Shown here piece by piece: positions 1-64,000 of a stretch of DNA of 64,000 nucleotides. The translations under genes were made by a program, and so were the position numbers. Numbering within the stretch: the stretch's first letter is position 1; each line of letters opens with the position of its first letter. The notes beneath the pieces are model-generated. The model was not told where the DNA came from and did no database searches. It was given only the letters and a program-made list of their open reading frames with translations. Source of the stretch: Acidovorax sp. RAC01 (GTDB taxonomy: Bacteria > Pseudomonadota > Gammaproteobacteria > Burkholderiales > Burkholderiaceae_C); assembly GCF_001714725.1 (NCBI RefSeq), contig NZ_CP016447.1, positions 2,123,001 through 2,187,000 of the forward strand, read 5' to 3'.

Positions 1-1047
1 GCGCCACGTTTTCAAACCATTCGGTGCTGTTGCGCGCGGCGTTCTGGATCTTGAGCACCTCCACGCTGCGGCGCGCCTCGTAGTGCTGCAGCACTGCATC
101 GATGGGCAGGCCGGTGGCAAACTCGTTGGCCAGGTCGATGGCGTCCTCGAGCGCCAGCTTGGTGCCGCTGCCAATCGAGAAATGCGCCGTGTGCGCCGCG
201 TCGCCCATCAGCACGATGGGCACCTGCCTGCCACCAATGGCTTCGCGGTGCACCCAGGTGTTGCAGATCACACGCGGAAAACGGATCCAGTTGGCCGAGC
301 CGCGCAGGTGCGTGGCGTTGCTGATGAGCGCGTTGCCGTCCAGGTACCTGGCAAACAGTTTTTCGCAAAAGGCGATGGCCTCGGGCTGCTCCATCTGGTC
401 GAGGCCGTGCGCCTTCCACACGGCCTCCGGTGTTTCGACGATGAAGGTGGAGGTGTCGGCGTCGAACTGGTAGGCGTGCGCCTGAAACCAGCCGTGCTCC
501 GTCTGCTCGAAGGCAAAGGTGAAGGCGTCAAAATTTTTCTTCGTGCCCAGCCACACGAAGCGGCATTCGCGCAGGTCGATGTCGGGCTGGAAGGTGCTGG
601 CGTATCGGCTGCGGATGCGGCTGTTGAGGCCGTCGCTGGCAATCACCAGGTCGGCGCCGTACTGCGCGGCGAGCTGCTGGTCGTCGGCCACGTCGGTCTC
701 GAACTGCAGGTCCACGCCCAGTGCCAGGCAGCGGTCCTGCAGGATGTTGAGCAGCCGCTTGCGCCCAATGCCGCAAAAGCCGTGGCCGGTGGAGCGCACG
801 CTGCGGTCCTTGAAGAAGACCTCGATGTCGTCCCAGTGGTTGAACGCATCGCCAATGAGCGTGGCTGTGGGCGCGTCGGCGGCCTGCAGGTTGGCCAGGG
901 TCTGGTCCGACAGCACCACGCCCCAGCCAAAGGTGTCAAACGGCCGGTTGCGCTCGACCACCGTGATGCGATGGGCGGGGTTCTGCTGCTTCATGAGCAG
1001 GGCGAAGTAGAGACCCGCGGGGCCGCCACCGATGCAGAGGATGTTCA
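1..1047 (-). CDS. Aryl-CoA flavin monooxygenase (anthraniloyl-CoA monooxygenase / salicylyl-CoA 5-hydroxylase type), N-terminal part
   Basis: Only the first 349 residues are in the window; the gene continues past the left edge. The protein starts with a dinucleotide-binding loop ([20 protein letters not shown]) and carries the second FAD motif [21 protein letters not shown] near residue 290, which is typical of the flavin monooxygenase half of anthraniloyl-CoA monooxygenase or salicylyl-CoA 5-hydroxylase. Those enzymes hydroxylate an aromatic CoA thioester with NAD(P)H and O2. In the two-domain members (near 780 residues) an OYE-like reductase domain follows; whether it is present here cannot be seen. 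The start at 1047 is supported by the Rossmann motif beginning at residue 2. A palindrome at 1058-1071 just upstream suggests local repression. Family assignment is firm; the exact substrate is inferred. Confidence 0.8.
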
Positions 1048-1057
1048 TGTCAAAATA

Positions 1058-1071
1058 GTTTAGGTCTAAAC
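1058..1071. promoter_or_regulatory. Perfect inverted repeat GTTTAG-GT-CTAAAC, candidate repressor operator
   Basis: A 14-bp perfect palindrome centred 17-18 bases upstream of the monooxygenase start codon, within an A/T-rich patch. Its place over the promoter and ribosome-binding region fits a MarR- or TetR-type aromatic-CoA-responsive repressor, but no such regulator gene is in the window. Confidence 0.45.
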
Positions 1072-1199
1072 AAAATGCTGTCAATGGGGCCATCCCGTGC
1101 AACTTGTGACAGCACTGCCATGGCTGCGGCGCACAATGGCTGGCAGGGCAGCGTTGCCCTTTTTCCGCACTGAACCCGCCCCCACAGGGCCCCACTCCC

Positions 1200-1517
1200 A
1201 TGCTTTACAAATTCAAGTCCCGTGCCGCCGCCGATCTGATCATGCTGGAGCCCCAGGGCCGGCAGATCGTGACCCTCATGGGCAAGACGCCGGGCGCCAG
1301 CGGCATCGTGACCGTGGCGCAGATTCCCGACGCCATTGCTGCGCTGGAAGCGGCCGTGGCCGCCGAAGAGGCGCGGCAGGCCGAGGCCGCAGACGACCAG
1401 GAGCTGACCGAGCAGCAGCGTGCCGAGCTGGTGAGCCTGCGCCAGCGCGTCACGCCCTTCATCAAGATGCTGCGCGTCAGTGCCGCCGAAAAAGCGGACG
1501 TGGTGTGGGGCGTGTAG
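1200..1517 (+). CDS. DUF1840 domain-containing protein
   Basis: A 105-residue protein that matches the small DUF1840 family of betaproteobacteria: it begins [18 protein letters not shown], has a middle segment of Ala/Glu-rich helix (about 48-75), and ends with the conserved [27 protein letters not shown] tail. No function is established for the family and no catalytic residues are visible. It has no signal peptide or membrane segment, so it is probably cytoplasmic. It is divergent from the monooxygenase gene (152-bp gap) and is followed after 5 bp by the NTF2-like gene, so the two plus-strand genes may be cotranscribed. Confidence 0.8.
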
Positions 1518-1522
1518 GCGCG

Positions 1523-1903
1523 GTGCACAGCCAATCGCCCCAGGCCGTGGTGCATGCCCAGCTGGATGCCTATAACGCCAAGGACATTGACGCGCTGCTG
1601 GCCACCTATGCGCCCGATGCCGAGCAGTACACCCTGCATGGGGAGCGGCTGGCGCAGGGGCACGCGCAGTTGCGGGAGCGGTTTCTCACCCGCTTTGCCG
1701 AGCCGGACCTGCATGCTCGCCTGCTGTCTCGCACGGTGCTGGGCAGCACCGCGGTGGACGCGGAGCTGATCACCCGTAACTTCCCCGAAGGCCCCGGCAC
1801 TGTGGAGATGCTGTGCATCTACGAAGTGGTGGAGGGTCGCATCTGGCGGGCGTCGTTTGCCATCGGCCAAAAGCGGCCGGGAACTCCGCCGCCTGCTGGC
1901 TGA
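1523..1903 (+). CDS. Nuclear transport factor 2-like (SnoaL-type) small protein
   Basis: A 126-residue protein starting at a GTG codon (MHSQSPQAVVHAQLDAYNAKD). The pattern QLDAYNAKDIDALLATYAPD at the start, an acidic pocket region, and the closing strands IYEVVEGRIWRASFAIG are typical of the cone-shaped NTF2/SnoaL fold (steroid isomerases, polyketide cyclases and many uncharacterised proteins). The substrate cannot be read from sequence. No ATG fits the start of the fold; a second GTG six codons upstream (1505) is possible but would overlap the DUF1840 gene. The ribosome-binding site is weak, which suggests coupling to the upstream gene. It converges on the receptor gene at 1943. Confidence 0.7.
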   Translation: MHSQSPQAVVHAQLDAYNAKDIDALLATYAPDAEQYTLHGERLAQGHAQLRERFLTRFAEPDLHARLLSRTVLGSTAVDAELITRNFPEGPGTVEMLCIYEVVEGRIWRASFAIGQKRPGTPPPAG

Positions 1904-1942
1904 GCCTGCGCGCAGCGAGAGCGGCGAGGCCGCCCGCCCGGG

Positions 1943-2968
1943 TCAGTCCACCTTGGCGCCGGACGCCTTGACCACCTGCGCCCACTTGGTGTGTTCGGCG
2001 TCGATGTGGCGCACAAACTCTGCCGGCGTGATCCCGCCGGGGATGGCGCCCTGGGCCAGCAGGCGCTCCTTCATTGCCGGCGATGCGAGCGACTTGGCAA
2101 CTTCCTGCTGGATGCGGTTGACGATGTCGGGCGGCGTGCCCGCAGGGGCCAGCAATCCAAACCACGAGCTGGCCTCATAACCCTTGAGGGTCGGGCCGCC
2201 GGCCTGCTCGATGGTCGGCACCTCGGGCAGCGCGCCCGAGCGCGTGGCGCTGGTCACGGCCAGCGCCGTGAGCTTGCCGGCCTTGATCTGCGCCATGGAT
2301 GAGGGCAGGTTGTCGAACATCACATCGGCATTGCCTGCCACCATGTCCATCAGTGCCGGGCCCGAGCCCCGATAGGGCAGGTGGACCATGAAGGTGCCCG
2401 TCATACTCTTGAACAATTCGCCCGCCAGGTGGATGGACGTGCCATTGCCGCTGGAGGCCATGTTCAGCTTGCCCGGGCTGGCCTTGGCCACGCGGATGAA
2501 GTCCTGCACATTGGCAATGCCCAGCGCCTTCGCCTTGTCGGCGTTCATCACCATCACGTTGGGCACGGCGGCCACCAGCGTGATGGGCACAAAGTCCTTG
2601 ATCGGATCGAACGGCAGCCTGGCGTACAGCGCGCGGTTGATGCCGTGCGTGCCCACGGTGCCCATCAGCAGCGTGTAGCCGTCGGCGGGGGCCTTGGCGA
2701 CGATGTCGGCACCCACGTTGCCGCCCGCGCCCGCGCGGTTGTCCACCACGAACTGCTGCCCGAAGGCCGCGCTGAGGTCGGGCACCAGCGCGCGGGCCAG
2801 GATGTCGGTGGTGCCACCGGGCGCAAACGGCACCACGATGCGCACCGGCTTGTTGGGCCAGGCGGCCTGCGCATGGGCCTTGGGCAGCACCGCAACGCCG
2901 GTGGCCAGTGCCAGGGCGGTCAGGGCTGCGGTGGAGGTGAGTGTGCGTCGGCGGATCAGGGATGTCAT
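1943..2968 (-). CDS. Tripartite tricarboxylate transporter substrate-binding protein (Bug/TctC family)
   Basis: A 341-residue periplasmic receptor. It has a basic start followed by a hydrophobic signal peptide ending KAHAQA, then the Bug-family opening [27 protein letters not shown] and the second marker [28 protein letters not shown]. Members bind carboxylates or amides; most genomes of this group carry far more receptors than TctAB membrane pairs. No TctA or TctB gene is nearby, so this is an orphan receptor whose ligand cannot be predicted. The ATG at 2968 is preferred because AAAGGA lies 10 bases upstream and the signal peptide begins there; an in-frame upstream ATG would add 18 residues before it. 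It is transcribed in the same direction as the receptor at 3209 but is separated from it by a terminator. Confidence 0.9.
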
Positions 2969-3108
2969 GCGGGTGGGTCCTTTCAGGTCAGCGATGCCAC
3001 CGTTGTACGTGTGCGGGGCCACAGCAGTCAGATGGATAACCCGAAGGCTTTCATCTCGTCACACGCGTGCCTTCGCGACCGGACTTGGTGCAGTCCGGCA
3101 AGCCCATG

Positions 3109-3137
3109 AAAAAAGCCACCGGGGACGCCGGTGGCTT
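3109..3137 (-). terminator. Rho-independent terminator of the receptor gene at 3209
   Basis: Read on the minus strand, AAGCCACCGG and CCGGTGGCTT pair around a five-base loop and are followed by six T residues. It lies 72 bases past the stop codon of the upstream receptor gene, isolating it from the next receptor. Confidence 0.85.
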
Positions 3138-3208
3138 GGGTAGTCGGGGACGTCCGCAAGACGGCCTGGCGCGCAAGCGCTGGCGTTATGCCGGCGTCTG
3201 CCTGGTCC

Positions 3209-4195
3209 TCAGTCGGCGTACGTGCCGGCTGCCTTGATCACGGCGCCCCACTTGTCGATTTCGGCAGCCACAAACTTCTTGTGCTCAGGGCCGTCCACGC
3301 GCTTGTCGGTGATGATCACGGCGCCCAGGGCTTCCTGCTTCTTGATGAAGTCGGGGTCCTTCAGGGCCACCTTCATGGCTTCGTTGATCTTCTTTTGCAC
3401 GTCAGCCGGCGTGCCCTTGGGCGCGTACAGGCCGTGCCAGATGCTCACGTTGAAGTCCTTGAGGCCCGATTCGGCCAGCGTGGGCAGGTCCTTTAGCGCG
3501 GGCGTGGTCAGGCGCTTGGGCGTGGTCACGGCGTAGGCCTTGACCTTCTTGCCTTCGATCTGCGGCGTGGTGTTGGTGGTCTGGTCGCACAGCAGGTCAA
3601 TCTGGCCGCCGATCAGGTCGGTGATGGCCGGGGCGGTGCCCTTGTACGGCACGGCGGTCATGTCTACCTGCATGGCGCTCTGGAACATCAGGCCGCACAG
3701 GTGCGAGGCAGCGCCCAAGCCTGCGTTACCCAGGTTGATCTTGCCCTTGTTCTGCTGGATCCAGGCCGTCAGCTCCTTGAAGTTGTTGGCTGGCATGCTG
3801 GGGCGTGCGATCAGCGTCATGGGCACTTCGTTGATCATGCCCAGGTATTCAAAGTCGGTCGGCACGTTGAACGCCAGCTTGCGGTACAGCGCCGGCATCG
3901 TGGACATGGCGATGTGGTTGAGCAGCAGCGTGTAGCCATCGGGTGTGGCGCGGGCCACGCGGGCGGCGCCGATCGAGCTGCCGGCACCGGCGGTGTTGTC
4001 CACGACCACAGTTGCGCCCAGCGGCTTGCGCAGGGCTTCGGCCAGGTCGCGTGCCACGCGGTCGGTGGGGCCGCCGGCGGCAAAGGGCACCACGATCGTG
4101 ATGTTCTTGTCCTTGGCCGGGAAGTCTTCGGCATGTGCGCCGAAAGCGGCGACGGTGGCTGCAGCGATCAGTGCAAGTTTCAACATCTTCTTCAT
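3209..4195 (-). CDS. Tripartite tricarboxylate transporter substrate-binding protein (Bug/TctC family)
   Basis: A 328-residue periplasmic receptor, a diverged paralogue of the protein at 1943. The signal peptide (MKKMLKLALIAAATVAAFGAHA) is followed by ITIVVPFAAGGPTDRVARDLAEAL and VVDNTAGAGSSIGAARVARATPDGYTLL, the two ligand-loop signatures of the Bug family. The ATG at 4195 has AGGAG seven bases upstream. Its ligand is unknown, and there is no TctAB partner in the window. It may be expressed alone, because a terminator follows it and a 300-bp repeat-bearing gap precedes it. It lies next to the CoA-ligase/ABC operon, which suggests but does not prove that it handles a related organic acid. Confidence 0.9.
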   Translation of the reverse strand: MKKMLKLALIAAATVAAFGAHAEDFPAKDKNITIVVPFAAGGPTDRVARDLAEALRKPLGATVVVDNTAGAGSSIGAARVARATPDGYTLLLNHIAMSTMPALYRKLAFNVPTDFEYLGMINEVPMTLIARPSMPANNFKELTAWIQQNKGKINLGNAGLGAASHLCGLMFQSAMQVDMTAVPYKGTAPAITDLIGGQIDLLCDQTTNTTPQIEGKKVKAYAVTTPKRLTTPALKDLPTLAESGLKDFNVSIWHGLYAPKGTPADVQKKINEAMKVALKDPDFIKKQEALGAVIITDKRVDGPEHKKFVAAEIDKWGAVIKAAGTYAD

Positions 4196-4502
4196 GGGTG
4201 CTCCTGGTGAAAGTGCCGCGATGATAGCCACGGACTTTTGGCACTGCATTGCGGATATTACGTAGCACGTCAGCAGCATGGGTTTAAAGCAAAACCGCGC
4301 TGTAGCGCTTGTATTTGTTGGCACGAGCGCTATGAAACTAATAGCTTTTATAGGGTAAACACTGCGCAGATAGCCCTGCAGCTGCTGTGCAGCGTGCATG
4401 CCATGTGCTGTCTTTTTGAGCCTGCGCAACACTGGGGTTCACAGGCCCTGGCGCGCCGGGCGCACCGCCGGTGCCATCACGGCAGGGCGTGTGCCGTGGC
4501 GG
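4196..4502. other. Intergenic region with a family B repeat copy
   Basis: No credible gene lies in these 307 bases. They hold the promoter side of the receptor gene at 3209 and, at about 4277-4352, one copy of the family B repeat. Confidence 0.6.
4277..4352 (+). repeat. Family B dispersed repeat, copy 1
   Basis: Contains the family B landmarks in order: an AAAAC tract, TAGCGCTTGT, GAGCGCTATGAAA and TAATAGCTTTTA. It is the most divergent at its 5' end among the complete copies. It lies upstream of the receptor gene at 3209. Confidence 0.6.
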
Positions 4503-5750
4503 TCAGCGGTAGCTGCGCGCGTCCTCGATCACGCGGCCGTCGTTGGGCAGGCTGCCCGGGGCCACCATTTCCACATCACCGCGCAGCTTGGTCACGTCGC
4601 GAATCGCTTCGCCCAGCTGGCGCGCCAGGCCTTCGGCCGTTTCCACGGTTTCCACCTTCAGCACCATCTGGTCGTTTGCCATCTCGCCGCTGACCACCAG
4701 GCGTGCACGCACCACCTGCGGAAAGCGCTTGGCAATCGCTGCCACCTGGCCGGGATGCACGAACATGCCACGCACCTTGGTGGTCTGGTCCGCGCGGCCC
4801 ATCCAGCCCTTGATACGGGTGTTGGTGCGGCCCGTGGGGCACTGGCCCGGCAGCACCGCCGACAGGTCACCGGTACCAAAGCGGATCAACGGGTAGTCGG
4901 GGTTGAGCGTGGTGACCACCAGCTCGCCCACCTCGCCCTCGGGCACCGGGTCGCCAGTGCCGGGGCGCACGATCTCGACGATCACGCTCTCGTCCAGCAC
5001 CAGGCCTTCACGGGCGCTGGTTTCATACGCAATGAGGCCCAGGTCTGCGCTGGCATAGCACTGGTAGCCCGCAATGCCACGCTCGGCAAACCAGTCGCGC
5101 AGGCTGGGCGGAAACGCCTCGCCGGAGACCAGCGCCTTGGTCACGGTGGGCAGCGCCACGCCCAGCTCGGCGGCTTTTTCGACAATGATCTTGAGGAAAC
5201 TGGGCGTTCCGATGTAACCCGCTGGCTGCAGCTCGGCCATGGCCTGCACCTGCTGCTCGGTCTGGCCCGTGCCACCGGGGAATACGGTGCAGCCCAGCGC
5301 GTGGGCGCCGGTTTCCATCATCGAGCCCGCGGGCACAAAGTGGTAGCTGAAGCTGTTGTGGATCAGCTCGCCGCTGCGAAAGCCTGCAGCGTGGATCGCC
5401 CGGGCCATGCGCCAGTAATCGCGCCGCGTGCCCTCGGGTTCGTAGATGGTGCCTGGGCTGGCAAAAACGCGCGTCATGCCCGGGCCAAACCCCAGCGCGC
5501 TGAAGCCGCCAAACACGTTGGTGGCGCGGCCCGCCTGCTGACGCTCCAGCAGCTCGTACTTGCGCGTGACGGGCAGCGCGGCCAGTGCCGCACGGCTGGT
5601 GACGGCGGCGGCGTCCACACCCGCCAGGATGCTGGCAAAAGCGGGCGACGCCTTCTGGGCATGGGCGATCTGCTGCGGCAGCGCGGCCAGCAGCGCCGCT
5701 TCGCGCTCGGCCGGGCTGCGGGTTTCCAGGGCGTCATAGAACGTGCTCAT
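4503..5750 (-). CDS. Phenylacetate-CoA ligase-like (PaaK family) adenylate-forming enzyme
   Basis: A 415-residue protein of the PaaK branch of acyl-CoA ligases, which activate aryl or acyl acids with ATP and CoA. The C-terminal half keeps the family motifs: RFGTGDLSAVLPG (about 280-295), GWMGRADQTTKVRGMFVHPGQV (about 310-335) and the closing NDGRVIEDARSYR. In contrast the glycine-rich phosphate loop, normally SSGTTGKPT in PaaK, is ASPGTIYEPEG near residue 100, so the ATP-binding loop is atypical. The ATG at 5750 has AAGGAA about ten bases upstream. It is the last gene of the minus-strand transport operon, separated from livF by a family A repeat, so it probably activates the imported acid. 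The real substrate is unknown, and a non-canonical or weak ligase is possible. Confidence 0.8.
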   Translation of the reverse strand: MSTFYDALETRSPAEREAALLAALPQQIAHAQKASPAFASILAGVDAAAVTSRAALAALPVTRKYELLERQQAGRATNVFGGFSALGFGPGMTRVFASPGTIYEPEGTRRDYWRMARAIHAAGFRSGELIHNSFSYHFVPAGSMMETGAHALGCTVFPGGTGQTEQQVQAMAELQPAGYIGTPSFLKIIVEKAAELGVALPTVTKALVSGEAFPPSLRDWFAERGIAGYQCYASADLGLIAYETSAREGLVLDESVIVEIVRPGTGDPVPEGEVGELVVTTLNPDYPLIRFGTGDLSAVLPGQCPTGRTNTRIKGWMGRADQTTKVRGMFVHPGQVAAIAKRFPQVVRARLVVSGEMANDQMVLKVETVETAEGLARQLGEAIRDVTKLRGDVEMVAPGSLPNDGRVIEDARSYR

Positions 5751-5783
5751 GCCTGGGTTCCTTGTGAGGTGGTTTTTAAGTGA

Positions 5784-5833
5784 AATTGGCCTCTGGCGCT
5801 TATCCGTCAAGCGCAAGCAGCTATGGATTCAGG
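5784..5833 (+). repeat. Family B dispersed repeat, copy 2
   Basis: Short copy reading AAATTGGCCTCTGGCGCTTA, then AAGCGCAAGCAGCTATGG. It sits between the PaaK-like gene and the family A copy that follows livF. Confidence 0.65.
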
Positions 5834-5876
5834 AGTGATACGTTCAGCGTTGAAAAGGTGCGAAACCTCGAATACC

Positions 5877-5972
5877 GGCGCGGCCGCGGCCAGCGCCAAC
5901 GCGCAAGGGCCGCCCCGCCGCGCTGGTGGCGTCCCCCTGAGGGGGAAGGCGCGCAGCGCCACAGGGGGCATG
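5877..5972 (-). repeat. Family A stop-codon-linked repeat, copy 1
   Basis: On the minus strand it begins three bases after the livF stop codon: CCCCCTGTGGCGCTGCGCGCC, then TTCCCCCTCAGGGGGACGCC (hairpin with no extra apical loop), then GGCGGGGCGGCCCTTGCGCG. It has the same orientation as livF. Confidence 0.8.
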
Positions 5973-6785
5973 TCAGGCCAACCAGCGCTTGCGGCGCTTG
6001 TAGCTTTTCACGTCCTTGAAGCTCTTGCGCTCGCCGCCGCCCATGCCCAGGTAGAACTCCTTGACGTCCTCGTTGTTGGCAAGGTCCTTGGCGGCGCCGT
6101 CCATCACCACGCGGCCGCTTTCCATGATGTAGCCGTAGTCCGAATACTTGAGTGCCATGTTGGTGTTCTGCTCTGCCAGCAGGAAGGTGACCTTCTCCTT
6201 GGTGTTCAGGTCCTTCACGATGTTGAACACCTCCTCCACGATCTGCGGAGCCAGGCCCATCGATGGCTCATCCAGCAGCACCATGCTGGGGTTGGCCATC
6301 AGCGCGCGGCCGATGGCGCACATCTGCTGCTCGCCGCCCGAGGTATAGGCCGCCTGCGAGGTGCGCCGCGTCTTGAGGCGCGGAAAGTAGTTGTAGACCT
6401 TCTCCAGGTTGCGCGCGATTTCGGCCTTGCTGGTGCGGGTGTAGCTGCCCGTCATCAGATTTTCTTCAATCGTCAGGTGGGCAAAGCAGTGCCGCCCTTC
6501 CATCACCTGCACCACGCCGCGCTGCACCAGATCGGCCGGCGTGAGGTTCTCGATGCGTTCACCACGCAACTCAATGCTGCCCTTGGTGACCTCACCGCGT
6601 TCGCCCTGCAGCAGGTTCGAGATGGCGCGCAACGTGGTCGTCTTGCCCGCCCCGTTGCCCCCCAGGATGGCCACGATGGAGCCCTCGCGCACCTGCAGCG
6701 AGACGCCCTTGAGCACCAGAATCACGTGGTTGTAGATGACCTCGATGCCGTTGACGTTGAGAACGATATTGCTGTTGGAGTCCAT
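5973..6785 (-). CDS. livF: Branched-chain amino acid-type ABC transporter ATP-binding protein (LivF)
   Basis: A 270-residue cytoplasmic ATPase of the HAAT (hydrophobic amino acid/amide) ABC family. The Walker A motif is [13 protein letters not shown] (about 39-51), the signature is YTSGGEQQMCAIGRAL, and Walker B is MVLLDEPSMGLAP. It pairs with LivG at 10447 to energise LivH-LivM. The ATG at 6785 has AGGAAGG at a good distance; an in-frame TTG seven codons upstream is less likely. It is slightly longer at the C terminus than E. coli LivF because of a Lys/Arg-rich tail (SYKRRKRW). Its place in an operon with two CoA ligases suggests the transporter imports an aromatic or other organic acid rather than leucine; this is inference. 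Confidence 0.9.
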   Translation of the reverse strand: MDSNSNIVLNVNGIEVIYNHVILVLKGVSLQVREGSIVAILGGNGAGKTTTLRAISNLLQGERGEVTKGSIELRGERIENLTPADLVQRGVVQVMEGRHCFAHLTIEENLMTGSYTRTSKAEIARNLEKVYNYFPRLKTRRTSQAAYTSGGEQQMCAIGRALMANPSMVLLDEPSMGLAPQIVEEVFNIVKDLNTKEKVTFLLAEQNTNMALKYSDYGYIMESGRVVMDGAAKDLANNEDVKEFYLGMGGGERKSFKDVKSYKRRKRWLA

Positions 6786-6897
6786 GGTGTTGCCTTCCTG
6801 TACCAATCCAAAACGTTGCTGTAACGCGCAACGCTTTGGATTGGCGGCTGCAGTCGACTGCAGCCGCTACGTCACTGGCCCTTGAAACAGACCCGAC

Positions 6898-7011
6898 CCA
6901 GGCCAGGGCCACCGTGCAAGGGCCGCCCCGCCGCACCGGTGGCGTCCCCCTTCCTGAATCGCGCAGCGATTCAAGAGAAGGGGGAAGGCGCGTCAGCGCC
7001 TCAGGGGGATG
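6898..7011 (-). repeat. Family A stop-codon-linked repeat, copy 2
   Basis: On the minus strand it starts just after the stop of the binding-protein gene at 7015: CCCCCTGAGGCGCTGACGCGCC, then a CCCCCTT/AAGGGGG stem whose loop is extended by a second hairpin, GAATCGC-TGC-GCGATTC, and then GGCGGGGCGGCCCTTGCACG. The extended loop is self-complementary although its sequence differs from other copies. Confidence 0.8.
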
Positions 7012-7014
7012 ACC

Positions 7015-8343
7015 TCAAGACTGGCAGTCGGCGGCGTCGCGGCGCGTCATCTTCTTGTCGGCCAGGTACTTCTCTGCACCGGCCTTCACCATGGGCTTGA
7101 GGATCTGCTCGTCAGCCTGGTACCAGTCCGACGAGAAGTTCCACTTGCTGCCATCCCAGGTGTGCACGCGCGACCAGGTCGAACCCATGTGGTCGGCGCA
7201 GCTGGTGGACAGCGGACGCATCACGCCGTTGAAACCCAGGGCGTCAAGCTTCTTCTGGTCCAGGGCCAGGTTTTCCATGCCCCAGCGCACCTGCTCGCCC
7301 GTCATGACCTTGCCCTTGCCAAAACGCTCCTGGGCGCGGCGCACCGACTCGACGGCCAGCATCTGGATGATCACGCCGCGCGTGTACAGCACCGAACCCA
7401 CTTCGTCCTTGGGGCCGGTGCCCTGGCCTTTTTCGTGCACGTGCTTCAGGATGTCCTGGATCACCTTGTTCTGCTGGCCGTAGCCGTTCAGTGCCAAGGC
7501 GTTGTAGCCCTTGGCGCCTTCGCCCACGTCACGCACATCGGGTTCAGCACCCGCCCACCACACACCGTACATCTTGTCGCGGGGGTAGCCCGTGGCTTGG
7601 GCTTCCTTTAGTGCGGTGGAGTTCATCACGCCCCAGCCCCACAGCAACACATAGTCAGGGCGGCTCTGGCGCACCTGTAGCCAGGTGGCTTTCTGTTCCA
7701 CGCCAGGAGCGGTCACTGGCAGCATCTGCAGTTCAAAGCCATGCATCTTTGCGCGCTCTTGCAGTACCGGGATGGGCTCCTTGCCGAACGGGCTGTCGTG
7801 GTAGACCAGTGCGATCTTCTTGCCCTTGAGCTTGTCGAGCCCGCCGTTGACCTTGCCCAGATGCTGGATCAGGATGTCGGCGCCCGTCCAGTAGCTGCCC
7901 ATGAAGGGGAAGTTCCATTTGAAGGCCTGGCCATCCTGCGCCACGGACAGGCCGTAGCCCAGCGTCATCAACGGGATCTTGTCCACGGGCGCCTTCTCGG
8001 TCAGCGCAAAGGTGATGCCGGTGGCTTGTGGGTCAAACATCGAGACGCCCGGGCGGCTCTTGAGGCGTTCGTAGCACTCCACGCCGCGGTCAGTGGCGTA
8101 GCCCGTTTCACATTCCTCAAAGGTCAGCTTCACACCATTGATGCCGCCGTCGCGGGCATTGATCAACTTGATGTAGTCCTGCTTGCCGTTGGCCCATGGC
8201 ACACCGTTGGGTGCGTAGGGGCCCGTGCGGTAGGACAGCAGCGGGAAGAACTGCTCCTTGGCTTGCGCGAAGGCGCTCGTCGCGATGGACGAGGCACCGG
8301 CAGCAACCACCGCAGCGGCGATCACGATTTTCGAAAGCTTCAT
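7015..8343 (-). CDS. HAAT-family ABC transporter periplasmic substrate-binding protein
   Basis: A 442-residue periplasmic binding protein (Peripla_BP_6 type) with a signal peptide of about 26 residues ending SAFAQA. The mature part begins KEQFFPLLSYRTGPYAPNG and contains GVKLTFEECETGYATDRGVE, typical of the larger (about 440-residue) HAAT receptors that travel with a LivGFHM set plus acyl-CoA ligases. The ATG at 8343 has AAAGGAG eight bases upstream. It is the receptor of the transporter encoded by livM, livH, livG and livF around it. Candidate ligands are aromatic acids, amides or branched-chain compounds; the sequence alone does not decide. A family A repeat follows its stop codon and may separate its mRNA level from that of livF. 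Confidence 0.9.
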   Translation of the reverse strand: MKLSKIVIAAAVVAAGASSIATSAFAQAKEQFFPLLSYRTGPYAPNGVPWANGKQDYIKLINARDGGINGVKLTFEECETGYATDRGVECYERLKSRPGVSMFDPQATGITFALTEKAPVDKIPLMTLGYGLSVAQDGQAFKWNFPFMGSYWTGADILIQHLGKVNGGLDKLKGKKIALVYHDSPFGKEPIPVLQERAKMHGFELQMLPVTAPGVEQKATWLQVRQSRPDYVLLWGWGVMNSTALKEAQATGYPRDKMYGVWWAGAEPDVRDVGEGAKGYNALALNGYGQQNKVIQDILKHVHEKGQGTGPKDEVGSVLYTRGVIIQMLAVESVRRAQERFGKGKVMTGEQVRWGMENLALDQKKLDALGFNGVMRPLSTSCADHMGSTWSRVHTWDGSKWNFSSDWYQADEQILKPMVKAGAEKYLADKKMTRRDAADCQS

Positions 8344-8396
8344 GGATGTCTCCTTTGAATGAATGTGTTGAAGCACGGGGGGGGAAACTTTGGGGA

Positions 8397-9473
8397 TCAG
8401 TGCGGGAAGGGCCACAGACGCAGTTTCTGCTTGGCGGTGGACCACAGCTTGGCCAGACCATGCGGCTCGACGATGAGGAACCACACGATGAGCGCGCCGA
8501 AGATCATCAGCTCGGCATGCGAGATACCGGCAGTGGAGATCTCGATACCGAAAATGCCCAGGAAGGCCGGCAGGAACTGGTTGAGGGCGATGGGCAGCAC
8601 GACGATGAAAGCCGCACCGAAAAACGCGCCCATGATGGAGCCCAGCCCGCCAATGATTACCATGAATAGCAGGCGGAAAGAGACCTCTACCGAGAACGCG
8701 GCGGGCTCCCAGGCGCCCAGGTGCACAAAGGCCCACAGCGCGCCGGCCATGCCGATGATGAAAGAGCTGACGGCAAACGCGCTGAGCTTGGCGTACATGG
8801 GACGGATGCCGATCACGGCCGCAGCCACATCCATGTCGCGGATGGCCATCCACTCGCGGCCGATGGCGCCGCGCACCAGGTTCTTTGCCAGCAGGGCCAT
8901 GACCACTAGGATTGCCAGGCAGAACAGGTACTTGCTGGTGGCCGACTCGATTGGCATCCCGAACACCTGCAGGTTGGTCACCGACACCGAACCGGAGTCG
9001 GAGTTGTTGGTGAACCACTTGATGCGCAGAAACATCCAGTCCGAGAAGAACTGCGCCGCCAGCGTGGCCACGGCCAGGTACAGGCCCTTCACGCGCAGGC
9101 TGGGCAGGCCGAACAGGATGCCGAAGAACGTGGCACACAGCCCGCCCAGGATGAGCGCCGGGATCAGCGGCATGCCCGGAAAACGCACGAAGAAGTTGTA
9201 GGCGCCATAGGCCCCCACGGCCATGAAGGCACCCGAGCCCAGCGAGATCTGGCCGCAGTAGCCCACCAGGATGTTCACGCCCAGGGCCGCCAGGCCCATG
9301 ATGACGAAGGGGATCAGGATGGCGCGGAAGATGTAGTCGCTGGCCAGCATGGGCACGGCGATGAAGGCCACCGCCAAGATGAGGCCGATGGCAATGCGGT
9401 CCTGCGCGATCGGGAAGATCTGCTGGTCGGCGCGGTAGCTGGTCTTGAACTGGCCGTTTTCGCGGTAGAGCAT
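8397..9473 (-). CDS. livM: HAAT-family ABC transporter permease LivM
   Basis: A 358-residue inner-membrane permease with about nine to ten hydrophobic segments. The N terminus (MLYRENGQFKTSYRADQQI) is cytoplasmic and is followed by the LivM signature GVNILVGYCGQISLGSGAFMAVGAYGAYN and, near residue 245-300, the EAA-loop-like region SFRLLFMVIIGGLGSIMGAFFGAAF. It pairs with LivH. The ATG at 9473 has CAGGAGA nine bases upstream. The gap to livH is only 28 bp and that to the receptor gene 53 bp, so all are in one operon. The N-terminal extension before the first membrane span is longer than in short LivM proteins, but that is usual for this subgroup. Confidence 0.9.
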   Translation of the reverse strand: MLYRENGQFKTSYRADQQIFPIAQDRIAIGLILAVAFIAVPMLASDYIFRAILIPFVIMGLAALGVNILVGYCGQISLGSGAFMAVGAYGAYNFFVRFPGMPLIPALILGGLCATFFGILFGLPSLRVKGLYLAVATLAAQFFSDWMFLRIKWFTNNSDSGSVSVTNLQVFGMPIESATSKYLFCLAILVVMALLAKNLVRGAIGREWMAIRDMDVAAAVIGIRPMYAKLSAFAVSSFIIGMAGALWAFVHLGAWEPAAFSVEVSFRLLFMVIIGGLGSIMGAFFGAAFIVVLPIALNQFLPAFLGIFGIEISTAGISHAELMIFGALIVWFLIVEPHGLAKLWSTAKQKLRLWPFPH

Positions 9474-9501
9474 GGAAGTCTCCTGTTCTTGTTGTTATGG
9501 G

Positions 9502-10431
9502 TTACACGCGGTCAATGATTTTTTCTCCGAAGAGCCCTTGAGGCCTGAAGAGAAGAAACACCAGCGCCAGCACATACGCAAACCAGATCTCGATGCCACC
9601 GCCCACGAACGGGCCCAGATACACCTCAGAAAGCTTCTCGCCCACGCCGATGATCAGGCCGCCGATGATGGCGCCGGGCACCGATGTGAGGCCGCCCAGG
9701 ATCACCACCGGCAGCGCACGCAGGGCCACGGTGGTCAGCGAGAACTGCACGCCCAGCTTGCTGCCCCAGATCATCCCGGCCACCAAGGCCACCACGCCCG
9801 CCACGCACCACACGATCACCCAGATGCGGTTGAGCGGAATGCCGATGGACTGGGCCGCCTGGTGGTCATCCGCCACGGCGCGCAGGGCGCGGCCGGTGGA
9901 GGTTTTCTGGAAGAACACCGACAGCAGGGCCACCAGCGCAGCGGCAATGGCGGCGGCGATCACGTCTTCCTTGTTGATCAGGATGCCGCCCTGGAATACG
10001 GTGTCGAAGGCGAAGATCGGCTCCTTGGGCATGCCGATGTCGATCTTGTAGATGTTGCTGCCGAAGATGGTCTGGCCTAGGCCTTCGAGGAAATACGTGA
10101 TGCCCAGCGTCGCCATCAGCAGCGTGGCGCCTTCCTGGTTGACGAGGTGGCGCAGTACCAGGCGCTCGATCAGCCAGGCCGCCACGAACATGATGGCGCC
10201 CGCGATCACGAAGGCTGCCAGGTTGGCCACGATGGGGTTGCTGATGCCGGTCCACTGCGGGATCCACTCGGCAAAGCGGGCCATGGCCAGCGCGGCAAAG
10301 AGCACCATCGCGCCCTGCGCAAAGTTGAAGACGCCCGACGCCTTGTAGATCAGCACGAAGCCAAGTGCCACCAGCGAATACAGCATGCCGGCCATGAGGC
10401 CGCCGATCAGTGTTTCAAGAAAGAATGCCAT
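9502..10431 (-). CDS. livH: HAAT-family ABC transporter permease LivH
   Basis: A 309-residue inner-membrane permease. It opens with MAFFLETLIGGLMAGMLYSLVALGFVLIYKASGVFNFAQG, the usual LivH start, and contains VVILGGLTSVPGAIIGGLIIG near residue 240, the loop that contacts the ATPases. About eight membrane spans can be drawn. CAGGAG lies eight bases upstream of the ATG at 10431. Only 15 bp separate it from livG, so translation is probably coupled. It forms the translocation channel with LivM. Confidence 0.9.
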   Translation of the reverse strand: MAFFLETLIGGLMAGMLYSLVALGFVLIYKASGVFNFAQGAMVLFAALAMARFAEWIPQWTGISNPIVANLAAFVIAGAIMFVAAWLIERLVLRHLVNQEGATLLMATLGITYFLEGLGQTIFGSNIYKIDIGMPKEPIFAFDTVFQGGILINKEDVIAAAIAAALVALLSVFFQKTSTGRALRAVADDHQAAQSIGIPLNRIWVIVWCVAGVVALVAGMIWGSKLGVQFSLTTVALRALPVVILGGLTSVPGAIIGGLIIGVGEKLSEVYLGPFVGGGIEIWFAYVLALVFLLFRPQGLFGEKIIDRV

Positions 10432-10446
10432 GTTGTCTTCTCCTGA

Positions 10447-11232
10447 TCAGTGCGATGTGCCCAGATAGGCACTGATCACGTCTTCGTTGCTGCGCACTTC
10501 ATCGGGGCTGCCGTCGCCGATCTTCTTGCCGTAGTCCAGCACCACCACGCGGTCGCTGATGTCCATCACCACGCCCATGTCGTGCTCGATGAGCACGATC
10601 GTGGTGCCGAACTCGTCGTTGACATCCAGGATGAAGCGGCACATGTCCTGCTTTTCTTCCACGTTCATGCCGGCCATGGGTTCATCGAGCAGCAGCACCT
10701 GCGGCTCCATCGCGAGAGCCCGGCCCAGGTCCACGCGTTTTTGCAGGCCGTAGGGCAGCTGGCCCACCGGCGTCTTGCGAAAGGCCTGGATTTCCAGGAA
10801 GTCGATGATGTGCTCGACGTATTCGCGGTGGCGGATTTCCTCGCGCTCGGCCGGGCCGATGCGCAGCGCCTGCAGCAGCAGGTTGCTTTTGATCTTGAGG
10901 TTGCGGCCGGTCATGATGTTGTCGATCACGCTCATGCCCTTGAACAGTGCCAGGTTCTGGAACGTGCGCGCCACCCCCATCTCGGCCACCTGGCGCGAGT
11001 TCATGTGCGAGAACGTCTTGCCCCGGAAGGTGATGGAGCCCTCTTGCGGCGTGTACACGCCGTTGATGCAGTTGAGCATGGAGCTCTTGCCCGCGCCGTT
11101 GGGGCCGATGATGGCGCGGATCTCGTGCTCCTTCACATTGAAAGAGATGTCGGTCAGCGCCTTCACGCCGCCGAACCTGAGGCTGATGTTGTTGACGTCA
11201 AGGATGACGTCGCCGATCTTCTTGGTGCTCAT
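10447..11232 (-). CDS. livG: HAAT-family ABC transporter ATP-binding protein LivG
   Basis: A 261-residue cytoplasmic ATPase. Walker A is [14 protein letters not shown] (about 42-55), the signature region is LPYGLQKRVDLGRALAMEP as in LivG proteins, Walker B is VLLLDEPMAGMN, and the switch His is in TIVLIEHDM. The insertion between Walker A and the signature that marks LivG against LivF is present. It starts 22 bp after the stop of the acyl-CoA ligase gene, and the same spacing pattern continues down the operon. It couples ATP hydrolysis to transport with LivF. Confidence 0.92.
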   Translation of the reverse strand: MSTKKIGDVILDVNNISLRFGGVKALTDISFNVKEHEIRAIIGPNGAGKSSMLNCINGVYTPQEGSITFRGKTFSHMNSRQVAEMGVARTFQNLALFKGMSVIDNIMTGRNLKIKSNLLLQALRIGPAEREEIRHREYVEHIIDFLEIQAFRKTPVGQLPYGLQKRVDLGRALAMEPQVLLLDEPMAGMNVEEKQDMCRFILDVNDEFGTTIVLIEHDMGVVMDISDRVVVLDYGKKIGDGSPDEVRSNEDVISAYLGTSH

Positions 11233-11254
11233 GGGGTGTCTTCCGGCGCGTGGG

Positions 11255-13201
11255 TCAGGCAGCGTTCTTCACGGGTGCAAAGGTCTTTGCGTCCGACAGC
11301 TTGAGCGTGGCGCTCACGCTGCCCGAGCGGCCGTCCTCGAACTTCACCACGGTCTCGATGTACTGCTCGGTGCGGCCTGCGTACAGCGCATCGACCAGCA
11401 CACCGTACTTGTCGGCAATGAAGCCGCGGCGGACCTTGTTGGTGCGGGTCAGCTCGCCGTCGTCGGCGTCCAGTTCCTTGTGCAGCACCAGGAAGCGGCT
11501 GACCTGGCTGCCTGCCAGCATGGCGTCGGTGGCAAGGTCGGCGTTGACCTTTTCGATGCACTCGCGGATCAGCTCGTACACCTCGGGCTTTTGCGCCAGG
11601 TCGGTGTAGCCGGCGTAAGGCAGGTTGCGGCGCTCGGCCCAGTTGCCCACGGCGTCGAAGTCGATGTTGATCATCACGCACACCTTCTCGCGCTTGTCGC
11701 CCAGGGCCACCACTTCCTTGATGTGCGGGAAGAACTTGAGCTTGTTCTCCACATACTTGGGCGCAAACATGGCGCCGTCGTTGGCGCCGCCCATGATGCG
11801 GCCCACGTCTTTCACGCGGTCGATGATCTTGAGGTGGCCGTGCGCGTCCAGAAAGCCCGCATCGCTGGTGTGGTACCAGCCGTCGGCCGTCAGCACTTCG
11901 GCGGTGGCGGCGGGGTTCTTGTAGTACTCCTTGAGCAGTCCGGCCGACTTGACCAGGATCTCGCCGTTGTCGGCCACCTTGATCTCCACGCCGCGGATCG
12001 GCACGCCCACCGTGTCGGCGCGCGCCTGGTTGTCGGGCTGCAGGCAGACGAACACGGCGGTCTCGGTGGAGCCGTACAGCTGCTTCAAGTTGATGCCGAT
12101 GGAGCGGTAGAAGGTGAACAGGTCAGGGCCAATGGCCTCGCCCGCCGTGTAGGCCACGCGCACGCGGCTGAACCCCAGGTTGTTGCGCAGCGGGCCGTAC
12201 ACCAGCAGGTTGCCGAGGGCGTACTTGACCTTGTCGAGCGTGCCCACGGCTTCGCCGTCCATCAGCGCCGGGCCCACTCGCTTGGCCACGCGCATGCAGG
12301 CCTCGAACATCTTGCGCTTCAAGGTGCCCGCGTCTTCCATGCGGATCATCACGCTGGTGAGCAGGCCTTCAAAAATGCGGGGCGGCGCGAAGTAGTAGGT
12401 GGGGCCCACTTCTTTCAGGTCGATGGTCACGGTGCTGGCCGACTCGGGGCAGTTCACCACATAGCCGCAGGCCAGCCACTGCGCGTAGCTGAAGATGTTC
12501 TGCCCGATCCAGGCGGGTGGCAGGTAGGCCAGCACTTCCTCGCTGCTGGTGAGCTTGTCGAACTCGGCACCGGCGGAAGCGCGGTCGAGCAGGGTGCTGT
12601 GCGTGTGCACCACGCCCTTTGGGTTGCCGGTGGTGCCTGAGGTGAAGAACATCGCGGCCACATCGGCGGGCTGCGCCTTGGCCACCTCGGCCTTGAACCA
12701 GCCGGGGTTCTTGGCTGCAAAGGCCTTGCCCGCCTCGATCAGCGAATCGAGCGAGGCCAGGCCTTCTTCTTCGTACTTGCGCAGGCCGCGCGGGTCGTCA
12801 TAGAAGATGTGGCTGATCTGCGGGCACTGCTCGCGCACCTCCAGCATCTTGTCGACCTGCTCCTGGTCTTCCACCAGGCAAAAGCGCACCTCGGCGTTGT
12901 TCAGCGGGAAAACGCACTCGGCCGCCACCGCATCCTGGTACAGCGGCACGGGGATGGCGCCCAGCGACTGCGCGGCCAGCATGGTGGCGTACAGGCGGGG
13001 GCGGTTGGCGCCCACCACCACCATGTGTTCGTGGCGCTGCAGCCCGGCCTGGTGCAGCCCGGCCGCCACCTGCTCGACCAGACGCGCCAGGTCGGCCCAG
13101 GTGTGCGTCTGCCAGATGCCATATTCTTTCTCGCGCAGGGCGGGCGCTTCGGGGCGCTCGGCGGCGTGCTTGAGCAGCAATTGCGGGAACGTGGTCAACA
13201 T
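11255..13201 (-). CDS. Long-chain-type acyl-CoA ligase (AMP-binding enzyme)
   Basis: A 648-residue adenylate-forming ligase, first gene of the minus-strand transport operon. It has the phosphate loop MFFTSGTTGNPKGVVHTH (about 190-205), the A5 motif YGSTETAVF, and the hinge motif WYHTSDAGFLDAHGHLKIIDRVKDV. Overall length and the TLPPA-like segment place it with FadD/long-chain ligases, which make acyl-CoA from acid, ATP and CoA. Members linked to LivFGHM sets in betaproteobacteria are usually annotated simply as AMP-dependent synthetases. With the PaaK-like enzyme at the far end, the operon would import and thioesterify an organic acid. A Crp-like palindrome lies 103 bp upstream of its start. 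Confidence 0.88.
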   Translation of the reverse strand: MLTTFPQLLLKHAAERPEAPALREKEYGIWQTHTWADLARLVEQVAAGLHQAGLQRHEHMVVVGANRPRLYATMLAAQSLGAIPVPLYQDAVAAECVFPLNNAEVRFCLVEDQEQVDKMLEVREQCPQISHIFYDDPRGLRKYEEEGLASLDSLIEAGKAFAAKNPGWFKAEVAKAQPADVAAMFFTSGTTGNPKGVVHTHSTLLDRASAGAEFDKLTSSEEVLAYLPPAWIGQNIFSYAQWLACGYVVNCPESASTVTIDLKEVGPTYYFAPPRIFEGLLTSVMIRMEDAGTLKRKMFEACMRVAKRVGPALMDGEAVGTLDKVKYALGNLLVYGPLRNNLGFSRVRVAYTAGEAIGPDLFTFYRSIGINLKQLYGSTETAVFVCLQPDNQARADTVGVPIRGVEIKVADNGEILVKSAGLLKEYYKNPAATAEVLTADGWYHTSDAGFLDAHGHLKIIDRVKDVGRIMGGANDGAMFAPKYVENKLKFFPHIKEVVALGDKREKVCVMINIDFDAVGNWAERRNLPYAGYTDLAQKPEVYELIRECIEKVNADLATDAMLAGSQVSRFLVLHKELDADDGELTRTNKVRRGFIADKYGVLVDALYAGRTEQYIETVVKFEDGRSGSVSATLKLSDAKTFAPVKNAA

Positions 13202-13303
13202 TGCAGCTTCCTAAAAGTGAGAGCGTGTCAGCCCGGTGACTGCCGGGAGCGCAAGCCTGTGATTGCGCTGTGGGGGAATGCTAGAACTCACTTTGACGCC
13301 ATC

Positions 13304-13322
13304 TTGTCTTGCCGACGACAAT
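13304..13322. promoter_or_regulatory. Crp/Fnr-type palindrome upstream of the ligase-liv operon
   Basis: TTGTCTTGCCGACGACAAT has half-sites TTGTC and GACAA separated by eight bases. It is the same as the site at 17413-17431 except for one spacer base. On the minus strand a -10-like TAGCAT (13283-13278) would place the palindrome centre about 41.5 bases upstream of transcription start, the usual class II activator position. Confidence 0.65.
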
Positions 13323-13438
13323 TTAGGGGAAACTCCTGATCGGGTTAAACCCTTCCCCGGGTTTTGGAGCGCCTGCGTTGTGGTGGGCGGCGGCCGATCT
13401 GTGGCCAGGTTGCAGCGGGGCGGTATCCTTCGGCGGAT

Positions 13439-15133
13439 ATGTACGCACCGTATTTCGGCCTACGGCATCCGCCGTTTTCCATCGCCCCCGATCCGCGCTA
13501 CCTGTTCATGAGCGAGCGGCACCGCGAGGCGCTGGCGCACCTGCTGTACGGACTGGATGCGGGCGGCGGTTTCGTGCTGCTCACTGGCGAGGTCGGCGCA
13601 GGCAAGACCACCGTGTGCCGCTGCTTCCTGGAGCAGATCCCCAGCCACTGCAACGTGGCCTACATCTTCAACCCCAAGCTCACGGTGCACGAGCTGCTGC
13701 GCTCGGTGTGCGATGAATTCGGCGTGCCGCACAAGCCCGGCGTGTCGGGCGTCGAGACCGTCAAGGACTACATCGACCCGCTCAACGCATCGCTGCTGGC
13801 CGCGCACGGCGCGGGGCGCAACACCGTGCTCATCATTGACGAGGCGCAGAACCTCTCGGCCGATGTGCTGGAACAGCTGCGCCTGCTGACCAACCTGGAA
13901 ACCAGCGAGCGCAAGCTGCTGCAGATCATCCTGATCGGCCAGCCCGAGCTGCGCGCCATGGTGGCCAGCCCGGCGCTGGAGCAGCTCGCCCAGCGCGTGA
14001 TTGCACGCTTTCACCTCGATGCGCTGAGCCTCGAAGAATCACAGCAGTACATTGCGCACCGCATGGCCGTGGCCGGGCTGCAGGGGCCGCTGCCGTTGAG
14101 CGCGCGCGCCATGCGCCGGGTGCATGCGCTGTCGCGTGGCATACCGCGGCGCATCAACCTGCTGTGCGACCGCGCGCTGCTCGGCGCCTATGCGGCCGGG
14201 GTGCGGGGCGTCACGGTGGCCATGGTCAACCGCGCTGCGCGCGAGGTGTTTGATCGGCCCGCTGCTGCAGCGGCCGCATCGGCCGCGCGCACGCCGCGCT
14301 GGGCCGTGGCGGGCCTGGGCGCGGTGGCCGGGGCTGCAGCCCTGGCCGTGGCTGGCTGGGCTGCGGGCGTGTGGGGGCCAGGAGCCCAGCGCGGCGCAGA
14401 TGCGCCCGTGCAGCCTGCCAGCGCGGCATTGGCGCCCGCGGCTGCGGCGCCTGCCGCGGCAGCCAGCGCGGCTGCAAGCCCCGCGAGCGCGGCCACTGCG
14501 CCCAAGCCTGCCGATGCACTGGCGCAGTTTCTGCGCGCGCAAGACACCGATGACACGGCCGCGTGGCTGGCCCTGGCCGCAGCCTGGGGCGCCAGCGTGC
14601 CTGACCGGGCCGACCCCTGCACCAGCCTGCCGCGCGCCGGTGTGCGCTGCTACCGCAATCCCCGCGCCGGGCTCAACCTGGTGCGCCAGCTGGACCGGCC
14701 TGTGCTGCTCACGCTGTACCCTGCCGCTGCGCCCGACACCCCGGTCACGGCTGTGCTGCGCCATCTCGACGGCAACCTGGCCACGCTCGAAGGCGCCGGG
14801 CAGCGCGTGCGCGTGCCGGTGGAAGACCTGGCCGACGTGTGGCGCGGCGACCTGGCCACGCTGTGGCGTGCGCCCGATGCCATGCCCGACAAGGGCGAGA
14901 TCACCGACACCGCGGCGGGCACGGCCTGGCTCGATGCCCAGCTGGCGAGCCGTGCGGCCGGCGGCGCAGGGCCCGAGCGCCGCGCAGCCACGCCGGCCCA
15001 GCGCCAGGCCAGCATCCACCGGTTTCAGCTGGCCCAGGGCGTGGTGCCCGACGGCCGCCCCGGACCCCTGACCCTCATGCTGCTCAACCGCGCCACCGGC
15101 GTGAACGAGCCGCGCCTGCGCACCGGAGGCTAG
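13439..15133 (+). CDS. gspA: General secretion pathway protein A (ExeA/GspA-type AAA ATPase with peptidoglycan-binding domain)
   Basis: A 564-residue inner-membrane ATPase. It starts MYAPYFGLRHPPFSIAPDPRYLF as ExeA proteins do, with Walker A TGEVGAGKTT (about 48-58), Walker B VLIIDEAQN, and sensor IPRRINLLCDRALLGAY. A Pro/Ala-rich linker and one membrane span (about 290-312) follow. The C-terminal domain (about 505-550: ASIHRFQLAQGVVPDGRPGPLTL) is a PG_binding_1 peptidoglycan-binding repeat. ExeA with ExeB remodels peptidoglycan so that the type II secretin can assemble. It is six bases upstream of gspB; no other gsp gene is in the window. The ATG at 13439 is chosen because the family begins exactly there. 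Confidence 0.88.
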   Translation: MYAPYFGLRHPPFSIAPDPRYLFMSERHREALAHLLYGLDAGGGFVLLTGEVGAGKTTVCRCFLEQIPSHCNVAYIFNPKLTVHELLRSVCDEFGVPHKPGVSGVETVKDYIDPLNASLLAAHGAGRNTVLIIDEAQNLSADVLEQLRLLTNLETSERKLLQIILIGQPELRAMVASPALEQLAQRVIARFHLDALSLEESQQYIAHRMAVAGLQGPLPLSARAMRRVHALSRGIPRRINLLCDRALLGAYAAGVRGVTVAMVNRAAREVFDRPAAAAAASAARTPRWAVAGLGAVAGAAALAVAGWAAGVWGPGAQRGADAPVQPASAALAPAAAAPAAAASAAASPASAATAPKPADALAQFLRAQDTDDTAAWLALAAAWGASVPDRADPCTSLPRAGVRCYRNPRAGLNLVRQLDRPVLLTLYPAAAPDTPVTAVLRHLDGNLATLEGAGQRVRVPVEDLADVWRGDLATLWRAPDAMPDKGEITDTAAGTAWLDAQLASRAAGGAGPERRAATPAQRQASIHRFQLAQGVVPDGRPGPLTLMLLNRATGVNEPRLRTGG

Positions 15134-15139
15134 TTTTTT

Positions 15140-16015
15140 ATGTCGTACATCCTTGATGCCCTGCGGCGCGCCGAAGCAGAGCGCGGCCGTGGCGGCGTGC
15201 CCGGCCTGCACAGCCAGACGGTGCCGGTGCATGGAGCTGCGCCCGCGGCTGCAAGGCCGCTGGCGGCACACCCGGCGGTGCTGCTGGGCGGTGCGCTGGC
15301 GCTGGCCGCCGTGGCCGCAGGCGGCACGTGGTGGGCCCTGCAGCGCCCCGGCGGCGCCCCGGCGGTGCAGGTGGCTGCAGTTCCCGCAGGGCCTGCGGCA
15401 CCCGTCACCCCGCCCGTCACCCCGCCCGCGCAGCCGCTGCCTGCCGTGGCCGTGCCTGCGCCCTCACTGGCGCCTGCAGCGGCGGTGCCGCCGCCACCCG
15501 GGCCGACAGCGCCCGCTGCGGCCTCGGCAAGCCCATCGTCTGTCGCCCCCGCCCCCGCCGCTGCCTTGCCTGAGCGGCGTGCGCCTGAAAAGCGGCCTGC
15601 CGAAAAGCCCCCGGGACGGCCGGCGGCGGAACCCGCAGCACAACGGCCTGCGCCCGCGCCAGCAGGCGAAGCGCCGCGCGCGCGGCCGTCGGTGGCTCCG
15701 GTCGCAGGCGCTGCGGTGGCATCGACCGGCCCGTCTGCGGCCGCGCAAGGCCAGGGCGCTGCCACCGCGCCACCGGCCGCCGCGCCGGTGTTTGCGCAGG
15801 CCGATCTGCCCGAGGCGATCCGCAGCCAGCTGCCGGTGCTCAAGATTTCAGGCGCCACGTATTCCAACAACCCGGCCCACCGGATGGCCATCGTCAACGG
15901 GCAGGTTCTGCTCGAAGGCGATCAGGCCGGACCGGGCCTGGTGCTGGAGCGGGTGGAGCAAAGCCGCACCGTGTGGTCGTTCCGCGGCTACCGGTACGCG
16001 GTGGGTTCCCAGTAG
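15140..16015 (+). CDS. gspB: General secretion pathway protein B (GspB/ExeB-like)
   Basis: A 291-residue protein with the conserved start MSYILDALRRAEAERGRG, one membrane span near residue 48-66, a long Pro/Ala-rich periplasmic stretch (about 75-205) and a C-terminal GspB domain (LPEAIRSQLPVLKISGATYS through VWSFRGYRYAVG). GspB works with GspA to bring the type II secretin to the cell wall. It follows gspA by six bases, so both are translated from one message. The Pro/Ala-rich region varies freely in this family. No gspC-N genes are near, as is common for gspAB in betaproteobacteria. Confidence 0.85.
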   Translation: MSYILDALRRAEAERGRGGVPGLHSQTVPVHGAAPAAARPLAAHPAVLLGGALALAAVAAGGTWWALQRPGGAPAVQVAAVPAGPAAPVTPPVTPPAQPLPAVAVPAPSLAPAAAVPPPPGPTAPAAASASPSSVAPAPAAALPERRAPEKRPAEKPPGRPAAEPAAQRPAPAPAGEAPRARPSVAPVAGAAVASTGPSAAAQGQGAATAPPAAAPVFAQADLPEAIRSQLPVLKISGATYSNNPAHRMAIVNGQVLLEGDQAGPGLVLERVEQSRTVWSFRGYRYAVGSQ

Positions 16016-16066
16016 GGAGCAGGCCCATGAAGCCGCCACGGCAGCGGGGGGGAATTTTTTGAGTAA

Positions 16067-16125
16067 AAAATGCCGCTGTGGCAAGTCGGTCAATGTTTTA
16101 TTGCTATAAATAATGTAGCAAAAGA
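16067..16125 (+). repeat. Family B dispersed repeat, copy 3 (degenerate)
   Basis: Contains AAAAAATGCCGCTGTGGC and ATTGCTATAAATAATGTAGCAA, the last part being the usual GCTAT...TAGCA hairpin of family B. It lies between the convergent gspB and the binding-protein gene at 16136. Confidence 0.5.
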
Positions 16126-16135
16126 TTGTGCTGCA

Positions 16136-17332
16136 TCACCGCACGAACCGCCCGTCGCGCCCCACCAGCGTCAGCTCCACAAAACGCGATGCATTGCGCT
16201 CCGGTGTGCTGGCGTTGATCTCGAACCCGCCCAGGTCCCATTTCTTGAGGTTCCACGTTGCATCGATGAACGCGGCGCGCGTGGGGTTGCGGCCGGCGCG
16301 CTGCAGGGCTTCGGCAAACACGCGGGCGTTGATGTAGCCCTCCAGTGCCAGGTGCGACGCATCGGCGGTGGCCCCCGATGCCTTCCACGCCGCCTGGAAA
16401 TCGCGCACCACGGGCATCACCACATGGGTGGGCAGCGGCACCACCTGCGAGATGGCCATGCCCGTGGCGTCTGGGCCCAGAGCCTTCACCGTGGCGGCCG
16501 TGCCCATCACCGACAGGGCATACAGCGTGACGCCGCGCTGCTGCGCGCGAAAGGCCTTCACGAACTCCAGCGTGGGCTTGCCGGCCAGGCCGATCACGAT
16601 GGCTTCCAGGTTGGCGCCCGCAAGCCGGGTGGCCACCGCGCCCGCGTCGGATGCGTTGCTTTCCACGGTGACGGAGGTGGCTTCGGGCAGCTTCAGGCGC
16701 TCGATGGACTGGCGCGCAGCGCCGTACACCTCTTTGCCGAACGCATTGTTCTGGTACACCACGCCGATGCGGCGGATGCCGATGGTGGCCAGGTGCTGCA
16801 CCAGCTTTTCGGCCTCGTCGGCGTAGCTGGCGCGGATGTTGAACACATTGCGCGCCGTCTTGACGCGGCTGACCTGCGCACCCGTAAACGGCGCAAAGAA
16901 CGGCACACCGCTGTCGATCACCTTGGGCAGCATGGCCTCGATCATCGGTGTGCCCATGCAGTTGAACAGGGCAAACGTGTCCCGGTCGGCCAGGAAGGCG
17001 TCCACGTTGGCCACTGCCTTGGCCACGTCGTACGCATCGTCCTGCGTCACCAGCTCGATGGTACGGCCGTTCACGCCGCCCCGGGCGTTGATGGCGGCAA
17101 ACGCAGCCTTGGCACCCTGTTGCATGGCCGAACCCAGCTCGCCCAGCGGGCCCGTGAGTGCGGTGGACTGCCCGATCCGGAGGGCGCCTTCCTGGGCCCA
17201 TGCGGTCCGGCCGGCCGCGGCCAGAACGGGCAGACCGGCCATGGCAGCCATCAGCCGGCGCCGCGCCAGCGGGCCGCCGCCAGCGGTGGATTGGCTGAGC
17301 GGCTGGGGTGAAGGGGCGTGGTGTGCATGCAT
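16136..17332 (-). CDS. ABC transporter substrate-binding protein (leucine/amide type, Peripla_BP_6)
   Basis: A 398-residue periplasmic receptor. After a 24-residue lead it has ARRRLMAAMAGLPVLAAAG, a signal sequence with consecutive arginines that could be Tat-type, ending near AWAQ. The mature part, LRIGQSTALTGPLGELGSAM and GRTIELVTQDDAYD, is the standard HAAT receptor fold. It is a different subtype from the receptor at 7015. No permease or ATPase gene is adjacent, so it may use the LivFGHM system 3 kb away or another transporter. Its start is 166 bp from the divergent Crp/Fnr-type regulator gene, and a Crp-like palindrome lies between them. GAGGAC precedes the ATG at 17332. Confidence 0.88.
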   Translation of the reverse strand: MHAHHAPSPQPLSQSTAGGGPLARRRLMAAMAGLPVLAAAGRTAWAQEGALRIGQSTALTGPLGELGSAMQQGAKAAFAAINARGGVNGRTIELVTQDDAYDVAKAVANVDAFLADRDTFALFNCMGTPMIEAMLPKVIDSGVPFFAPFTGAQVSRVKTARNVFNIRASYADEAEKLVQHLATIGIRRIGVVYQNNAFGKEVYGAARQSIERLKLPEATSVTVESNASDAGAVATRLAGANLEAIVIGLAGKPTLEFVKAFRAQQRGVTLYALSVMGTAATVKALGPDATGMAISQVVPLPTHVVMPVVRDFQAAWKASGATADASHLALEGYINARVFAEALQRAGRNPTRAAFIDATWNLKKWDLGGFEINASTPERNASRFVELTLVGRDGRFVR

Positions 17333-17412
17333 GGGAGTTGTCCTCGTAGGCGGGGTGACCGTGGTGGCGGCCCGCAAAACGCAGGATCATCGGGGTGCGA
17401 TTGACAATGTTT

Positions 17413-17431
17413 TGTCTTGCTGACGACAATC
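17413..17431. promoter_or_regulatory. Crp/Fnr-type palindrome between the receptor gene and the regulator gene
   Basis: TTGTCTTGCTGACGACAAT, one base different from the site at 13304-13322. A -10-like GATGAT on the minus strand (17391-17386) would put the centre of the palindrome about 42-43 bases upstream of the receptor transcript start. It also lies 67 bp before the regulator start codon, so autoregulation is possible. Confidence 0.65.
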
Positions 17432-17497
17432 TCCCTTGTGGTATTCCCGGGGTCCAGGGGGTATGTCCCGCCTCAGAAAACCCGCGATGATCCCGCC

Positions 17498-18211
17498 ATG
17501 AGCCAGGACCTTTCATTGCACCAGCGGCGCAGGCCGCCCACCGAGGATGAGCTGCAGGGCATCCCGTGGCTGGGCTTGCTGCAGCCCTCCGAACGCGAGC
17601 GCGCCATGGCCGCGCTGCTGGTGGGCGACGCCCGGGCCGGCGACTATGTGTGCCGCGTGGGCCGGCCGGTGACGTACTGGTTTGGCGTGGTGGAGGGCCT
17701 GCTCAAGATGAGCAGCGACAACGCCCAGGGCCAGACCATGACCTTCACCGGCGTGCCACCCGGCGGCTGGTTTGGCGAGGGCACCGCCCTCAAGCGCGAA
17801 CCCTACCGCTACAACATCCAGGCGCTGCGCAAAAGCACTGTGGCGGGCCTGCCCATCGACACCTTTCACTGGCTGCTTGATCACTCCATTGGCTTCAACC
17901 GCTTCGTGATGAACCAGCTCAACGAACGGCTGGGCCAGTTCATCGCCGCGCGCGAGATTGACCGCATGAACAATCCCGACGTGCGCGTGGCGCGCAGTCT
18001 CGCGTCACTGTTCAACCCCGTGCTGTACCCGGGCGTGGGCGAGGTACTGCGCATCACGCAGCAGGAGCTGGCCTACCTGGTGGGGCTGTCGCGCCAGCGC
18101 GTGAACGAGGCGCTTTCGGCGCTGGAGATGCAGGGCACCATCCGCGTGGAATACGGCGGCCTGCGCGTGCTGGACCTGGCGTCGCTGCGGTCGAGCGTGA
18201 TCCCTTCCTGA
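17498..18211 (+). CDS. Crp/Fnr-family transcriptional regulator
   Basis: A 237-residue regulator with an N-terminal cyclic-nucleotide-binding-type jelly roll (about 25-150; PPGGWFGEGTALKREPYRYNIQAL is the PBC-like loop), a dimerisation helix, and a C-terminal Crp winged helix (LRITQQELAYLVGLSRQRVNEALSALE, about 185-212). The single Cys near residue 51 and lack of a Cys cluster exclude an FNR-type iron-sulfur sensor. Related proteins in betaproteobacteria sit next to organic-acid or amide transport genes. Two near-identical palindromes, here and before the ligase-liv operon, are likely targets. The effector is unknown. Confidence 0.85.
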   Translation: MSQDLSLHQRRRPPTEDELQGIPWLGLLQPSERERAMAALLVGDARAGDYVCRVGRPVTYWFGVVEGLLKMSSDNAQGQTMTFTGVPPGGWFGEGTALKREPYRYNIQALRKSTVAGLPIDTFHWLLDHSIGFNRFVMNQLNERLGQFIAAREIDRMNNPDVRVARSLASLFNPVLYPGVGEVLRITQQELAYLVGLSRQRVNEALSALEMQGTIRVEYGGLRVLDLASLRSSVIPS

Positions 18212-18264
18212 GGGGCCCGCCACATCTCGCGGGACGCTCCCCGGCGCCTTGTCCCGACGTCGCT

Positions 18265-19974
18265 TCAGCTGCGCGGCAGTGCGGGGGCGCTGCGGGATGC
18301 GAGCTGGCGCGGAGCCGCGTTGTGATGGGGGGCAGGCGTTGCAGCCGGGGCTGCCGTTGCGCCACCCGAGCTGCCCCATCCACCGGCCTCACCACCGTTG
18401 CGGGTCAGCCGGAAGGCATGCACCATCTGCGTCAGGCGGCCGGCCTGTTCCTTGAGGCTGTCGGCGGCGGCGGCGCCTTCTTCCACCAGCGCAGCGTTCT
18501 GCTGCGTCATTTCTTCCAGCTCGCCCACCGACTGGCTCACGTGGCCGATGCGCTGGCTTTGCTCCTGCGTCGCCGCCGTGATCTCGCCCATGATGTCTGA
18601 CACGCGGCGCACCGACAGCACCAGGTCCTGAATGGTCTTGCCGGCATGGTTGACCAGGGTGCTGCCTTCTTGCACCTGGTCCACGCTGGCACCGATCAAC
18701 GCCTTGATCTGCTTGGCGGCCTCGGCACTGCGCCCGGCCAGGCTGCGAACTTCGCTGGCCACCACGGCAAAGCCGCGGCCCTGCTCGCCGGCGCGGGCGG
18801 CCTCGACGGCCGCGTTCAGCGCCAGGATGTTGGTCTGGAAGGCGATGCCATCGATCACGCTGATGATGTCGGCGATCTTGCGCGAGCTGGCGCTGATGGT
18901 GTCCATGGTGCGTACCACCTGGCCCACCACCTCGCCGCCGCGGGTGGCCGCGTCAGATGCTGTGGACGCCAGCTGGTTGGCCTGCCTGGCCGAGTCGGCG
19001 CTTTGCGACACCGTGCCGGTGAGGTCGGCCAGTGCAGACGCTGCGCCCTGCAGGTTGTGGGAGGTGTGCTCCGTGCGCTGGCTCAGGTCCAGGTTGCCCG
19101 AAGCCACCTCGGAGCTGGCCACCAGGATGGAGTCGGCCGTCTGGCTGATGTCGCCCACCAGCGCGCGCAGGCGGTCCTGCATGGCCGCAATGGCGTCGAG
19201 CAACCGGCCGGTTTCGTCGTGGATGCGCACCTCGATCTGCGAGGTGAGGTCGCCGTTGGCAATGCGCTCGGCCACCACCACTGCGCGGCCGATGGGCGCC
19301 GTGATGCTGGTGGTGATGCGCCAGGCGATGAGCACGCCCAGCGCAATGGCCAGGGTCACCAGCAGCCCGCCCACGGTGCGTGCACGGCTCTGGGTCTGCT
19401 CGGCCGATGCGGTGGCTTCGGCGTTCAGGGTGTTTTGCAGCTCGATCAGCTCGCGCAGCTTGGCGCGCCAGACGTTCTCGTTGGGGGCGACGCGGGTCAT
19501 CAGCGCAAGCGTGGCGCTCACGGTGTCACCGTCATCCGCAGCCTTGATGGCCGTGGCCAGCTCGGGCCGGGTCTTGCCGCCCAGGGCCTGCACTTCTTCG
19601 AGCAACTTGATCTGTGCGGGCGTGGCAGACGAGGACTGCCGGAGCAGATCTGCAAGGGCGGCCTCCTGGCGCGCATATTCCTTGAGGCTTGTGGCCACGG
19701 CGGCAATCTGCTCCTGGGCCTGTTTGGGGTCGATGTCGTTGAGCATTGCCGCCGAGCGGCTCTGGATGCCGATGGTGCTCACGGTCTCCAGCATGCCGTT
19801 GACCAGCTTGGACTTCTCCGCCCCCGCGCCGGTGATCTGCCGCATCTGGTCGTGCACCTTGCCCAGGGACAGCTGCCCCACCGCAGCCACAGCGATCAGC
19901 AGGACCAGCACGCAGCCAAACCCGAGGCCGAGTCGGCTGGAGATGGAGAGGGATTTGAGTGAGACAGATGGCAT
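18265..19974 (-). CDS. Methyl-accepting chemotaxis protein
   Basis: A 569-residue chemoreceptor. Membrane span one is near residue 11-33, a periplasmic four-helix-bundle ligand domain (about 35-190) follows, then span two (about 195-215), a HAMP domain (about 217-270) and the signalling domain with the conserved tip [34 protein letters not shown] split here around residue 390. It would relay ligand binding to CheA-CheW. The ATG at 19974 has AAAGGA upstream; a longer in-frame start would add 19 residues. A weak sigma-28-like -10 (ACCGATAT, minus strand, 20038-20031) has no well-placed -35. The C-terminal tail is Ala/Pro-rich with no clear CheR-tether pentapeptide. Confidence 0.92.
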
Positions 19975-20367
19975 GACAGTCCTTTGGATCAACCGCGGCT
20001 TCGCTACTGACCATGATCCGGAGTCATGCAATATCGGTGCCTGCGCGCGCTTCAGGGGCGAATGAACCCAGGCGCTGATTCAGTGTAAGGAATATTTACG
20101 AAATGTGTCATGAGGCTTGAGGATGCCTCCATGCCCAACCTGCATGGGTGCGTTTGTTACATATGAGTCGCGGGCAGTTCCAAGTGAAAAGGGTCAAAAT
20201 GCCGGGGCGACCCGCGGTGGCGGATTGGTAAAAACGCTTGTTGCGCCAGCGCAACGAGCCTCGGCTGCTATCAAAGTTGCACTTCCACAGGCGTCAGGGG
20301 CTTGTGCCTGTGCGGGCCCTTAAAACCACCGATCAGGTATAACCCTGTAACACTTGAAAGCCCATTG
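19975..20367. other. Intergenic region between MCP gene and DUF4394 operon
   Basis: No credible gene is present. The region holds both divergent promoters, one family B repeat copy at 20228-20280 with a perfect GTTGCGC-CA-GCGCAAC hairpin inside it, and otherwise nothing I can name. Confidence 0.5.
20228..20280 (+). repeat. Family B dispersed repeat, copy 4
   Basis: Reads GTAAAAACGCTTGTTGCGC, then CGGCTGCTATCAAAGTTGC. It keeps the CGCTTGTT and GCTGCTATCAAA landmarks and the orientation of the other copies. Confidence 0.6.
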
Positions 20368-21258
20368 ATGTCCCTGTCTGACCGTTCCTCCCAACTTCGT
20401 GCAGCCATCGCCATCGCCTGCGCCGCACTGGCAGGTTGTGCGGCTCCCGGTCCTAGCAACGGATTGCGAGAGAGCCTGGTGGCGGTCACCGCCTCGCACG
20501 AACTCATCACGTTCCATGCTGCGCAGCCTGATCGCGTTCTGGAGCGGCGCCCGGTCACGGGGCTGGCCCCGGGCGAGCGCCTGGTGGGCATTGATTTCCG
20601 TGTGGCCAAAGGCGTGCTGTATGCCCTGGCCCAGACGGGGCGTCTGTACACGCTCGACCTGCCGACGGGCGCTCTGAGCCCTGTCGGGTCTGCACCTGTC
20701 GCAGTGCCTTTGCAGGGCGCGGTGTTCGGTGTGGACTTCAACCCGGCTGCGGACCGCATCCGGGTGGTGTCCAACACGGGGCAGAACCTGCGTCTGCATC
20801 CTGACACCGGCGCAGTCGTGGACGGTGATGCCGCTGTGGAAGGGGTGCAACCGGACCCTCGCCTGCGCTACGGCTGGAGCGATGTGAACGCCCGCCGCCA
20901 ACCCGACATCGCTGCTGCGGCCTACACCTACAACCCCCAGGACAGCAAGCTCACCACCAACTACGCCATCGACCGCGCGCTGGGCGTCCTCGTGATGCAG
21001 GGCTCGCGCGAGGGCACTGAGCCGGTGGTGTCGCCCAATACCGGGCAGCTGCGCACCGTCGGTTCGCTCGGGCTGGGGCCACTCACCGACGTGAGTTTTG
21101 ACATCGCTGACATTGGCAACACCGCGCTGATCGCGGTGCGTACGCCAGGCGATAGCCGCACCCGCCTTCACCAGGTGGACCTGGCCACCGGGGCATCGCG
21201 CCCCCTGGGTACCGTGGGCGATGGCGTCGCGCTGGTGGGGATAGCCATCGAGCCATGA
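20368..21258 (+). CDS. DUF4394 domain-containing lipoprotein
   Basis: A 296-residue protein with a lipoprotein signal (hydrophobic segment then LAGC at about 25-28). The rest is a DUF4394 beta-propeller-like domain: repeats such as GIDFRVAKGVLYALAQTGRLYTLDLPTG, VFGVDFNPAADRIRVVSNTGQNLRLHPDTG and the conserved YTYNPQDSKLTTNYAIDRALGVLVMQGS-type stretch. DUF4394 proteins are extracytoplasmic and of unknown role. Its stop codon overlaps the ATG of the cupredoxin gene (ATGA at 21255-21258), so the two are translationally coupled and followed by a c-di-GMP gene. The start at 20368 is preferred because the signal peptide begins there. Confidence 0.82.
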   Translation: MSLSDRSSQLRAAIAIACAALAGCAAPGPSNGLRESLVAVTASHELITFHAAQPDRVLERRPVTGLAPGERLVGIDFRVAKGVLYALAQTGRLYTLDLPTGALSPVGSAPVAVPLQGAVFGVDFNPAADRIRVVSNTGQNLRLHPDTGAVVDGDAAVEGVQPDPRLRYGWSDVNARRQPDIAAAAYTYNPQDSKLTTNYAIDRALGVLVMQGSREGTEPVVSPNTGQLRTVGSLGLGPLTDVSFDIADIGNTALIAVRTPGDSRTRLHQVDLATGASRPLGTVGDGVALVGIAIEP

Positions 21259-21902
21259 TCATCGGCCGTGCGTTCATGTTGCTGCGGCCCGCTGCGCTGC
21301 GTGCCGCCATGTGCGCGGCTGTGGGAGGAGGGCTGGCCGCTGGCGCGCATGCCGGGACGGTCCAGGTGGATGTGTCTGACGCGGAAGGCCGGCCGCTTGC
21401 CGACGCCGTGGTGTTCCTCGAATCGCCGGAAGCCCGCAAGCTTTTGAAGCCCATGGCCGATGTGGAGATGGTCCAGGAAGGCCGCCAGTTTGTTCCCTCG
21501 GTGCTGGTGGTGCCCACGGGCACGGCGGTGATGTTCCCCAACCGGGACAAGGTTCGCCACCACGTTTACTCGTTCTCCCCGGCCAAGAAGTTTGAACTCA
21601 AGCTCTATGCCGGCACGCCCTCCAACCCCGTGCTGTTCGACCAGCAGGGCGTGGTCACGCTGGGCTGCAACATCCATGACCGCATGGTGGGATGGGTGGT
21701 GGTGGTCGATACGCCGTTTTTCGGGCGTTCGGCCAGCGGTTCCGGTCGGTTGCAGATCGAGAACGTGCCCCCGGGGCGGTACACCCTGAGGACCTGGCAC
21801 ACGCGGCTTCCCGTGGGCGCTGCCGCACAGGAACAGGCTCTGGTGGTGCCCGCCACCGGGGCCAGCCAGGCGGCCGTACGCGTCATGGGGCTGCAGCCTT
21901 GA
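21255..21902 (+). CDS. Periplasmic cupredoxin-like protein (methylamine-utilisation-type)
   Basis: A 215-residue exported protein. A signal peptide ends near GAHAG (about residue 33), and the mature domain begins TVQVDVSDAEGRPLADAVVFLE. The type 1 copper ligands are readable: His in KVRHHVYSF (about 97-98), and Cys, His and Met in LGCNIHDRM (about 137-143). Similar proteins are often annotated as methylamine utilisation proteins only because of cupredoxin similarity; no methylamine dehydrogenase genes are here. It lies between a DUF4394 lipoprotein and a membrane GGDEF-EAL protein with overlapping start and stop codons on both sides, which suggests a copper- or redox-linked input to c-di-GMP signalling. 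That role is inference. Confidence 0.82.
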   Translation: MIIGRAFMLLRPAALRAAMCAAVGGGLAAGAHAGTVQVDVSDAEGRPLADAVVFLESPEARKLLKPMADVEMVQEGRQFVPSVLVVPTGTAVMFPNRDKVRHHVYSFSPAKKFELKLYAGTPSNPVLFDQQGVVTLGCNIHDRMVGWVVVVDTPFFGRSASGSGRLQIENVPPGRYTLRTWHTRLPVGAAAQEQALVVPATGASQAAVRVMGLQP

Positions 21903-24247
21903 GCCAGCGCTGGGTATGGCTGCGGCGCAGCCTGATCTTGCGACTGGTGGGGATTTCGCTGCTGCTGCTGCTGATCGTGCAGGCTGCCGGCTTTGCCGTG
22001 GTGCGCGCCAGCATCGACCGCAACGCGCGTGCCCAGATCGAACGGGCGCTGGACCTGGACGAGCGAGTCTGGCGCCGCCTGCTGGACCAGAATGCCGAGC
22101 GTCTGCGCCAGGGCTCGGCCCTGCTGGCTGCCGACTACGGTTTCCGTTCAGCCGTGAATTCCGGCGATGAAGAGACGATCCAGTCCGTGCTGGAAAACCA
22201 TGGCAGCCGCATCGGCGCCGCCGTGACAGCGCTGCTGGACACCGGCTTTGCGCTGCGCTCGGTGAGCATGGCCGATGGCATGCAGGCGCTGCCAGCAGCG
22301 CTGAGCGAGGTGATGCAGCCCCTGGCAGCCGACCCGAGTGCAAGCAAGATCGCTGTGATCGGTGGCGTGGCCTACCAGTTCGTGATGGTGCCGCTGCGTG
22401 CGCCTGTGGTGGTGGGCTGGGTGCTGATGGGTTTTCCCATCAACCAGATGCTGGCCGACGAAATGCGCCAGCTCATGTCGGTTCATGTCGTCCTGCGCGT
22501 GGGCTCGGAGGCCTATGGCGTGCGGCTGCCTGTGAGCACGCTGCCCGAACCGACGCTGGCCCTGCTGCGTGAGCAAGGCGTGGTGGGCGGTGCGCTGGCC
22601 ACGCCCGAGGGCATCTTGCTGGCCCGCGAAGTCCGCATGCCCAGCGTCGGGATGGGCGCCGATGTGCGTACCCTGCTGCTGCGCTCAGTGGATGAGGTCG
22701 TTGCGCCGTACCAGCAGCTTCAGGTGCTGCTGGCCATCATCACGGCGGCAGGTGTTGCGCTCTTTGCCGTGGGCACAGGCCTGGTGGCGCAGCGCATGAC
22801 GACGCCGCTTCGCTCACTGCTGACGGCAACGCAGCGGCTCTCGCGCGGCGAATACGACGTTCCCCTGGCGCACACCGCGCGCACCGATGAAATCGGAAAC
22901 CTGGCCCGGTCCTTTGACCACATGCGCGTCGCCATCGGTGCGCAGCAAAGCGAAATACTGCGCCTGGCCTACTGGGATCGCCTCACGGATCTTCCCAACC
23001 GGGAGCGGTTTCGCGAAGCGGTCGTCCAGGCGATAGCGGCCCGCGGTGCGGCCGTGCAGCCACTGGCAGTGCTGACGCTGGACCTGGACCGCTTCAAGCA
23101 TGTGAACGACGTGCTGGGCTATGCGTATGGCGATCTGCTGCTGCAGGCCGTGGCCGCGCGGCTGCGCCAGCAGTTGCCCCCGGGCGACGACATGGTGGCC
23201 CGGCTGGGCGGTAACGAATTTGCGGTGCTGCTGCACGCTGCCGACGCAGCCGCCGCCCACGAAATGGCGCGGCGCATCATCCGGTCATTCGAGGAGCCGC
23301 TGGCGCTGGAAGACCAGCTGGTGGACCTCAGCGCGGGCATCGGCTTTGCCTGCTGGCCGGGCGATGCCGCCGATGCCGATGCCTTGCTCAGCCGCTCCGA
23401 AATCGCGATGTATGCCGCCAAGCGCAAGCTCAGCGGTGCCCTGCAGTACGACGCATCGTTTGACCTGGCCAGCACCGAGACGCTGTCCCTGCTGTCCGAG
23501 TTGCGCCGCGCGGTGGAGCAGGACGAATTGCGGCTCTACCTGCAGCCCAAGGTCTCGCTGCAAGGCACGCGCACACTGGGCGCGGAGGCGCTGGTGCGCT
23601 GGCAGCACCCCCAGCGCGGGCTGGTGCCGCCCATGCAATTCATCCCGTTTGCAGAACAGACGGGTTTTGTGCGGCAGCTCACCCTGTGGATCTTTGAGGC
23701 CGTGGCGCGGCTGCTGGCCCAGCCGCGTGCGCAGGGCCTTGGCCTGAAGGTGTCGGTGAACCTGTCAACACGCGACCTGCTCGACCCCGAGCTGAGCAAC
23801 CGCCTGGGCGCCATCCTCGCGCGGCACGGGGTGGCTGCCAGTGCCTTCTGCCTGGAGATCACCGAGAGCGCGATCATGGACGACCCCCAGCGTGCCGAGG
23901 CCATGCTCAACCGTCTGTCCGAGCAGGGCTTCAAGCTGTCGATTGACGACTTCGGCACCGGCTATTCGTCGCTGGCCTACCTCAAGCGCCTGCCAGTGGA
24001 TGAGCTCAAGATCGACAAGTCGTTCGTGATGGGCATGACCACGGCCGAAGACGACGCCATGATCGTGCGCTCGACCATCGATCTGGCACACAACCTGGGG
24101 CTCACGGTAGTGGCCGAAGGCGTGGAGACCGCAGACATTCTGGCCCTGCTGCGCACGTTAGGGTGCGACGAGGCGCAGGGGTACCACATCGCCCGCCCGC
24201 TTCCGGTCGATGACTTCATGGCCTGGCACGCGGGGCAGAAGGCCTGA
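21899..24247 (+). CDS. Membrane GGDEF-EAL c-di-GMP signalling protein
   Basis: A 782-residue inner-membrane protein. The likely start is a TTG that overlaps the stop codon of the cupredoxin gene; no ATG fits before the first membrane span (about 10-31). A periplasmic dCache/sensor-like domain (about 32-275), a second span (about 280-300), HAMP (about 302-350), GGDEF (about 365-525) and EAL (about 540-782) follow. The GGDEF signature is degenerate (GGNEF in RLGGNEFAVLL), whereas the EAL domain keeps GAEALVRWQHP, NLS, ITES, DDFGTGYSS and AEGVET. It is therefore most likely a phosphodiesterase with a regulatory or weak cyclase domain. Coupling to the cupredoxin gene suggests the periplasmic part receives that signal. 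Confidence 0.88.
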   Translation: MSQRWVWLRRSLILRLVGISLLLLLIVQAAGFAVVRASIDRNARAQIERALDLDERVWRRLLDQNAERLRQGSALLAADYGFRSAVNSGDEETIQSVLENHGSRIGAAVTALLDTGFALRSVSMADGMQALPAALSEVMQPLAADPSASKIAVIGGVAYQFVMVPLRAPVVVGWVLMGFPINQMLADEMRQLMSVHVVLRVGSEAYGVRLPVSTLPEPTLALLREQGVVGGALATPEGILLAREVRMPSVGMGADVRTLLLRSVDEVVAPYQQLQVLLAIITAAGVALFAVGTGLVAQRMTTPLRSLLTATQRLSRGEYDVPLAHTARTDEIGNLARSFDHMRVAIGAQQSEILRLAYWDRLTDLPNRERFREAVVQAIAARGAAVQPLAVLTLDLDRFKHVNDVLGYAYGDLLLQAVAARLRQQLPPGDDMVARLGGNEFAVLLHAADAAAAHEMARRIIRSFEEPLALEDQLVDLSAGIGFACWPGDAADADALLSRSEIAMYAAKRKLSGALQYDASFDLASTETLSLLSELRRAVEQDELRLYLQPKVSLQGTRTLGAEALVRWQHPQRGLVPPMQFIPFAEQTGFVRQLTLWIFEAVARLLAQPRAQGLGLKVSVNLSTRDLLDPELSNRLGAILARHGVAASAFCLEITESAIMDDPQRAEAMLNRLSEQGFKLSIDDFGTGYSSLAYLKRLPVDELKIDKSFVMGMTTAEDDAMIVRSTIDLAHNLGLTVVAEGVETADILALLRTLGCDEAQGYHIARPLPVDDFMAWHAGQKA

Positions 24248-24380
24248 CTGCGCGTGCTGCCTGGGATGGCAGCGCCGCCCGTGGGCGAAGGCCCTGATTC
24301 ACCCGGGCTGAAAGGCCTTTCGGCGGGGGCTGCAAGCAGGCAGCGCAGTTCGTTGGGCTGCACAGGCGAAAATACCCGCA

Positions 24381-25493
24381 ATGTCCTCTTCCAGCACCCG
24401 CCCGCCTGTCGGGCCCTCCGGCCCCTCCACCCCACCAGCCGCTGGGGGTGTCTCGCCTGCTGCTGCTCCTGCCTCCGCTCCCGCGCAGCGTGCGGTGCTT
24501 CGCCGCCCCAGCCTGGCCGCCAAGCCTGCGCCCCCGCGGCCCGCGCCGCCCCCGCGCCCATCGCGCACTCCACCGCCCACGGGCTACCGCACCGCATCGG
24601 CCGGTTTCGTGGCCCCTGTGCGCCAGGCGCCGGTGCGCGCGCCCGCCCCCGTGGCCGCCAACGGTCTGCCCACTTCGCGCCTGAACAAGCGCATGGCCGA
24701 ACTGGGCATGTGCTCGCGGCGCGAGGCCGACGAGTGGATTGCGCAAGGCTGGGTCAAGGTCAACGGCAAAGTGGCCGAGATGGGCGTGCAGGTGCTCCCC
24801 ACCGACCGCATCGAGGTCGACAAGGTGGCACAGGGCTTTCAGGAGCAGCGCGTCACCATCTTGCTGCACAAGCCCATGGGCTATGTGAGCGGCCAGGCCG
24901 AAGACGGACACACCCCAGCCGTGGCGCTGATCAACCCGCGCACGCACTGGCGCGATGACCCCAGCCGCACCCGCTTCTCGCCGCCCCAGCTGCGCGGCCT
25001 GGCCCCATGCGGACGACTGGACATCGATTCGGTGGGCCTGCTGGTGCTGACGCAGGACGGTCGCGTGGCCCGGCAGATCATTGGCGAGGACTCCGAGATG
25101 GAAAAGGAGTACCTGGTGCGCGTGGTCTACCCGGCACCTGGCCAGGCGGTGGCGCGCCATCCGGGCGAGCGCTCTGCGCCCCTGCAGGAAATTGACGAGC
25201 GTGACCCCGTCAGCACCAATGTGCAGGCGGTGTTTCCCAAAGAGCTGCTGGAGCGCCTGCGCCACGGCCTGAGTCTGGACGGCGAACCGCTCAAGCCCGC
25301 CAAGGTCGATTGGCAGAACCCTGAGCAGCTGCGGTTTGTGCTCACCGAAGGCAAAAAGCGCCAGATCCGCCGCATGTGTGAACTGGTGGGCCTCAAGGTG
25401 GTGGGCCTCAAGCGCATCCGCATCGGCCGCGTGACGCTTGGTAACCTGCCGGTGGGGCAGTGGCGCTACCTGTCTGCCCATGAGCGCTTCTGA
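24381..25493 (+). CDS. rRNA pseudouridine synthase, RsuA/RluF family
   Basis: A 370-residue enzyme that converts uridine to pseudouridine in RNA, most like RluF-type enzymes of 23S rRNA. An S4 RNA-binding domain (about 98-150, [21 protein letters not shown]) precedes the catalytic domain with the essential Asp in [17 protein letters not shown]. The late motif [25 protein letters not shown] is conserved. The first 95 residues are a Pro/Ala/Ser-rich extension absent from E. coli RluF. The extension may be disordered, or the true start may be lower, though no good alternative start lies close to the S4 domain. It is a stand-alone gene. Confidence 0.85.
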
Positions 25494-25615
25494 TCTGCGC
25501 GCCAGGCCCGCCCTGCGGCACGCGGACTGCCGCGGACCCAGGGCTGGCTGGCCCGGCGCGGCGTTGACCTGACCGTCAGTCGCTGTCATCCTTCCTGTTC
25601 GCGAACGGAGTCTCC

Positions 25616-27037
25616 ATGTCCTCATCTCCCACTGGCCGCTCCCGTTCACGCAAGCCCGAGCGTGCAAAAGCCGGTGGCGCAGACGCCACCGCGTCTGCGG
25701 ATGCCGCGGCCGGAGCTTCCGGTAGCGCGTCAAGTGGCGCCACCGGACGCGGCGTAATGGCTCAACTGCAAGCCACCGACCTGCGGGGCGTGGCACGGCT
25801 GGCCACCCAGGCCACGGTCAGCATCAGCCGCGTGGCAGAAGGTGTGCACCAGTCGGTGCTGGGCACCATGGGCCTGCAGGGTGGCGAAAAACCCGGCAGC
25901 ACGCGGGGGCTGACGGGCCTGGTTTACCAGAGCATCCGGGGCGTGACGCGGCTGGTGGATGCAGGATTGCAGGCAGGGCTGTCGCGGCTGGAACCGTTCT
26001 TTGCCACGGATGAAGGCGACGGCACCACCGCCGTGCGCTGGGAGCGCCAGGCCGTGATTGCTGCGCTCAATGGCGTCATGGGCGACCGCCTTCATCACGA
26101 TGGCAATCCGCTGTGTACGCACATGGGCTGGTACCAGCGCGGGTTGCCGCTCAACACCCGGGCACTGGCCGATACCGGCTCGGCGCCGGGCAAGGTCCTG
26201 GTGCTGGTACACGGCTTGTGCATGAACGATCTGCAATGGCGCCATGACGGCCACGACCATGGTGAACATCTGGCCCGCGAGCTGGGCTACACACCGGTCT
26301 ACCTGCGCTACAACACTGGCCTGCACACATCGGACAACGGGGCGGCGCTATCGGCCGCACTCGACGCACTGGTTGCTGCATGGCCCGTGCCGGTGACGGA
26401 GATCGCGGTGGTGGCCCACAGCATGGGCGGGCTGGTGGCGCGCAGTGCCTGTCACCATGCAGCCTCAGCGGCTGCAGCGGGCAGGGCTGGCAAGGCCGAG
26501 GCTGCAAACCCGGTCAGCGCGGCCGCAGGCACTTGGCTGCCCCTGCTGCGCCACCTGGTCTTTCTGGGCACGCCCCACCACGGCGCCCCGCTGGAACGCG
26601 CGGGCCAATGGGTGCATGTGCTGCTGGGCAGCTCGGCCTACTCGCGGCCGTTTGCCCGGCTGGCGCGGCTGCGCAGTGCCGGCATCACCGATCTGCGCTA
26701 CGGGCATGTGCTGAATGCCGACTGGGAAGGGCGTGACCGTTTTCGCAAGGAGCCAGACCGTCGCACACCCGTGCCCCTGCCCTCCCGCGTGGCCTGCCAT
26801 GCAGTGGCTGCTACGCTGGCCAGCCGCCGCAGCCTGGCCGCAGAGACCCTGGTGGGCGACGGCCTGGTTCCGCTCAACAGTGCCCTCGGGGTGCATGACG
26901 ACCCTGCGCGCACGTTGGTATTTGCCAGGTCGCGCCAGGCGGTTTTCTACGGTATGGGCCACTTGGCCATGTTGGGAGATGCGGCTGTTGCACGGCAATT
27001 GGTGCGCTGGCTGGCCCCGCCGGCACCGAAAACCTGA
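25616..27037 (+). CDS. Alpha/beta-hydrolase of the PGAP1/lipase-like type
   Basis: A 473-residue protein with a 50-residue low-complexity lead, a helical region (about 50-150), then an alpha/beta-hydrolase core. The oxyanion strand is KVLVLVHGLCMNDLQW (about 195-210), the nucleophile elbow is VVAHSMGGLVARSA (about 262-275), a conserved GTPHHG follows, and Asp and His candidates are in LVGDGLVP and YGMGHLAML. This order matches PGAP1-like and triacylglycerol-lipase-like hydrolases. No signal peptide is visible. The natural substrate is unknown; an esterase or lipase acting on a lipid or polyester is likely. It is a monocistronic gene ending in a terminator. Confidence 0.8.
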   Translation: MSSSPTGRSRSRKPERAKAGGADATASADAAAGASGSASSGATGRGVMAQLQATDLRGVARLATQATVSISRVAEGVHQSVLGTMGLQGGEKPGSTRGLTGLVYQSIRGVTRLVDAGLQAGLSRLEPFFATDEGDGTTAVRWERQAVIAALNGVMGDRLHHDGNPLCTHMGWYQRGLPLNTRALADTGSAPGKVLVLVHGLCMNDLQWRHDGHDHGEHLARELGYTPVYLRYNTGLHTSDNGAALSAALDALVAAWPVPVTEIAVVAHSMGGLVARSACHHAASAAAAGRAGKAEAANPVSAAAGTWLPLLRHLVFLGTPHHGAPLERAGQWVHVLLGSSAYSRPFARLARLRSAGITDLRYGHVLNADWEGRDRFRKEPDRRTPVPLPSRVACHAVAATLASRRSLAAETLVGDGLVPLNSALGVHDDPARTLVFARSRQAVFYGMGHLAMLGDAAVARQLVRWLAPPAPKT

Positions 27038-27038
27038 T

Positions 27039-27065
27039 GTTGCCTCTCAGACGGCAGCTTTTTTT
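27039..27065 (+). terminator. Probable terminator after the hydrolase gene
   Basis: GTTGCC and GGCAGC pair (one G-U) around an eight-base loop, followed by seven T residues, directly after the hydrolase stop codon. Confidence 0.6.
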
Positions 27066-27145
27066 GGCACCAGCGGGATTGTGAGTGGTCAGACCCCCGC
27101 TACCATCCGATGGTTGAACCGAGTCCCCCATAAAAGGAGAGAAAT

Positions 27146-28081
27146 GTGAGCGATGTGAAATACCGCCTGGTAACCCGCAGCGATTTCGACGGGCTGGTGT
27201 GTGCCGTGCTGCTCAATGAGCTTGACCTTATTGACGACATTACATTCGTGCACCCCAAGGACATGCAGGACGGCAAGATCGCCATCACCGAACGGGACAT
27301 CACCACCAACCTGCCGTATGTTCCAGGCGCGCGCCTGGTGTTCGATCACCATGAGTCGGAAACCGTGCGCAACTCCGGCAGGCGGGACGAAAATCACATC
27401 ATCGAGGCGCATGCCCCGTCGGCGGCGCGGGTGGTCTACAACTACTACGGCGGCAAGGCTGCGTTTCCGCGCATCACCGACGAGATGATGGCGGCCGTGG
27501 ACCAGGCGGACTCGGCGCAGTATTCACGCGACGACATCCTCAATCCCCAGGGGTGGGTGCTGCTGAACTACCTGATGGACTCGCGCACGGGCCTCGGGCG
27601 GTTTCGGGAGTTCCGCATCAGCAACTACGCGCTGATGATGGACCTGATCCAGTACTGCCGCGACCACACCATCGAAGAGATCCTGGCCCTGCCCGACGTG
27701 CAGGAGCGCGTCAACCTGTACCGCGAGCATGCCCCCAAGGCCCAGGCCCAGCTGGAGAACTGTGCCATCTGTATCGGCAATCTGGTGGTGCTGGATCTGC
27801 GTGACGAGGAAACCATCTGGGCGACCAACCGGTTCATGATCTATGCGCTGTTCCCCCAGTGCAACATCTCGATCCACGTGATGTGGGGCCTGCAGAAGCA
27901 GAACACGGTGTTTGCCACCGGCAAATCCATTCTGGACCGTAGCAGCAAGACCCATGTGGGTAACCTGATGCTGGAGTTTGGCGGCGGCGGCCATGCGGCG
28001 GCAGGCACCTGCCAGGTGGCCAACGACAAGGCCGACACCATGCTCAAGACGCTTATCGAGCGCATCACCACCGACGGTTGA
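27146..28081 (+). CDS. DHH-family phosphoesterase
   Basis: A 311-residue protein with the DHH-family motifs: [13 protein letters not shown] (about 9-21), FDHHESE (about 68-74), a central Asp in [11 protein letters not shown], and a C-terminal DHHA1 segment with [13 protein letters not shown] (about 278-290). Such enzymes are metal-dependent phosphoesterases that hydrolyse linear oligonucleotides, cyclic dinucleotides or polyphosphate; this subgroup is often annotated as exopolyphosphatase without proof. Translation begins at GTG (27146), with AAAGGAGA spaced correctly upstream; the overlapping ATG at 27144 is in another frame. It has no signal peptide. A terminator follows before htpG. Confidence 0.85.
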
Positions 28082-28124
28082 GCTGCCGCTCCCCGCCCGG
28101 GTGGTGCGCTGCCCCGGGACGGCT

Positions 28125-28152
28125 CTTGAAAACCGGGTGTACGCCCCTACAT
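28125..28152 (+). promoter_or_regulatory. Candidate sigma-32 heat-shock promoter of htpG
   Basis: CTTGAAA at 28125-28131 matches the sigma-32 -35 exactly; twelve bases later CCCC begins a partial -10 (CCCCTACAT, 28144-28152). Transcription would begin near 28158-28160, about 78 bases before the htpG start and inside the upstream half of the terminator hairpin. Confidence 0.5.
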
Positions 28153-28184
28153 CACGCCTGCTGGTTCGGCAGGCGTGATTTTTT
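28151..28184 (+). terminator. Rho-independent terminator between the DHH gene and htpG
   Basis: ATCACGCCTGC and GCAGGCGTGAT form an 11-bp stem with a seven-base loop, followed by six T residues. It would end transcripts of the DHH-phosphoesterase gene. Confidence 0.88.
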
Positions 28185-28236
28185 ATGCCGGGCCCTTTTT
28201 TTCATATCGACCGATTCCATAGAGAGAACCTCCTCC

Positions 28237-30210
28237 ATGAGCAAGCAAACCCTGTCGTTCCAGGCCGAAGTGGCCCAGCTGCTGCACCTGGTCACCCACT
28301 CGCTGTATTCCAACCAGGAAATCTTCCTGCGCGAGCTGATCTCCAACGCCTCGGACGCCTGCGACAAGCTGCGTTTTGAAGGGCTGAACAACTCTGCGCT
28401 GTTTGAAGACGCCCCCAACCTCGAAGTCCGCGTGACCTTCGACAAGGCCGCCAAGACGCTGACCATCACCGACAACGGCATCGGCATGAGCCAGCAGGAG
28501 GCCATTGACCACCTGGGCACGATCGCCAAGAGCGGCACCAAGGACTTCATGGGCAAGCTCTCGGGCGACCAGAAGCAGGACGCCCAGCTCATCGGCCAGT
28601 TCGGCGTGGGCTTTTACTCCGGCTTCATCGTGGCCGACAAGATCACGGTGGAATCCCGCCGTGCGGGCCTTGCGGCCGACGAAGGCGTGCGCTGGATCAG
28701 CGGCGGCACGGGCGACTTTGAGGTGGAAACCATCACCCGCGCCCAGCGTGGCACCAGCATCATCCTGCACCTGCGCGAGGATGCCGAGGAATACCTCAAC
28801 GCCTGGAAGCTCAAGCAGGTCATCGCCAAATACTCCGACCACATCAGCCTGCCCATCCTGATGGAAAAGGAAGAGTGGAAAGACGGCGAACTGATCAACC
28901 CCAACGACGAAAACGGCGGCCGCCAGCCCGGCGGCATGGTCAAGACCGGTGAGTGGGAAACCATCAACAAGGCCAGCGCCCTGTGGACCCGCTCCAAGAA
29001 GGACATCACCGAAGAGCAGTACGCCGAGTTCTACAAGACCATCAGCCACGACCACGAGGCCCCGCTGACCTGGGCGCACAACCGCGTGGAAGGCAACACC
29101 GAGTACACGCAGCTGCTGTACATCCCCGCCAAGGCGCCGTTTGACCTGTGGAACCGCGACAAGAAGGCGGGTGTGAAGCTGTACGTCAAGCGCGTGTTCA
29201 TCATGGACGACGCCGAAGCGCTGATGCCCACTTACCTGCGCTTTGTGAAGGGCGTGATCGACTCTGCCGACCTGCCGCTGAACGTGAGCCGCGAGCTGCT
29301 GCAGGAAAGCCGCGACGTGCGCGCCATCCGCGAAGGCTCCACCAAGCGCGTGCTGAGCATGCTGGAAGACCTGGCCAAGCACGACAAGCACACGGCGGCT
29401 GAAGGCGCTGATGGCGTCACGGACGTGGTGAGCGAGGAAGACAAAGCCAAGGAAGGCAAGTACACCAAGTTCTATGCCGAGTTTGGCGCGGTGCTCAAGG
29501 AAGGCCTGGGTGAAGACTTTGGCAACCGCGAGCGCCTGGCCAAGCTGCTGCGTTTTGCCAGCACCACCAGCGACGTGGTGACGGTGGGCTTTGCCGACTA
29601 CAAGGCCCGCATGAAGGAAGGCCAGGAGGCGATTTACTACATCACCGCCGAGACGCTCGCCGCCGCCAAAAACAGCCCGCAGCTCGAAGTCTTCAAGAAG
29701 AAGGGCATCGAGGTGCTGCTCATGACCGACCGCGTGGACGAGTGGGCGCTGAACTACCTGCACGAGTTTGACGGCACGCCGCTGCAAAGCGTGGCCAAGG
29801 GTGCCGTGGACCTGGGCAAGCTGCAGGACGAAGCCGAAAAGAAGGCGGCCGAGGAAGCGGCCGAGGCCTTCAAGCCCGTGCAGGCCAAGCTGAAGGAAGC
29901 CCTGAAGGACAAGGCTGACGACGTGCGCGTGACCACCCGCCTCGTCGATTCTCCCGCCTGCCTGGTGGTGCAGGACGACGGTATGAGCACCCAGCTGGCG
30001 CGTTTGCTCAAGCAAGCCGGCCAGCAGGCACCTGCCACCAAGCCCGTGCTGGAAGTGAATGCCGAGCACGCACTGGTCAAGAAGCTCGATGGCAGCGTGC
30101 ACTTTCACGACTTGGCCCACATCCTTTTCGACCAGGCGCTGCTGGCCGAAGGCGGGCTGCCGGAAGACCCGGCGGCATACGTCAAGCGGGTGAATGCGCT
30201 ACTGGTCTGA
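28237..30210 (+). CDS. htpG: Chaperone HtpG (bacterial Hsp90)
   Basis: A 657-residue cytosolic ATP-dependent chaperone that helps fold and remodel client proteins with DnaK. The GHKL ATPase domain opens with [20 protein letters not shown], then [28 protein letters not shown] and [13 protein letters not shown]. The middle domain carries the catalytic-loop Arg in [17 protein letters not shown], and a C-terminal dimerisation domain ends KRVNALLV. Length is close to other beta-proteobacterial HtpG proteins. A candidate sigma-32 promoter lies about 80 bp upstream, and a terminator follows at 30283. Confidence 0.97.
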
Positions 30211-30282
30211 CATGTGCCGCACGACCGCCGCAGATGCACAGTTGTTGATCTGGGTGGGAGGCCGTTGAAAAGCGCAAGCGTG

Positions 30283-30320
30283 AACCCCGGCGGGCGATGA
30301 GCCCTGTCGGGGTTTTGTTT
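30283..30320 (+). terminator. Terminator after htpG
   Basis: AACCCCG pairs with CGGGGTT (30308-30314), and the sequence between contains further GGGC/GCCC pairing. TTTTGTTTT follows. It lies 73 bases past the htpG stop codon. Confidence 0.8.
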
Positions 30321-30438
30321 TGGCGCAATGCGGGCTATCTACGAGATCGCCATTTCCCGGTACTGGGTATGCGTGGCGAAGGAAGTCGCTACGCAGCACC
30401 AGCGTTTTGCTGGCCGGCAACTGCGTGCCCACGCCGGG

Positions 30439-30723
30439 TCAGTTGTTCGCCGTGGTCGGGTCGATGATTTGTGAAATCTCGGTGACCTTGGCCACTGGTA
30501 TGCCGCTCAGCTCTGCATGCTGGAGGATCGTTGCTTCGCTGTCTGCCAGGTAGATGCAAAAGGTTCGGTTGTCTGCCACATAGCTGTGCTGCCATTGAAT
30601 GGCGGGGCCGAGCTTGGAGATGGCCTGGTTCGAAGCTCGCGCGGCGCCGCAGAGCTCGACGATCGACATGCCTCCGATGCCTGGAATATCTCGTTCGATC
30701 ACAAAGCGCTTGAGTTGAGTCAT
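30439..30723 (-). CDS. DUF4242 (SCO4226-type nickel-binding-like) small protein
   Basis: A 94-residue ferredoxin-fold-like protein beginning MTQLKRFVIERDIPGIGGMSIVEL and containing WQHSYVADNRTFCIYLADSEATILQHAELSGIPVAKVTEI, the DUF4242 pattern. The family includes the nickel-binding Streptomyces protein SCO4226, but most members have no known role. AGGAG lies seven bases before the ATG at 30723; a GTG one codon upstream is also possible. It is divergent from a LysR-type regulator gene, 108 bp apart, so that regulator probably controls it. Confidence 0.82.
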   Translation of the reverse strand: MTQLKRFVIERDIPGIGGMSIVELCGAARASNQAISKLGPAIQWQHSYVADNRTFCIYLADSEATILQHAELSGIPVAKVTEISQIIDPTTANN

Positions 30724-30806
30724 CACGGTTCTCCTGAGGGGGTGGGTGTGGAAGGAATCTTCCGCGACGGACCGTCGCGCGGCAAGCTAAATAATCTTGC
30801 TGTCAG

Positions 30807-30821
30807 TAAAGAAAAGCTTTA
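30807..30821. promoter_or_regulatory. Inverted repeat TAAAG-N5-CTTTA, candidate LysR-regulator site
   Basis: A short palindrome in the A/T-rich gap between the DUF4242 gene and the divergent LysR-type regulator gene, 11 bases before the regulator start. It has the position expected for an autoregulatory site but lacks the exact T-N11-A spacing. Confidence 0.35.
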
Positions 30822-30831
30822 GTCTTTTTGC

Positions 30832-31779
30832 ATGGATCCACCCAGCCACCTGCGGTCATTGCAGGCACTCGAACTCGCGCTGCGCACGGGCTCCTTGACC
30901 GGTGCAGCCTCCAAACTTGCCATCACGCCAGCGGCCGTCGGCCAGCGTGTAAAGGCACTGGAGGAGTACCTGGGCATCGACCTTCTGGTGCGCGGTCGCT
31001 CAGGCCTGCAAGCGACCCCTGAACTTCGCGGTGCCTTGCCGCACCTGCATGCTGCATTCCAGGAATTGGCGCAGGCCGCCGATCTGCTGGAACTACAGCG
31101 GGGCCAGCAAATACGCATTGCAGCCGCCAGTGACATTGCGGATTTATGGCTTGCGCCCAGATTGCCTGCGTTTCGCGAGGAGCATCCCAACATCGAACTG
31201 GCGATCAACGGCGAAGCAGATCCGCCCCGGCGCATGGGGGCGGCGGATTGCGAGATCTTCTTTGGACCTCTCGGCAGTGAACGGGGCGCTGAAGAACGTC
31301 CCGGTGAGTTGCTGTTTCACGACCATGTTTTGCCGGTGACTTCTCCCGAGAATGAGCGCCGTGTCGCTGCGCTCGGCGGCGCAACAAGGCTGGAGGGATT
31401 TCCGCTTCTGCATGTGGACTTTTATCGGAACGATCCGCAATCCCCGAAGTGGCCGGAATGGTTGGCATCCCAGGGGTTGAAGCGCACTGCGCCGGAGCGA
31501 GGGATCCGTTTTCAGCGCATCGCCCCAGCGATTGACGCTGTGGCGGCCGACGCCGGCTTTGCTCTGTGCGGCATGGCGCTGCTGCGCCCATTGATCGACG
31601 CTGGGCGGCTGTCGCTGCCGTTTCCGATGTCGACTGGACGAAAAACATCGCATGCGTTCCAGGTGCGTTTTCGCGCCGAAACGCTGCATCGCCCGCAGTT
31701 ACGCCGCTTTCGGCAGTGGCTGCTCAACGAAGCTGGTGCGACCCGACAATGGCTCGCGTCGCATGGCGGATACGCCTGA
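30832..31779 (+). CDS. LysR-family transcriptional regulator
   Basis: A 315-residue regulator. The N-terminal winged helix is standard (LRSLQALELALRTGSLTGAASKLAITPAAVGQRVKALEEYLGIDL split over residues 6-50), and the C-terminal effector domain follows (from about 90, IRIAAASDIADLWLAPRLPAFREEHP). It resembles GcvA/AmpR-like members in the helix-turn-helix. The divergent DUF4242 gene is the obvious local target. The effector is unknown. The ATG at 30832 is preceded by a weak ribosome site. It converges on srkA with an 89-bp gap. Confidence 0.88.
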   Translation: MDPPSHLRSLQALELALRTGSLTGAASKLAITPAAVGQRVKALEEYLGIDLLVRGRSGLQATPELRGALPHLHAAFQELAQAADLLELQRGQQIRIAAASDIADLWLAPRLPAFREEHPNIELAINGEADPPRRMGAADCEIFFGPLGSERGAEERPGELLFHDHVLPVTSPENERRVAALGGATRLEGFPLLHVDFYRNDPQSPKWPEWLASQGLKRTAPERGIRFQRIAPAIDAVAADAGFALCGMALLRPLIDAGRLSLPFPMSTGRKTSHAFQVRFRAETLHRPQLRRFRQWLLNEAGATRQWLASHGGYA

Positions 31780-31868
31780 GCACCGGTGCGACCCGGCCTT
31801 GCACCTGCATGGCGTTCACCCGAGCGTTTGCAGAGCCGCGCTGAACCGTGGCTGTCAGCCCGCACGCC

Positions 31869-32957
31869 TTATCCCACCAGCGGATCTTCCTGCATCGCCT
31901 CGTTCTGCTCAATCAGCATGTCCACCTGCCCCCGCCAGTAGTCGCTGGTGCCAAACCACGGGAAGTTGACGGGGAAGATCGGGTCTTGCCAGCGGCGCGC
32001 GAGCCAGGCGCTGTAGTGGATGAGGCGCAGCGTGCGCAGCGGCTCAATGAGAGCCAGCTCGCGGCGGTCAAAGTTGCGGAACTGCTCGTACCCGTCGATC
32101 AGGGCGCCGAGCTGGTGGGTGCGCTGGCGCCGGTCGCCCGACAGCAGCATCCACAGGTCCTGCACGGCCGGGCCCATGCGCGCGTCGTCCAGGTCCACAA
32201 AGTGGGGGCCGCCGCGGCCCCATTCGTCCAGGGGCGTCCACAGGATGTTGCCGGGGTGGCAGTCGCCGTGCAGGCGGATGAACGTGGCATCTTTCAAGCC
32301 AAATTGGCCGCTAGCGCTGGTATTGTTTGCCCTTGTTGCTATTAATTCAATAGCTTTTTCGCACTGCTCTTGCCAGGCCGACTGCATGTCCAGCGGGATG
32401 ATGTGGTGGCCCAGCAGCCAGTCGCGCGACTCGATGCCAAAGCCCTGCAGGTCCAGCGCAGGCCGGTGGGCAAACGGCTGGGCCGCGCCCACGGTGTGGA
32501 TGCGGGCCAGGAAGCGGCCGATCCATTCGAGCACTTCAAAGTCGTCCAGCTCGGGCTGGCGGCCGCCGCGCCAGGGGCTGACCGAAAACGCAAAGCCGTC
32601 GTGCTGGTGCAGCGTGTGGCCGCCCAGCACCGTGGGGCCCACGGCGGGCACTTCGGCTGCCATCAGCTCGGCGGCAAAGGCGTGTTCTTCCAGAATCTGC
32701 GCCTGGCTCCAGCGGCCGGGGCGGTAGAACTTGGCCACCACGCGCTCGCCGTCTTCCAGCGTGACCTGGTAGACGCGGTTTTCGTACGACGACAGGGCCA
32801 TCAGCCGGCCATCGCCGTACAGGCCCACGCTGGCCAGCGCGTCCAGCACGTGGTCGGGAGTCAGCCGGGCATAGGGATGCAGGTCGGCCTCACCCGCGCT
32901 GCGCGCCGGGGCGGTGGGGATGGGGGGCTGGCTGTCGAGGGAAGGCTGGTGGGGCAT
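31869..32957 (-). CDS. srkA: Stress response kinase A (SrkA/YihE-like Ser/Thr kinase)
   Basis: A 362-residue kinase of the aminoglycoside-phosphotransferase fold. Motifs include SYENRVYQV (Gly-rich loop equivalent), VVAKFYRPGRW (ATP-binding Lys), IRLHGDCHPGNILW (catalytic loop) and HFVDLDDARMGPAVQDLW (metal-binding Asp). In E. coli SrkA protects against programmed death after stress. A segment of about 20 residues just before the catalytic loop (KAIELIATRANNTSASGQFG, about 200-222) is encoded by a family B repeat inserted in frame. The N-terminal 25 residues are Pro/Ser-rich and are probably an extension. It may still be active because the insert falls in a surface linker. Confidence 0.9.
   Translation of the reverse strand: MPHQPSLDSQPPIPTAPARSAGEADLHPYARLTPDHVLDALASVGLYGDGRLMALSSYENRVYQVTLEDGERVVAKFYRPGRWSQAQILEEHAFAAELMAAEVPAVGPTVLGGHTLHQHDGFAFSVSPWRGGRQPELDDFEVLEWIGRFLARIHTVGAAQPFAHRPALDLQGFGIESRDWLLGHHIIPLDMQSAWQEQCEKAIELIATRANNTSASGQFGLKDATFIRLHGDCHPGNILWTPLDEWGRGGPHFVDLDDARMGPAVQDLWMLLSGDRRQRTHQLGALIDGYEQFRNFDRRELALIEPLRTLRLIHYSAWLARRWQDPIFPVNFPWFGTSDYWRGQVDMLIEQNEAMQEDPLVG
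32280..32356 (+). repeat. Family B dispersed repeat, copy 5, inside srkA
   Basis: Reads CAAATTGGCCGCTAGCGCTG, then CCTTGTTGCTATTAATTCAATAGC on the plus strand, matching the intergenic copies closely. It lies wholly inside the srkA coding sequence and keeps its frame. It is the only copy within a gene. Confidence 0.8.
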
Positions 32958-32990
32958 GGCCCATTGTCGCCGCCAGCCCGGCGTGCGCGT

Positions 32991-34085
32991 TCAATCTGTC
33001 GCGAAGCGGGCCATGTGGCCCAGGCGCGGGTCGCCGCCACCGGCCAGCAGGTCGGCATACAGGGCCTGTACGGCGGCCGGCCCGCTGTGCTGGCGCACCT
33101 GCAGCCACGGGTCGGCCGGGTTTTGTACAGCGGTGCTGAAAGCCTGCCAGGCCAAGACCAGCCGCTGGCCCAGCCCGGCGGCGCCCCAGTCGGCATTGCG
33201 CTTTTTGACCTGGGCGGGCGCAAAGAACATCACCGGGCGGGGGCCGGGCAGCTGGCCTGCGCCGCCCAGGTCGCCCACGTGGCTTGCGCCCACGGCGCAG
33301 CTGTAGGCCAGGCCGCTGAAATGCTGGTGCACGCGGGCGCGCAGGCCGGTGCTGCCAGCAAAGTCGATGTAGACCGATGGCGTGGCGGCGTCGAGCGTAG
33401 CGAGGTCGTCGTACGCCACCACGCGGCGGTAGCAGCCCAGGCTTTCGCAGAACGCCACGTTGGCGGCCGATGTGAGGCCCACCACTTCGATGCCTTCGCG
33501 CTGCGCAAGCTGGAAAGCCGTGCCGTAGGCCGTCTTGCTGGATGCACTGGACAGCAACATGCGCCGCGCGCCAAAGAAGGCGTTGTCGTCCAGAAAGTCG
33601 TCAATCAGCCACGAGGTGATGAACAGCGGCCGCAGCAGGGCCTGCAGGTCTTCGGTGTCGGCCTGGTAGAAGGCGTCGGCGCTGCTGCGCAGGTACTGGT
33701 TGTAGACGGCATGCAAGCTGGCGCGGTGCAGTGCTCCATCGCTGAAGCCCTGGGCGCTGAGCCGCTGCGGTGTGAGCACCGCTTGCGTGCCCATGGGCCA
33801 GTAGCCGTACAGGCGCTCGCCCACTGCCACCCCGGGGTGCAGCGACTGCACCACCGTGCCAAACCCCCACACTGGCACGATGCCCCAGCCGGCATCGCCC
33901 GTGGGGAAGAACTGCCAGTAGTTCAGCATGTCGCCCATCGCGGCATACGTGATGTTGTTGGCCGTGAGGGCAAAGCGGTCCACCCGCACGCGGACCTGGC
34001 CGTCGGCCAGCGCGGTGTCTTCGGTGGTGTGCAGGCGGGTGGTGGCCAGCTGATCCTGGCGAACGTGGAGGGTGGTGGTGCTCAT
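32991..34085 (-). CDS. DUF2855 family protein
   Basis: A 364-residue cytoplasmic protein that matches the DUF2855 family: MSTTTLHVRQDQLATTRLHT, DGQVRVRVDRFALTANNITYAAMGD, and a Rossmann-like central part (RRMLLSSASSKTAYGTAFQLAQ, EVVGLTSAANVAFCESLGCYRRVVAYDDL). The pattern recalls the medium-chain dehydrogenase/reductase fold, so an NAD(P)-dependent role is possible, but the family has no proven function. It is transcribed like srkA and lies 33 bp upstream of it, so the two may be one operon. Confidence 0.85.
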   Translation of the reverse strand: MSTTTLHVRQDQLATTRLHTTEDTALADGQVRVRVDRFALTANNITYAAMGDMLNYWQFFPTGDAGWGIVPVWGFGTVVQSLHPGVAVGERLYGYWPMGTQAVLTPQRLSAQGFSDGALHRASLHAVYNQYLRSSADAFYQADTEDLQALLRPLFITSWLIDDFLDDNAFFGARRMLLSSASSKTAYGTAFQLAQREGIEVVGLTSAANVAFCESLGCYRRVVAYDDLATLDAATPSVYIDFAGSTGLRARVHQHFSGLAYSCAVGASHVGDLGGAGQLPGPRPVMFFAPAQVKKRNADWGAAGLGQRLVLAWQAFSTAVQNPADPWLQVRQHSGPAAVQALYADLLAGGGDPRLGHMARFATD

Positions 34086-34606
34086 CCCCTTACGCTAAAC
34101 GAAAGCCCGGCGGCGCTCAATCTGCCGGCGGCGCGTGGGCGACAGGGGCTGGGTGCTGGCCAAGCGCAAGCGCTGCGTGTTACGCGTCGAGCATAGCGAC
34201 GACCCGTGCGGCTGTCCGGCTCCCACCCCCTTCTGGCTGCGCCTGCGCCGGGGCGGTTGCGGGGTGAGCACGCGCGTCGGAGCGCGCGTGCTTCGTGATC
34301 TGACTCGCCGTGGTTGTCCGAGCGGCGCGCGCCAGCGCAAAGCGAGTTCCACGGCGCACCCCGCAACCGCACCGGCGCAGGTCTGCCCCGCAGCGAAGCG
34401 AAGGGGTCGCAGACTGAGGGTCGCCTTTTCTTTGGTGACTTTCTTTTGGCGAGCCAAAAGAAAGTTACTCGCACGCCGGGCGACTCCCGGCTCCCGCCCT
34501 GAACACAAGCATGGAGTAGTAACCGACAAGCCAGGCTTCGACAGGCCCAGCCCTAACGGGCAGGGTGCGGTGGGGTGGTGCGACGCAGGCCGGCTTGCCC
34601 GCGGTT
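34086..34606. repeat. 521-bp non-coding region with strong inverted repeats
   Basis: I see no credible gene here, although an open frame runs through part of it. Two strong hairpins stand out: AGCACGCGCG/CGCGCGTGCT (34267-34276 and 34283-34292) and ACTTTCTTTTGGC/GCCAAAAGAAAGT (34438-34450 and 34453-34465). A GGCTTCGACAGGCCCAGCCC unit of family C lies at 34533-34560. The second hairpin resembles a repeat frequent in beta- and gammaproteobacterial intergenic regions, by recollection. Confidence 0.6.
34533..34560 (+). repeat. Family C REP-like unit, copy 1
   Basis: AGGCTTCGACAGGCCCAGCCCTAACGGG, close to the units at 60901, 60954 (inverted) and 61003. Confidence 0.65.
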
Positions 34607-36046
34607 TCAGTCGGTCAGCGCCTGCCCCAGCTGCGCAAACGGCAACGCCTGCTTGACCAGGATCACCGTGCAGTGCGCATCCCGCGCCACACGCATCGGC
34701 ACGGTGGCAATGAAACGCTGGGTCTGCAGACCATGGGTGGCAGCGCCCAGGATCATCATGCTGACGTGGTTGCTGGCAGCGTAGCGCACCAGCGCCTGGG
34801 CCACGTCACCAGCTTCCAGCACGTGGTAGCTGACCGAATGCCCCGCAAGGTCCAGGCCCTGCGCCCACTGGCGCAGCCGCGCCATGTGCTGGCGGTGCAG
34901 CGTGGTCTCGCTGCGCTCGCTGTCGGTCAGGCTGCTGGCCGACGGCGAGATCACTGTCACGCAGGCCAGCCGCGCACCGGGCCGGATTCCCAGCGACCGG
35001 CCCACCGCCTGCCGCAGCGAGTACAGCGTGGCATCGCTCACGTCGGCATGGGGCACGGCCACCATGAGGATGGGGGTGTCCTCGATCTGCTGCGCGGGCA
35101 GGGGGCTGGGCGTGTACTGCATGCCCGCCGCGCGGAACCAGCGCCGGAGGTGCGTGCGTAGCGGCGTGCCCTGGGTGCGGGTGCTGCGCTCGGTCAGCAG
35201 CACGTCGCCGGGGTGGGCCAGGTCGAAGGCCAGGTGCGCGGCCGAGGGGTAGCGCTGGGAGGCCTCGGGCTCCAGGCAGCGCAGGATGATTTCCTGCAGC
35301 CACGCCGGGATGTCGGCGCGGTGCTTGCGCGGAGGCGCGGGCGTCATCCACAGGCGCTGGCGCATGCCGCCGCGGGTGGTGGGCGCGCCAAAGGGCAGCT
35401 CGCCCGTGGCCAGCTCGTACAGCATGACGCCGATGGCAAAGATGTCGCTGCGCGGGTCGCCCCGTACACCCACCACCTGTTCGGGTGCGATCCATGCGGG
35501 CGAGCCCACGGCCAGGCGCATCTCCTCGGCCAGCAGGTCGGGGTAGTGGGCGTGGCACGAGAGGCCGAAGTCCAGCAGCACGGCGGTGCGGTCGTCGTCC
35601 TTGATGAGCACGTTGGCGGGCTTGAGGTCGAGGTGGCACACGTTCTGCTGGTGCAGGCTGTGCGCGGCGTGGGCCACGGCGGCGCCCAGGCGGGCGATGG
35701 TGTCGGCGTCGGGGCGCTCGGGCTGGTCCAGCCAGTGCTGCAGCGTCTTGCCCGGCACGTATTCCATCACCAGATACGGCAGGCGGCTGAGGTCGCCGGC
35801 TGCCACAAAGCGCGGCACGTGCGGGCCGCTCAGCACGGGCAATATCTGCAGCTCGACCTCGAAGCTCACAATGGTTTCAGCCCCGTCGCCCACCGTCATG
35901 CGCGGGATTTTCATGGCCATCGGGAAACCACTGCTGCGGCCTTCCTGCGCGTAGTCCACGGCGTAGATGTGGGCCATGCCGCCGGCGTGGATGCACTCGC
36001 GCACGCGAAAGCCGTCGATCTCGGTACCCGGTTCAAGCTTTTTCAT
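34607..36046 (-). CDS. Serine/threonine protein kinase fused to a universal stress protein domain
   Basis: A 479-residue cytoplasmic protein. Residues about 8-275 are a Hanks-type kinase: glycine loop IHAGGMAHIYAVD, Lys in PMAMKIPRM, catalytic loop CHLDLKPANVLI, metal Asp in LLDFGLS, WIAPEQVVG and SDIFAIGVMLYELATGELPF. The HRD arginine is a leucine, so activation-loop control may differ. Residues about 335-479 form a universal stress protein domain (TPILMVAVPHADVSD..., ending MMILGAATHGLQTQRFIATVPMRVARDAHCTVILV). The fusion suggests that a nucleotide- or stress-sensing domain regulates the kinase. A metallophosphoesterase gene lies 89 bp upstream on the same strand. The ATG at 36046 is chosen where the kinase homology begins. 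Confidence 0.9.
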   Translation of the reverse strand: MKKLEPGTEIDGFRVRECIHAGGMAHIYAVDYAQEGRSSGFPMAMKIPRMTVGDGAETIVSFEVELQILPVLSGPHVPRFVAAGDLSRLPYLVMEYVPGKTLQHWLDQPERPDADTIARLGAAVAHAAHSLHQQNVCHLDLKPANVLIKDDDRTAVLLDFGLSCHAHYPDLLAEEMRLAVGSPAWIAPEQVVGVRGDPRSDIFAIGVMLYELATGELPFGAPTTRGGMRQRLWMTPAPPRKHRADIPAWLQEIILRCLEPEASQRYPSAAHLAFDLAHPGDVLLTERSTRTQGTPLRTHLRRWFRAAGMQYTPSPLPAQQIEDTPILMVAVPHADVSDATLYSLRQAVGRSLGIRPGARLACVTVISPSASSLTDSERSETTLHRQHMARLRQWAQGLDLAGHSVSYHVLEAGDVAQALVRYAASNHVSMMILGAATHGLQTQRFIATVPMRVARDAHCTVILVKQALPFAQLGQALTD

Positions 36047-36135
36047 CGTGCAGTGCGAAGGGCGGTTGCAAAAGAAAAGGGTGTGGCATGGCGCGGCGCC
36101 CACCGGCGGGATGCCCGGTGTGGGCCGGGGTGCCG

Positions 36136-36894
36136 TCAGTGGCCGGATTCAAGCCGGTCGGCATAAAAGGGGGGCAGGCCCGCCGCACGGATGCAGGCCG
36201 CTGCAGCGGCATGGTCGTACGGCACGCGGTGGAAGGTGACCTGGCGCGCGGTGTCGTCAAAAACGGCGTACATGGCACGCGCATCGCCATCGCGCGGCTG
36301 GCCCACCGAGCCGACGATGGCCAGCCACTGCCGGTGCGGTGGCACGGGCACGGCCACGCCGGGCTCGGGGGTAAAGCGCATGAGCTTGGCCGTGGGGGTC
36401 ATGAAATACAGCGCCTGGCCATGCACATGGCCGCTGAAAACATAGCGGATGGCCGGGTCCAGCGCCTGCGCGGCCGTCATGCTGCGCTCGGCCGCGCCGG
36501 AGTCTTCCACATAGCGCCACTGGGCGGGCATGTCGGCGCTGGCATGCACCAGCAGCGCGGCGTCGCCCACGCGCAGGGTCAGGGGCAGCGACTGTAAAAA
36601 CGCCACATGCCGGGGCTGGAGCTGGTCGTGCGTCCACTGCGCGCCCAGCGCCCCGCGGCTGGAGGCCGCCGGGGGCGGTGCCAGGGCCATGGCGTCGTGG
36701 TTGCCCAGCACCACCCAGGCGCCCTGGGCGGCCAGCGCCATGATGTCGTCAAGCACGGCAGCAGGCTCGCCGCCGTAGCCCACCAGGTCACCGAGCAGCG
36801 CAAACCGCTCGGCCCCCTGGCCGCGTGCGTGCTCCAGACAGGCCGCCAGGGCGGGGCGGTTGGCGTGGATGTCGGACAGCAGGGCGATCTTCAT
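36136..36894 (-). CDS. Calcineurin-like metallophosphoesterase
   Basis: A 252-residue protein with all metal-site motifs: DIHAN (8-12), GDLVGYGG (about 35-42), VVLGNHDAM (about 61-69), a His in LLVHASAD, and SGHVHGQ (about 153-159). It resembles YfcE/MJ0936-like phosphodiesterases. The substrate could be a nucleotide, a phosphoprotein or cyclic AMP. It is upstream of the kinase-USP gene on the same strand; if cotranscribed, it could act as the opposing phosphatase, but this is inference. The ATG at 36894 begins exactly at the MKIALLSDIHAN motif. Confidence 0.88.
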   Translation of the reverse strand: MKIALLSDIHANRPALAACLEHARGQGAERFALLGDLVGYGGEPAAVLDDIMALAAQGAWVVLGNHDAMALAPPPAASSRGALGAQWTHDQLQPRHVAFLQSLPLTLRVGDAALLVHASADMPAQWRYVEDSGAAERSMTAAQALDPAIRYVFSGHVHGQALYFMTPTAKLMRFTPEPGVAVPVPPHRQWLAIVGSVGQPRDGDARAMYAVFDDTARQVTFHRVPYDHAAAAACIRAAGLPPFYADRLESGH

Positions 36895-36967
36895 GGCGGA
36901 GCTTTCTGCCCACCATCATCCTCCCGGTGCCTGAACGCAGGCTTGCAGCCGCCACAGAGCTGTTCAA

Positions 36968-37035
36968 GGACGATTCCAAAGCAAAAACAGCCGCCAGCGC
37001 TTGATTGACAAGCACTGACAGCTATTGATTCAAGA
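36968..37035 (+). repeat. Family B dispersed repeat, copy 6
   Basis: Reads CCAAAGCAAAAACAGCCGCC, AGCGCTTGATTGACAAGC and CAGCTATTGATTCAAG. It sits in the gap between the metallophosphoesterase and ohr genes. Confidence 0.65.
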
Positions 37036-37083
37036 GCAAGCCGGGCTGGTTGCCGGCACCCTGGCCGGCAGCCCCGCCAGCAC

Positions 37084-37500
37084 TTACACCAGCGTGATCG
37101 TCACGTCGATGTTGCCGCGTGTGGCGTTGGAGTAGGGGCAGACCTGGTGGGCTGCGTCCACCAGCTTCTGGGCGGTGGCCTTGTCCATGCCGGGCAGACT
37201 GATGGCCAGGCGGGCGGCGATGCCGTACGCGTTCGGGATGGGGCCCAGGTCCACTTCGGCGGCGATGGACACGTCTTGCGGCACGGGGATGCCGATCTTG
37301 CCGCCCACGGCCTTCATCGCGCCGATGAAGCAGGCTGCATAGCCCGATGCGAACAGCTGCTCGGGGTTGGTGCCGGTGCCGGCGGTGCCGGGCGACGACA
37401 GCTTGACGTCCAGGCGGCCGTCGTCGGTCTTGGCGGCTCCATCGCGGCCACCGGTGACGTGGGCCTTGGCGGTGTACAGGACTTTTTCGAGTGTGGTCAT
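37084..37500 (-). CDS. ohr: Organic hydroperoxide resistance protein Ohr
   Basis: A 138-residue thiol peroxidase that reduces organic and fatty-acid hydroperoxides. The two catalytic cysteines are visible in [12 protein letters not shown] (about 56) and [13 protein letters not shown] (about 120), with the helper Arg in VTGGRDG (near 19). The protein starts [21 protein letters not shown] as Ohr proteins do. It is downstream of the repressor gene ohrR by 77 bp on the same strand. The double OhrR boxes lie upstream of ohrR, so induction by peroxide probably covers both genes. Confidence 0.95.
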
Positions 37501-37577
37501 GGTGTCTTCCTTGGAGGTTGGTGCCCACAGGTGGGCGGGGAGGGAATCGGTATCAGTGCGGGGCAGGCAGGTTGCCG

Positions 37578-38039
37578 TCAACCCTGGTGGAGCTTGCCGC
37601 GCAAATCCTTGAGCTGGCCCGTGAGCGCCGCCAGTTCGGGCAGCGAGCACTGGCTGCTTTGCAGCACGCACTGCGGAATGATTTCGGCCCGGTCGCGCAG
37701 CGCGCGGCCATCGGCCGTGAGGGTGATGCGAACCCGGCGCTCGTCCTGCACATCGCGCAGGCGGGCGATCAGGCCCTGGGCTTCGAGCCGCTTGAGCAGC
37801 GGGGTGAGCGTGCCGGAGTCGAGGAACAGGCGCTCGCCCAGCTCGGAGACCATCAGGCCGTCCTGCTCCCACAGCACCAGCATCGCCAGGTACTGCGGGT
37901 AGGTCAGGCCGATGCTGTCGAGCAGGGGTTTGTATAACTTGGTCATGGCCAGCGAGGCCGAATACAGCGCAAAGCAGACCTGGTTGTCCAGCCGCAGGAG
38001 GGCGGGGCTGGGGGTCTGGGGGGTGGCGGGGCTGGACAT
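37578..38039 (-). CDS. ohrR: OhrR, MarR-family organic peroxide sensor repressor
   Basis: A 153-residue MarR-type winged-helix repressor. The reactive Cys is in [20 protein letters not shown] (about 22) as in all OhrR proteins, with the Tyr pair in the same helix region and [15 protein letters not shown] following. The DNA-binding part is [28 protein letters not shown], and the wing has [14 protein letters not shown]. Additional Cys residues near 125 and 133 could resolve the oxidised sensor (two-Cys type). Two perfect OhrR boxes 18 and 33 bases upstream of the ATG at 38039 indicate autoregulation with ohr. Confidence 0.94.
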
Positions 38040-38056
38040 GGGTGCGATTGTGCGGC

Positions 38057-38084
38057 GCAATTAAATTGTGTGCAATTGAATTGT
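38057..38084. promoter_or_regulatory. Tandem OhrR operator boxes
   Basis: GCAATT-A-AATTGT (38057-38069) and GCAATT-G-AATTGT (38072-38084) are two copies of the OhrR box, 15 bp apart centre to centre, immediately upstream of ohrR. Confidence 0.85.
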
Positions 38085-38190
38085 GTAAATCCTTGTGGCG
38101 CGGACGGTTAACGGGAGGGGGTGCGCACCCAGGCGCCGCAGGTGTTATGCGCGCGCCACGACAGAAGGCGTGCCCTGTCGCCCCAGACCT

Positions 38191-39009
38191 CTACCGCCCG
38201 CTGAACCGCGCCGGCCGCCGCTCCACAAACGCGCGCACACCCTCGGCGGCGTCCTCGCTGTGGGCCAGCGTCTTCTGCACTGGGATGAACTCGGCCACCG
38301 CGGCCGCTTGCCCCTGTTCGATGGCCTTGAGCACGTTGAGCCGTGTGGCCACCACGGCCAGCGGTGCCTGGGCTTCGATGCGCTGGGCAATCTGCAGTGC
38401 TGCATCCAGCTCCTGGCCTGCGGGCACCACCTTCTGCACAAAGTTCAGGCGGTACGCCTCGGCGCTGCCAAACTCATCGGCAGTCAGCAAATGCAGCAGC
38501 GCATTGCCTGTGCCCGCCCGCTCGGCCATGCGCAGCGTGGCACCGCCCGTGGCCATGATGCCGCGCTGCACTTCCATCTGCGAAAAACGGCAGTTGTCGG
38601 CCGCTACCACGATGTCGGCACCCAGCATCAGCTCGATGCCCACCGTAAAGCAGATGCCCTTGACCGCCACCACCATGGGCTTGGTGCGGCGCCGGTAGCC
38701 CGGCAGGCCGTAGTCATGCGGCTCCACCAGCCCTTCGGGAATGGCTTTCTCGCCGCGCTGCATGTAGGCACTCACGGCGGGCAGGTCGAGCCCCGCCGTG
38801 AAGTGGTCGCCAAACGCGTGCAGCACACCCACGCGCAGGGCAGGCTCGTCATCCAGCCGGGTGTAGGCCTCGGCCAGCTGGCGGAACATGGGCGGCGTCC
38901 ACCCATTGCGCTTGGCCGGTCGGTTGATGCCGATCAGCAGCACATGGCCGATGACCTGGGTGTCGATGCGGCCTTCGGGCGGGGGGGTGGTGGGGGTGAG
39001 GGTGGGCAT
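38191..39009 (-). CDS. Enoyl-CoA hydratase/isomerase family (crotonase) protein
   Basis: A 272-residue crotonase-fold protein. The oxyanion hole is formed by HFTAGLDLPAV (about 68-78) and KGICFTVGIELMLGADIVVAA (about 115-135). Both Glu positions of enoyl-CoA hydratase are kept: one in GIELML and one in RFSQMEVQRGIM. It would hydrate a trans-2-enoyl-CoA or catalyse a related reaction. It is followed on the same strand only by ohrR, 152 bp away, so it is likely a separate unit. The first 15 residues are Thr/Pro-rich. Substrate is unknown. Confidence 0.87.
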   Translation of the reverse strand: MPTLTPTTPPPEGRIDTQVIGHVLLIGINRPAKRNGWTPPMFRQLAEAYTRLDDEPALRVGVLHAFGDHFTAGLDLPAVSAYMQRGEKAIPEGLVEPHDYGLPGYRRRTKPMVVAVKGICFTVGIELMLGADIVVAADNCRFSQMEVQRGIMATGGATLRMAERAGTGNALLHLLTADEFGSAEAYRLNFVQKVVPAGQELDAALQIAQRIEAQAPLAVVATRLNVLKAIEQGQAAAVAEFIPVQKTLAHSEDAAEGVRAFVERRPARFSGR

Positions 39010-39119
39010 GGTGTGTCTCCTTGCCCAACATTGAAAACGCTTGGCGCGCCGGGTGCCGTCCCAGCCGGGACACTGCGCTGCAGCTCAGGAGATTCGTCGC
39101 GCCGACGGCCTGCGAAACC

Positions 39120-39239
39120 GGCGCGGCACGACGCCAGCGCCCCCGCGCAAGGGCCGCCACGACATGTGAATGTCGTCTTCACTCCGTGCGCCGGGGTGCG
39201 TCCCCCTTGGGGGGATGGCGCGAAGCGACTCAGGGGGGC
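39120..39239 (-). repeat. Family A stop-codon-linked repeat, copy 3
   Basis: On the minus strand it follows the stop of the hydroxybutyryl-CoA dehydrogenase gene within two bases: CCCCCCTGAGTCGCTTCGCG, a CCCCCC/GGGGG stem, an extra CGACAT/ATGTCG hairpin, and GGCGGCCCTTGCGCGG. Same orientation as the upstream gene. Confidence 0.8.
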
Positions 39240-39240
39240 T

Positions 39241-40089
39241 TCAATACCTATACACGCCCTGACCTGTCTTGCGCCCCAGCCGGCCCGCAGCCACCATTTC
39301 CTTTAGCAGCGGGCAGGGGCGGTATTTGCTGTCGCCAAACTCGGTCAGGTACACGTCCATCACGGCCAGGCACACATCCAGGCCAATCATGTCCGCCAGC
39401 GCCAGCGGGCCGATGGGCTGGTTGCAGCCCAGCTTCATACCGGCGTCGATGTCCTCGGGGGTGGCCAGGCCCTCGGCCAGCACGAAGAAGGCCTCATTGA
39501 TCATGGGCACCAGGATACGGTTGACCACGAAGCCGGGCGCGTTCTTCACGGTGATCGGGCTCTTGCCCAGGGCTTCGGCCAGGGCCTTCACGGCGTCGTG
39601 CGTGGCGTCGCTGGTCTGCAGGCCACGGATGATTTCCACCAGCGCCATCATGGGCACGGGGTTGAAGAAGTGCATGCCGATGAAGCGGTCGGCGCGGCTG
39701 GTGGCGGCGGCCAGCTTGGTGATGGAGATCGACGAGGTGTTGGACGCGATGATCACCTCGGGCGGCACGATGGCGTCGATCTGCTTGACGATCTTGACCT
39801 TGAGTTCGTAGTTCTCGGTGGCGGCCTCGATCACGAGCTGTGCGGCCTTGAGGTCGTCGTAGCTGGTGGAGGTCTTGATGCGCGCCAGGGCGGCGTCCTT
39901 GTCGGCGGCGCTGATCTTTTCCTTCTTGATCAGGCGGTCCAGGCTGCCGGCCACGGTGGCCAGGCCTTTTTGCACTGCAGCATCGGAGATGTCCACCATC
40001 ACCACGTGGATGCCCGACACCGCGCACGCCTGCGCAATGCCGTTGCCCATGGTGCCCGCGCCGATGATGCCAACCGTTTGAATCGTCAT
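39241..40089 (-). CDS. 3-hydroxybutyryl-CoA dehydrogenase
   Basis: A 282-residue NAD(P)-dependent enzyme interconverting 3-hydroxyacyl-CoA and acetoacetyl-CoA. The nucleotide loop is VGIIGAGTMGNGIA (about 6-19), catalytic His in FIGMHFFNPVPMM (about 138), Ser/Asn in SNTSSISIT and Glu in ENYELKVKIV. The C-terminal domain holds APGFVVNRILVPMINEAF and the CoA-binding tail AAGRLGRKTGQGVY. Length and motifs fit HbdH/PaaH-like enzymes of short-chain acyl-CoA or aromatic-CoA pathways. It is divergent from a GMC oxidoreductase gene, with a TetR-like palindrome between. A family A repeat follows its stop codon. Confidence 0.93.
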   Translation of the reverse strand: MTIQTVGIIGAGTMGNGIAQACAVSGIHVVMVDISDAAVQKGLATVAGSLDRLIKKEKISAADKDAALARIKTSTSYDDLKAAQLVIEAATENYELKVKIVKQIDAIVPPEVIIASNTSSISITKLAAATSRADRFIGMHFFNPVPMMALVEIIRGLQTSDATHDAVKALAEALGKSPITVKNAPGFVVNRILVPMINEAFFVLAEGLATPEDIDAGMKLGCNQPIGPLALADMIGLDVCLAVMDVYLTEFGDSKYRPCPLLKEMVAAGRLGRKTGQGVYRY

Positions 40090-40137
40090 ATAGAGAGCTC
40101 TCTTCAAAGTGAAACAGACGGGCAGGATGGTAAAGCG

Positions 40138-40157
40138 AATCGAACGCCCGTTCGGTT
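40138..40157. promoter_or_regulatory. Palindrome AATCGAACGCCCGTTCGGTT, candidate TetR-type operator
   Basis: A 20-bp site with eight of ten base pairs symmetric (core CGAACG/CGTTCG), lying midway between the divergent dehydrogenase and GMC genes. The CGAAC-N-GTTCG pattern is common for TetR-family acyl-CoA repressors. No TetR gene is in the window. Confidence 0.5.
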
Positions 40158-40219
40158 ATGGTGCCCCGACACTGCCACCACAGGCGACATAACAGGCAAG
40201 ACAACAGGGGATAAAAAGC

Positions 40220-41809
40220 ATGTTCGACTACATCGTGATCGGCGGCGGCTCGGCCGGCTCCGTGCTGGCAGGGCGCCTGACGGAAGACCCGACCGTGCGT
40301 GTGTGCCTGCTCGAAGCCGGCCCGGCCGACAGCAGCGTGTTCATCCACTGCCCGGCAGGGCTGGCGGTGATGGCCAAGTTCGAGCTCAACGGCTGGGGGC
40401 AGAACACCACGCCGCAGCCTGCGCTGAACAACCGGCGGGGCTTTCAGCCGCGGGGCAAGGTGCTGGGTGGCTCCAGCTCCATCAACGCCATGGTCTACAT
40501 CCGCGGCCAGCATGCCGACTACGACCACTGGGCCGCCCAGGGCAACCCCGGCTGGGGCTGGGACGACGTCAAGCCGTACTTCCTGCGTGCCGAGAACAAC
40601 GAGCGCGGCGCCGATGCCTGGCACGGCCAGGGCGGGCCGTTCAACGTGGCCGACCTGCGCTCGCCCAACCGCTTCAGCCACCTGTTTGCCAAGGCGGGCG
40701 TGCAGGCAGGCCACCCACACAACGACGATTTCAACGGCGCCACGCAGGAAGGCGTGGGCCTGTACCAGGTCACCCACAAGAACGGCGAGCGCCACAGTGC
40801 GGCCAAGGGCTACCTCACGCCGCACCTGGGCCGGCCCAACCTGCAGGTGATTACCGGCGCGCGCGCGACGCGCATCCTGTTCGAGGGCCGCCGCGCAGTG
40901 GGCGTGGAATACCGCCAGGGCGGCCGCGTGCAGCAGGTGAAGGCGCGGCGCGAGGTGCTGCTCAGCGCGGGCGCGCTGCTGTCGCCGCAGCTGCTGATGC
41001 TGTCGGGCATCGGCCCCGGCGCACACCTGCAGCAAATCGGCATTCCGGTCATGCACAACCTGCCCGGAGTGGGCGCAAACCTGCACGACCACCCCGACGT
41101 GGTGCAGGTGCTGGACGCCCCCAACCTGAAGGATCTGTTTGGCCTGTCGCTGGCGGGCATGGTGAGCGCGCTGCGCGGCATGGCCGAGTGGCGCAGGCAG
41201 CGCACGGGGCTGCTGACCACCAACTTTGCCGAGGCCGGCGGTTTCATCAAGAGCACGCCCGGCGAGCCGGTGCCCGACCTGCAACTGCACTTCGTGATCG
41301 GCAAGCTGGTGGACCATGGCCGCAAGACCGTGTTCGGCCATGGCTACTCGGGCCATGTATGCCTGCTGCAGCCCAAGAGCCGCGGCAGCGTGACGCTGGC
41401 CAGCAGCGACCCCATGGCACTGCCGCTGGTAGACCCGAACTTCCTGGCCGACGAGGACGACATGCGGCGCATGGTGCAGGGCTTCAAACGCCTGCGCGAG
41501 ATCCTGGCGCAACCTGCGCTGGCGCAGTTCGGCGCCAGGGAGCTGCCCGCCACGGCAGGGGCGCAGACCGACGCCGAGATCGAGGCGGTGATCCGCCAGT
41601 ACGCCGACACCATCTACCACCCGGTGGGCAGCTGCCGCATGGGGCCGGGGCCGCTGGATGTGGTGGATGCCGACCTGCGCGTGCACGGCCTGGATGGCCT
41701 GCGCGTGGTGGACGCGTCCGTGATGCCGCGCATCGTGAGCGGCAACACCAACGCGCCCACGGTCATGATTGCCGAGAAGGCGGTGGACCTGCTGCGCGCA
41801 GCCGCCTGA
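40220..41809 (+). CDS. GMC-family FAD oxidoreductase (choline/alcohol dehydrogenase-like)
   Basis: A 529-residue flavoprotein. The FAD loop is DYIVIGGGSAGSVLAGRL (3-20), the GMC signature is GKVLGGSSSINAMVYIRG (about 80-97), the second signature is near GALLSPQLLMLSGIGPG, and the C terminus contains HPVGSCRMGPG and the closing NTNAPTVMIAEKAVDLL. Such enzymes oxidise alcohols or choline using FAD; choline specificity (BetA) is not shown because no betB or betI is near. It shares an intergenic operator-like site with the divergent hydroxybutyryl-CoA dehydrogenase gene. It is a single gene, followed by a family B repeat. Confidence 0.9.
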   Translation: MFDYIVIGGGSAGSVLAGRLTEDPTVRVCLLEAGPADSSVFIHCPAGLAVMAKFELNGWGQNTTPQPALNNRRGFQPRGKVLGGSSSINAMVYIRGQHADYDHWAAQGNPGWGWDDVKPYFLRAENNERGADAWHGQGGPFNVADLRSPNRFSHLFAKAGVQAGHPHNDDFNGATQEGVGLYQVTHKNGERHSAAKGYLTPHLGRPNLQVITGARATRILFEGRRAVGVEYRQGGRVQQVKARREVLLSAGALLSPQLLMLSGIGPGAHLQQIGIPVMHNLPGVGANLHDHPDVVQVLDAPNLKDLFGLSLAGMVSALRGMAEWRRQRTGLLTTNFAEAGGFIKSTPGEPVPDLQLHFVIGKLVDHGRKTVFGHGYSGHVCLLQPKSRGSVTLASSDPMALPLVDPNFLADEDDMRRMVQGFKRLREILAQPALAQFGARELPATAGAQTDAEIEAVIRQYADTIYHPVGSCRMGPGPLDVVDADLRVHGLDGLRVVDASVMPRIVSGNTNAPTVMIAEKAVDLLRAAA

Positions 41810-41837
41810 ACGCGACCCGGCGACCCGCCGGAGGGCA

Positions 41838-41907
41838 GATTTCAGGCCTTTTAGGCCGTTAGCGCTTGTTCTGGTAAAATTTATTGCTATATAAGTAATA
41901 GCAAATG
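41838..41907 (+). repeat. Family B dispersed repeat, copy 7
   Basis: Reads TTTTAGGCCGTTAGCGCTTG, then TTTATTGCTATATAAGTAATAGCAAA. It lies between the convergent GMC and ABC-2 permease genes. Confidence 0.75.
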
Positions 41908-41920
41908 GGCGGGTGATCCC

Positions 41921-42760
41921 TCAACCGCGAAACCGCCGCCGCGTCAGTGCCAGCGCCACCCAGAAGGCCACCACGGTGGTCACCACCAGCACCGCGCCGT
42001 GGCGCAGCGGCTCGTCGGGCCAGCGGTCCATGAACAGCGGGCGCACCAACTCGACGGCGTTGGTCAGCGGCAGCCAGTCGGAGATGGCGCGCACCACGGG
42101 CGGCAGCTGCTCGCGCGGGAAGAACACGCCCGAGAGGAACATCATGGGCGTGAGCACCAGCGTGAAGTAGTACGTGAAGAAGTCGTACCCCTTGGCCAGC
42201 GCGTTGAAGATGAGCGCAATGCTGGAGAACATGATCCCCACGAACAGCAGCACCGGCCACGCCACGAGCAGCTTGGGGCTGTGGCTGATGCCCAAGGCGA
42301 GCATCACGCCCAGAATGGCCGTCACGGTGAACAGCGCCTTGAAGGCGGCCCACAGCATCTCGGCCAGCACCACATCATCGAGCCGCACAGGCGCGTTCAT
42401 GATGCCGTCCCACGTTTTCTGCACATGCATGCGCGAAAACGCCGAGTACAGCGCCTCAAAACTCGCTGCGTTCATGGCGCTCATGCAGATCGAGCCGCTG
42501 GCCAGGAACAGGATGTAGGGCACCGGTGTGCCCTGCACCGTGATCTGCCCCACCAGCGCCCCCATGCCATAGCCAAAGGCCACCAGCCACATCAGCGGCT
42601 CGGCGATGTTGCCCACCAGGCTGGGAATGGCCAGCTTGCGCCACACCAGCAGGTTGCGCAGGAACACCGGCCAAAAGCGGGTGGAAAGGCTGGGCGCGCG
42701 CCACACAGACTCTGGCGCGGGGGCGGCGGCGTGTGCCGCGGTTTCGGAAGAGGCTTGCAT
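41921..42760 (-). CDS. ABC-2 type transporter permease (NodJ-like)
   Basis: A 279-residue inner-membrane protein with about six spans. It shows the NodJ/ABC-2 permease pattern: VFLRNLLVWRKLAIPSLVGNIAEPLMWLVAFGYGMG at the first span (split over residues 32-67), then FEALYSAFSRMHVQKTWDGIMNAPV, FALxKGYDFFTYYFTLVLTPMMFLSGVFFP-like end region and DWLPLTNAVELVRPLF. ABC-2 exporters need an ATPase; the only fitting one in the window is the NodI-like gene at 51679, on the same strand 9 kb upstream. The substrate is unknown. The ATG at 42760 is followed by an Ala/Pro-rich cytoplasmic lead. A 13-bp tandem repeat lies directly upstream. Confidence 0.85.
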   Translation of the reverse strand: MQASSETAAHAAAPAPESVWRAPSLSTRFWPVFLRNLLVWRKLAIPSLVGNIAEPLMWLVAFGYGMGALVGQITVQGTPVPYILFLASGSICMSAMNAASFEALYSAFSRMHVQKTWDGIMNAPVRLDDVVLAEMLWAAFKALFTVTAILGVMLALGISHSPKLLVAWPVLLFVGIMFSSIALIFNALAKGYDFFTYYFTLVLTPMMFLSGVFFPREQLPPVVRAISDWLPLTNAVELVRPLFMDRWPDEPLRHGAVLVVTTVVAFWVALALTRRRFRG

Positions 42761-42766
42761 GGGGCT

Positions 42767-42857
42767 ATTGTGCGACCTGTGCTTGCGACCTGGACTTGCG
42801 ACGTGCACTTGCGACGTGCACTTGCGACGTGCACTTGCGACGTGCACTTGCGACGTG
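42767..42857 (+). repeat. 13-bp tandem repeat (about 7 units) between divergent genes
   Basis: The unit CACTTGCGACGTG is perfect in four copies (42806-42857), one base different in the copy at 42793-42805, and decayed in two copies before that. It fills most of the 150-bp gap between the ABC-2 permease and histidine-kinase genes, where both promoters must lie. Confidence 0.88.
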
Positions 42858-42910
42858 CGCATGTCGCACTTTGTGCGGAGTGCAGGCACGGCCATTGCTT
42901 GCAGCACCCC

Positions 42911-44128
42911 ATGCCTGCCAACGTTCTTCATCTCCCCGCCGGCCAGGGCGCGCTCACCGGGCTGTGGCAGCACCGTCTGGGGCTCATGCTTGAATCCACT
43001 GGCGAAGGCGTGTTTGGCGTGGACCTGGCGGGCAACTGCGTGTTCATCAACCGGGCGGGCGCGCAGATGATCGGCTTTGCGGCCGACGAGGTGATGGGCC
43101 GCAACATGCATGCGCTCACCCACCACTCGCACGCCAACGGCAGCCCCTATGCCGACAGCGACTGCCCCATCTTCAACGCCTTTCGCAACGGGCTGCCCTG
43201 CCGTGTCGATACCGAGGTGTTCTGGCGGCGCGATGGCTCGTCTTTTGCGGTCGAGTATTCCAGCCACCCCATCGTCGAGGGCGACACCGTGCATGGCGCC
43301 GTCATCACGTTTGTGGACATCACCGGCCGCAAGCAGGCCGCCGATGCGCTGCAGCGCGCCCACGACGACCTGGCCCGCGCCAACGACGAGCTGGAGCAGC
43401 GTGTGGCCCGGCGCACGGCAGAGCTCTCCAGCGCGCTGGCTCAGCTGCGCGAGCTGTCCGCGTACTCCGAGCAGGTGCGCGAAGAAGAGCGCACCCGCAT
43501 CGCCCGCGAGGTGCACGACGAGCTGGGCAGCCTGCTGGTGGCCCTGAAGATGGACGTGAACTGGCTGCACAAGCGCCTGGGCGAGCAGGAGGGCCGCAGC
43601 GCCGAGGCCGCAGGCGACATGCGCACGCAGATGCGCTGCAAGTGCCAGAACATGAGCCGCCTGATCGAGAACGCTGTGGACAACGTGGGCCGCATCATCA
43701 CAGACCTGCGCCCCAGCATCCTCGACCACCAGGGCCTGTGGGCCGCGCTGGAGTGGCAGGCGCAGGAGTTCGTGCAGTCGGCCGAGCTGCAGCTGGCCTG
43801 GCGCATGGACGTGCCTGCCGACCTGCAGCTGCCCGAGCCCGCCGCCATGGCCGTGTTCCGCATCTTCCAGGAGATGCTGAGCAACGTGGGCCGGCATGCG
43901 CAGGCCAGCGCCATCGACATCACCATCTACGCCCAGCCCGACCTGCTGGAGCTGCGCGTGCAGGACAACGGCGTGGGCGCCACGCGGCAGGCGCTGGAGG
44001 CGCCCACGGCCTACGGCGTGATGGGCATGCGCGAGCGGGCGCGGCAGCTCGGCGGCGAGCTGCACATCCACAGCGAGCCCGGCCGCGGCTCGTGCCTGCG
44101 CCTGCTGATCCCGCGAGAGCTGGCATGA
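42911..44128 (+). CDS. PAS-domain sensor histidine kinase (NarX/HisKA_3 type)
   Basis: A 405-residue soluble-looking kinase. A PAS domain (about 22-140; LESTGEGVFGVDLAGNCVFINRAG) is followed by a coiled coil (about 142-185) and the HisKA_3 core with phospho-His in TRIAREVHDELGSLLVALKMD (about 200). An HATPase domain with LSNVGRHAQA, VQDNGVG and GVMGMRERARQLGG completes it. There is no membrane span, so a cytoplasmic signal is likely. Its stop overlaps the start of the response regulator gene (ATGA), so the two form a pair. The short PAS region could bind haem or a small molecule, but no defining residue can be named. Confidence 0.92.
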   Translation: MPANVLHLPAGQGALTGLWQHRLGLMLESTGEGVFGVDLAGNCVFINRAGAQMIGFAADEVMGRNMHALTHHSHANGSPYADSDCPIFNAFRNGLPCRVDTEVFWRRDGSSFAVEYSSHPIVEGDTVHGAVITFVDITGRKQAADALQRAHDDLARANDELEQRVARRTAELSSALAQLRELSAYSEQVREEERTRIAREVHDELGSLLVALKMDVNWLHKRLGEQEGRSAEAAGDMRTQMRCKCQNMSRLIENAVDNVGRIITDLRPSILDHQGLWAALEWQAQEFVQSAELQLAWRMDVPADLQLPEPAAMAVFRIFQEMLSNVGRHAQASAIDITIYAQPDLLELRVQDNGVGATRQALEAPTAYGVMGMRERARQLGGELHIHSEPGRGSCLRLLIPRELA

Positions 44129-44811
44129 CCGCCCCCATCCGCGTGCTGCTGGGCGATGACCACCGCATCGTCCGCGAGGGCCTCAAACAGGTGCTGGCCG
44201 ACCCGGCCAACGGGCCGCCCGAGATCGTGGTGGCGGGCGAAGCCACCCACGGGCAGGCGGTTTTGGAGCAGGTGGCCCAGCTGGGCGGCTCGCAGGGGCT
44301 CGATCTGGTGCTGCTGGACATCGCCATGCCCGGCCTGGACGGCCTGGAAGCGCTGCAGGCGCTGCGGAAGGCCTGGCCCGCGCTGCCAGTGCTGATGCTC
44401 AGCACCTACCCCGAGCGCCAGTACGCCGTGCGCTGTATCCAGATGGGCGCCGCCGGCTACCTGCACAAAAGCGCCGACCCCGACGACATGGTGGCCGCCG
44501 TGCGCAAGGTCGCCGCAGGCGGCCGGTACCTGACCGAGGCGACGGCCCAGGCACTGGCGGGGGCCGTGGAGCGCACCGGCGTGGTGCGCGCTGCCCAGCC
44601 GGGGCTGCCGGTGGGCGTGGACGCGCTCTCGTACCGGGAGCACCAGGTGTTCCGCCTGCTCACGGCGGGGCATAGCGTGAGCGAAATTGGTGCGCAGCTC
44701 AAGCTGGCGCCCAACACGGTAAGTACCTACCGCGCCCGCATCCTCGAAAAAACCGGTGCGCGCAACGATGTGGAACTGGCCCTGCTGGCCCGCGGGCTGC
44801 CCGAAAGCTAA
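44125..44811 (+). CDS. NarL/FixJ-type response regulator
   Basis: A 228-residue partner of the kinase at 42911. The receiver has the acidic pair GDDHRIVREG, the phospho-Asp in LVLLDIAMPGLDG (about 60) and the Lys in YLHKSADPDD. The LuxR-type helix-turn-helix near the C terminus is LSYREHQVFRLLTAGHSVSEIGAQLKLAPNTVSTYRARI. The start overlaps the kinase stop by four bases. Targets are unknown; the next operon downstream encodes cyanate uptake, which makes it a possible target. The stop codon overlaps the first base of a 160-bp palindrome. Confidence 0.92.
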   Translation: MTAPIRVLLGDDHRIVREGLKQVLADPANGPPEIVVAGEATHGQAVLEQVAQLGGSQGLDLVLLDIAMPGLDGLEALQALRKAWPALPVLMLSTYPERQYAVRCIQMGAAGYLHKSADPDDMVAAVRKVAAGGRYLTEATAQALAGAVERTGVVRAAQPGLPVGVDALSYREHQVFRLLTAGHSVSEIGAQLKLAPNTVSTYRARILEKTGARNDVELALLARGLPES

Positions 44812-44970
44812 GAAGGTGTGAAAGAACCCCACACGCCCGCTCATCCTGCCAAAACACTCCCGCTCTTTGTTGCAAGTGCTCGCCATAGCTAGGCTATGGC
44901 TGCGCCTTGCGCCTAGAGCGCAAGCGTTTTGGCCGTCTGCTCTGGCATGTTGGGTCCCTTCACACCTTCT
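44811..44970. repeat. 160-bp imperfect palindrome
   Basis: Outer arms AGAAGGTGTGAAAGAACCC and GGGTCCCTTCACACCTTCT; inner arms GCCATAGC and GCTATGGC around the centre near 44891, with AAAAC/GTTTT and CGCTC/GAGCG pairs between. The two 79-base arms are similar along their whole length, with many mismatches. It could be a decayed miniature mobile element or a large hairpin terminator region. Confidence 0.85.
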
Positions 44971-45002
44971 GGTTTTACGGCTGGCGTCGGGCCGGCTGTA
45001 GT

Positions 45003-45029
45003 GCTGGCCCTACACGTGTAGACGCCAGC
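45003..45029. promoter_or_regulatory. Imperfect palindrome with CTACACGTGTAG core upstream of the cyanate operon
   Basis: The 12-bp perfect palindrome CTACACGTGTAG (45010-45021) is flanked by GCTGG and CCAGC arms. It lies 55-70 bases upstream of a candidate sigma-54 promoter, a good place for an activator site. Confidence 0.45.
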
Positions 45030-45068
45030 CCCACGAAATGCATCCGGGGTGATCGGCAGGCCACAAGC

Positions 45069-45083
45069 TGGCCCGCGCTTTGC
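45069..45083 (+). promoter_or_regulatory. Candidate sigma-54 promoter of the cyanate operon
   Basis: TGGCCCGCGCTTTGC has the invariant GG and GC separated by ten bases (-24/-12) and five of the seven remaining consensus positions. Transcription would begin near 45095, about 22 bases before the start codon. Confidence 0.5.
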
Positions 45084-45116
45084 GTAAAGGCAGGCACCAA
45101 CTCACCGAGGTGTGCC

Positions 45117-46523
45117 ATGTCTGAATTCTTCTCGCCGTTTGATGCCGACCGCCCTTTGATGCTCAAGTGCAGCTGTGGCCGTGACCACAGCGCTGCAGAC
45201 CACCATGCCGAGGTGACGGCGGATGCTGCCGCCGCCAAGCTGCGCGAACGCAGCCTGACCAGCGAATTCGAGGCCTACAGCAACGAATTCATCGAGGCCA
45301 CGCTGGTCAAGGCGCTGTTCCCGCATGACGAGGTGCGCCGCCGCTTTCTGCGCGCCGTGGGCAAGGGCACGGCCATGGCCGCCATCGGCAGCGTGCTGCC
45401 CGTGGCCAGCCTGCAGGCCATGGCGCAGGAGAAACAAGGCGCGCTGGAGAAGACCAACCTCAAGATCGGCTTCATCCCGATCACGTGCGCCACGCCGCTG
45501 ATCATGGCGCACCCGCTGGGCTTCTACCAAAAGCAGGGCCTGAATGTCGAAGTCACCAAGACGGCGGGCTGGGCGCTGATCCGCGACAAGATGATGAACA
45601 AGGAGTACGACGCCACGCACTTCCTGAGCCCCATGCCGCTGGCGATCTCGATGGGCGTGGGCTCCAACGCCATGCCCATGAAGGTGGCCACCATCCAGAA
45701 CACCAACGGGCAGGCCATCACCCTGGCCAACAAGCACAAGGACAAGCGCGATCCCAAGCAGTGGAAGGGCTTCAAGTTTGCGGTGCCGTTCGAGTTCAGC
45801 ATGCACAACTTCCTGCTGCGCTACTACGTGGCAGAGCATGGCCTGAACCCCGACACCGACATCCAGATCCGCGTGGTGCCGCCGCCAGAAATGGTGGCCA
45901 ACCTGCGTGCCGGCAACATCGACGGCTACCTGGGCCCGGACCCGTTCAACCAGCGCGCGGTGTACGAGGAAATCGGCTTCCTGCACATCCTGACCAAGGA
46001 GCTGTGGGACGGCCACCCCTGCTGCGCGTTCGGCACCAGCGCCGAGTTCATCCAGCAAAACCCCAATACCTTTGCCGCGCTGTACCGCGCCGTGCTGACC
46101 TCGGCCGCCATGGCGCGCAAGCCCGAAAACCGCGAGCTGATCGCCAAGGTGATTGCGCCCGCGCAGTACCTCAACCAGCCCGAGACCGTGCTCACGCAGG
46201 TGCTCACCGGCCGGTTTGCCGATGGGCTGGGCAAGATCCAGTCGGTGCCCGACCGCGCCGACTTCGACCCCATGCCGTGGCAGAGCATGGCGGTATGGAT
46301 GCTCACGCAGATGCAGCGCTGGGGCTACGTCAAGGGCGATGTGAACTACAGGCAGATCGCCGAGCAGGTGTTTTTGCTCACCGACGCCAAGAAGCACATG
46401 AAGGCGCTGGACCAGAAGGTGCCCGAGGGCGCTTACCCCAAGTTCAAGATCATGGGGCGCGAGTTCGATGCGGCGAAGGCGGCGGATTACGCCAAGAGCT
46501 TCCCCATCCGCAAGGCGGCATGA
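45117..46523 (+). CDS. Nitrate/cyanate-type ABC transporter substrate-binding protein (CmpA/NrtA family)
   Basis: A 468-residue exported receptor. The Tat-type signal (EVRRRFLRAVGKGTAMAAIG, hydrophobic part about 83-100, ending AMAQ) lies unusually far from the start; before it is a 73-residue leader with MLKCSCGRDH and a later DHHAEV (about 18-33) that could bind metal. The mature domain (LKIGFIPITCATPLIMAHPLGFYQKQGL, MPLAISMGVGSNAMPMKV, GYLGPDPFNQRAVYEEIGFLHI) matches NrtA/CmpA/CynA receptors for nitrate, bicarbonate or cyanate. The downstream cyanase gene points to cyanate. GAGGTG precedes the ATG at 45117. Confidence 0.88.
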   Translation: MSEFFSPFDADRPLMLKCSCGRDHSAADHHAEVTADAAAAKLRERSLTSEFEAYSNEFIEATLVKALFPHDEVRRRFLRAVGKGTAMAAIGSVLPVASLQAMAQEKQGALEKTNLKIGFIPITCATPLIMAHPLGFYQKQGLNVEVTKTAGWALIRDKMMNKEYDATHFLSPMPLAISMGVGSNAMPMKVATIQNTNGQAITLANKHKDKRDPKQWKGFKFAVPFEFSMHNFLLRYYVAEHGLNPDTDIQIRVVPPPEMVANLRAGNIDGYLGPDPFNQRAVYEEIGFLHILTKELWDGHPCCAFGTSAEFIQQNPNTFAALYRAVLTSAAMARKPENRELIAKVIAPAQYLNQPETVLTQVLTGRFADGLGKIQSVPDRADFDPMPWQSMAVWMLTQMQRWGYVKGDVNYRQIAEQVFLLTDAKKHMKALDQKVPEGAYPKFKIMGREFDAAKAADYAKSFPIRKAA

Positions 46524-46529
46524 CATGAA

Positions 46530-46650
46530 GCCCCCCCTGAGTCGCTTCGCGCCTTCCCCCTCAAGGGGGACGCCCCCAGCGCACGCAGCGAAAGCGACAT
46601 GGGCATGTCGGGGCGGCCCTTGCGCGGGGGCGCTGGCCTCGGCCCCGCCC
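46530..46650 (+). repeat. Family A stop-codon-linked repeat, copy 4
   Basis: It begins seven bases after the receptor stop codon: CCCCCCCTGAGTCGCTTCGC, then CCCCCTCAAGGGGGACGCC, an inserted GACATG/CATGTC hairpin, then GGGGCGGCCCTTGCGCGGG. It has the same strand as the upstream gene and lies within the operon. Confidence 0.82.
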
Positions 46651-46693
46651 TATTTGTGGGCCGGTGGATCTGTGGAGCACACGGAGATTTGAC

Positions 46694-47563
46694 ATGACAA
46701 GTTCCAAAAACCTCAACCTGCGCGCGGGCCTGCTGTCCGTGCTTATCTTCCTGACGCTGCTGGGTATCTGGTACATCGCCACGGCGCCGTCGGGCGCTGC
46801 GGGCGGCAGCACGGCCGGCATGACGGCCGAGCAGATCGAGTACGCCAAGATGATGGGCAAGGACCCGGGCGCGCCCAAGAGCGGCGGGTTCCCCACCCTG
46901 GGGGCCATGGGCACCACGGTGTGGAGCCATCTGTCCAACCCGTTCTACGACAACGGCCCCAACGACAAGGGCATTGCCATCCAGCTCGCGCATTCGCTGG
47001 GCCGCGTGGCACTGGGCTTTGGCCTGGCCTGCCTGGTGGCGATACCGCTGGGGTTTGTCATCGGCATGTCGCCGCTGCTGCGCCGCGCGTTCGACCCCTT
47101 CATCCAGGTGCTCAAGCCCATCAGTCCGCTGGCGTGGATGCCGCTGGCGCTCTACACCATCAAGGATTCGGGCATCTCGGGCATCTTCGTGATCTTCATC
47201 TGCTCGGTGTGGCCGATGCTGGTGAACACGGCGTTCGGCGTGGCATCGGTCAAGCGCGAGTGGCTCAATGTGTCGGCCACGCTGGAGGTCAACCCGCTGC
47301 GCAAGGCATTCCTCGTGATCCTGCCTGCGGCGGCGCCCACCATCCTCACGGGGATGCGCATCAGCATGGGCATTGCCTGGCTGGTGATCGTGGCGGCCGA
47401 GATGCTGGTGGGCGGCACCGGCATTGGCTACTTCGTGTGGAACGAGTGGAACAACCTCTCGCTCACCAACGTGATCTTTGCCATCGTGGTCATCGGCCTG
47501 GTGGGCATGTTGCTGGACCTGGCCTTTGGCCAGCTGCAGAAGGTGGTGACCTATGTGGAGTGA
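46694..47563 (+). CDS. Nitrate/cyanate-type ABC transporter permease (NrtB family)
   Basis: A 289-residue inner-membrane permease. The first span is near residue 10-30, a periplasmic stretch (about 32-95) is longer than in many homologues, and the rest is a BPD_transp_1 core: LAHSLGRVALGFGLACLVAIPLGFVIG (split over 96-122), KPISPLAWMPLALYTIKDSGIS, and the EAA-like loop SATLEVNPLRKAFLVILPAAAPTILTGMRI. GGAG lies eight bases before the ATG at 46694. It overlaps the ATPase gene by 11 bases. With the receptor and the ATPase it forms a NrtABD/CynABD uptake system. Confidence 0.9.
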   Translation: MTSSKNLNLRAGLLSVLIFLTLLGIWYIATAPSGAAGGSTAGMTAEQIEYAKMMGKDPGAPKSGGFPTLGAMGTTVWSHLSNPFYDNGPNDKGIAIQLAHSLGRVALGFGLACLVAIPLGFVIGMSPLLRRAFDPFIQVLKPISPLAWMPLALYTIKDSGISGIFVIFICSVWPMLVNTAFGVASVKREWLNVSATLEVNPLRKAFLVILPAAAPTILTGMRISMGIAWLVIVAAEMLVGGTGIGYFVWNEWNNLSLTNVIFAIVVIGLVGMLLDLAFGQLQKVVTYVE

Positions 47564-48422
47564 CGTGACCCAGCGCGCCACCGCGCCCGCCCCCGATGCC
47601 CGTGACCCCCAGCAACGAAAGGCCGCCAACGTGACCGGATTCCTGCAGATTGAAAAACTGGGCAAGGCCTATGTGCCCGCCAAGCCGGTGTTTGCCGACG
47701 TGTCCTTCACGCTCGACAAGGGTGAGTTCGTCTGCATCATCGGGCACTCGGGCTGCGGCAAGACCACCATCCTGAACGTGCTGGCGGGGCTGGATACCGC
47801 CACGTCCGGCAACGTCATCATGGACGGCCGCGAGGTCGCGGGCCCCAGCCTGGACCGCGGGGTGGTGTTCCAGAGCCACGCGCTCATGCCCTGGCTGACG
47901 GTGCGCCAGAACATCGCGTTTGCCGTCAAGTCGCGCTGGCCGGAGTGGAAGGCGGCGCAGGTCACCGCGCACGTCGAAAAGTTTGTGGCGCTGGTGGGCC
48001 TGAGCCCCGCCATCGACAAGAAGCCCTCACAGCTGTCGGGTGGCATGAAGCAGCGCGTGGGCATTGCCCGGGCGTTCTCCATCCAGCCCAAGATGCTGCT
48101 GCTGGACGAGCCTTTTGGCGCGCTGGATGCGCTCACGCGCGGCACCATCCAGGACGAGCTGATGGCCATCGTGCGCCAGACGCAGCAGACGGTGTTCATG
48201 ATCACGCACGATGTGGACGAAGCCATCTTGCTGGCAGACCGCATCTTGCTCATGAGCAACGGCAATGAGACAGCAGACGGCTACCGCCCCGGCGGCATCG
48301 CCGAGGTTGTGGTCAACCCGTTGCCGCGCGAACGCACGCGCGCCAGCCTGCACCACCTGGACGGGTATTACCCGCTGCGCAATCACATCGTGGATTTTCT
48401 GGTGACCCGCGCGAAAGCGTGA
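47553..48422 (+). CDS. Nitrate/cyanate-type ABC transporter ATP-binding protein (NrtD/CynD family)
   Basis: A 289-residue ATPase. After a 30-residue lead it has Walker A IIGHSGCGKTTILNV (about 63-77), QSHALMPWLTV (Q loop), signature QLSGGMKQRVGIARAF, Walker B MLLLDEPFGALDALT and the switch His in MITHDVDEA. The start overlaps the end of the permease gene and AGAAGGTGG precedes it. A GTG near 47631 could be an alternative start that removes the lead. It lacks the receptor-like domain of NrtC. It energises cyanate or nitrate import. Confidence 0.92.
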   Translation: MWSDVTQRATAPAPDARDPQQRKAANVTGFLQIEKLGKAYVPAKPVFADVSFTLDKGEFVCIIGHSGCGKTTILNVLAGLDTATSGNVIMDGREVAGPSLDRGVVFQSHALMPWLTVRQNIAFAVKSRWPEWKAAQVTAHVEKFVALVGLSPAIDKKPSQLSGGMKQRVGIARAFSIQPKMLLLDEPFGALDALTRGTIQDELMAIVRQTQQTVFMITHDVDEAILLADRILLMSNGNETADGYRPGGIAEVVVNPLPRERTRASLHHLDGYYPLRNHIVDFLVTRAKA

Positions 48423-48424
48423 AC

Positions 48425-48520
48425 ACCCCCTGAGTCGCTTCGCGCCTTCCCCCTCAAGGGGGACGCCGCCCGTGCGGCGGGGCGGCCCTTGCACGGCGGC
48501 CCTGGCCTGGATCGCGCCGG
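48425..48520 (+). repeat. Family A stop-codon-linked repeat, copy 5
   Basis: It follows the ATPase stop codon by two bases: CACCCCCTGAGTCGCTTCGC, CCCCCTCAAGGGGGACGCC, then CGGCGGGGCGGCCCTTGCAC. It has the same strand as the upstream gene and lies between the transporter and cynS. Confidence 0.82.
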
Positions 48521-48593
48521 TTTCAACCCCTGTAGGCAAAGCGCAACCGAATCGCGCCCATTTTTAACCCCTCTTTCTCAAGGAGCCATCCCC

Positions 48594-49037
48594 ATGAACC
48601 GCAACGACGTCACCGAAAAGATCATCAGCACCAAGGTCGCCAAGGGCCTGCAATGGGATGCCATTGCCAAGAAGGTCGGCCAATCGAAGGAATGGACCAC
48701 CGCCCTGTGCTTGGGCCAGATGACCGCCACGGCCGAACAGGCCAAGATGCTGGGCAAGATCTTTGGCCTGACGGCCGAGGAGCAGAAGTGGCTGCAGGTG
48801 GTGCCCTACAAGGGCTCGTTGCCCACGCCGGTGCCCACCGACCCGCTGATCTACCGCTGGTACGAGATCGTGAGCGTGTACGGCACGACCATCAAGGAGC
48901 TGATCCACGAGGAGTTTGGCGACGGCATCATGAGCGCCATCGACTTCAGCATGGACATCCAGCGCGAGGCCAACCCCAATGGGGACCGCGTGAACGTGGT
49001 GCTGTCGGGCAAGTTCCTGCCGTATAAGCAGTATTAA
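48594..49037 (+). CDS. cynS: Cyanate hydratase (cyanase)
   Basis: A 147-residue enzyme that converts cyanate and bicarbonate to ammonia and CO2 through carbamate. The N-terminal helix-turn-helix-like domain (MNRNDVTEKIISTKVAKGLQ) and the catalytic domain are complete. The active-site Arg and Glu are in LIYRWYEIVSVYG (about 89 and 92), and the Ser is in GIMSAIDFSMDIQ (about 115). AAGGAG precedes the ATG at 48594. It is the last gene of the uptake operon, so cyanate is imported and used as nitrogen. No carbonic anhydrase gene (cynT) accompanies it here. Confidence 0.96.
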   Translation: MNRNDVTEKIISTKVAKGLQWDAIAKKVGQSKEWTTALCLGQMTATAEQAKMLGKIFGLTAEEQKWLQVVPYKGSLPTPVPTDPLIYRWYEIVSVYGTTIKELIHEEFGDGIMSAIDFSMDIQREANPNGDRVNVVLSGKFLPYKQY

Positions 49038-49240
49038 CCCCCTGAGGCGCTCTGCGCCTCGGTGCATCCGCCAGAGGCAGCCGCTCTTCGTTGCCGTCCA
49101 GGCCTGCGCAGGCAGGCCTGGAGCCGCGGCACTCAGCCCCTTTTCTCAAATTGCTGCGCAATTTGGGAAGGGGGACACCGCCAGCGCGGCGGGGCGGCCC
49201 TTGCGCGGCGGTTGCTGGCCTGGGCCGTGCGAGCGCGTCG
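49038..49240 (+). repeat. Family A stop-codon-linked repeat, copy 6 (extended)
   Basis: It starts at the cynS stop codon: CCCCCTGAGGCGCTCTGCGCC, then about 70 extra bases including an AGGCCTGCGCAGGCAGGCCT hairpin, then a CCCCTTTTCTCAAATTGC stem-loop closing with GCAATTTGGGAAGGGG, and GGCGGGGCGGCCCTTGCGCGG. The extended apical hairpin is self-complementary but unrelated in sequence to copy 2. Confidence 0.78.
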
Positions 49241-49294
49241 CCCTTGGTCAGTAGCCTAGGCAGGGCGCTCGAGCCAACCGCTCCCGCCAGTTGT

Positions 49295-49319
49295 CATGCA
49301 GGTCATCGGTACCTGCATG
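49295..49319. other. 9-bp hairpin CATGCAGGT/ACCTGCATG downstream of the DUF3455 gene
   Basis: A strong stem with a seven-base loop, 12 bases past the stop of the minus-strand DUF3455 gene. It lacks a T tract, so it may be a weak or Rho-aided terminator. Confidence 0.45.
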
Positions 49320-49331
49320 CGACTCCATCGC

Positions 49332-49904
49332 TTACGCCGCCTTCCAGAAGATGTAGTCGGCCTGGTACTTCACGATTTCACGGGCGCCCTTGCTGGCGGT
49401 GGTGCAGGCGGTGGCGGGGGCCACGCCGCCCTTCAGTGCTACGCGCTGGATGTACGTCACGCCGGTCATGGTGCCGTTGCCCATGGCGGGGTTGGCCTTG
49501 ACGAGCTGCAGGGGCAGATTGCCGGCACCGGCCGGCGCCACGGCCAGCTGGGTGGCCGTGAGCTTGGAGCCGTCCATCGATTCCCAGGTGGCGGGCGGGC
49601 CGTAGTAGGTGCCCACTTGCTTGCCACTGCGGTCGTTCAGCACGGCCTTGGGGCCCACGAACACCCATTCGGTCTGGCCGGGCATGTTGGCCTTGTCGCG
49701 GCATTCGTAGGTGATCTCGCCCACGCCCACGGTTTCCATGGCGACCTTGTTGCCGGCTGGCACCTTGATGCTGTCGGGCAGGCTGTCCTGCGAGAACATG
49801 GTCTTGGCGGGCATGGACGACATCGAGCCGCAGGCGGATAGCAGCACGGCAGCGGCCAGGGCGCCAGCAACGGGGAGCAGGCGGGAGGTCAGGGTCTTGG
49901 ACAT
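49332..49904 (-). CDS. DUF3455 domain-containing lipoprotein
   Basis: A 190-residue protein with a lipoprotein signal (LAAAVLLSACGS, Cys about 25). The rest matches DUF3455: PDSIKVPAGNKVAMETVGVGEITYECR, TEWVFVGPKAVLNDRSGKQVGTYYGPPATWE, LPLQLVKANP and GVTYIQRVALKGGVAP. The family is exported and of unknown function; several members are seen as stress- or surface-associated by annotation only. It is a single gene between convergent cynS and divergent purT. The ATG at 49904 is chosen because the signal peptide starts there. Confidence 0.85.
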   Translation of the reverse strand: MSKTLTSRLLPVAGALAAAVLLSACGSMSSMPAKTMFSQDSLPDSIKVPAGNKVAMETVGVGEITYECRDKANMPGQTEWVFVGPKAVLNDRSGKQVGTYYGPPATWESMDGSKLTATQLAVAPAGAGNLPLQLVKANPAMGNGTMTGVTYIQRVALKGGVAPATACTTASKGAREIVKYQADYIFWKAA

Positions 49905-50143
49905 GGCGTTTTCGCTTTCAGATCGGGTTGAACAAGGGGTGACAGCAGGGCTGGTGATCTGAGTACTCGCCCAGTGGCGCATCGGATTCAAAAAAACCGC
50001 AAATATTTTTCGGGAGCCATGCGGCAGGACCCCGACCGCCCCTGCGGGGCTTGCGAGCGCAGTCCGCGTGCGGCCGCCGGTCTGCATTACATTCGCCAGC
50101 GTTGTTCCCGCCTCTCACCCCGCCAGCCTCCTGAAAGCCCCCC

Positions 50144-51400
50144 ATGACCACCCTTGGAACCCCCCTGTCACCCCACGCCACCAAAGTCATGCTCCTGGGC
50201 TCGGGCGAGCTGGGCAAGGAGGTGCTGATCGCCCTGCAGCGCCTGGGCGTGGAAACCATCGCGGTCGACCGCTACGACAACGCCCCCGGCCAGCAAGTGG
50301 CGCACCACGCGCGCACCATCACCATGAGCGACCCGGCGCAACTCAAGGCGCTGATTGAGGCCGAGCGCCCGCACCTGGTGGTGCCCGAGATCGAAGCCAT
50401 TGCCACCCCCATGCTCGAAGAGCTGGAAGCTGCGGGCACCGTGCGCGTGATCCCCACCGCCCGCGCCGCCCGCCTGACCATGGACCGCGAAGGCATCCGT
50501 GTGCTGGCCGCTGAAACCCTGGGCCTGCCCACCAGCCCGTACAAGTTCTGCAACTCGCTCGAAGAGCTGCAAGGGGCCATCGATGCAGGTATCGGCTACC
50601 CCTGCATCGTCAAGCCCGTGATGAGCAGCTCCGGCAAGGGCCAGAGCAAGATCGACGGCCCTGCCGATGTGGCCAGGGCCTGGGACTACGCCATGGCCGG
50701 TGGCCGTGTGAGCCACGGCCGCGTGATCGTCGAAGGCTTCATCGACTTCGACTACGAAATCACCCTGCTCACGGTGCGCTCACGCGGCGGCGCAGGCGAC
50801 GCATCTCCGAATTCAGGTGCAGACGGCCAGATCATCACCAGCTTCTGCGACCCCATCGGCCATGTGCAGGTGAGCGGCGACTACGTGGAAAGCTGGCAGC
50901 CCCACCCCATGCACCCCGCAGCGCTCGAAAAGTCGCGTCAGATCGCCAAGGCCGTGACCGACAACCTGGGCGAAGGCTTTGACGGCAAGCCCTCCGGGCT
51001 GGGCTTGTTCGGCGTGGAGCTGTTCGTCAAAGGCGACCAGGTCTGGTTCAGCGAGGTGAGTCCCCGCCCGCACGACACTGGCCTGGTCACGCTGTGCACG
51101 CAGCACCAGAGCGAGTTCGAGCTGCACGCCCGCGCCATCCTCGGCCTACCCGTGGACACCAGCCTGCGCAACCCCGGCGCCAGCGCCGTGATCTACGGCG
51201 GCGTGGAGGCGCAGGGCATCGTGTTCGATGGCGTCGAAGAAGCGCTGGCCGTGCCCGGCACCGACCTGCGCCTCTTCGGCAAACCCGAGAGCTTTGCCAA
51301 GCGCCGCATGGGTGTGGCGCTGGCGCGGGCAGCGGATGTGGACACGGCGCGCACCAACGCCAAGCTGGCGGCTGGCAAGGTCAGGCCACGCACGGCGTGA
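50144..51400 (+). CDS. purT: Formate-dependent phosphoribosylglycinamide formyltransferase PurT
   Basis: A 418-residue ATP-grasp enzyme of purine synthesis that makes formyl-GAR from GAR, formate and ATP, bypassing folate-dependent PurN. The N-terminal domain has [21 protein letters not shown] (15-35) and [16 protein letters not shown], followed by the ATP-grasp core [21 protein letters not shown] segment (about 150-165), [16 protein letters not shown], and metal ligands in [27 protein letters not shown]. The closing [20 protein letters not shown] is standard. An insertion near residue 212-225 ([14 protein letters not shown]) is small. No ribosome-binding site stands out. It is a stand-alone gene. 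Confidence 0.95.
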
Positions 51401-51481
51401 CGGCGCGGCGCCTGATGGGCGCCGGGAGCTGCCAGCATTGCCTCATCCGGGCAGGCGGAGAGGTTGAAGCCCGGCCACGCT

Positions 51482-51517
51482 CTGCGCTGCCTGCGCTACC
51501 TGCGCTGCCTGCGCGCC
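51482..51517 (+). repeat. 9-bp tandem repeat, four units
   Basis: CTGCGCTGC, CTGCGCTAC, CTGCGCTGC, CTGCGCGCC in series, in the non-coding gap after purT. Confidence 0.7.
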
Positions 51518-51544
51518 CGGCGCGGTGCCATAACGTGCGGACCA

Positions 51545-51617
51545 CGCAAATTTGGGGTAAAAATGGCCCTTGGGGCTTGATTTGTAAGGCTTGGTTGCTA
51601 TTTTTATAATAGCAATC
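51545..51617 (+). repeat. Family B dispersed repeat, copy 8
   Basis: Reads AAATTTGGGGTAAAAATGGCC, GGCTTGATTTGTAAGGCTTG and GTTGCTATTTTTATAATAGCAA. It lies between the convergent purT and NodI-like genes. Confidence 0.75.
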
Positions 51618-51678
51618 TCTCTGTCTGCGTTGCTTGGTTCGGTGACATCCGCCCCATAGGGCTGCCCCCCGCAGCCAC

Positions 51679-52614
51679 TCACTCCCGGATCTGCCGCCCC
51701 GTCAGCTTGAGGAACAGGTCCTCCAGGTTGGCTGGCCGGTGCAGCGTGCGCAAGTGGCCGTGCTGGCCCAGGGCTTCCAGCAGCGGCTGGGCGTTGGCGG
51801 TGTAGAAAAACACGGTTTCGCCGCTCACCTCGATCCGCGCCGCCAATTCGCGCAGCACGGGCTCGTGCGCCAGCGGCACGGCCCCCAGGCCAAACACTTC
51901 CACGACATCCGGTTCCAGGTGCTGGGCAATCAGCTCGCGGGGCTTGCCTTCGGCGATCTTCCTGCCGTGGTCCAGCACCAGCAGGCGTGAGCACAGGCGC
52001 TCGGCCTCGTCCATGAAGTGCGTGGTCAGCAGGATGGACTTGCCCTGCTGCAGCAGCAGTTGCAGCCGCTCCCACATCAGGTGGCGGGCCTGGGGGTCAA
52101 GGCCAGTGGTGGGTTCATCGAGCAGCAGCAGGCGCGGGTTGTTGACCAGTGCGCGTGCCAGCGACAGGCGGCGCTTCATGCCGCCCGACAGTTCCCCCGG
52201 CTTGGCCTGCGCCTTCGCGGTGAGGGCGGCAAATTCCAGCAGCTGGGGCACGCGCTCGTCCATCACCGCGCCCTTGATGCCGAAGTAGCGGCCGAACACG
52301 CGCAGGTTTTCGGCGCACGTGAAATCGGGGTCGAGCGTGTCGAACTGCGTGACCACACCCAGCTGCGCCTTGATGGCCAGCGCGTCGCGCGGCATGTGCA
52401 GCGGCGGCTGGCCCGGGTCGGGGCGGAACTGCACGCCGCCTTCGTCGGGTGTGGTCAGGCCCAGGCACATGCGGATGGTGGTGGTCTTGCCCGCGCCGTT
52501 GGGGCCGATGACGCCCAGGCATTCGCCGGGGGCAATGGCAAACGAGACGTCGTCCACCACGCGTGCGTCGCCGTAGCGCTTGCCCAGGTTCAGGGCTTCA
52601 AAAAGTGCAGTCAT
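51679..52614 (-). CDS. ABC-2 type transporter ATP-binding protein (NodI/DrrA-like)
   Basis: A 311-residue ATPase. Walker A is [18 protein letters not shown] (about 37-54), signature [18 protein letters not shown], Walker [13 protein letters not shown], and switch His in [13 protein letters not shown]. The C-terminal extension (about 220-311) is typical of NodI/DrrA-like exporter ATPases. Its permease partner would be expected next downstream on the minus strand; instead purT and others intervene and the only NodJ-like gene is at 41921. It starts 78 bp after the stop of the GGDEF-domain gene at 52692. The exported substrate is unknown. Confidence 0.88.
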
Positions 52615-52691
52615 CCGGCCATTGTGTGCGATGCGGCCGAGGCTTGCGCCATGCGGGCCGGCCCTGCCGCCAGCGCGGTGGCCTGCTTCGC

Positions 52692-53828
52692 TCAGCCTGC
52701 GCCCATCAGCCTGCCGCCACCGGCTTCCTTGGCCTCTTGCAGCGCGGCGTCGGCGCGCGCCGTCAGGGCCGTCAGGCTGGCTTCGCCGGGCTGCAGGGAT
52801 GCCATGCCGACGCTGTAATCGAGCACAAAGCCCAGCTCGGCGGCGCTGGCGTCTTGCAGCCGGCTGCGCAGCCGGCGGTCAAACGCTGCGCCCGCGGGGG
52901 CTGCGTTGTGCAGCAGCAGCACGCCAAATTCCCCGCCGTCCAGTCGCGCCATCAGGTCGCCGCTACGGCATGTCTCGGACAGCAGCCGTGCAAACAGTCG
53001 CAATGCGCGGTCGCCAGCGTCGCGCCCGTGGCGGTCGTTGATTTGCTTGAACTGGTCCACTTCGAGCACGATGGCTGTGAGGGGCAGGCGGTGCCGCCAG
53101 GCCTGGGCCAGCAGGTTTTCACCCTGCGCGGTGTAGCCGCGGCTGTTGAGCAGGCCTGTCAGCCCGTCGGTCACGGCCAGCAGTCGCAGCTGCTGCTCGG
53201 CCTCGTAGCGCCAGGCCACCAGCACGGCCACCGCGCTCAGCATCAGGCTGACATTGGCTGCCAGCGCAGCAGCCACGTTGATCGGGTGCGGGGTGCGGAA
53301 GCTGGGGTAGTCGCCTGTGAAGGCCCCAAGCAGCCCGCGCGACAGCGTGAAGAATGCCGAGGTCAGCAGGCAGGCCATCAGCAGCCGGCGCCACCGGCCC
53401 TCCGCGTGGCGTGCAGGTCGCAGCGTGGCGCGCGCCACGACCAGCAGGATGAGCGTGAGCAGCCCATTGGCCCAGCCCACGCGCCAGGCATACCAGTCAA
53501 AGCCCAGCGCGTATCCCAGGGGTGCAGCCACCACCAGCGCCATCAGCACGCGGCGCAGGGGCCTTGGGCCCAGCCATTCCTCCAGCGCACGGTACAGCAT
53601 CCACAGCGCGGCCGCCTGGCCGGCAACAAAGACGCTGGAGAGCGCCTGTTCCCATAGCTTGCCGGCCCCCATCGCCGCGACCCATGCCATGGCCTGCAAC
53701 ACCAGGCTGGCCTGTACATGGCGCGCCGCGCGGCTCACGTCCCGCCCCATGATCAGCGGCAGCGCAGCCGAAAGCACAAGCTGGTTGGCCACCATGACGG
53801 CCATGAGGGTGAAAAAGTCCAGCGGCAT
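52692..53828 (-). CDS. Membrane GGDEF-domain protein with altered active-site motif
   Basis: A 378-residue inner-membrane protein with about six spans in the first 200 residues and a GGDEF domain (about 215-375; [16 protein letters not shown] opens it). The expected GGDEF/GGEEF signature reads DGGEF in [12 protein letters not shown], so the first Gly and the acidic metal residue are both changed. The inhibitory RxxD site five residues earlier ([10 protein letters not shown]) is intact. It may be an inactive cyclase that works as a c-di-GMP or GTP receptor, or a weak cyclase. It is 62 bp downstream of amn on the same strand. Confidence 0.85.
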
Positions 53829-53890
53829 GGACGGCTTGGCAATGCTCCGGGGCGGGTCGGGTCGCGAGGCTGCGATGGGTGGGCTGCAGT

Positions 53891-55372
53891 CTACTGGAAG
53901 GCCACTTCGGCAAAACTGCGCAGCTTGCGGCTGTGCAGGCGCGCCACACCGCCCTTGCGCAGGATCTCTATCGCGCGCATGCCGATGCGCAGGTGCTGGT
54001 CCACGCGCTCGCGGTAGAAGTGGTTGGCCATGCCCGGCAGCTTGATCTCGCCGTGCAGGGGCTTGTCGCTCACGCACAGCAGGGTGCCGTACGGCACGCG
54101 AAACCGGAAGCCGTTGGCCGCGATGGTGGCGCTTTCCATGTCCAGCGCCACGGCGCGGCTCTGGCTGAATCGGCGCTGGGGCATGTTGTCGGGCAGCAGC
54201 TCCCAGTTGCGGTTGTCGGTGCTGGCCACGGTGCCCGTGCGCATGAAGCGCTTGAGGTCGGCCTCGGGCACCTGCGTCACATCGGCCACGGCCTGCTGCA
54301 GCGCCAGCTGGATCTCGGCCAGGGCCGGGATGGGCACCCACAGCGGCAGCTCTTCGTCGAGCACATGGTCTTCGCGCACGTAGGCGTGGGCCAGCACGTA
54401 GTCGCCCAGCTGCTGGCTGTTGCGCAGTCCCGCGCAGTGGCCCAGCATCATCCACGCATGGGGCCGCAGCACGGCGATGTGGTCGGTGATGGTCTTGGCA
54501 TTGGACGGCCCCACGCCGATGTTGACCATGGTGATGCCGCTCGCGTCCTTGCGCACCAGGTGGTAGGCGGGCATCTGCGGCAGGCGCGGCGGGGCGGCGC
54601 CCAGTTCATCCCCATCCTCGGCACTGAGTCCGACGCGGCGCGTGACCACGTTGCCGGGCTCGATGAAGGCGATGTATTCGCTGTCTTCCCGGGCCATCTC
54701 GGCGTGGCCCAGGCGCACGAATTCGTCGATGTAGAACTGGTAGTTGGTGAACAGCACGAAGTTCTGAAACCACTCGGGCGCGGTGCCGGTGTAGTGGCGC
54801 AGGCGGTGTAGCGAGTAGTCCACACGCGGCGCGGTGAAGAGCGACAGGGGCTGCGCCTCGCCCGGGCGCGCCTCCCAGGTGCCGTTGGCAATGCCGTCGT
54901 CCATGGCGGCCAGGTCCGGCAGGTCGAACACGTCACGCATCAGCATGCGGCGTTCCTGCGTCAGGGTGCCCTCGATGTGGTCGTGCTCGGCGAACGAGAA
55001 GTGGATGGGAATCGGGTGCGCGCTGGTGCCCACCTCCAGCTCCACGTTGTGGCTGGCGCGCAGCAGGCGAAACTGCTCGGTGTAGTAGCGCGCAAACAGG
55101 TCAGGGCGCGTGAGCGTGGTCTCGTAGCGACCGGGGCCTTCCACAAAGCCGTAGGCCAGCTTGCTGTCGGCCCGGGCCACGGTGGTGGTGTGCACCCGCA
55201 CAAAAGGGTAGAACGCGCGCACGCCGCCTTGGGGCGTCTCGCCCGCCACAAAGCGCTGCATGGCCTCGCGCAGGTGGCCGATCTGCTGCTGGTAGATGCG
55301 CTGCACCTGGGCCAGTGCCTCGGCCGGGTCGGTGTGGCGGGTGGGGGCGATGAAGTCGGGGATGAGGGGCAT
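53891..55372 (-). CDS. amn: AMP nucleosidase
   Basis: A 493-residue enzyme that hydrolyses AMP to adenine and ribose 5-phosphate, regulating the adenylate pool. It has the Amn N-terminal regulatory domain (FYPFVRVHTTTVARADSKLAYGFVEGPGRYETTLTRPDLF, split over about 54-95) and the PNP/UDP-phosphorylase-like catalytic domain (about 275-470; GITMVNIGVGPSNAKTITDHIAVLRPHAWMMLGHCAGLR, RAVALDMESATIAANGFRFRVPYGTLLCVSDKPLHGE). Length fits E. coli Amn (484). The ATG at 55372 begins the conserved start. It lies between two c-di-GMP genes on the same strand, but without obvious functional link. Confidence 0.95.
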   Translation of the reverse strand: MPLIPDFIAPTRHTDPAEALAQVQRIYQQQIGHLREAMQRFVAGETPQGGVRAFYPFVRVHTTTVARADSKLAYGFVEGPGRYETTLTRPDLFARYYTEQFRLLRASHNVELEVGTSAHPIPIHFSFAEHDHIEGTLTQERRMLMRDVFDLPDLAAMDDGIANGTWEARPGEAQPLSLFTAPRVDYSLHRLRHYTGTAPEWFQNFVLFTNYQFYIDEFVRLGHAEMAREDSEYIAFIEPGNVVTRRVGLSAEDGDELGAAPPRLPQMPAYHLVRKDASGITMVNIGVGPSNAKTITDHIAVLRPHAWMMLGHCAGLRNSQQLGDYVLAHAYVREDHVLDEELPLWVPIPALAEIQLALQQAVADVTQVPEADLKRFMRTGTVASTDNRNWELLPDNMPQRRFSQSRAVALDMESATIAANGFRFRVPYGTLLCVSDKPLHGEIKLPGMANHFYRERVDQHLRIGMRAIEILRKGGVARLHSRKLRSFAEVAFQ

Positions 55373-55503
55373 AGCGCTATTGTCCACAAGCCTTGCGGGC
55401 TGCCGTTGAATAAAGGTGCTGCCAGTCTGTTCGGAAGTGCCGCCAAGCGTTCTTTGCATGAGCTGTGGCGGTAGGTGCGGGCACGGCCTTGCGACGGCGT
55501 GGG

Positions 55504-57582
55504 CTATTGCCCGGCACCCTTGCGCAACCACTGCAGCGCCGCATCGGCCGCCATCGGGCGCGCCACCAGATACCCCTGGATCGATTCGCACCCCAGCCGG
55601 CCCAGCAGTTCCATCTGCGGGCCGGTTTCCACGCCTTCGGCCACCGTTTTGAGCTGCAGGTTGTGCGCCATCTGGATGATGGCGGTGACGATGGCCACGT
55701 CGTCGGCGTTGTCGGGGGTGTCCATCACGAAGGACCGGTCGATCTTGAGCTTGTCGATGGGGTAGCGCTTGAGGTACGCCAGGGACGAGTAGCCGGTGCC
55801 GAAGTCGTCAATCGAGACGCCGACGCCCAGGGCCTTGAGGGCCATGAGGGTGTCGAGCACCTGGCCGGTGTGGTGCATCAGCACCGACTCGGTCAGTTCG
55901 ATTTCAAGGTAGCGCGGCTCCAGCCCGGTTTCCTGGAGTACGGCCGCGATTTCGGCGGCCACGTCGCGCTGGCGGAACTCGATGGCCGACAGGTTGATGG
56001 CCACGGGCACCAGCGCCAGGCCCAGGTCCTGCCAGCCCTTGAGCTGACGGCAGGCTTCGCACATCACCCAGCGGCCAATGTGCGCAATCAACCCCCGAGA
56101 CTCGGCAAACTCGATGAACTCGCCGGGTCCGACCAGGCCGCGTTCGGGGTGGACCCACCGGACCAGTGCCTCCAGGCCCTGCAGCGAACCGTCTTGCAGG
56201 CGCACCTGGGGCTGGTAGTGCAGCACAAACCCCGATTCGGCGATGGCCTTGCGCAGCAGGCGCTCCTTGTGCAGCACATCGAGGGCGCCGCCGTCCATGC
56301 TGGCGTCGTAGAACTGCCGGTGGCCCCGGCCACTGTCCTTGGCATGCTGCATGGCGGCATCTGCACAGCGCAGCAGCGTTTCGGCGCTGCCGGCGTGGTC
56401 CGGGTACAGGCTGATGCCGATCGAATGCGACAAGGCCAGCGGGATCTGGTCGAGCATGAAGAGCGCGTTCATGGCCGCAAGGAGCTGGTCGGCTACGGCC
56501 GCCGCGCCCTGTGCGTCCGGCACATCCGTGAGCACCACCACGAATTCATCGCCGCCCACCCGGGCCACGATGTCGGCATCGCGCACGCCAGCGCGCAGGC
56601 GGTCTGCGACGTCGCACAGCAGCCGGTCACCCGCCTGGTGGCCCAGGGAGTCGTTCACGGTCTTGAAGTGGTCGAGGTTGAGAAACAGCACCGCAGCGCG
56701 TCCCTCCCGTCGCCTTGCGAGCGCCAGCACCTGCGTCAGCTGCTCCATCAGAAAGTGGCGGTTGGGCAACTGCGTGAGCGGGTCGTGCAGCGCCATGAAG
56801 GCCTCGCGCGCCTGCGCCTGCTTGCGCGCAGTGATGTCGCGCACCACCACGATGCGGTAGCCCGCGCGCTCGGTCGGCAGCGTCTTGCCGGCGACTTCCA
56901 CGGGAATGATGTGGCCATCGCGGTGGCGCACGGTGACCTCGTATGGGTGCTCGCGCCCTGCACGGGTGTACTCGATGGCCAGGGCCCGCCATTCGGGGCT
57001 TATGTAGCTGAAGATCGACTGGCCCACGATTTCATGCAGCGGGTAGCCCGTCAGGCGTATCAGCGCCTCGTTGCCATCGGTGATGACACCTTCATGGTGA
57101 AAGACGATGGCCTCCTGGGTGGCCTCCGAGAACTTGCGCATGCGCTCTTCGCTCTCGCGCATGGTGCGCTCGGCCTTCCAGCGCTCGGTGATGTCGCTGA
57201 TGAAGATGTGGCAGCCGCGCTGGACCCTGGTGGCCCGGTCAAGGTGGGGAATCAGCTGCACCTCAAAGAGCCGTGTTTCGCCGGTGTGCAGCGTGTGTTC
57301 GCGGTGGTACTTGACGCGCTGGCCGCGCATGGCGCGCTCCACGTCGTGCCGGATGCCCTCCCAGGTGACGTCGCCCAGGGTTTCGTGCACCGGGAGCCCG
57401 ACGATGGAGGCCGGGGTGTGACCGGTGTAGGCAGCGTAGGCCTGGTTGGCGTAGCGGCACCGCAGGTCTGGCACGCTGTAGTACGCAATCAGGGCCGGAA
57501 GCGCATCTGCAATCGCCCCGAGCAATCCGTCGCCGGATGCTTCTGTGCTGGCGGTGTCGCCAAGAAGGGGAAAATCGGTCAT
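55504..57582 (-). CDS. PAS-PAS-GGDEF-EAL c-di-GMP protein
   Basis: A 692-residue soluble protein. Two PAS domains (about 18-140 and 145-270, each ending in SDITERWKAE and RDITARKQAQ linkers) precede GGDEF (about 275-430) and EAL (about 440-690). Both signatures are intact: RVGGDEFVVVL and GLEALVRWVHP, with NLS, ELTES, DDFGTGYSSL, KIDRSFV and AEGVET. It could make and break c-di-GMP, with the balance set by PAS ligands. No membrane span exists. The ATG at 57582 fits just before the first PAS; an upstream extension is Arg/Ala-rich and unlikely. Confidence 0.92.
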   Translation of the reverse strand: MTDFPLLGDTASTEASGDGLLGAIADALPALIAYYSVPDLRCRYANQAYAAYTGHTPASIVGLPVHETLGDVTWEGIRHDVERAMRGQRVKYHREHTLHTGETRLFEVQLIPHLDRATRVQRGCHIFISDITERWKAERTMRESEERMRKFSEATQEAIVFHHEGVITDGNEALIRLTGYPLHEIVGQSIFSYISPEWRALAIEYTRAGREHPYEVTVRHRDGHIIPVEVAGKTLPTERAGYRIVVVRDITARKQAQAREAFMALHDPLTQLPNRHFLMEQLTQVLALARRREGRAAVLFLNLDHFKTVNDSLGHQAGDRLLCDVADRLRAGVRDADIVARVGGDEFVVVLTDVPDAQGAAAVADQLLAAMNALFMLDQIPLALSHSIGISLYPDHAGSAETLLRCADAAMQHAKDSGRGHRQFYDASMDGGALDVLHKERLLRKAIAESGFVLHYQPQVRLQDGSLQGLEALVRWVHPERGLVGPGEFIEFAESRGLIAHIGRWVMCEACRQLKGWQDLGLALVPVAINLSAIEFRQRDVAAEIAAVLQETGLEPRYLEIELTESVLMHHTGQVLDTLMALKALGVGVSIDDFGTGYSSLAYLKRYPIDKLKIDRSFVMDTPDNADDVAIVTAIIQMAHNLQLKTVAEGVETGPQMELLGRLGCESIQGYLVARPMAADAALQWLRKGAGQ

Positions 57583-57848
57583 GGGCAGAACGGCACGGGT
57601 TGCACGAGGGTCTGTGGGCGCTGTTTTGCCAGATGCCTTGGTTCCGGCGCGCAGCGGTCTGCGCGCCCGTCGCTGCCGGGGTGGAGCCGCGCGCGCCGGC
57701 AACATGCGTTGGCACACAATCGTTATAGCCGATATGTAACGGACTTTCGTCGCGCAGCGGCAATCGCGGCGTCCGGGATTTCACCAGTTCCCCATGGGAC
57801 AGCGGCTGCTCCAGCGCCCGCAAAAGGGTGGGGCCGGATAATCCGCCC

Positions 57849-59267
<1,419 letters not shown>

Positions 59268-59394
59268 ACGGCTCAACGCGTGAGCGCCTGAACGGCTGAA
59301 AGCCTTGAGACTGGTGCGCAGGCAGCCCTGGAGCCGGCCGCCGCCAGGGCACTTGCCCGTCTGGGCAGGCCGCCTGCCCAGGGGTCATCTGCCG

Positions 59395-59471
59395 CCAAAA
59401 TCCGGGCAAAAAACGGCCCTGGCGCTGGTTTTATATGCTTTTGTTGCTATCTAAATAGTAGCAATTTGCAA
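59395..59471 (+). repeat. Family B dispersed repeat, copy 9
   Basis: Reads CCAAAATCCGGGCAAAAAACGGCC, then CTGGCGCTGGTTTTATATGC and GTTGCTATCTAAATAGTAGCAA. It lies between the convergent dbpA and ankyrin genes. Confidence 0.75.
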
Positions 59472-59488
59472 GGCTGTTCGCCGAGTCG

Positions 59489-60181
59489 TCATCGCCTTGC
59501 GCCCGCCGTCTCCAGCATCCGCACCATCTCGGCATACCCGCGCTGGCGGGCCAGCTGCAGCGGCGTGTTGCCCTGCCGGTCGGTCAGCGCGTGGCTGGCC
59601 CCTGCCTGCAGCAGCGCCTGCAGCGTGGCCTGGTGGCGCGGGCCGCCGTTGCCCAGCACGATGGACTCGATCAGCGCCGTCCAGTGCAGGTTGTTCACAT
59701 GGTCCAGCGGCGCCCCGGCGGCGATCAGCTGGCGCACCACGCCGTCGTGGCCCAGGTGGGCGGCGGCAATCAGTGCCGTGCCGTCGTAGCGGCTGGTCAC
59801 CTGCTTGGCGCTGGCGCCCAGCTGCAGCAGCACGCGCAGTGTGGCTTCGTCATCGGCCACGGCGGCAATGGTGACGGCGTCGTAGCGGTCGCTCTCCAGC
59901 AGGTCGAGATTTGCGCCCGCCTTGGCCAGGGCGCGCACGGCCTCCCCGTGGCGCGCATGGGTGGCCACATGCAGCGGCGTGCGGCCGTAGGCATCGCGGG
60001 CGTTCACGTCGGGGCGGGTGGCCAGCAGCCGGTTCAGGGCAGACACATCACCGCGCGCAGCGGCGGCGTGCAGGCCCTGGTAGGCCGCGGTTTCGGCCGC
60101 CGTGGGAGGCACCTGGGCATGGGCCGTGGTGGCGCAGGCCAGTGCCATGGCCAGTGCGAGAGCAAGGTTCTTGTGCTTCAT
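59489..60181 (-). CDS. Exported ankyrin-repeat protein
   Basis: A 230-residue protein with a signal peptide (MKHKNLALALAMALACATTAHAQ). Four to five ankyrin repeats follow, such as DAYGRTPLHVATHARHGEAVRALAKAGANLDLL, DAVTIAAVADDEATLRVLLQLGAS and DGTALIAAAHLGHDGVVRQLIAAGAPLD. Bacterial periplasmic ankyrin proteins bind partners; in some species they accompany catalases, but none is here. It is 40 bp downstream of the haem-binding-like gene on the same strand, so they may be one operon. Confidence 0.88.
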   Translation of the reverse strand: MKHKNLALALAMALACATTAHAQVPPTAAETAAYQGLHAAAARGDVSALNRLLATRPDVNARDAYGRTPLHVATHARHGEAVRALAKAGANLDLLESDRYDAVTIAAVADDEATLRVLLQLGASAKQVTSRYDGTALIAAAHLGHDGVVRQLIAAGAPLDHVNNLHWTALIESIVLGNGGPRHQATLQALLQAGASHALTDRQGNTPLQLARQRGYAEMVRMLETAGARR

Positions 60182-60221
60182 GGGGCCTCCGATGGCGTGA
60201 GTGGCGATGGCGGGCTGGAGA

Positions 60222-60722
60222 TTACTTCAGCAGGTCGGCCACCTTGGCGATACCGGCCACGGCGCATTGCTCGTCGAGGTGGCCGCCGGGCGCACCGCCC
60301 ACGCCCACGGCGCCGATCACTTCGTTGCCCACCTTCACCGGCACGCCGCCGCCCAGCAGCAGGTAGCCGGGGATGTTGACGAGGTTCGCGGCTGCGGGGT
60401 TCTTCTGTGCGCCTTCCATCATGGCCAGCGTGGTGTTCTTGGCCGATGCCGACGTGTAGGCCTTCAGGCGGCTGGCTTCCAGCGTGTGCGGGCCGGCGTT
60501 GTCGGCGCGGTGCACGGCGCGCACGGTGCCGGCACGGTCGACCACGGTGGCGGTCACGGCGTAGCCGTTGGTGGTGCAGGTGGCCACGGTCTGTGCAGCG
60601 ATCTGCGTGGCCAGGTCCAGCGACATGTTCTTTTCGGTGCGTACGCCTTCGGCGTGGGCGGCAACGCCGGCCAGCAGGGCGAGGGTGATGGCGGCGATTT
60701 TGGCAACGGTGGTGTTCTGCAT
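60222..60722 (-). CDS. Exported GlcG/HbpS-family (haem-degrading-like) protein
   Basis: A 166-residue protein with a signal peptide of about 24 residues (ending VAAHAE). The rest matches the GlcG/HbpS (DUF336) fold: NMSLDLATQIAAQTVATCTTNGYAVTATVVDRAGTVRAVHRADNAG, split here, and the closing GYLLLGGGVPVKVGNEVIGAVGVGGAPGGHLDEQCAVAGI. Family members bind haem (HbpS) or have an unknown role next to glycolate genes (GlcG). Export suggests a periplasmic role. GGAG lies seven bases before the ATG at 60722. Confidence 0.85.
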   Translation of the reverse strand: MQNTTVAKIAAITLALLAGVAAHAEGVRTEKNMSLDLATQIAAQTVATCTTNGYAVTATVVDRAGTVRAVHRADNAGPHTLEASRLKAYTSASAKNTTLAMMEGAQKNPAAANLVNIPGYLLLGGGVPVKVGNEVIGAVGVGGAPGGHLDEQCAVAGIAKVADLLK

Positions 60723-60900
60723 GGTGTTCTCCAGAGGTGTTTTCTGCGGTTTCGGTGCGGTGCCCCAAGTCGGTGGCGCCGTGGAATGAACTGTAGAAAA
60801 CACCGGCGTTTGCGGCCATTCGTGCGGCTACGCGCGGGGCTCCGTAGAAATACGCAGTGGGGGGATGCAGGCAGCTGGAAGCTATGGGTACGCAGGGCCC

Positions 60901-60928
60901 TGGCTTCGACAGGCTCAGCCCGAACGGT
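60901..60928 (+). repeat. Family C REP-like unit, copy 2
   Basis: TGGCTTCGACAGGCTCAGCCCGAACGGT. The core sequence is common in the intergenic DNA of many beta- and gammaproteobacteria, by recollection. Confidence 0.75.
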
Positions 60929-60953
60929 TGAGGAGATCCTTGCCTGTCTCACG

Positions 60954-60979
60954 ACCGTTCAACCTGGGCGTGTCGAAGG
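60954..60979 (-). repeat. Family C REP-like unit, copy 3, inverted
   Basis: Reverse-complement form CCTTCGACACGCCCAGGTTGAACGGT. With copy 2 it forms an inverted pair separated by 25 bases. Confidence 0.65.
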
Positions 60980-61002
60980 TGTGTGCGGCCGTCTGCACGC
61001 GC

Positions 61003-61029
61003 TGGCTTCGGCGGGCTCAGCCCGAACGG
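61003..61029 (+). repeat. Family C REP-like unit, copy 4
   Basis: TGGCTTCGGCGGGCTCAGCCCGAACGG, two bases different from copy 2 in its core. Confidence 0.65.
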
Positions 61030-61130
61030 CAGGGGCGCGCCAGAAAGGCCCGGCCCCAACGGGCGGACGATGCGCGCGCAAGGGCATGGGTCGGGGCGGG
61101 CTGTGCCGGTCTTGCGCCCCCTGCTTGGCG

Positions 61131-61757
61131 TCACACCTCCACCAGCGCCGCGTACCGCCGTATCAGCTGCGCCAGCGACTCGGCCCCCAGCTTGGCAAAC
61201 AGGTTCGCGCGGTGGGTTTCCACCGTGCGGGGCGACACCGTGAGCGCGCGGCCGATTTCCTTGTTGGTCAGGCCTTCGATGATGAGGCCCAGCACCTCGC
61301 GCTCGCGGCCCGAGAGCTGGGCGAAACGCTCGCGCGCCTGCTGGTCGGCCTGGTGCCGCTCGCGCGAGCGCACATGCTGGCGCACGGCGTTCTGCAGGGC
61401 CTCGATCAGCACCTCGTCGTCCACCGGTTTTTCAAGGAATTCAGCCGCGCCGGCCTTGAAGGCGCGGCGGCACATCTCCACCGTGCCGTGGCCGGTGAGC
61501 AGGATCATGGGCTGGTCCACGCCCTGGGCCAGGAGTTGCTCCAGCACCGCCAGGCCACTGATACCGGGCATGCGCACATCGAGCACGATGGCGCCGATGC
61601 TGGAGCGGTCGAACCCCGCCATGAAGGCCAGCGGGTCGGCCCAGGTCTGCACACGCAGGCCCACGGTGCTGATGAGCAGGGCAAGGCCCTCGCGCACGGC
61701 GGCGTCGTCGTCCACAAGGTGGATGAGGGGTGAGAGAGGGGCGGCGGTGTCCGTCAT
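61131..61757 (-). CDS. FixJ/TodT-type response regulator
   Basis: A 208-residue regulator. The receiver has HLVDDDAAVREGL (acidic pair), phospho-Asp in IVLDVRMPGISG (about 60), Thr/Lys in LLTGHGTVEM and EFLEKPVDD. A LuxR-type helix-turn-helix near the C terminus (LSGREREVLGLIIEGLTNKEIGRALTVSPRTVETHRANL, split over about 143-180) follows. It is 33 bp downstream of its kinase gene on the same strand. The target genes are unknown; the divergent CDF transporter gene next to the pair is one candidate. Confidence 0.93.
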   Translation of the reverse strand: MTDTAAPLSPLIHLVDDDAAVREGLALLISTVGLRVQTWADPLAFMAGFDRSSIGAIVLDVRMPGISGLAVLEQLLAQGVDQPMILLTGHGTVEMCRRAFKAGAAEFLEKPVDDEVLIEALQNAVRQHVRSRERHQADQQARERFAQLSGREREVLGLIIEGLTNKEIGRALTVSPRTVETHRANLFAKLGAESLAQLIRRYAALVEV

Positions 61758-61790
61758 GGTGGGGTGTGCAGTAGCGGCTGGAGCGCAGGG

Positions 61791-63329
61791 TCAGCCAGCA
61801 ACGGCGGGCATGGTCAGCACGAATTCGGCGCCGCGGTCCTGCGCGCTGGGGTGGGCGGGCAGCGGCGCCAGCACCAGCTGTGCGCCCATGGCCTGGGCGA
61901 GGCTTTCGCACAGCGTGAGGCCCAGCCCCAGGCCGCCTTCGCGCGTGGTGTGAAACGGCTCGAATACATGCAGGCGCTGATCTGCCGGAATGCCGGGTCC
62001 GTGGTCCCGCACCGACAGGGCCACGCTGCCTGCATCCGCGCGCGCCATGCCGATGCGCAGGCGGCGTTCGGCGGGTGGCACCTGCTCCAGCGCCTGCAGG
62101 GCGTTCATCAGCAGGTTGTGCACGATCTGCTGCAGAGCTACCGGGTCGGCCAGCACGGAGGGCAGGTCGGCGGCGGCAGACACCTCGGGCGCGATGCCGC
62201 GCGCGGCCAGTTCGGGCTCCAGCAGGTGCAGCACGTCGCTGATGGCCGCGGGCAGCGCCAGCGGCTGGGTCTGCCCGGCCGGGTCGGCGCGCTCCACCAG
62301 GCGGCGCAGCCGGCCCACCACGGCCGAGGCGCGGCGCGCCTGCTCCACGGCGCGCGCCATGGCGGTCTGGGCGGTAGCCAGGTCGGGCGGGTCTTCGGCC
62401 AGCAGGCGCTGCGCGGCCTGGGTGCCCGACAACAGGGCCGTGAGCGGCTGGTTCAGCTCGTGCGCCATGCCGGCGGCCAGCTCGCCCAGTGTGTTCAGGC
62501 GCGCCACCTGGCCCAGGCGCAGCAGCTCCTCGGCCCGCTGGCGGGCGATGCGCTGGCGGTGCAGGGCCAGCGCCGCTGCCCACAACGCGGCGGTCAGCAT
62601 GCACCAGCCCAGCATGGACCACCAGGGCAGCTCGTGCAGGCCCACGCTGCGGCGGGCCACCACGTCAAAGGGCTGGCTGGCGGCGGCCAGCACCTTGTGA
62701 AAGCCGTATTCGCGGCCCCATCCGCGCGGGTCGATGCCGCCGGGCTGCACCACAAATGCCTGGCCGCCGTGCTCCAGCGTCACGCGCACGGGGCTGGTGG
62801 CCATGTCCATCGGCCACTCGTCACTCGGCACCGTGGCGCGCAGGTCGATGATCAGGGCGTGGCTGGCGGGGCGCCCCGCCATTACCAGGTAGTAGCGGCC
62901 CGCGCTGGCATTGAGCAGCGCCATTTCGGCGTGGCCCGAGCGTTGGGAAACAGCCTCGGCTGCAGCCAGATCGGCCTGCACATTCGCGGGCCACTGCGCG
63001 CCGGGTGGGCGCTGCAGCACCGACAGGATTTGTGGGTACACGGCCGGCAGGCGGGGCAGGGCGTCGGCGCTGCCGGTGGTGCCCGCACCGCCGTTCGCGC
63101 CGGTGGCGGGCGGCTGCAGCAGGGCCAGCGTGGCCATCACCGCATCGTGCTGCACCACGCGCTGGCTCAGCAGCCGGTGCACGATGCGCGCGTCGGTCTC
63201 AAAGGCGGCCTGCAGGTCGTGCAGCCGCCACACCGCCAGGGCGCCCGCGCCCGCGCAGGCCACCAGCACGCAGGCCAGCAGGCTGACCAGGTGCAGCGGA
63301 AAAGTGCGGGGGCGCCAGGGCTGGGACAT
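61791..63329 (-). CDS. Membrane sensor histidine kinase
   Basis: A 512-residue kinase. Spans are near residue 12-34 and 238-260, with a periplasmic sensor domain between (about 35-237, no recognised family). The core has the phospho-His in ELAAGMAHELNQPLTALLSG (about 295), N box NLLMNALQALE, G1 DHGPGIPAD and G2 TTREGGLGLGL. The HELNQPL pattern is typical of FixL/DctB-type kinases. It acts with the response regulator encoded just downstream. The ATG at 63329 starts shortly before the first span. The signal is not predictable. Confidence 0.92.
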   Translation of the reverse strand: MSQPWRPRTFPLHLVSLLACVLVACAGAGALAVWRLHDLQAAFETDARIVHRLLSQRVVQHDAVMATLALLQPPATGANGGAGTTGSADALPRLPAVYPQILSVLQRPPGAQWPANVQADLAAAEAVSQRSGHAEMALLNASAGRYYLVMAGRPASHALIIDLRATVPSDEWPMDMATSPVRVTLEHGGQAFVVQPGGIDPRGWGREYGFHKVLAAASQPFDVVARRSVGLHELPWWSMLGWCMLTAALWAAALALHRQRIARQRAEELLRLGQVARLNTLGELAAGMAHELNQPLTALLSGTQAAQRLLAEDPPDLATAQTAMARAVEQARRASAVVGRLRRLVERADPAGQTQPLALPAAISDVLHLLEPELAARGIAPEVSAAADLPSVLADPVALQQIVHNLLMNALQALEQVPPAERRLRIGMARADAGSVALSVRDHGPGIPADQRLHVFEPFHTTREGGLGLGLTLCESLAQAMGAQLVLAPLPAHPSAQDRGAEFVLTMPAVAG

Positions 63330-63397
63330 GCGGCGGATTCTGTCACGCGGGCTCTGGTGTAATCCGGAGGCGTCCCTGTTCCGAACTGAAAGCTGCC

Positions 63398-64000
63398 ATG
63401 TCTGCGCCCGCCTCCGCATCTGCATTCCCCGCCTGGCTCACGCCGCGCAACCTGCTGATCACCTCGGTGGTGGTGGCGGTGGCCACCATCGTGCTCAAGA
63501 CGCTGGCCTGGTACGTCACGGGATCGGTGGGCCTGCTGTCGGATGCGATGGAATCGTTTGTGAACCTGGCCAGCGCCGTGTTTGCCCTGGCCATGGTGAC
63601 GGTGGCACAGCGCCCGGCGGACGACGACCACCCCTACGGCCACCACAAGGCCGAGTATTTTTCGTCGGGGTTCGAGGGCATCCTCATCATCGGCGTGTCG
63701 GCCGGCATCTTCTGGGCCGCGGGGCACCGGTTGTTCGACCCGCAGCCCATCGAGCAGCTGGGCTGGGGCCTGGGCCTGTCGATCTTCAGCTCGGCGCTCA
63801 ACGGCCTGCTGGCCTGGGTGATGTTCCGTTCCGCGCGCGAGCACCGCTCCATTGCGCTGGAGGCCGATGCGCGGCATCTGGTCACCGATGTGTGGACCTC
63901 GGCCGGCGTGCTGGTGGGCATTGCGGGCGCGGCGCTCACCGGCTGGCTGTGGCTGGATGCCGTGGCCGCCATGGCGGTGGCGCTCAACATCCTCAAGGAA
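63398..64000 (+). CDS. Cation diffusion facilitator family metal transporter, N-terminal part
   Basis: The first 201 residues of a CDF proton-metal antiporter; the gene runs past the right edge. About five membrane spans are present. The span-2 metal site region is GLLSDAMESFVNLASAVFAL (about 44-63), where the usual HSxxD is ESxxN after the conserved Asp, and span 5 has the normal His-Asp pair in ARHLVTDVWTSAGVLVG (about 158-174). The loop DDDHPYGHHKAEYFSSGFEG is conserved. Likely exports Zn, Fe or a similar divalent ion. It is divergent from the histidine-kinase gene (68-bp gap), so the two-component system may regulate it. Confidence 0.88.
   Translation, partial: MSAPASASAFPAWLTPRNLLITSVVVAVATIVLKTLAWYVTGSVGLLSDAMESFVNLASAVFALAMVTVAQRPADDDHPYGHHKAEYFSSGFEGILIIGVSAGIFWAAGHRLFDPQPIEQLGWGLGLSIFSSALNGLLAWVMFRSAREHRSIALEADARHLVTDVWTSAGVLVGIAGAALTGWLWLDAVAAMAVALNILKE

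Follow-up and report, generated by a model that had tools for sequence, protein, structure and literature searches.

Two palindromes in an Acidovorax genome are very probably the operators of an adjacent Crp/Fnr-family regulator, which is predicted to act locally as a class II activator of an acyl-CoA ligase-liv operon and of an orphan liv-type receptor gene. Such control is of an ordinary bacterial type, though well conserved.

Results

In the window, by which we mean the whole 64-kb stretch of DNA that was analyzed, exact copies of TTGTC-N8-GACAA occur only twice. Operator 1 (TTGTCTTGCCGACGACAA, 13304-13321; extended consensus TTGTCGT-N4-ACGACAA) lies upstream of the ligase-liv operon, and operator 2 (TTGTCTTGCTGACGACAA, 17412-17429) lies between the receptor gene and the regulator gene; neither is assigned to a strand. 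As 19-mers (13304-13322 and 17412-17430) the two differ at a single base. An earlier sequence-only reading had described this near-identical pair, with correct sequences and a correct position for the first site, but had put the second at 17413-17431, from where it must be moved one base to the left. The correct spacer is N8. An N9 spacer was rejected (17 found versus 14.4 expected in the window; five exact genome matches versus three in the control).

Four exact matches are present in the 4.57-Mb genome, two of them the window sites, compared with one in the reversed control. One of the remaining two precedes a FadB-like gene near a paralogous regulator, and the other is found where a simple gene caller saw no gene. 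With up to one mismatch the genome contains 36 matches against 34 in the reversed control, so these are mostly due to chance; a wider regulon built on them was dropped. Combining the palindrome with a TAnnnT hexamer 20 nt further on gave one exact match genome-wide, the ligase site, and three with one mismatch including the receptor site, while tolerating up to two mismatches returned control levels (8 and 10 versus 8 and 15).

Operator 1 precedes an operon on the minus strand that begins with an AMP-forming acyl-CoA ligase gene (11255..13201; AMP-binding domain 227.5 bits; best NCBIfam model FadD11, 300 bits, below the cut-off of 950). Next come open reading frames in conserved gene order, named by sequence type, for a livG-type ATPase (10447..11232), a livH-type permease (9502..10431) and a livM-type permease (8397..9473). 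The operon continues with the first liv-type substrate-binding protein (7015..8337; Peripla_BP_6 157.3 bits) and a livF-type ATPase (5973..6785; LivF model 202.2 bits, below the equivalog cut-off of 441), and ends with a PaaK-like CoA ligase (4503..5747; AMP-binding 41.8 bits; PaaK models 143 and 124.6 bits, below cut-off). Operator 2 is flanked by the gene for a second liv-type substrate-binding protein (16136..17332, minus strand; Peripla_BP_6 192.7 bits; start codon tentative), apparently a single-gene transcript, and by the gene for the 237-residue Crp/Fnr-family regulator (17498..18211, plus strand). These gene coordinates match the earlier placement of one site before the ligase-liv operon and of the other between receptor and regulator.

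A set of 80 related loci, most of them Comamonadaceae going by their names, was searched for the palindrome with a threshold of at least 9/10 for the core. It was present upstream of the acyl-CoA ligase in 73/75 regions and upstream of the regulator in 72/79, as against 1/412 control regions, taken from upstream of the remaining genes of these loci (many inside operons and hence partly coding DNA), and 7/1600 Markov resamples. Within the genus, the identical string of operator 1 was found in 11 of the 15 genomes searched and the exact core of operator 2 in 18/22 regulator loci, the window's own locus counted. A single site shared between a divergent regulator and ligase was seen in 32/75 resolvable loci. 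Two other families have regulators that are 47-58% identical, with the ligase divergent from the regulator in 32/33 loci and a palindrome of at least 8/10 likewise in 32/33. Comparison of related loci thus supports the sequence-only reading in that the palindrome ties the ligase-liv operon to the second receptor and accompanies the Crp/Fnr-family gene beside it. Judged by this comparison the palindrome is a genuine operator, and its association with ligase, receptor and regulator genes is established at the sequence level, as is its spacing to the -10 hexamer (below).

The palindrome was not found in several informative cases: at the ligase (59% identical, with livG and livH) of the same-genus genome G002, which is without a regulator ortholog; at a regulator copy without a ligase neighbor (L270); and at another ligase-liv unit carried by the same genome as the window. 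For a further Crp-like group, located beside other ligase genes (13 loci, L238-L250), the stretches retrieved contained no palindrome with at most one mismatch. The regulator-side palindrome was at or below 8/10 in 7/80 loci, including L129, L131 and L182, though a receptor gene adjoins there, and also in G005 of the same genus. The site was lost in L143, L178 and G022/L069, where gspB rather than a target gene lies upstream.

It is scarcely credible that the palindromes are a chance likeness or a functionless remnant of a duplicated stretch. Such an origin would suit the near identity of the window copies and the absence of enrichment of matches with up to two mismatches in the window (7 found versus 14.1 expected), but not a conservation across genera and families that includes a fixed -10 spacing. 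The receptor-side spacers of relatives are mostly further from the ligase-side spacer, the one-base difference being partly particular to the window's genome, and by eye the flanks of the two operators look unlike beyond about 20 bases; a recent duplication is therefore unlikely.

The predicted -10 hexamer of the ligase operon promoter, TAGCAT (13278..13283, minus strand), gives a predicted start near 13271 and puts the center of operator 1 at about -41.5. In the ligase direction, 73/73 ligase sites have a TAnnnT hexamer exactly 20 nt after the palindrome, whereas at other offsets the hexamer averages 0.49 over the 61 non-redundant ligase sites. This constant hexamer puts the palindrome at about -41.5, the class II position, and the -35 place falls within it. 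The layout of a class II promoter, with a center at about -41.5, a fixed -10 spacing and an overlapped -35, is thus found in the sequence, from which the start is predicted. At the 32 palindrome sites of the two other families the hexamer lies at 20 nt (25 sites) or 21 nt (7 sites).

It is this -10 spacing that suggests activation instead of repression. The alternative that the regulator is a ligand-released repressor of the ligase operon and the receptor gene is unlikely: the constant 20-nt spacing with the -35 place inside the palindrome is what activation predicts, and the other families keep their spacing at 32/32 usable sites. Operator 2, however, covers the -10 of a plus-strand promoter-like sequence, a repressor-like place, and one palindrome can serve both modes.

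That promoter-like sequence, TTGACA-N18-GACAAT (17401..17430, plus strand), points toward the regulator gene and has the right half of operator 2 as its -10. Its overlap with the operator is absent from the sequence-only reading. Separate regulator-side sites keep GACAAT in 37/37 cases and a TTG-type -35 in 28/37. In the receptor direction the -10-like hexamer is GATGAT (17386..17391, minus strand), which has the same 20-nt spacing as at the ligase and is not TAnnnT. The hexamers at this spacing in 41 related sites are GATGAT (18), TAGCAT (14), CATGAT (4) and others (5), so that one of the three named forms is present in 36/41; strict TAnnnT is present in 16/41 and absent at the window's own site. 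The class II-like placement claimed earlier for minus-strand -10-like hexamers at both sites agrees with the ligase-side spacing kept in all 73 relatives' sites.

Strictly conserved elements also flank the ligase operator, an observation absent from the sequence-only reading. CGTCAAA (TTTGACG on the plus strand; 13292..13298, minus strand) lies between operator 1 and the -10 and is present at 73/73 ligase sites of the 80-locus set; it was not seen at the sites from the other two families (33 loci compared). Two GGG-N4-CC(C)-like elements (13327-13336 and 13342-13351, no strand) lie upstream of operator 1 as read toward the ligase, and relatives' ligase sites have GG..CC at -34 in 66/73 and GG-N5-CCC at -19 in 60/73. 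Used as a genome-wide motif with up to one mismatch, AGGGTANTCCCT gave 11 matches versus 15 in the control, and a second-factor regulon could therefore not be named. A reverse promoter-like sequence, TTGACG-N18-GACAAT, is kept at 42/42 ligase sites that have become separated from the regulator, and the regulator dimer may therefore not account for all of the conservation.

Taken further, the region could be mainly a divergent sigma-70 promoter pair with another factor's site, the palindrome arising from overlapping promoter elements. The invariance of TTGACG-N18-GACAAT and CGTCAAA would accord with this, as would the regulator-side sites of G005 and G022, where only the GACAAT half survives. 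We regard it as very unlikely, given that the left half TTGTC is kept though it is a promoter element in neither direction, and that in the other families the palindrome persists while CGTCAAA is missing.

The regulator has cNMP_binding and HTH_Crp_2 domains, and the Crp/Fnr superfamily models score over cut-off (PF00027, 57.2 bits, cut-off 27.5; PF13545, 48.7 bits, cut-off 27). Against the CRP equivalog model NF008732 it scored 41 bits, below the cut-off of 266. The model gave no match over cut-off in the window's own genome and one among 14 control genomes, presumably E. coli. The cAMP-contact residues of CRP are R82, S83, T127 and S128; in an alignment to E. coli CRP, S83, T127 and S128 are not kept and the position of R82 hinges on gap placement. 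The only cysteine is C52, and nothing in the alignment corresponds to the cysteine-bearing stretch of E. coli FNR, in agreement with the earlier statement that the regulator lacks iron-sulfur cysteines. Of the base-contacting positions of E. coli CRP, R180 is kept and E181, G184 and R185 are changed. S198, R199, Q200 and N203 do not vary across 34 aligned regulators, among them three paralogs. An AlphaFold2 model built from 18 aligned sequences, the window protein and others 83-91% identical to it, had a mean pLDDT of 46 and a pTM of 0.37, too low a confidence for a fold search or for judging the ligand pocket.

Two paralogs in the same genome, paralog 2 at 3563805 and paralog 3 at 3296081, have the same SRQxxN helix as the local regulator, and arms within one base of TTGTC/GACAA lie beside 18/20 paralog-2 and 8/8 paralog-3 loci. 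That paralogous regulators use closely similar palindromes is absent from the sequence-only reading. Because helix and operator arms are so nearly the same, the local regulator is the probable rather than the certain binder. Binding by one of these paralogs, or by several regulators jointly, is nevertheless fairly unlikely: the site shared by regulator and ligase in relatives and in the other families goes with the local regulator, and the paralog sites have different centers and a different downstream spacing.

Discussion

We infer that the local regulator binds both operators, activates transcription, represses its own gene and is gated by an effector. A regulator dimer would read TTGTCGT-N4-ACGACAA through a recognition helix S-R-Q-x-x-N, the operator having the geometry of a CRP site with an altered half-site, TGTCG for TGTGA. 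Bound at operator 1, the dimer would cover the ligase promoter's poor -35 region, centered at about -41.5, and as a class II activator would switch on the ligase-livGHM-receptor-livF-PaaK-like operon. At operator 2 it would likewise activate the second, single-gene receptor. Since one regulator would bind both operators, transport, the spare receptor and CoA activation would be raised together. Binding at operator 2 would probably also damp transcription of the regulator gene, because this operator overlaps the -10 and spacer of its plus-strand promoter. The effector that gates the regulator may be the transported acid or its CoA ester; a CoA thioester was the candidate suggested in the sequence-only reading, and the comparison of loci lends this suggestion no support.

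As a tentative and rather doubtful extension, SRQxxN-helix paralogs with TTGTCG-type operators might each govern their own CoA-ligase/uptake or aldehyde-dehydrogenase unit within one cell, as parallel acid-uptake switches that sense CoA-activated substrates. The ligase promoter might itself be composite, with a second factor at the two GGG-N4-CCC elements (about -60 and about -75) and CGTCAAA.

Such bacteria often possess liv-type transporters joined to acyl-CoA ligases, and the cargo of these transporters is mostly inferred. A defined operator and regulator offer a handle on that cargo, as knowing the ligand of the regulator would indicate which acid is transported. With the motif, this type of control can be recognized in three families of one order. 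The operator stays with its target genes through rearrangement, in which gspAB and the second receptor come to lie between regulator and ligase, and the three loci without an adjoining target gene have lost the copy at the regulator itself.

In Proteobacteria the use of branched-chain and fatty acids is under the control of regulators that include LiuR, LiuQ, FadR, PsrA and FadP (PMC5343134), which resemble the present one in their related substrates and related bacteria. In the accessible part of that source LiuR belongs to the MerR family and LiuQ and FadP to the TetR family, and the words Crp and Fnr are absent from its main text. They are likewise absent from the accessible part of PMC6449761, and that of PMC9007349, a lead to fitness data for Acidovorax GW101-3H11, is without branched-chain, livF or Crp. 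Titles and abstract openings of the matches listed held no description of the regulon, a weak test in which text printed 'Crp/Fnr' was probably missed.

At class II promoters E. coli CRP binds TGTN-N8-NACA sites centered at about -41.5 over the -35, and the present system shares this geometry and placement as well as the protein family. It differs in the half-site (TGTCG, not the TGTGA of CRP), in the changed recognition helix and in the sub-cut-off CRP equivalog score, and in that two sites were found instead of a global regulon. FNR and ANR belong to the same superfamily and also show class II-type activation, but their TTGAT-N4-ATCAA site differs in half-site and spacing, and FNR has four cysteines binding a 4Fe-4S cluster, a stretch that the regulator described here is without. 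CooA of CO oxidizers, a heme-containing CO sensor that controls the coo genes, resembles the present system in a TGTC-type half-site with CRP spacing.

A conserved palindrome upstream of a ligase-liv operon and of an orphan receptor gene

The sequence-only reading had described two near-identical palindromes, and both are found in the window: operator 1 (TTGTCTTGCCGACGACAA) at 13304-13321 and operator 2 (TTGTCTTGCTGACGACAA) at 17412-17429, the latter one base to the left of the place first assigned. These are the only perfect copies of TTGTC-N8-GACAA in the window. The proposed genome-wide scan (4,574,859 bases) returned four exact copies, two of them at these sites, and no enrichment of looser matches was seen in the window or the whole genome; the regulon is therefore undefinable from this genome alone, and comparison is needed. 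The fourth exact copy (1171073; about 9574 of locus L075) lies in a stretch of ~5.6 kb in which a simple codon-usage gene caller called no genes.

Operator 1 is upstream of an AMP-forming acyl-CoA ligase gene (11255-13201, minus strand), followed by livG, livH, livM, a receptor gene, livF, and a gene for a PaaK-like ligase. Operator 2 is flanked by a second liv-type receptor gene (minus strand) and a Crp/Fnr-family regulator gene (17498-18211, plus strand). Plus-strand genes within 13439-16015 for an XrtA/ExeA-type ATPase (TIGR03015, 276.9 bits, below the cut-off of 324.5) and a GspB-like protein (57 bits, below the cut-off of 100) separate regulator from ligase in the window, as in most of the Acidovorax loci seen. 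A promoter-like sequence in the reverse direction at operator 1 may be the one that serves them.

Of 23 same-genus genomes, 21 have a regulator ortholog, with identities of 88-92%. The exact core is present at the regulator in 18/22 same-genus loci, our own locus counted, and the other four match at 9/10 (L068 and L070) or 8/10 (L066 and L069) arm bases. Among 15 same-genus genomes searched, the site-1 string is unchanged in 11, has a one-base variant in G007, and is absent in exact form at that place from G002, G003, and G012. No regulator ortholog was found in G002 or G003. In G003 the receptor, the ligase, a 9/10 palindrome, and the -10 hexamer are all present on a stretch that ends just past the receptor, apparently at a contig end, so the assembly may simply lack the regulator. 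The 59%-identical ligase of G002 is accompanied by livG and livH but has no palindrome; the palindrome is also absent from a further ligase-liv unit of our own genome (L296, ligase 36% identical).

A wider set comprised the best 80 loci from a search with a five-regulator alignment (A2, two members from other families), mainly from Acidovorax, Polaromonas, Ramlibacter, Simplicispira, and Rhodoferax; it overlaps the same-genus set, some loci being identical contigs. Upstream of the ligase, whose start could be placed in 75 loci, the core matched at 10/10 in 49, 9/10 in 24, and 8/10 in 2. Upstream of the regulator (80 loci) the counts were 45 at 10/10, 28 at 9/10, 3 at 8/10, and 4 at 7/10 or fewer. 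A core of at least 9/10 was found in 1 of 412 control upstream regions of the same loci (11 genes, many regions operon-internal; gspA and the second receptor gene, whose regions overlap the sites, were excluded) and in 7 of 1600 Markov resamples of the regulator upstream regions. The core of the proposal, a regulon linking two liv-type units, stands as conserved local Crp/Fnr-type control of the ligase-liv operon and an orphan receptor. The sign of this control and the ligand of the regulator we infer.

In two other families (33 loci, regulators 47-58% identical to that of the window in local alignments), ligase and regulator genes diverge in 32 loci, and a palindrome of at least 8/10 is present in 32. 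The sole exception, L270, has no ligase neighbor.

Promoter architecture

A minus-strand -10 hexamer at class II-like spacing had been predicted and is borne out at the ligase: TAnnnT lies exactly 20 nt downstream of the operator in all 73 sites with a core of at least 9/10 and in 61/61 non-redundant ones, which places the operator center at about -41.5. At other offsets in these 61 sites TAnnnT averaged 0.49, with a highest count of 21/61 at offset 2. The 32 other-family sites have it at 20 nt (25 sites) or 21 nt (7 sites). In the receptor direction GATGAT, TAGCAT, or CATGAT occupies the same place in 36/41 sites, and strict TAnnnT in 16/41.

The sequence CGTCAAA, between operator and -10 (13292-13298), occurs in 73/73 ligase sites of the 80-locus set, even those far from the regulator, and was not seen at the sites of the two other families. 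Upstream of the ligase operator (13327-13351) are two GGG-N4-CC(C) elements, found in 66/73 and 60/73 sites. In the ligase sites of L120-L199 they hold fixed places, near -60 and near -75 relative to the predicted start. A second factor could account for both kinds of element, as could an antisense promoter under conservation.

Rearrangement and self-control

One palindrome lies between the divergent regulator and ligase genes in 32/80 loci; in others the second receptor gene, gspAB, or both intervene, usually with one palindrome per target start. The regulator-side palindrome has been lost in L143, L178, and G022/L069, where gspB, and not the receptor gene, is next to the regulator. All that is left in G005 and G022 is a GACAAT half, as the -10 of a plus-strand TTGGC(A/G)-N18-GACAAT. 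Because of these losses, the operator seems to be retained chiefly on account of the target genes; self-control of the regulator looks secondary. As counter-cases, L129, L131, and L182 have the receptor, yet their regulator-side match is just 7/10 or 8/10.

Paralogous regulators

Divergent from paralog 2 are a 3-(methylthio)propionyl-CoA ligase-like gene (1038.9 bits, above the cut-off of 822) and a liv operon. The paralog-2 sample of 20 same-genus loci comprised 19 of 20 stretches (L237 is of another type) and our own locus, L073. Beside the regulator, 18/20 have a palindrome with one mismatch or none, and the other two have one with two mismatches. A further palindrome, usually TTGTCCCGCCCGGGACAA, lies upstream of a FadB-like gene in 18 loci; in the paralog-2 unit of our own genome (L073 9773-19900, ~3563.8-3573.9 kb) it is a perfect 8+2+8 palindrome. 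A lone AGGGTAATCCCT-like element is upstream of the palindrome in 18/18 aligned paralog-2 sites. Paralog 3 (L074 9076-10453; L251-L257), adjoined by an aldehyde dehydrogenase gene and an unnamed divergent gene, has a conserved one-mismatch palindrome in 8/8 loci. The spacing of both paralogs' palindromes to promoter-like elements is unlike that of the ligase-liv unit. Cross-binding between the paralogs and the sites may occur. Another Crp-like group (L238-L250) lies beside other ligase and 3-hydroxyacyl-CoA dehydrogenase-like genes, with an imperfect CAGTCATCGCGATGACAT-type sequence in all five of these 13 loci scanned upstream.

Comparison with known regulators

This control unit is ordinary in kind; it is useful in that both operator and regulator are defined for this type of ligase-liv transporter. 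A literature search of limited reach found no published description of it. As the sequence-only reading had stated, the regulator lacks iron-sulfur cysteines, having a single cysteine and no FNR-type cysteine stretch. By its model score it is not CRP itself (41 bits, below the cut-off of 266). Recognition-helix residues Ser-198, Arg-199, Gln-200, and Asn-203 are invariant in 34 aligned proteins, including three paralogs. In the alignment to Escherichia coli CRP, Arg-180 is retained, and Glu-181, Gly-184, and Arg-185 are replaced by Gln, Asn, and Glu, respectively. The CRP half-site is TGTGA, whereas that of the operators described here is TGTCG, and the base pair changed from G to C is the one that we take to be contacted by Glu-181 and Arg-185 of CRP.
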